A stretch of 20,471 bases of DNA. Source: a virus. Shown here piece after piece: positions 1-20,471 of this stretch; position 1 is the first letter of the stretch, and the number at the start of each line of letters is the position of its first letter. The notes under the pieces were generated by a model, which was not told the DNA's origin, ran no database searches, and worked only from the letters and a program-made list of their open reading frames with translations. The stretch covers positions 1 through 20,471 of the IMG/VR virus record IMGVR_UViG_3300042691_004977; one strand, given 5' to 3'. The translations under genes and the position numbers were made by a program.

Positions 1-2
1 CA

Positions 3-1193
3 TTGTGCATTAAGCATTCTGGTATTAGATGTTTAATCGGACGTACAGTTCTACAACAATTAAAACTAACCACTCTCAATACATTATTTGAGACGTTACA
101 AGCGATGGGATTAAAAGCCGGTGAGCATTATACTTACAATGGCCAATCCAATGTAATAACCTTTTATAATAAATCTGAAATAGTTTTAAAAGATTTGGCT
201 TACCAACCAAGTGATCCAAATTACGACAGCCTGGGTGGTTTAGAATTAACCGCCGTATTTGTTGATGAAGCAGCTCAAATACCACAACTAGCATTCAACA
301 TTCTTAAATCACGTATACGTTTCAAATTAAATGAATTTAAATTAATACCAAAGATATTATTGACGTGTAACCCTGGACAAGTATGGTTAAAGAAATACTT
401 CTATCTACCATACATAGAAGAATCTTTGGATGTGAATAAAGCTTTTGTCCCAGCATTACCACTAGATAATCCACACTTACCAGCAACCTACATAGAAATG
501 CTTAAATCGTTACCACCTGGTCAACGTAAGCGTCTATTAGAAGGTGACTGGAATTATGAGATGGATGCTGATAGCTTATTTGATTTTGATGACATATCAA
601 GATCAGTATTTAGAATTGGTCCAAATAGTGATGATAAAAAATATATTTCAGTTGACGTAGCTAGGTTTGGATCAGATAGGTCCGTAGCGATCGTTTGGGT
701 GGGTCTGGTTGCGTTAGAATGCTTCGTCTATACCAAACTATCAGCTGTTGAATTATCGTCCGAAATTAACGCTCTAATTGCGAAACACGGAGTGCATCCA
801 AAAAATGTTATTATAGATGCTGATGGTGTAGGAGGTCCGGTCAGCGATATTTTAAGAGGGACAGATTTTGTGAATAACTCAAAACCATTACATAACCAAA
901 ACTTTGTTAATCTAAAAAGCCAATGTTATGTAAAACTATCTGAATTATTCAAGGAAGGTAAAATATCAATCAATTTATTAGATACATCTTTAATTGATGA
1001 CTTGACTCAAGAATTATTGGCAGTTAAATTAAAGGATGTTGATAGAGATAATAAGGTACAAGTAGCTTCAAAAGAAGAGATGAAAAAGATACTAGGTAAG
1101 TCACCAGACTTATCTGATGCTCTAATGATGCGAATGTATTATGAAATAAAGAACCTGAAAGCCACAGGTAGATACGCGATGGCTTACGTTTAA
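3..1193 (+). CDS. terL: Phage terminase large subunit, 5'-truncated by window edge
   Basis: The terminase large subunit is the ATP-driven motor and nuclease that packages DNA into the prohead through the portal. Residue numbers here count from position 3. The Walker B strand AVFVDEA is at about residues 84-90 (D88, E89). A TCNPG segment at 121-125 fits the coupling motif. The C-terminal RNase H-like nuclease shows acidic residues at D218 (SVDVARFG), D272 (IIDADGVGG) and D369/D372 (SPDLSDAL). The Walker A loop is missing, so the true start lies left of the window, and the TTG at position 3 is only the first in-frame codon. The stop TAA is followed after one base by the ATG of the next gene (TAATATG), suggesting translational coupling. 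The visible domains look intact. Motif assignment is by eye, but the family call is firm. Confidence 0.93.
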   Translation: MCIKHSGIRCLIGRTVLQQLKLTTLNTLFETLQAMGLKAGEHYTYNGQSNVITFYNKSEIVLKDLAYQPSDPNYDSLGGLELTAVFVDEAAQIPQLAFNILKSRIRFKLNEFKLIPKILLTCNPGQVWLKKYFYLPYIEESLDVNKAFVPALPLDNPHLPATYIEMLKSLPPGQRKRLLEGDWNYEMDADSLFDFDDISRSVFRIGPNSDDKKYISVDVARFGSDRSVAIVWVGLVALECFVYTKLSAVELSSEINALIAKHGVHPKNVIIDADGVGGPVSDILRGTDFVNNSKPLHNQNFVNLKSQCYVKLSELFKEGKISINLLDTSLIDDLTQELLAVKLKDVDRDNKVQVASKEEMKKILGKSPDLSDALMMRMYYEIKNLKATGRYAMAYV

Positions 1194-1194
1194 T

Positions 1195-1929
1195 ATGCTT
1201 AAATTTAAAATTGATGACAAGGAATATATAATTCCTGAATTTATTAACATAGAAAATTATGCTAAGATCTATAAAGTAAAAGACCTGTTCAGTGACGATT
1301 ACTTTGCAGCTAAGCTAATTAATATTGTTACAGACGCTCCAATAGAAGATCTATTACAGGTTGATTATCAAGAAGTTAGCTATATTGCTAATTATATTAT
1401 GTCATTGGTACCGATAGCTAAAGACATTCCATTTAAAGATAGATTTGAATTAAATGGTGTTCATTATGGATTTTTTCCTACGTGGAAAGAACTAACCTTT
1501 GCTGAGTTTATTGATATGGATACAATATCCACCAAGAAACCAGAAGAATTATTGGATCTAATGCACATATTGGCTGCAGTAATGTACAGACCAATTATAG
1601 AAGAAAAGTCAGAACACGATTTTAAAATAGAAAAATACAGCGTTGATAGTTTAAATGAAAGAGCTGAACTATTCAAAAAGCACTTAGATGTCAAATATGT
1701 AATTGCTGCTCAGTTTTTTTTTATCAAGTTCGCAAACAGATATTTGGATTATACCCAGCTATCTTCGATCAAGAAGCTTTCGATATGGACCAAGATAAAA
1801 ATTATCTGGAAGATCCGGAAACTTCTATGGCATCTAATTTTCAAAAAGTCTTCGGATGGTATGTGGTCCTCAACAGAATTACTTCAAACGATATTACGAA
1901 GCACCAATATGTCCTTGAAAAAAAGATGA
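1195..1929 (+). CDS. Putative tail assembly chaperone-like protein, zero-frame ORF of a frameshifted gene
   Basis: This frame encodes 244 residues starting at the TAATATG junction with the terminase gene. The first ~176 residues look like a normal soluble protein: an N-terminal KFKIDDKEYIIPEF segment, a central FPTWKELTFAEFIDMD segment and helical stretches. After the T9 run at 1714-1722 the zero frame turns into an abnormal basic, Trp-rich tail of 68 residues and stops at 1927-1929. The -1 frame gives a much more natural continuation to 2009. I therefore think residues past ~176 are out of frame in the main product, which would be 271 residues. The tail assembly chaperone idea rests on this frameshift layout, typical of lambda G/GT-type chaperones, and on the morphogenesis context. 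However, the tape measure is 14 kb away instead of adjacent. The function is tentative. Confidence 0.6.
   Translation: MLKFKIDDKEYIIPEFINIENYAKIYKVKDLFSDDYFAAKLINIVTDAPIEDLLQVDYQEVSYIANYIMSLVPIAKDIPFKDRFELNGVHYGFFPTWKELTFAEFIDMDTISTKKPEELLDLMHILAAVMYRPIIEEKSEHDFKIEKYSVDSLNERAELFKKHLDVKYVIAAQFFFIKFANRYLDYTQLSSIKKLSIWTKIKIIWKIRKLLWHLIFKKSSDGMWSSTELLQTILRSTNMSLKKR
1714..1722 (+). other. T9 slippery run, likely -1 frameshift site
   Basis: Nine T residues follow a CAG codon, read in the zero frame as TTT TTT TTT followed by ATC. The heptamer T TTT TTT fits the X XXY YYZ form needed for -1 ribosomal slippage. A nine-T template is also prone to polymerase slippage. Both frames are open only between 1668 and 1927, and the run lies inside that interval. 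No convincing downstream hairpin or pseudoknot was seen; a four-pair CTTC/GAAG stem at about 1763-1776 is weak. A homopolymer sequencing error (true T10 or T7) would also explain the split. Confidence 0.6.
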
Positions 1930-2009
1930 TAGAGGTGTTTAATCAATTAACTTATATCATTCAACACGACCAGCTACAAGCTGAGTTACAGAAGAAAACT
2001 TTCAAATAA
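1722..2009 (+). CDS. -1 frame C-terminal extension of the chaperone-like gene
   Basis: Read from the T9 run in the -1 frame, this adds 95 residues beginning YQVRKQIFGLYPAIFDQ and ending QAELQKKTFK. It contains MASNFQKVFGWYVVLNRITS, an amphipathic helical region and a final helix. Composition is balanced, unlike the competing zero-frame tail. The frame is open from 1668, after the stop at 1665. Its first ATG is at 1785, which would give a separate 74-residue protein, but that ATG follows GCTTTCGAT and lacks the A/T-only leader seen at the other starts in this window. I therefore read it as the second half of the gene beginning at 1195. It ends 30 bases before the next gene. The function is inferred only from context. 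Confidence 0.6.
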   Translation, partial: YQVRKQIFGLYPAIFDQEAFDMDQDKNYLEDPETSMASNFQKVFGWYVVLNRITSNDITKHQYVLEKKMIEVFNQLTYIIQHDQLQAELQKKTFK

Positions 2010-2019
2010 CAAATCAAAT

Positions 2020-2035
2020 AAATTTATATTTAATA
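2020..2035 (+). promoter_or_regulatory. AT-rich start motif, copy 1
   Basis: AAATTTATATTTAATA lies 4 bases before the ATG at 2040. It matches 18713-18728 at 16 of 16 bases and 14435-14450 at 15 of 16. These three sites precede genes that do not abut the previous stop. It may be a phage-specific promoter or a translation-initiation element. There is no Bacteroidota -7 box (TAnnTTTG) here. Confidence 0.5.
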
Positions 2036-2039
2036 TTAG

Positions 2040-3041
2040 ATGACTAATTATAAGCAGATATTACAAGATTTAAAGGGAATTGCGTTCTATCACCCTCAAA
2101 TTAATTCATTTGGGATAGGTGATATTACACAAATTACTCAGGACATTGAAACCAAACAAGAGCCAAGATATACAAAAATGTACGTGGTTCCTGGTACTGT
2201 AACCCTTAATCAGAACGTATTATCATATCAGTTATCAATCATCATATTAGATAAAATTGAAGATGACTATTCAAATCAACGTGACGTAATGAGCGATACG
2301 TTGGAGATAGCCAAAGATATATTCACAATATTATACCAATCATATACCTCACAGTATGGGGATTTTACGTTGTATTATGAACCAGAATGGGGACCAAATG
2401 TAACACCTTTCCTAGAAAGATATGAAACAATCCTAGGTGGATGGACATTAAATGTAACCATCAACCAGCCATTTGATTACAATAACTGTGTATTACCATT
2501 CAGTGGATTATCTTTACCAACATCAGTAAATGTGGTTAACTATAAGCAAATTATAGAAGACTTGGAGGATATTGCCAATACTCACGAACAAGTTAATAGC
2601 TTCGGATATGGCGATTTGACACAACTAACAATGGATGTACAGACCAAACAAGAACCAGAATATACTAGGTTATATGTTTTACCAGCTGATACAATTCTAG
2701 ATGAAAATCAATTAACATTAAATTTTACCATAATTGTAGCAGATAAGCTAGAGGATGACTATTCAAACCAAAGAGATGTATTGAGTGATACCCTAGAAAT
2801 TATCAAAGATGTGTACACAGTTTTATATTTATCAGAGTATGAGACTGAGTGGGGTGCTAGTGTTGAACCATTCTTGGAGAGATTTGAGAGTGTTTTAGCT
2901 GGCTGGACAATGAACATAACACTTACTCAACCATTTGATTATAACAGATGTGTATTACCTGAAATAGATTTTACAGCAACAAAATGGTCTGAGTTAGCGG
3001 AATTATGGGACGAAGTTAATAAAAAGTATAATAAAATATAA
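2040..3041 (+). CDS. Tandemly duplicated virion-associated protein, possibly tail terminator/neck-like
   Basis: The 333-residue protein consists of two homologous domains, residues 3-153 and 167-307, joined by a short linker and followed by a ~26-residue tail. Each copy begins NYKQI and ends QPFDYN.CVLP. Each carries a strongly conserved core, DKIEDDYSNQRDVMSDTLEI in copy 1 and DKLEDDYSNQRDVLSDTLEI in copy 2. By eye, identity is somewhat above half. Copy 2 lacks about 10 residues where copy 1 has SYTSQYGDFTLYYEPEW. I recall similar single-domain proteins in uncultured Bacteroidota phages but cannot name a characterised family. The ~150-residue domain size and neighbourhood would suit a tail terminator or head-tail joining protein, which is inference. 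The start is preceded by the 16-base AT motif. Confidence 0.7.
   Translation: MTNYKQILQDLKGIAFYHPQINSFGIGDITQITQDIETKQEPRYTKMYVVPGTVTLNQNVLSYQLSIIILDKIEDDYSNQRDVMSDTLEIAKDIFTILYQSYTSQYGDFTLYYEPEWGPNVTPFLERYETILGGWTLNVTINQPFDYNNCVLPFSGLSLPTSVNVVNYKQIIEDLEDIANTHEQVNSFGYGDLTQLTMDVQTKQEPEYTRLYVLPADTILDENQLTLNFTIIVADKLEDDYSNQRDVLSDTLEIIKDVYTVLYLSEYETEWGASVEPFLERFESVLAGWTMNITLTQPFDYNRCVLPEIDFTATKWSELAELWDEVNKKYNKI
2046..2498 (+). repeat. Internal domain duplication, copy 1
   Basis: First of two protein-level repeats in the gene at 2040. It covers residues 3-153, from NYKQILQDL to NNCVLP. The similarity is clear in protein and weaker in DNA, so the duplication is old. Confidence 0.85.
2538..2960 (+). 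repeat. Internal domain duplication, copy 2
   Basis: Second repeat, residues 167-307, from NYKQIIEDL to NRCVLP. It is ten residues shorter than copy 1 because of a deletion just before the EW.G motif. The core YSNQRDV and SDTLEI segments are kept exactly. Confidence 0.85.
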
Positions 3042-3052
3042 ATTTCTATAAT

Positions 3053-3193
3053 ATGAAATACAAAATAATGTGGGCTAACGGCTCAGATAACAAACCTACT
3101 ATATTGGAGAATGTAAAACTCACAAAGCAACTAATAGAAAATTTAGAAGCACAATATGGTGACAAAATAATATCAGTAAAAATAATACATTAA
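3053..3193 (+). CDS. Small hypothetical protein, 46 aa
   Basis: ATG at 3053 and TAA at 3191-3193 frame a 46-residue protein beginning MKYKIMWANG and ending ISVKIIH. It fills the gap between the duplicated protein and the tail fibre gene. Its stop joins the next start as TAATATG, the same junction used by bona fide genes here, which argues that it is translated. The leader AAATTTCTATAAT before its ATG is A/T-only. It is predicted to be a short strand-helix-strand fold with no signal peptide or membrane segment. I do not recognise the family. Confidence 0.7.
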   Translation: MKYKIMWANGSDNKPTILENVKLTKQLIENLEAQYGDKIISVKIIH

Positions 3194-3194
3194 T

Positions 3195-6100
3195 ATGTCA
3201 AACTTAGGCAATCAATACATAAGTAGCTCTTATCAATCAGTTTTAAATGTCGGTACTGGTTCTGGCGATTATGTTACATCAACACTAAAACCATTAACAG
3301 ATGGTTATGGTACTGCTGTCCCAATTAAAGTGTCAACAACAGGTGTTGAACTAAGTGGAAGCATATCATTAACTGGATCATTAGTTAGTTCTATTATCCC
3401 AGCTGTTTCTAATTCAATAGATCTTGGTTCACCGACAAAACCATTTAGACACCTATATGTTGGATCTGGTTCAATTTATCTTGATGACCATCAAATTTTG
3501 TCATTGGATACACCTGGTACAGATACAACAATTGCTGCACCACCAAGTGGTACTGTGCAATTAATTAATGACGTTATATTCTCATCACAAGAAGGTTTGG
3601 GATATGAAGGTGCAGCTGGTTTTACAATCGTAGGTGGTGGTACTTCATTTGTATCTGAAACAAAATATTCTGGTGATACCATATCTTACCATACTGGTTC
3701 ACACTACTTAACAAACTATTGGGTTAATAATCAAAACGTAATTACTGGTGACACATCTTTAGAATTAGAATTATTCAAAGATAACTTAAAGTTAGCTACA
3801 GTTGAAAATTCAAGACACTTACCAACATATTATGATAGCCAATATGAGATTAATAGTATCTATGAAGGTACAGGATCTTTTAATGGCGCTATCAGATTAA
3901 AACATACTGATTTAGTTGGCAGTGAATATTCAGAAATATCTGTTGGTGATGATTATGTGCAAATGGCTGCCGGTAACTTATCAGGTAGTTCACCAATTCC
4001 TAAAAGTGGATTTGTTCTTTATGAAAATCAAGTTGGTGGTTTTTTTACAAATAGCCCATCATCAGCATCATTTACATTAACTGGTAGTTTATTTGAAGTT
4101 ACCGGTGCAATCAAAGCTACTGACGGTTACATTGGTAATGTTCAGGGTACTGCTTCATTTGCATCCAATGCTAATAGTGCATCATATGCATCAACTGCTT
4201 TATCTGCATCATTTGCACAAGATAGTGATGTTGCCAATAGCGCAATATCAGCAATCTCTGCTGATACACTAGAAGGTACTGGATCAGCTGTATTTGCTAC
4301 AACTGGATCTAATACATTCAACGGATCACAGACAATCTCTGGATCATTAAATGTAACTGGTTCAATTACTGCACTTTCTGCATCAATAACTTATTTACAA
4401 ACAATATATCAAACATCATCTGTTATATTCACATCAGGATCTAATATCTTGGGTGATGAAGCATCTGATGTTCAAACATTAAATGGTACTGTTAATGTAC
4501 CATTGGGTAATTTAAATGTTACTGGAGCAACTACAGCATCTGCTGGTTTCTTTGGTAATCTACAAGGTACAGCATCATTCGCATCAAATGCGTTGAGTGC
4601 TAGTCAAGCGCAAAATGCTATAAGTGCTTCACATTCTGTAAACTCAGACGCTTCTATTTCGTCAAGTTTTGCACAGAACGCTGTATCAGCATCTCAAGCT
4701 GAAAATGCTAATCTATTAGATGGTAAAGATAGTTCTGAATTTGCAACTACTGGATCTAACATATTTTTAGGTAAACAAACAATTAATGTTAGCGATCCAT
4801 TTAATACTGGTTTAATAATTGCTAGTGGTTCTGGTGCACAAGCACAAAGCATATATTTCCAAACTGCAGAATTTGGTGGTAATTCACAACCAACTGTTTT
4901 CTTAAATGGTATCAATTCATATTGGCAATCTGCTGGAAATATGTTCTTTGAAAATGCACCAGGTGGTTCTGGTTCAGGTTCAATGAACTTTACAACTAAC
5001 GGTGACCAAGTGTTTAGAACAAATGGTACATCTAAAGTGATTAATTTTGTAAACCCAGCTGGTCTTATTAATATTAGTGGTTCACAATTTGATGTTAATG
5101 TATTTAATACGAATTTAACAGGTTCAGTTATTATAAGTGGATCAGAATCTATAACTGGTTCATTAGGTGTTAGAAATGGTGACTTAAATGTTGTATCAAA
5201 TAATACAACCTTAAATACATCATTATATCTAACCAATAGTTTAGCTGGTCAATCAAATATTATATTAGGTTGGGGTGATAACCCAAGTTCTGCTGGTCCT
5301 AGTTCAGTACAAGCAAACTACACTGGTTCATTAAGAATTACTGGATCTAATAACATTGTTCAAATTCCACAAATTAGAGCAACAGCTTTAGGAGGTACTG
5401 TAGATCAAACAGGTTATATATCTGGATCTGGTAATATGATAATGTCAAATAATGCTGGTATTATTTTAAATAGTGGTTCATTATTATTCCCTAAAACACA
5501 AAACAATATAATTGGTTTTGGTTCAGTGATTAATATGAACTTTACAACATCATCATTATCTGGCGGTCATCCAACTATTGCTAACAATATTGCTATGGGC
5601 GGTGGTATGAATTTAAACCACCCATCTGGTACATTGAATGCATCAACAAACGCATTATTAGGTGGTTCAATAACATCAACACAAACTTTTGCTACAAACG
5701 TTAGACCGAATATTACTACAAATAATATACTTGGTGCTGTAGTAATAAACCATATTAGTGGTTCTGTTAGCTTTTCAAACAACTATGTTAATGCAACAAG
5801 TTTTAATATTAATAACCACGTTAGTTCATCAAACATTACAAACAATGGTGTTAGTGTTACAAATAACGTTGTATTTGGTGGTTCTGGAGGCGCTGCTATA
5901 AACATCTATACATCTGGTTCACAAAACTCAAATAGCACTAGAGTAATTTCAGATAGTATTATTGGTGGTAGAAACGTAACAGTATCATCATCATTTGTTA
6001 GCTCATCAAATTCAAGTTTATTATCATCATTAATTGTAGGTAATGGATTAACAGTATCTGGTTCACATACTGCTGGTACAAATGGTGGATCAGCATTCTT

Positions 6101-6773
6101 AGGTAGATTTAACGATACAACATCGTTACATTTAGCACAAGATGTTGTATTTGCTGTAGGTACTGGTACTGGAACTTCAAATAGAAGAACTGGTTTATAT
6201 GTAACATCTGGTTCATTGGTTGGTGTATCAGGATCATTAGATGTTAAAGGTAATACAACATTAACTGGATCATTAGATATTAGCGGATCAGTTACAATTG
6301 CTAATGCTGGTGATCTTACAATGTATGGTCACAAGATGTTTAATGCTGGTGAGTTTTGGTCAAACACAACTCAAAGTGGAAGTGCTGGTGTAAGTGGTTC
6401 ATTGAACTTTGATGCATCAGGTAGTGCTGTAGGTGTGTCACTTGTTAGTGGTTCAAGATTAACTGTTTCAAATGGTGGTACATATAACATTCAATTCTCA
6501 GCACAATTTGAAACATCTGCTGGTTCAGATACTGGTTATGTATGGTTCAAGAAGAATGGAACTAATATCGCAGATAGTGCAACAAAAGTTGTATTAGCAA
6601 ATAATACTGCACAGGTAATGACCGTGAATATATTAGATGAAGCTGCAGCAAATGATTATTATGAATTGGGTTATCAATTAACAAACGGTAACGCAACCAT
6701 ATTAGCAGAAGCAGCTAGTGGAAATATACCAGCAATACCATCGGTAATAACAACTGTAACACAAGTAAGATAA
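3195..6773 (+). CDS. Tail fibre protein, Ser/Gly-rich repeats with C1q-like C-terminus
   Basis: The 1192-residue protein is built of short beta-forming repeats rich in SGS, TGS and ITGSL. This pattern is common in long fibres of uncultured aquatic phages. Residues ~1-310 hold an N-terminal attachment-like region with SNSIDLGSPTKPFRHLYVGS. Two related modules at ~314-381 and ~454-530 carry GTASFASNA, SASFAQ and FATTGSN motifs. A beta-helical, Asn/Ser-rich region follows to ~1000. The last ~130 residues resemble a C1q/TNF-like jelly roll (SNGGTYNIQFSAQFE, VWFKKNGTNIADS), likely the trimeric receptor-contacting tip. No peptidase or chaperone domain was recognised. Its position between the duplicated protein and a neck protein is unusual for a fibre gene. 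The start follows TAATATG. Confidence 0.85.
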   Translation: MSNLGNQYISSSYQSVLNVGTGSGDYVTSTLKPLTDGYGTAVPIKVSTTGVELSGSISLTGSLVSSIIPAVSNSIDLGSPTKPFRHLYVGSGSIYLDDHQILSLDTPGTDTTIAAPPSGTVQLINDVIFSSQEGLGYEGAAGFTIVGGGTSFVSETKYSGDTISYHTGSHYLTNYWVNNQNVITGDTSLELELFKDNLKLATVENSRHLPTYYDSQYEINSIYEGTGSFNGAIRLKHTDLVGSEYSEISVGDDYVQMAAGNLSGSSPIPKSGFVLYENQVGGFFTNSPSSASFTLTGSLFEVTGAIKATDGYIGNVQGTASFASNANSASYASTALSASFAQDSDVANSAISAISADTLEGTGSAVFATTGSNTFNGSQTISGSLNVTGSITALSASITYLQTIYQTSSVIFTSGSNILGDEASDVQTLNGTVNVPLGNLNVTGATTASAGFFGNLQGTASFASNALSASQAQNAISASHSVNSDASISSSFAQNAVSASQAENANLLDGKDSSEFATTGSNIFLGKQTINVSDPFNTGLIIASGSGAQAQSIYFQTAEFGGNSQPTVFLNGINSYWQSAGNMFFENAPGGSGSGSMNFTTNGDQVFRTNGTSKVINFVNPAGLINISGSQFDVNVFNTNLTGSVIISGSESITGSLGVRNGDLNVVSNNTTLNTSLYLTNSLAGQSNIILGWGDNPSSAGPSSVQANYTGSLRITGSNNIVQIPQIRATALGGTVDQTGYISGSGNMIMSNNAGIILNSGSLLFPKTQNNIIGFGSVINMNFTTSSLSGGHPTIANNIAMGGGMNLNHPSGTLNASTNALLGGSITSTQTFATNVRPNITTNNILGAVVINHISGSVSFSNNYVNATSFNINNHVSSSNITNNGVSVTNNVVFGGSGGAAINIYTSGSQNSNSTRVISDSIIGGRNVTVSSSFVSSSNSSLLSSLIVGNGLTVSGSHTAGTNGGSAFLGRFNDTTSLHLAQDVVFAVGTGTGTSNRRTGLYVTSGSLVGVSGSLDVKGNTTLTGSLDISGSVTIANAGDLTMYGHKMFNAGEFWSNTTQSGSAGVSGSLNFDASGSAVGVSLVSGSRLTVSNGGTYNIQFSAQFETSAGSDTGYVWFKKNGTNIADSATKVVLANNTAQVMTVNILDEAAANDYYELGYQLTNGNATILAEAASGNIPAIPSVITTVTQVR
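4134..4337 (+). repeat. Tail fibre module, copy 1
   Basis: Residues ~314-381 of the fibre: GNVQGTASFASNA, then Ala/Ser repeats (SASFAQ), then FATTGSNTFNGSQTI. The DNA is similar to 4554-4784 over the segments encoding GTASFASNA and FATTGSN. Confidence 0.75.
4554..4784 (+). repeat. Tail fibre module, copy 2
   Basis: Residues ~454-530 of the fibre: GNLQGTASFASNA, Ala/Ser repeats, LLDGKDSSEFATTGSN, then GKQTI. It has the same order of motifs as copy 1, with a longer middle. Confidence 0.75.
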
Positions 6774-6774
6774 T

Positions 6775-7260
6775 ATGGACTTAAATGCGATTGCACCTAT
6801 TATTGAAAACAAATTCAAAGAGGCGTTAGCTGAAAAACGCTACCCCTTTGGATTTGGTAAAAAGAAAGGACTGTCAAATAAAATAGCATCAGGTTCATTA
6901 CAAAATAGTATTAATGTTAATACACAAACATCACCAGATGGTAGTAGCCTAACAGTATCAATGAATGACTATGGTCAATGGGTACAATCAGGAAGATTAC
7001 CTGGAAAAAAGGGTGTTCCAGTAGACGCATTAGAAAAGTGGATTAAGGAAAGAGGTCTACAAGGTAGAGATAAAAAAGGTAGATATATAAAGCGTAGAAG
7101 CTTTGCATTTGCCATCCAAGCGAATATAAAAAAGTTTGGAATAAGGGCTTCAAACTGGTACGATGTAGCAATAGACAATGTATTAGAAGATCCCGAAATA
7201 ATAAATCTTTTAGGTGACACAACCATAGAAGACTTAATAAACGCAATAGAAGGAATATAA
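6775..7260 (+). CDS. Neck/head-tail joining protein, HK97 gp10-like
   Basis: A 161-residue basic protein. The order of motifs suits the HK97 gp10-like family of tail completion/neck proteins, which sit at the head-tail interface. A basic N-terminal helix is followed by an SLQNSI strand, YGQWVQSGR at about residues 64-73, then PVDALEKWIKERGLQG at ~82-97, and a helix AFAIQANIKKFGIRASN at ~111-127. The C-terminus is acidic. The family link is by motif pattern only and the name is provisional. It is coupled to both neighbours by one-base TAATATG junctions. Confidence 0.55.
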   Translation: MDLNAIAPIIENKFKEALAEKRYPFGFGKKKGLSNKIASGSLQNSINVNTQTSPDGSSLTVSMNDYGQWVQSGRLPGKKGVPVDALEKWIKERGLQGRDKKGRYIKRRSFAFAIQANIKKFGIRASNWYDVAIDNVLEDPEIINLLGDTTIEDLINAIEGI

Positions 7261-7261
7261 T

Positions 7262-8836
7262 ATGCCATTCGGATACCCACAATTATATGCAAATGGTTTA
7301 AATAACAATACGCAGATACGTCGTTCTACAGATATGATTTATCAACGTGGTGGGACTTACTCTGTTACATTAACTGGTGACACATATCAAACGTCAATGC
7401 AGCTTAATGTACAGCTTTATGTTAATGATGGATTGGTTGGAACAATGGCTGTTGTTCCATATCAAATTAGCCAATCAGGTGCAACATTTACATATAGATT
7501 TAATGTAAGACCATATGATTATTTACAAAACTATATTGAGTCAGAACATTACCAATACTATTGGTTAAATGACTGGTACTCAACTACACAACAAATTAAC
7601 TGGAATAACCCATATCCAAATATTATTAAAGCAGAATTTAAGTATGCTTATTCATATTTGTTGAATGGTTCGCCGACTGGTGAAACAACGTATAACGATT
7701 TTAATCATTATACTGACTTACCAACCTGTGCAACATCAACTGGATTTACAGCATCAGGATTTACCAATACTGGCAATGAATTTAATTATGTTGGTGGTCA
7801 ATTCCAAATGGATGAGAGATTTATATTACCTAACTATGATCAAGAATTAGGTAGTGTTATAGGTACTGGATTAACCATAAATACAATTGATAGATATAGG
7901 TCTTTTAGTCCTATGTCACAGTATTTAATGGACTATCCAAGCGTACCAGAAATATCAGAGACAGCTAGATTTTTAACTGACGCTCCACGTATTTTATCTA
8001 TACAAGAAGACGAAAATTACGTATTATTCTACTTAAACGGACAAACCGGAGATAGAATGGTTATTGAGGCGGACTATGCTGTATTTGAATTTTATAACGA
8101 GAGCAACACACAGATAGATTACTTTGAACAACAACTTAATTTTTCTGGAACAACATATGCATCACCAACAGGATATACAAATACATTGAAGGTGTTTGCA
8201 TTACCTTGTGGTCCTAAAGACATTGATAACATCTTTACAGCTGGTATCAACTGGGATGATGTAGCTTATTATAGAGTACAGTTGTTCTATTCTTATCCAA
8301 CTAATAGCGCTAGTAGAGTAACTCAAGGCGCTGTTGGACCGGTGTCTGAAGCGTTTTATTTTTATGTTGAAGGTAACTGTGGACCTGAAGATACAAGATT
8401 AGCATTCTTAAATGCTAGAGGCGGTTATGATTACTATACGTTCACTAGATACCGTCAAGACACAAAAAAGATAACTCGTCAGACATATGACAACAGATAC
8501 TATTCAACAGATCAACAATCAGCTGATAGAAACATTGGTAGAACTATTAAGACTTTTGATACCAATGTTGACAGAGAGTTTGTTCTTGAATCGGATTGGC
8601 TTAGTGTATCATATGGTGCTTGGTTGGAGCAATTATTTATGTCACCACAAGTATACGAAATTAAAGAAGATTTTATATCACCAATTGATAGACAAGATAA
8701 AGTTTATAAAGATTTGAGACCAATACAAGTATTATCTACAGAGGTTGAGACAATAACCAAGAAGCACCGCAAACTGAATAAGTATAAAATAACTTGTAAG
8801 TATGCCAATTCATACTTTGTAAATAAAGGTTTCTAA
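7262..8836 (+). CDS. Hypothetical tail/baseplate structural protein, 524 aa
   Basis: Tyr/Asn/Thr-rich and predicted all-beta. The N-terminal ~100 residues look like a beta sandwich (GGTYSVTLTGD, QLNVQLYVNDG). A conserved-looking middle includes DERFILPNYDQELGSVIGTG and RFLTDAPRI. The C-terminal ~120 residues carry TKKITRQTYDNRYYSTD, LEQLFMSPQVYEIKEDFISP and ITKKHRKLNKYKITCKYAN. The last part resembles C-terminal domains of Bacteroidota phage tail proteins placed just before the tail-tip gene, so a distal-tail or baseplate role is likely. I know no characterised homolog. There is no signal peptide or membrane helix. Its start follows AGAAGGAATATAATATG; the AGAAGGA is the only Shine-Dalgarno-like stretch near a start here and may be chance. 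Confidence 0.6.
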   Translation: MPFGYPQLYANGLNNNTQIRRSTDMIYQRGGTYSVTLTGDTYQTSMQLNVQLYVNDGLVGTMAVVPYQISQSGATFTYRFNVRPYDYLQNYIESEHYQYYWLNDWYSTTQQINWNNPYPNIIKAEFKYAYSYLLNGSPTGETTYNDFNHYTDLPTCATSTGFTASGFTNTGNEFNYVGGQFQMDERFILPNYDQELGSVIGTGLTINTIDRYRSFSPMSQYLMDYPSVPEISETARFLTDAPRILSIQEDENYVLFYLNGQTGDRMVIEADYAVFEFYNESNTQIDYFEQQLNFSGTTYASPTGYTNTLKVFALPCGPKDIDNIFTAGINWDDVAYYRVQLFYSYPTNSASRVTQGAVGPVSEAFYFYVEGNCGPEDTRLAFLNARGGYDYYTFTRYRQDTKKITRQTYDNRYYSTDQQSADRNIGRTIKTFDTNVDREFVLESDWLSVSYGAWLEQLFMSPQVYEIKEDFISPIDRQDKVYKDLRPIQVLSTEVETITKKHRKLNKYKITCKYANSYFVNKGF

Positions 8837-8839
8837 TAT

Positions 8840-11800
8840 ATGGCGCAACAACAACAAACTGTCTTACGTGTTGAAACGAATGTACAGACTCAAATACCAA
8901 CTACAGGGTCTACAACTATATCAGTTGCTAGCTCTCAAAATTTAACTATTACTGGATCTGGTACTACTATCAATCCATTTACCGGTGTTACAACTAGTAC
9001 TACTGGCTTTACTAATAGTTCAATCAGATTAAATGTCAATAATGGTGATGGTATTTTAAAATATAACATTGTTATAAATGAAGGTGATAATGGGTTTCAA
9101 TATCAAGACAATTTTGTAAATTGTTATGTTACACACGCTAACGGATATAGTAGTGGTATTGGGGGATTTTCTGAGTTTAATACACAAGCAGAAAGTTCGC
9201 CAGTAGCAATTTTAAATGGATCATTTAATGTACTTAAGGGTGATAGCGTATTCTTTGGGTTTAATCCAGCACCGTATACTGGAACTACTACTGTAAATTT
9301 ATGGGTTGAACCAACAACTCAATATTCATCACCAACACTTAAGACATTTGAAAGCTTAGATTTATATGGTGATATACCATTAAAATTAAATAAATCTTTT
9401 GCAGAATTACAGGATATATCCAAACGTAATTCTGATTATTCTATTGGTGTACAAATACCAGGATCTAAAAAGAACAATAGGTTCTTCCAGAACTATTTTG
9501 ATGTAGATTCAACAAATCTATTTTTTGATGTAACCAAACGTGTACCTTGTCAAATATTACTCAATGATGAGAAGTATTTTGAAGGTTATTTAAGATTAAA
9601 TAAGGTTAATGTTATTAACTCTAAAGTAGAGTATGATGTTACATTATTTTCTAGTGTTGCGGATCTATTTGGTAAAATAGGTAATAACCTATTAAACGAT
9701 TTAAATTTTGATGACATAGATTTTCATTTCAATCACTACTTCAGCTTATTGAATGTAATGAAAGAATGGAGATATAACGCTATGTTGAACACTGCTTCTG
9801 TACCATCTCTTTGGTTTTATCCTGTTTTACATAATGGGTATAACTATAGTGGTGATACGGTATTATTAAGTGGTAGTACTGTAATAAGCCAGACAAGATT
9901 ATATACAACAACCACCGGAGGTACATTTGCTAACTATAGTGCATTTACTTCTGCTGGAGGAAAGGAATATAGAATTAACTCACCTAAATTTCCAGTATTA
10001 GATAACCAATTAAAGCCAGCTTTAAACATATGGGGTTTAATCCAATTAATGTTTAAGACATATGGGTATTCAATAAAGTCAGACTTTTTTAATACGCCTT
10101 GGTTTAAATTATTATATACGTATGGAATATATGGTTCCGATACAACAAAGTTCTCAACAAAGATAACTGAAATAGCAGAATTGCCATTAAGTGGTGTTGA
10201 TGTTATTGGTAACTTTGATAGGTTTGTTGTTGGTCCAGCATCAAATTTCTATGTAGTTAAAAAAGGTACAGGCATACCTTGTTATTCAACTCAAGCAATA
10301 AGTTTTAGAGTAAGATTAATTAATGTAATTGGTCAAACAGTAGGACCAGTTACAGTAAACATTCCACCTTTATCTACTGGAACAACAATTAACTTACCAA
10401 ACACTTCAGGATGGTATATTCAGCTTGTGGCCGGATCTAGTAATGTTACAACCTCAAATAGGGCGATGACATATTTCCCACAACCTGTTGGTACAGCAAT
10501 ACCTGTAACAGACGGTGAATATGTAGACTTTGGTGCAATCATAGATAACTCATATAAACAAATTGACTTACTATCTTCAATAGCTAAGAAATTTGATTTA
10601 GTGTTTGTACCAGATCCTGATGTTCCAAATCAGATTATTATAGAACCATATGATTATTATATTGGAACAGGTAATATATACGATTGGACAGACAAGTTAT
10701 CTTGGGATAAAGGTTTTAGTGTACAACCAGCATTGAACTTTGTTGAAAGTGAAATTATACTTACAGATTTAGAAGATGGTGACGATGGAAATAAAATATT
10801 CAAAGACAGAAACAATAGGGTATATGGTGAAAACAAAGTAACCAATCCAACAGACTTTAAATCGCAAACAAAAAAGATTGATACAATTTTTAGTCCTGAG
10901 GTAATTCGTAAATGGGATAATCAAGTAGGTATACCTCTTGGTATCAATTACGCATCACAAAACAAACCACAAGATACCGGTGATACACAAAAGGTGACTT
11001 GGGAATATAAAGGCATCAAATCTAAACCAAAGTTAATGTTTAACTTAGGTAATTTCTCACCATTCTTGGATCAAGTTGGTGAAGCATTTGTTGCAACAAA
11101 CGTAAATACAAATTTCTTTAGACTAGCAAAATCAAATGGAACAAACTATGGTGGTAATGAATATGCACAAGGGTCATTAGCTAATCCTGTTATATCTCAT
11201 ACTATGCCAATGGGTAACCCAGATAAAAACAAAAATGGTAGAGGGTTTAATAATGATAGTTTATGTATATTATTTAACTCAGAAGAGCCAGCAGATATTG
11301 GTTTAGGTATACCTACATTCAACGCATATACAGATAATGATATGTATAGTGCATTCTATTCTAATAGAATAAATAACTTATATAATAAAAATACTAGATT
11401 TTTAACAGCATATTTTGATTTAAAACTATCTGATATTAAAAATCTAAAAGCAAACGATTTAATCAAAATTAACGAGCAATATTTTGCTGTTAATAAAATA
11501 AATCAATATAATTATACAAATCCTGAATTAACTAGTGTTGAATTAATTCAAACAAATGTACAACCTAAAACATATCCTGATAGATATTTCTTCTATCAAT
11601 ATTGTTCTGGCTCAACGACTGTATATAAGTTTAAAACCTATTTTAATCCAACAGATAATACTGGCATAGAATGGTTAGATGAAGTTCCAACATCATTAAG
11701 AAAGACGAACATATTCTGGTCTATTTTATATGACTATATGGTTGGTGCTCTTGGTGGCGCTGTAACTGGATATACAAGTTCATATGCCATAACACTTAAT

Positions 11801-14419
11801 AGTACTGTATATCCATATAAGATATGGGAGGTTACAAAAGAACAATATGAAGCTTCTGGTGTAAGTCATGATTATGATCCAAATGATGTATATTTTATCA
11901 GTAGATCAGATTATGGGCCTTCTAACTTCAATACTGAAGAAAATGATTATCTATACGCATTTTCAAATAGATCAGGATATGATGGTAGAAATGCATTATT
12001 TAATGTTGCATTAGATTGTGTTACATATGCATCTTTAGCTAATCAAAATTATATTGATTTATCTCCAGGACCAAACCCAAGACAAGTTAGTTTTGAAGCA
12101 ACAAATTGTGATGGTTCCGGAGAAACTTTATTTTTTAATAGTACAAGTTATCCACTAGTTAATCAAATTGTTAAACAGGGTACTAAATGTTTTAATATTG
12201 ATTATCGTCTACTTTACAATGCTAGCTATCCTATTATAAATGATATATATGATAGTTGTGAAGAATGTTTAGGTACAATTGCACCTACACCATCTTCACC
12301 TGAAGCAATGAGAGGATCGTTGTTAATGACCTTTGATGAGATTAACGAAGGTAAAGGTGGAACAAGTGTTGAGGTGTTAGTAAATGGTGAATATCGTGAT
12401 GTAAATTATAACGAGTCAACTAACCTATATTCAACATACATTTATACTGGCGATGTTGTTACTGTTAAGATTGAGAACAATCCAACCACCGGTGAGACAT
12501 ATACAGTTGTAAGAAGAGATTATACAACAGATGATACGCTTGGTGAAATGGGTATTGTTGATACTACGTTAATATCATTTAGCGGTGGTACTGGCGCTAC
12601 ATTGGTATTTACAGCTACCACATTAAATGCATCATCTTATAACTTTGAATATAGAGTAACCGCAAATATAGGATCACCACTTCCAGATCAATGTATATGG
12701 GCATTTAATGAAAATATATGGTCTAATAATACAGTATATTGGTCAAGTTGTTCAAATGTACCAACCGGATCTATAGCTGTACCTGGTTATTATGGTGCGT
12801 CGCAAAAGATAGCTTGTAGGGGTGACAACAACTACATATTATTTTATTCAGGTGCTTCATTTGGTTTAGGTACAAATGTTTATACTAACCCAACTTTAAC
12901 TACACCAGTTCCTAATGGATGGTTTACTGATTTTACAACTTTATATAGAATACTTGGCGGACAATTATTCTCAACAGAAGCTTGTCCGGCTTGTTTAGAA
13001 GATCCTGAAACTGTTAACTGGCAAATAGATTATTCTTACAATTCTGATGTTGCAACAGGATTTACAATGGCAGAAATGCATATTTGGAACTATCCAATGG
13101 ATGGGGATTGTGTTGGTGGATTTGGTGCTGTAAATTATTTTACACCAGCATCTTATGTATATTATTCTGGATTAACTGGATCTACCACTTGGACTGGATC
13201 AACTTCTAATGATGGACAAACACAAGGTTTAAGAAGATTACAAGTTAATATTAACAACTGTTATCAACCAACTACATGGCCATCAATTGTAAGATCTGGA
13301 AGTAATATTGCTTTATATATAAATAATATTTTTATTAAGAATTATGATAGTTGGACTAATAACAATGGTTCTGGATATGGTGGTGCGATGACACCTTGTA
13401 GTGGTTTAACACAATATACTAGAACTTTAATTAATTTTGATAATGTAACAATCAATGAAGGTGACAATGTTAAGATTGTTTTCACAGACAATTTTATTAC
13501 ACCTTGGCAAAAAAGTCAATTTGAATATAACTGGTCAAATTCACAAACAACTAGTAGAAATATAAGTGGGTATACCTTTGGTGGTAGCGGTACATATTTT
13601 GTACCTAACTATTCAGCAACAATTACTGGAACTAGCGGTACTTATTCAACAGCTTTAAATACAAATGCTGCTGGTGAAATATCTGCACAATTATTCTTTA
13701 GAATAGCCAATTCTGGTGTAACTGATACAATTGTAACCAGAACAATTAAACTATTCCAAGATAACGTTGAATTAACCGGATATACTGTAACTCAAACCGG
13801 TATGACTGTTCCTGTAATACCTAGCAATCTATTAAGATTTTATACTAACTGGCCAACAACTGTAGGTACTAAATTGGTAACAAATAAGTGGCAAATTACA
13901 GATGTTTTTGCATCTCCGGCGCCAACACCTACGCCGACACCAACTGCTACACCTACGCCGACACCTACACCTACACCGACCTATACAGCGCCTACATTCC
14001 AATACAAATATGTTGCAACAAGTAATAGTAGTACAACTAGTAAAGCTGCTACAAATATGACAGCTACATTTAATAGAGATGGTGGTTTAGGTACTAACAC
14101 ATATTCTAGAAGTAATTTGACTTGGACAAGTAGTGCAAATAATACAAGTCCGTCTCAGAATATTGATACAATACACGTTGGAAGTAATAGTATTACAATT
14201 ACTAGAAATATTATGAAAACCACTGCTGGTACTGTAGTATTGGATGATACTAGATGGAGAATATTGATTAATAATGTGGTTGTAGCAACCTATACAAATA
14301 CAGCAAATAGAACCGTACCGTTCCAACCAACAACATTGTCTGAAAGTTATACATTCAATAATGTTGTAATAGGTAGTGGTGATAACGTGGTTATTGAAGT
14401 GACAGATACCCAAGTTTAA
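8840..14419 (+). CDS. Giant tail-tip protein with hub-like N-terminal part and C-terminal adhesin modules
   Basis: The protein is 1859 residues. Residues ~170-300 (LDLYGDIPLKLNKSFAELQD, QIPGSKKNNRFFQNYFD, then FEGYLRL) match the pattern of tail-tip hub proteins in Bacteroidota phages and prophages. Residues ~620-950 continue the hub-like part (RNNRVYGENKVTNP, FSPEVIRKWDNQ). After ~1135 (YDSCEECLGTIAPTPSSP) come modular extensions. One, at ~1322-1383, contains NPTLTTPVPNGWF. Beta-sandwich-like modules follow, two of them ending FDNVTINEGDNVKI (~1532) and FNNVVIGSGDNVVI (~1838). A Pro-Thr linker lies at ~1692-1718. The protein probably forms the tail tip and carries host-binding domains. No peptidase or lysozyme motif was recognised. 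The start TAATATATG is three bases after the previous stop. Confidence 0.7.
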   Translation: MAQQQQTVLRVETNVQTQIPTTGSTTISVASSQNLTITGSGTTINPFTGVTTSTTGFTNSSIRLNVNNGDGILKYNIVINEGDNGFQYQDNFVNCYVTHANGYSSGIGGFSEFNTQAESSPVAILNGSFNVLKGDSVFFGFNPAPYTGTTTVNLWVEPTTQYSSPTLKTFESLDLYGDIPLKLNKSFAELQDISKRNSDYSIGVQIPGSKKNNRFFQNYFDVDSTNLFFDVTKRVPCQILLNDEKYFEGYLRLNKVNVINSKVEYDVTLFSSVADLFGKIGNNLLNDLNFDDIDFHFNHYFSLLNVMKEWRYNAMLNTASVPSLWFYPVLHNGYNYSGDTVLLSGSTVISQTRLYTTTTGGTFANYSAFTSAGGKEYRINSPKFPVLDNQLKPALNIWGLIQLMFKTYGYSIKSDFFNTPWFKLLYTYGIYGSDTTKFSTKITEIAELPLSGVDVIGNFDRFVVGPASNFYVVKKGTGIPCYSTQAISFRVRLINVIGQTVGPVTVNIPPLSTGTTINLPNTSGWYIQLVAGSSNVTTSNRAMTYFPQPVGTAIPVTDGEYVDFGAIIDNSYKQIDLLSSIAKKFDLVFVPDPDVPNQIIIEPYDYYIGTGNIYDWTDKLSWDKGFSVQPALNFVESEIILTDLEDGDDGNKIFKDRNNRVYGENKVTNPTDFKSQTKKIDTIFSPEVIRKWDNQVGIPLGINYASQNKPQDTGDTQKVTWEYKGIKSKPKLMFNLGNFSPFLDQVGEAFVATNVNTNFFRLAKSNGTNYGGNEYAQGSLANPVISHTMPMGNPDKNKNGRGFNNDSLCILFNSEEPADIGLGIPTFNAYTDNDMYSAFYSNRINNLYNKNTRFLTAYFDLKLSDIKNLKANDLIKINEQYFAVNKINQYNYTNPELTSVELIQTNVQPKTYPDRYFFYQYCSGSTTVYKFKTYFNPTDNTGIEWLDEVPTSLRKTNIFWSILYDYMVGALGGAVTGYTSSYAITLNSTVYPYKIWEVTKEQYEASGVSHDYDPNDVYFISRSDYGPSNFNTEENDYLYAFSNRSGYDGRNALFNVALDCVTYASLANQNYIDLSPGPNPRQVSFEATNCDGSGETLFFNSTSYPLVNQIVKQGTKCFNIDYRLLYNASYPIINDIYDSCEECLGTIAPTPSSPEAMRGSLLMTFDEINEGKGGTSVEVLVNGEYRDVNYNESTNLYSTYIYTGDVVTVKIENNPTTGETYTVVRRDYTTDDTLGEMGIVDTTLISFSGGTGATLVFTATTLNASSYNFEYRVTANIGSPLPDQCIWAFNENIWSNNTVYWSSCSNVPTGSIAVPGYYGASQKIACRGDNNYILFYSGASFGLGTNVYTNPTLTTPVPNGWFTDFTTLYRILGGQLFSTEACPACLEDPETVNWQIDYSYNSDVATGFTMAEMHIWNYPMDGDCVGGFGAVNYFTPASYVYYSGLTGSTTWTGSTSNDGQTQGLRRLQVNINNCYQPTTWPSIVRSGSNIALYINNIFIKNYDSWTNNNGSGYGGAMTPCSGLTQYTRTLINFDNVTINEGDNVKIVFTDNFITPWQKSQFEYNWSNSQTTSRNISGYTFGGSGTYFVPNYSATITGTSGTYSTALNTNAAGEISAQLFFRIANSGVTDTIVTRTIKLFQDNVELTGYTVTQTGMTVPVIPSNLLRFYTNWPTTVGTKLVTNKWQITDVFASPAPTPTPTPTATPTPTPTPTPTYTAPTFQYKYVATSNSSTTSKAATNMTATFNRDGGLGTNTYSRSNLTWTSSANNTSPSQNIDTIHVGSNSITITRNIMKTTAGTVVLDDTRWRILINNVVVATYTNTANRTVPFQPTTLSESYTFNNVVIGSGDNVVIEVTDTQV
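13436..13489 (+). repeat. Beta-module terminal motif, copy 1
   Basis: Encodes FDNVTINEGDNVKIVFTD, at about residues 1533-1550 of the tail-tip protein. The same pattern, F-x-N-V-x-I-x-x-G-D-N-V-x-I-x-x-T-D, recurs at 14353-14406. Confidence 0.65.
13913..13993 (+). repeat. Pro-Thr linker microsatellite in the tail-tip gene
   Basis: This stretch encodes a 27-residue linker of nine Pro-Thr pairs interrupted once by Ala-Thr. The DNA is a degenerate hexamer repeat (ACACCT, ACGCCG, ACACCA), clearly richer in G+C than its surroundings. It separates the last beta module from the rest of the tip protein. Confidence 0.9.
14353..14406 (+). repeat. Beta-module terminal motif, copy 2
   Basis: Encodes FNNVVIGSGDNVVIEVTD at the extreme C-terminus of the tail-tip protein, the counterpart of 13436-13489. 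This suggests two paralogous beta-sandwich modules on either side of the Pro-Thr linker. Confidence 0.65.
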
Positions 14420-14434
14420 AATTAAATGTCATAA

Positions 14435-14450
14435 AAAATTATATTTAATA
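14435..14450 (+). promoter_or_regulatory. AT-rich start motif, copy 2
   Basis: AAAATTATATTTAATA ends 2 bases before the ATG at 14453. It differs at one base from the copies at 2020 and 18713. It occupies the 33-base gap after the tail-tip gene, one of the few gaps here longer than a few bases. Confidence 0.45.
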
Positions 14451-14452
14451 AT

Positions 14453-15511
14453 ATGAGTAAGAGATATATTCCACAGGTAAATGAAACCAATTTTGTTTAC
14501 CCAAATAATACAAATCACGAATATGACGTCAATATTGTTCACGATATTAACGATAATTGTGTATCGGGTACTGTAACCAATTTCAGTGCAACCACTGTAA
14601 ATACTACTGGTATTACATTTAGTTTTAACTATTCTTGGGCTAAAAATAACGCTGAACCATTTATTTCACAAGCTGGAAATATCAACTTACTGTCTGTCCA
14701 TATGTTGGCTAATGGTCAAAATTACTATAAACCTTGGAGATTGGTTCATTATGTTAACAATGCAGTAACAGGTAATTCAACATATTCTGGATCTACAGCA
14801 TTTACAGTATTACCATCTCAAGTAGGTTTATCGTCATTTGGTGATGGTATGTATTATTTTGAGATTAGGTTTATTGGTCATAGAGCAATATTCCCGGTAT
14901 GTGCACAAGCTAATATTAGTGCTTTACCAACCCCTACACCAACACCTACACCTACAATAGGACCTACACCAACACCTACAGTTACGCCAACACCGACACC
15001 TAGTGTTTGTTGTGTATCTGGTGTAACATTAAACGTAACAGATACTGGATGGCTTAAGTATACATTATGTGATGGTACTGTTGAATATAAACAATATACA
15101 ACAACTGGTAATAAAGTTATACCAGAATGTATACAGCAAAATTCAGTTGCATATGGTTTCCCATTTGCTGATCTAGCCGAATTTACAGTTACTGGATCTG
15201 GAACAATATGTGGCGGATCTTGTGCATCACCTACACCAACCCCAACACCAACATTACCTGGTGGTTTAGTATCATATGGTGGTTGTGGATATGGTAATAG
15301 TGTTGCTGAAGCTTGTAATGATGCAATAATTAATAATAGAACATTATATTCTGATTGTGATACTATATCATTTGGTCCAGGATGTTTTGTTTACACTGAT
15401 ACAGTTCCAACAGCATTAACTGGATATTCACACATCTTTATGAATTTCCAAAACTGGGATGTTAACTCATCAACAGGTGTTGTAACAGCATACTCATCAG
15501 TACAATGTTAA
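14453..15511 (+). CDS. Putative receptor-binding/adhesin protein with Pro-Thr linkers and Cys-rich modules
   Basis: The 352-residue protein has three domains separated by two Pro-Thr linkers. Residues 1-157 form a beta-rich N-terminal domain. Linker 1 is at 158-183. Residues 184-257 are a Cys-containing module (CCVSGVTLNVTDTGW, YTLCDGTVEYKQY, TICGGSC). Linker 2 is at 259-267. Residues ~271-352 form a C-terminal module (YGGCGYGNSVAEACNDA, LYSDCD, WDVNSSTGVVTAYSSVQC) of a kind I have seen at the ends of aquatic phage tail proteins. Cysteines could pair in the mature virion. No signal peptide is visible. It follows the tail-tip gene and shares its linker type, so a host-contact role is likely but inferred. 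Confidence 0.55.
   Translation: MSKRYIPQVNETNFVYPNNTNHEYDVNIVHDINDNCVSGTVTNFSATTVNTTGITFSFNYSWAKNNAEPFISQAGNINLLSVHMLANGQNYYKPWRLVHYVNNAVTGNSTYSGSTAFTVLPSQVGLSSFGDGMYYFEIRFIGHRAIFPVCAQANISALPTPTPTPTPTIGPTPTPTVTPTPTPSVCCVSGVTLNVTDTGWLKYTLCDGTVEYKQYTTTGNKVIPECIQQNSVAYGFPFADLAEFTVTGSGTICGGSCASPTPTPTPTLPGGLVSYGGCGYGNSVAEACNDAIINNRTLYSDCDTISFGPGCFVYTDTVPTALTGYSHIFMNFQNWDVNSSTGVVTAYSSVQC
14927..15001 (+). repeat. Pro-Thr linker microsatellite 1 in the adhesin gene
   Basis: Encodes residues 159-183, mostly alternating Pro-Thr with one IGP and one VTP break. It uses the same hexamer vocabulary (ACACCT, ACACCA, ACGCCA) as the linker at 13913-13993. Confidence 0.9.
15230..15253 (+). repeat. Pro-Thr linker 2 in the adhesin gene
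   Basis: A short run encoding PTPTPTPT between the middle Cys module and the C-terminal module. It shares the ACACCAAC type of repeat with the other two linkers. Confidence 0.85.
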
Positions 15512-15525
15512 AAATATATACATAT

Positions 15526-15729
15526 ATGAAGATAGAAATTTATTTGGATGCAGCAAAGTTAGATTTATCAAATGTTAGTTTAGCCAATTTTAACCAACAA
15601 ATGATTGATAAAAAAGAAAGATTAGCTAGAGAAGAGATATTAGTACCACCGTTTAATAAACTAAAAGGTGACAAAACTATATTGCAAAAGGCTTTTCTAA
15701 ATGAATTAGCGGAAAGCTTAAATTTATAA
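15526..15729 (+). CDS. Small hypothetical protein upstream of the tape measure, 67 aa
   Basis: Encodes a 67-residue, probably helical protein beginning MKIEIYLDAAKLDLSNVS and ending NELAESLNL. An earlier in-frame ATG at 15505 would overlap the previous gene's stop and add MLKIYTY. I prefer 15526 because ATG there follows the A/T-only leader (ATATATACATAT) typical of starts in this window. In many tailed phages the slot before the tape measure holds tail assembly chaperones, but this protein is too short and featureless to assign. Its TAA is followed after four bases (TATT) by the tape measure ATG. Confidence 0.7.
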   Translation: MKIEIYLDAAKLDLSNVSLANFNQQMIDKKERLAREEILVPPFNKLKGDKTILQKAFLNELAESLNL

Positions 15730-15733
15730 TATT

Positions 15734-18142
15734 ATGGCTACTAAAAAAGTACAATTTATTCTAGATGTTGATGGCAAACCAATTGACGTCGCTATTGATA
15801 AAACGTTAAACTTAAAACAACAATTTAGGGAATTAACCAAAGAGATTAATAAAACTAAAGAAGGTACAAAAGAGTTTGAATTATTATCAACTAAATTAGG
15901 CGATGTTAAAGATAATATGGAAAGTACTACCGCTAAGTCAAGAGACTTATTTGGTAGTTTATCTTTATTACCTGGTCCTGTTGGAATGTTTGCTGGTCAG
16001 GTAGATAATGCCATAGGTAGTTTAAAACTATTCTCGTCATTTAATTTAAAAGACTTAAAATTCCAATTAGGTGAAACTCTTAATGACTTTAAGGATATAG
16101 CCTCAAATATAGGTAAAGCTACTGGTATTACAAAAATATATACAGTATTAAATAATGCTTTAGCTAAGTCATTTGTTGCTGTTGGTGTTGGAGAAACAGC
16201 TGCGGCAGCTGGTGCTAGAGCGTTTGCAGCTGCGTTAACTGCCACTGGTATTGGTGCGTTGGTTGTATTATTAGGTGTAGCTGCGTCTGCACTTTATGAT
16301 ATGGCTACTGGTGAAGATGAGGCCAAGGCAGCAACTGATAGATTAAATAGATCGTTAGAAACCCAAAACCAATTATTAGATGCTAATCAAAAGGCAGCAA
16401 AAAGAAGAAGTGCTGAATATATTGCCACATTAAAAGCTCTTGGTAAATCTGAAAAAGAAATTAGAGATGCACAAATTAAACAAGCATATTCTGATTATGA
16501 AGAAGCGTATAATGCTGAAAATGCCGCTAGAAAACTTTATAATGATAATTTAGGTAAGGCTGATGCTGAGGGCTTAAAGAAACTTGAGGACAATCTTGAT
16601 AAAAGAATTGAGGCTACAAAAGACGCATATTCAAACTATATTGTAACTGGTAGAAATGCTCAAGCAGCAGAATTGGCGGAACAAAAAGCAGCAAATCAAA
16701 AATCTGTTGATGCTAATAAGCAAAAACAAGAAAAGATTGCTCAAGATAATAAAGCAGCAAATGAAATGTTGCTTGATTTACAAAGGGAAAATGCTGCATT
16801 AGCTTTAACAGATGAAAGAGCTAGACAAGATCAAGAATTAAAAAATGCTAAATTAGCTGAAGAAGATAAGATCAAAGAATTGCAAATATCCCAAGAAAAG
16901 AAAAATGCAATTTTATCACAGATTAATATAAAATATACAGCAAAACAAAAAGATTTAGATGTTAAAAGAAAAGAAGAAGATTTAAAAGCAGAAGAAGAAT
17001 TTAATAATAAAGTTGCTGAAATTAGATTATCTGCAATAAAAGATGAGACAGAAAGAACTATTGAACAAAGACAAGTAAAGTATCAACAAGACTTGAAAGA
17101 TCTAGAAGCTGATAAACAGTTCATTAAAAAATCTGAAGAAGAAAAAGCTAAGATAAGAAAAGATTTAGCGACAGCAGCAGAAAATGAAATAGCTAAAATT
17201 AAACTTGAAGCTAAATTAAAACAAGACGCAATTGACAAAGGTGAAGCAGATGCTAGATTTGTGCGTTTAATGTCTGGTGCTCAATTAGATTTAGATTTAC
17301 AACGTAAATTACTAGAAGATAAAAAAGCTGCTGATGACAAATACTATGCTGAGCAATTGGCTAGAGAAGGATTGACAGCAGATCAAATAAGAGAGATAAA
17401 TGATAGAAAGTTAGCTGATCAAATTGGTTATACTGAAAAATCAAATCAGATTGAAAGAGATAGAGTAGCGGTTAGACAAAAAGCTTTAGACGATATTATA
17501 TCAATTGTAGGTGCTGAAAGTGATTTAGGTAGAGCAGCATTAATTGCTAAACAAATATTATTAGCTAAAGAGTTGGTAATGGAGGCTAAGAAAACCATAA
17601 CATTCTCAGCACAAGCTGCTGCTCGTTCAACTGTAGCGGTAGCTGAAGGTACTGCACAAACAGCAAAAGTTGGTTTCCCACAAAACGTACCATTATTAAT
17701 TGCTTATGCTGCACAAGCTGCTGGTATTATTTCAGCAATTGCTTCTGCTGTAAAATCAGCTAAAGGTGCTTCTAGTGGTGGTGGTGAAGGTAGTGGAACA
17801 ATGCCAACTGGAGAAAATTTGGGTAGAAACTATGAGTCTGGAGGTATGATCAACGGACCAAGACACGCTCAGGGCGGTGTTATGATTAATGCTGAGGGTG
17901 GTGAAGCTGTAATGACAAGAGGTGCTGTAACAATGTTCGCACCACTATTATCGGCTATGAACCAAATGGGAGGCGGAACATCATTTAATAGTGCTGTTGG
18001 CCAAGCATTACCAGATGCTCCAGCTGTTACTAATCCAGCATTAAATCAACAACCAATGATAATGAAAACATATGTAGTTAGTAATGAATTAACAACTGAA
18101 GCTGAAAGACAAAGTAGATTAAAAGATTTATCAACATTATAA
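15734..18142 (+). CDS. Tail tape measure protein
   Basis: The tape measure sets tail length and is packed in the tail tube. The protein has 802 residues. The N-terminus (~1-70) is polar and coiled-coil-like (KQQFRELTKEINKTKEGTKE). A hydrophobic Ala/Gly-rich segment lies at ~142-190 (ALTATGIGALVVLLGVAASA). A long charged helical region (~195-610) is rich in Glu, Lys, Ala and Gln. A second hydrophobic segment is at ~622-680 (VPLLIAYAAQAAGIISAIAS), then a Gly-rich stretch. The end, YESGGMINGPRHAQGGVMIN with EGGEAVMTRGAVTMFAPLLS, is characteristic of Bacteroidota phage tape measures. No lytic transglycosylase or peptidase domain is seen. At ~0.15 nm per residue, 802 residues suggest a tail of ~120 nm. 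The stop couples to the next gene through TAATATG. Confidence 0.88.
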   Translation: MATKKVQFILDVDGKPIDVAIDKTLNLKQQFRELTKEINKTKEGTKEFELLSTKLGDVKDNMESTTAKSRDLFGSLSLLPGPVGMFAGQVDNAIGSLKLFSSFNLKDLKFQLGETLNDFKDIASNIGKATGITKIYTVLNNALAKSFVAVGVGETAAAAGARAFAAALTATGIGALVVLLGVAASALYDMATGEDEAKAATDRLNRSLETQNQLLDANQKAAKRRSAEYIATLKALGKSEKEIRDAQIKQAYSDYEEAYNAENAARKLYNDNLGKADAEGLKKLEDNLDKRIEATKDAYSNYIVTGRNAQAAELAEQKAANQKSVDANKQKQEKIAQDNKAANEMLLDLQRENAALALTDERARQDQELKNAKLAEEDKIKELQISQEKKNAILSQINIKYTAKQKDLDVKRKEEDLKAEEEFNNKVAEIRLSAIKDETERTIEQRQVKYQQDLKDLEADKQFIKKSEEEKAKIRKDLATAAENEIAKIKLEAKLKQDAIDKGEADARFVRLMSGAQLDLDLQRKLLEDKKAADDKYYAEQLAREGLTADQIREINDRKLADQIGYTEKSNQIERDRVAVRQKALDDIISIVGAESDLGRAALIAKQILLAKELVMEAKKTITFSAQAAARSTVAVAEGTAQTAKVGFPQNVPLLIAYAAQAAGIISAIASAVKSAKGASSGGGEGSGTMPTGENLGRNYESGGMINGPRHAQGGVMINAEGGEAVMTRGAVTMFAPLLSAMNQMGGGTSFNSAVGQALPDAPAVTNPALNQQPMIMKTYVVSNELTTEAERQSRLKDLSTL

Positions 18143-18143
18143 T

Positions 18144-18275
18144 ATGGCGAAAACAAAATCAGCTGGAAACAGCCACAAAATCAGTTTTGGAAAACGTAAA
18201 TCTCAACCTAATGGTAAAAAGTCTTATGGACCAAAATCTCAGAAACCTAAGCCTTATAAAGGCCAAGGGCGTTAG
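18144..18275 (+). CDS. Small highly basic protein, 43 aa
   Basis: ATG at 18144, one base after the tape measure stop, and TAG at 18273-18275 encode 43 residues beginning [20 protein letters not shown] and ending YKGQGR. Lys and Arg make up about a third. The [16 protein letters not shown] end resembles short basic proteins I recall next to head genes in Bacteroidota phages. The role is unknown; a DNA- or capsid-binding accessory is conceivable. Its last 29 bases overlap the 3' end of the antisense HNH gene, so the C-terminus is constrained by, or was reshaped by, that gene. Confidence 0.72.
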
Positions 18276-18678
18276 AATATGCTTTATTTGCTTCTTCTAA
18301 TGTTTTAAAAGTACCTAAATAAATTTGTTTTTTATTATGATAAATTTTAGTATGATATGTCCCACTTTTAGTAATAGAAACACCAGGATTTATACTTTTG
18401 AAATAATGAGTAACGTTTTGACGATTTGTACACCATTCAAGATTTTCTACTCTATTATCGGTTTTATCGCCATTAATATGATTTACTTGTGGAAGATTAT
18501 TGGGATTTGGTATAAAAGCGTCAGCAACCAATCTATGAACTTGATAATCCTTTTTATACAAAGAAACGGTTGGGTACCCCTTTGTTACAAGAAATGGTTT
18601 AAGATATTTTTTGGATATATTAGACCAAATCCGACCATCGGAATGAATGATGTAGTTATTGTCAAACGATTTTTCCAT
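18247..18678 (-). CDS. HNH homing endonuclease with AP2-like DNA-binding domain
   Basis: The only leftward gene, encoding 143 residues. Residues ~9-40 ([20 protein letters not shown]) look like a NUMOD4-type segment. The HNH_3-like core at ~48-90 includes [23 protein letters not shown] with the central N66-H67 pair, and [10 protein letters not shown]. Residues ~105-140 ([20 protein letters not shown], then AYSNAL) resemble an AP2-type DNA-binding domain. This layout is typical of free-standing phage homing endonucleases, which cut related genomes and spread by repair. The catalytic residues appear intact. Its 3' end overlaps the small basic gene by 29 bases. A Bacteroidota promoter lies directly upstream, so it can be expressed apart from the structural operon. 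Confidence 0.9.
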
Positions 18679-18682
18679 AGAC

Positions 18683-18713
18683 CAAAGATAGGTATTTATA
18701 GTTAAATAACAAA
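18683..18713 (-). promoter_or_regulatory. Bacteroidota-type promoter for the HNH gene
   Basis: On the minus strand, TTTG (18713-18710), 19 bases, then TATCTTTG (18690-18683) matches the Bacteroidota consensus TTTG-N19/20-TAnnTTTG. Only four bases (GTCT) separate the -7 box from the ATG, so the transcript would be leaderless or nearly so. The -33 element touches the rightward AT motif at 18713-18728. Confidence 0.72.
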
Positions 18714-18728
18714 AATTTATATTTAATA
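18713..18728 (+). promoter_or_regulatory. AT-rich start motif, copy 3
   Basis: AAATTTATATTTAATA, identical over 16 bases to 2020-2035, ends 2 bases before the ATG at 18731. Both of these copies are also preceded by AAATAACAAA (2004-2013 and 18704-18713). It would serve the head gene cut off from its upstream neighbours by the antisense HNH gene. Confidence 0.5.
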
Positions 18729-18730
18729 GT

Positions 18731-20471
18731 ATGGAGAAAGAAAGAATATACGAACTAAGAATAGATGATGAAGATCCAATATCGGGTGTTGATCAAATAT
18801 CTTTAGTTGATGAACCAGCCATTGAGGTTAACTGGGTGGCATTTAACAAACATAAGAATGTATTTCATATACCAGAAAATGAAGATGAAAAGTATCTAGA
18901 GATGCTTATGTCTAAAGCTGAATTAGAGGAAGATCTATTCAAACAAGGATATGTTGTTGACTTTATTGAAGTACTAGACGGTAAGGATGATTTTGCTACT
19001 AACCCAAATGCTGAGTCAGAATGGGATGAAGATGAGTTTAAGATCAGATACAAATATATGCTTAATCCACGTATTACTGGTCAAGCATCAGTAATATCAA
19101 CTACAAGAACATTCTGTAGAGATTTAGTTAATAAAAATTACGTATGGCGCGTTGAAGAGATGGATAGTCTTACCAATGAGTTTGGTGAGAGTGCTTTGGT
19201 TTGGAGAGGTGGATATAACTGCAGACACGTATGGGGAAAGATTAGATATAAGAAAGATGCTACAATTATTAACAAAGCATCTGTAAATAAAGGTAAAGCG
19301 ATGGATGGTGACTTTCCAAGTGGATTGGCACCAGATTTAGATGTGATTGGTTATGAGCAACCAAATACGGTTACTAATACTGTAATTCGTTCTGTACAAG
19401 AAGGAACTGCAAAACCATCAACCATTCGTAATCTAGGTTTATCAAAACAACAAATGGAAATTGATGATCAAAACGTAAATGTATTTGGTTATCATACAAG
19501 ATATTTTGCACTATGTCCTGGTGCACAAGCATTATTCAAGCACTTATCAGAAATGCCAAATGTATCAGAAGATGCTGTAGGTATGATTAGAAGTGCTGCA
19601 CAAGCTGCAGATAATGTTTTTAGAATTGAATACGAGGTATTAAAAGCAGAAAATGCTACAGAACATCAATACGAAGAAGCTGTGGTATTGGTTGACGATA
19701 TGGTGGATATTATGACTGAAGTTGATAATATCGTTGGTATGGATCACGATGTGTCATTTATGTATGGTCACTTAGATAAGATAGCTGACTATGTTAAAGA
19801 AGAGTTGGGATATGATGTGGGTGGTATAACTGGTTATGTTGATCCGGGAATTACTGGTAAAACAAGATCTAAATTTGAAACCTATAATGATTATCCTGAA
19901 GCAGCTAAAAATAATGCTTGTAAGGTACTCAGATGGAGAGATGAACACGGTGATGAAGTTAGAGGAATGACTAGGGTAGGTTGGACCAGAGCTAACCAAT
20001 TGTGCAAAGGTGAGAACATCTCAGAGTCAACGATTGCTCGTATGGCTGCTTTTGCTAGACACAGAAGAAATGCTGAAGTGTCACCAGAGTTTAAAGCAAC
20101 ACCTTGGAAAGATAGAGGTTATGTAGCTTGGTTAGGATGGGGTGGAACAACTGGTGTAGAATGGGCTGCAAACAAATTAGAGAGCATTAGAAAGAAGCAA
20201 ATGTCAAAACAAGAGTTTGCTACCGATGATGAAAAAAGAGTCGTTATGGGGCCAGCAATGATCCCAGAATTGAAGATATTCCGTAAGGATGGTTTAGGCA
20301 ATCCGTATTATGTATTTTTCTCAGCAGAAACAATTAAGATGATTGCTGAAAAATATATGCGTAACAAGTATCTTGATAACAATGATGAGATGCATAATGG
20401 AAAACCAGTACAAGATGTTTACGTAATTGAGTCTTGGATTAAAGAAAGTTACGAAGACAAATCAAATAAAT
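18731..20471 (+). CDS. Head morphogenesis protein with XkdF-like protease domain and large internal insertion, 3' partial
   Basis: 580 residues are visible, open at the right edge. Residues ~4-40 ([30 protein letters not shown]) match the N-terminus of XkdF-like (Peptidase_S78_2) proteins. Their protease part resumes at ~497-580 ([52 protein letters not shown]) and continues off the window. Between them lie ~430 extra residues. About 125-165 ([23 protein letters not shown]) resembles the C-terminal Cys-His motif of Mu F/SPP1 gp7-type minor head proteins. About 385-490 ([36 protein letters not shown]) is a module I recall from phage structural polyproteins. It probably acts in prohead maturation as protease plus minor head protein. 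The catalytic residues lie beyond or near the edge and were not identified. Confidence 0.72.

Follow-up and report, generated by a model that had tools for sequence, protein, structure and literature searches.

The 20,471-nt stretch of viral DNA analyzed here, referred to as the window, is a contig of an uncultured virus in IMG/VR and carries beside its terminase gene an open reading frame that is overlapped, across a run of nine T residues, by a second open frame. This arrangement raises the question of whether the two frames belong to one gene and, if so, whether they are joined by the ribosome or by the RNA polymerase, or were parted only by an error in the sequence. The reading that we favor, at a probability of about 0.85, is a gene with programmed -1 ribosomal frameshifting and two conserved C-termini, a conclusion drawn from comparative sequence evidence. 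Taken as a whole, the locus is best explained as one phage morphogenesis gene that is likely decoded in two ways.

Organization of the locus

The zero-frame ORF lies on the plus strand at positions 1195-1929, with an ATG at 1195 and a TGA at 1927-1929, and encodes 244 amino acids, the first 176 of which extend through the last base of the T9 run. The open -1 frame begins at 1668, overlaps the zero frame up to the stop of the latter at 1927, and ends with a TAA at 2007-2009; a -1 slip would add 95 residues and give a fusion product of 271 amino acids. The coordinates in the initial annotation for the T9 run, the zero-frame ORF and the -1 frame were all correct, and the slippery T TTT TTT that it placed inside the two-frame overlap is indeed in phase with the zero frame (T1716, TTT1717-1719, TTT1720-1722).

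The N-terminal domain common to both products (1195-1722, plus strand; 176 amino acids, ending in FFF) is conserved in all relatives and is homologous to P12024S_38 of the cultured Nonlabens phage P12024S. It ends with the T9 run (1714-1722, plus strand), which contains the in-phase slippery heptamer T_TTT_TTT at 1716-1722. Beyond the run lie, on the same strand, a basic, Trp-rich zero-frame C-terminal tail of 68 codons plus TGA (1723-1929) and an acidic, predicted helical -1 frame C-terminal domain of 95 amino acids plus TAA (1722-2009), to which the -1 frame of P12024S is homologous. Separate AlphaFold models, both of moderate confidence, were made for the zero-frame product and the -1 domain; the pLDDT was 74 for the former, with most of the N-terminal part between 70 and 90, and 69 for the latter, which was modeled as helices.

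Upstream, the gene adjoins the terminase large subunit gene (3-1193, plus strand; phrog_2, E=6e-30), and downstream it adjoins a gene with a PHROG match to the phrog_30964 domain (2040-3041, plus strand). The region 2040-3041 has an apparent tandem duplication of this domain, with copies of about 165 amino acids each, and P12024S has a single copy of 138 amino acids. Elsewhere on the contig, an ORF on the minus strand at 18247-18678 is HNH endonuclease-like by eye and, as an apparent insertion, separates the candidate tape measure gene from the next structural gene. A long ORF at 18731-20471 runs off the window and has weak portal-like (phrog_33693) and other PHROG matches; the lineage of this contig seems to have its head genes after its tail genes. 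Repeats of the PTPTPT type are found at 13832-14002 and 14453-15511, one in each of two large ORFs that follow one another (8840-14419 and 14453-15511).

Relatives and conservation of the -1 relation

Relatives were taken as tblastn-confirmed loci from scans of viral contigs. They form a large set of uncultured freshwater phages from many metagenomes, and the identity of their N domains to that of the window goes down to about 59%. The 114 relatives counted below are loci with both halves that are distinct around the run, one later batch of loci having been left out of the count, and the 84 representatives are a divergent, phylogenetically non-independent subset used for the tree and the dual-coding tests. 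An identical T9 context was found in four contigs from other metagenomes, in which the protein was 100% identical.

The terminase large subunit gene was directly upstream in all 112 testable relatives, and a gene of the phrog_30964 type was directly downstream in all 98 that could be tested. As placed earlier, the gene is beside the terminase and 14 kb away from the tape measure gene, the candidate for which is the ORF at 15734. None of the bacterial genomes searched, as prophage or host, carries the gene. A search of cultured phages by sequence gave no match, and P12024S surfaced through a fold search alone. Pfam, PHROG and PDB searches with the N and C domains returned nothing informative, and searches of PDB with Foldseek and VIA gave no match above noise.

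An alignment of homologs had been proposed in the initial annotation as a check. In all 114 distinct relatives with both halves, the frames are separate and joined at a T run, with the -1 frame carrying the second half. The same annotation had raised the possibility of a homopolymer error, made in sequencing or assembly, behind which would stand a run of T10 or T7 and a single ORF of 271 or 270 amino acids, and such errors do arise in long T runs. The -1 relation, however, recurs without exception across these relatives and many assemblies, extends to the separately sequenced cultured phage P12024S, and is likewise seen in relatives with an in-phase T7. An error of this kind was therefore rejected, and its probability is negligible.

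The T run and the slippery heptamer

The run was T9 in 100 of the 114 distinct relatives, T7 in 12 and T10 in two, and T_TTT_TTT was in phase in every relative (n=109 at the codon level, n=114 by the phase of the run). Immediately ahead of the junction the zero frame always read TTT TTT, following a codon that ends in T: TTT in 93 relatives, ACT in nine, CTT in three, and GTT, CGT, AGT and GAT in one each. The residue at this preceding position varies from Phe to Thr, Arg, Ser, Asp, Leu or Val and the last T of its codon is kept, as ribosomal tandem slippage predicts. On the tree of the 84 representatives there were at least seven changes of run length, T7 having been gained or lost at least five times.

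These changes bear on a second explanation, that of programmed transcriptional slippage on T9, in which the polymerase would add one U or drop two and the product would be a fusion of 271 or 270 amino acids. Transcriptional slippage often takes place on homopolymers of at least eight bases (PMC3711429). Here T9 predominates, is kept rather than T7 in most lineages and recurs in another phase in the P12024S clade, and the analysis found no RNA element that would stimulate frameshifting. A homopolymer of about eight or more is, however, not always maintained at the junction. The T7 changes were independent of one another and kept the in-phase T_TTT_TTT behind unrelated codons (ACT, CGT, AGT and GAT), and a length-dependent model does not predict a recurrent in-phase T7. 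Since T7 recurs and the in-phase heptamer is nevertheless always kept, a -1 slip on the ribosome is favored, and we regard transcriptional slippage as unlikely. The -1 frameshift on T_TTT_TTT that had been suggested for this gene has strong backing from conservation across relatives.

A third explanation is that of two separate genes, with the -1 ORF starting alone, for example at the ATG at 1785, and its product remaining unfused. The P12024S genes are annotated in this way (P12024S_38 and P12024S_39), and the window does have an ATG at 1785. Conservation in the -1 frame, however, starts right after the run (Y1, Q2, R4, P12, F15), upstream of this ATG, and in 83 of the 84 representatives the -1 frame has no ATG, GTG or TTG from its upstream stop to R4. 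Because start codons are absent ahead of the first conserved -1 residues, a separate second gene is very unlikely, and an independent start of the second ORF was rejected.

By comparative sequence analysis, then, the two halves are fused in the -1 relation, the heptamer is retained, and both frames are selected, as described below; we infer that the slip takes place on the ribosome, and likewise its efficiency. Most ribosomes would read through 1195-1929 and produce 244 residues, consisting of the N domain and the basic 68-residue tail. Some would go back one base on T_TTT_TTT (1716-1722) and produce 271 residues, in which the same N domain is followed by the acidic helical domain of 95 residues. 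The 204 nt at 1723-1926 would accordingly code in both frames, with both selected.

The distance of 204 nt (68 codons) from the slip site to the zero-frame stop is conserved. RNA structure prediction, which had also been proposed at the outset, found no conserved nested structure downstream of the run: RNAalifold gave 0 pairs, and single-sequence folding gave z values between -1.8 and +0.8, with z=-0.6 for the stretch in the window. At the zero-frame stop, a Lys-coding A7 stretch (1918-1924) is present in most relatives, often as A6-A8, and could be a second slip site or merely conserved Lys codons.

Dual coding downstream of the T run

A phage frameshift gene is usually taken to encode a short product and a longer version of it, with no attention paid to the zero frame beyond the slip. 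The initial annotation had likewise treated the zero-frame reading past the run as meaningless, a view that did not hold, as the basic, Trp-rich tail is a second conserved coding sequence. Judged from the codons of the relatives, both frames of 1723-1926 are under selection as protein, beyond what a one-frame explanation allows.

The zero-frame tail is open in all 84 divergent representatives. Given the -1 protein, the probability of an open zero frame is 0.7% per gene in synonymous shuffles, and even if the biased codon usage of the overlap itself is assumed, the expectation is only 18 open frames among the 84, as against the 84 seen. Most relatives have a tail of 68 codons, and 73 of the 84 representatives have their stop at one and the same alignment column. 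Synonymous change is 0.41-0.85 of expectation in the overlap and 1.11-1.22 after the zero-frame stop. The identity of the zero-frame tail is 1.58 times that of shuffles, compared with 1.15-1.20 for control stretches in the same frame relation, and falls to about 1.05 after the stop.

Individual codons show the same constraint. One -1 column is Met, Val or Leu, always encoded by NTG and followed by G, and the zero frame has Trp there in 84 of 84 representatives. At this invariant-Trp column the -1 Val codon is GTG in 17 of 17 (p=5e-13) and the Leu codon is TTG or CTG in 16 of 16 (p=1e-11), and at the zero-frame stop column the -1 Ile codon is ATA in 35 of 39 (p=5e-10); these p values assume independent relatives and are therefore optimistic, and the pattern recurs across many residues. 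The family mean pI is 10.9 for the basic zero-frame tail and 4.9 for the acidic -1 tail. The charge of the zero-frame tail (+10.7 observed versus +9.9 in shuffles) is no evidence of function on its own, since the -1 protein mostly yields basic charge by chance.

Because the zero frame is selected too, the slip site would choose between two conserved C-termini, one basic and of 68 amino acids and the other acidic and of 95. We lean toward the view that the -1 slip is a switch between two complete C-termini, rather than a means to truncate or extend one protein, and that overprinting in an older frameshift cassette gave rise to the basic one de novo. It is unusual for the same DNA after a slip to be selected in both frames, with each product having its own conserved tail.

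A cultured relative, Nonlabens phage P12024S

A Foldseek search of predicted viral structures with the zero-frame model found I6R9M9 of Nonlabens phage P12024S (175 amino acids, E=4e-8). BLASTP of the window protein against P12024S_38 gave 29% over 75 amino acids (E=3e-6), and from this match and the length of 175 amino acids we took I6R9M9 to be P12024S_38. This gene directly follows the terminase, and phrog_30964 is again found downstream. P12024S has a T9 run at 23578-23586 in a different codon phase, with T_TTT_TTT once more in phase, and its -1 frame is open to 23830 and annotated as P12024S_39. The remaining loci of the P12024S clade have the same T_TTT_TTT and -1 arrangement, and fused profiles of the window clade and the P12024S clade aligned across the junction (E=3.8e-11). 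Genes 38 and 39 of P12024S (23136-23830), annotated separately, are thus most likely one -1 frameshift gene.

The gp38 and gp39 of this Nonlabens (Persicivirga) phage (phrog_32199 and phrog_38404) resemble the window gene in having homologous N and C domains, a T9 run, the -1 relation and a position after the terminase, and differ from it in being annotated as two genes. Unlike the window clade, the P12024S clade has a zero-frame tail of just 15-25 residues and is without the long dual-coding stretch. The short tail suggests a later origin of the long basic tail by overprinting, with the -1 domain as the probable ancestral part, one outgroup clade being thin evidence for the direction of this change. 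With a 204-nt stretch constrained in both frames in a large uncultured clade, and an outgroup that has the junction and not the long zero-frame tail, the window clade and P12024S offer a case in which the birth of a protein tail by overprinting, within a frameshift cassette, can be put to the test. Annotation misses such genes: P12024S_38 and P12024S_39 were entered as two unrelated genes, and PRFect, in its own test, had low recall where the distance to the zero-frame stop exceeds 51 nt (PMC10885494).

Possible role of the gene

Tail chaperones are the best-known instance of -1 frameshifting in dsDNA phages (PMC5009743), and the genes around this one are of connector and tail types, for which reasons a chaperone role is favored. 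By analogy, we give an even chance to a tail or neck assembly chaperone working like lambda gpG/gpGT, in which case the short form would be abundant and the frameshifted form rarer. The earlier suggestion of a putative tail assembly chaperone (TAC) is plausible as regards the short and -1 forms. It fits less well with the other features of the gene, which adjoins the terminase, had no match to TAC family models in Pfam and PHROG searches, and has its slip 204 nt before the zero-frame stop, compared with a mean of 26 nt in the SEA-PHAGES training genes (PMC10885494); on these grounds we did not assign it to the lambda G/GT-type TACs. A fold search gave a weak match (E=0.27) to one BFVD protein named TAC. 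The usual position of a TAC gene is directly before the tape measure gene. A 74-amino-acid ORF at 15505-15729 lies directly before the candidate tape measure, and a frameshift signal was not evident in it on inspection.

The protein may instead belong to the head-tail connector or the neck, its second form again arising by frameshifting, a role that we consider possible but less likely. The gene lies between the terminase and connector-type genes, eight of 32 members weakly match a head-tail adaptor PHROG (best 0.006), and possible distant relatives in the Duneviridae follow portal and adaptor genes. Every one of these matches is weak, however, and the precedent of the tail chaperones speaks against a connector.

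Comparison with known systems

These possible Duneviridae relatives belong to phrog_25418 (Flavobacterium phage 2A gp12, Cellulophaga phage Ingeline_1 gp5). Their N domain is weakly similar to that of the window gene (Foldseek E=2e-5 with phage 6H; hhalign 2e-4), with a YRP/FF-like pattern, but they have an uninterrupted ORF of 293-301 amino acids. We did not accept them as homologs, as the comparison of whole-length profiles was too weak (E=0.007, probability 6%). In Flavobacterium phage 6H, the stretch at 10044-10927 is 2 nt longer than in the relatives 2A, 23T and FPSV, and because of this difference, which could be real or a sequencing difference, the ORF is split in 6H and is a single ORF of 293 amino acids in 2A.

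Potyvirus PIPO is an overlapping gene reached by a slip. Such overprinted genes of RNA viruses, accessed by frameshifting or slippage, resemble the window gene in having a long two-frame stretch and a slip from a common N-terminal part (PMC5009743). Unlike PIPO, the gene described here belongs to a dsDNA tailed phage, would be shifted by -1 at T_TTT_TTT, and has two C-termini whose ends lie no more than about 80 nt apart. With the TACs of the lambda gpG/gpGT type it shares a -1 shift at a heptamer, a common N domain, a longer product with an added C domain and a place in a morphogenesis operon. Unlike them, it adjoins the terminase gene rather than the tape measure gene, and its zero-frame product runs for 68 conserved codons past the slip.
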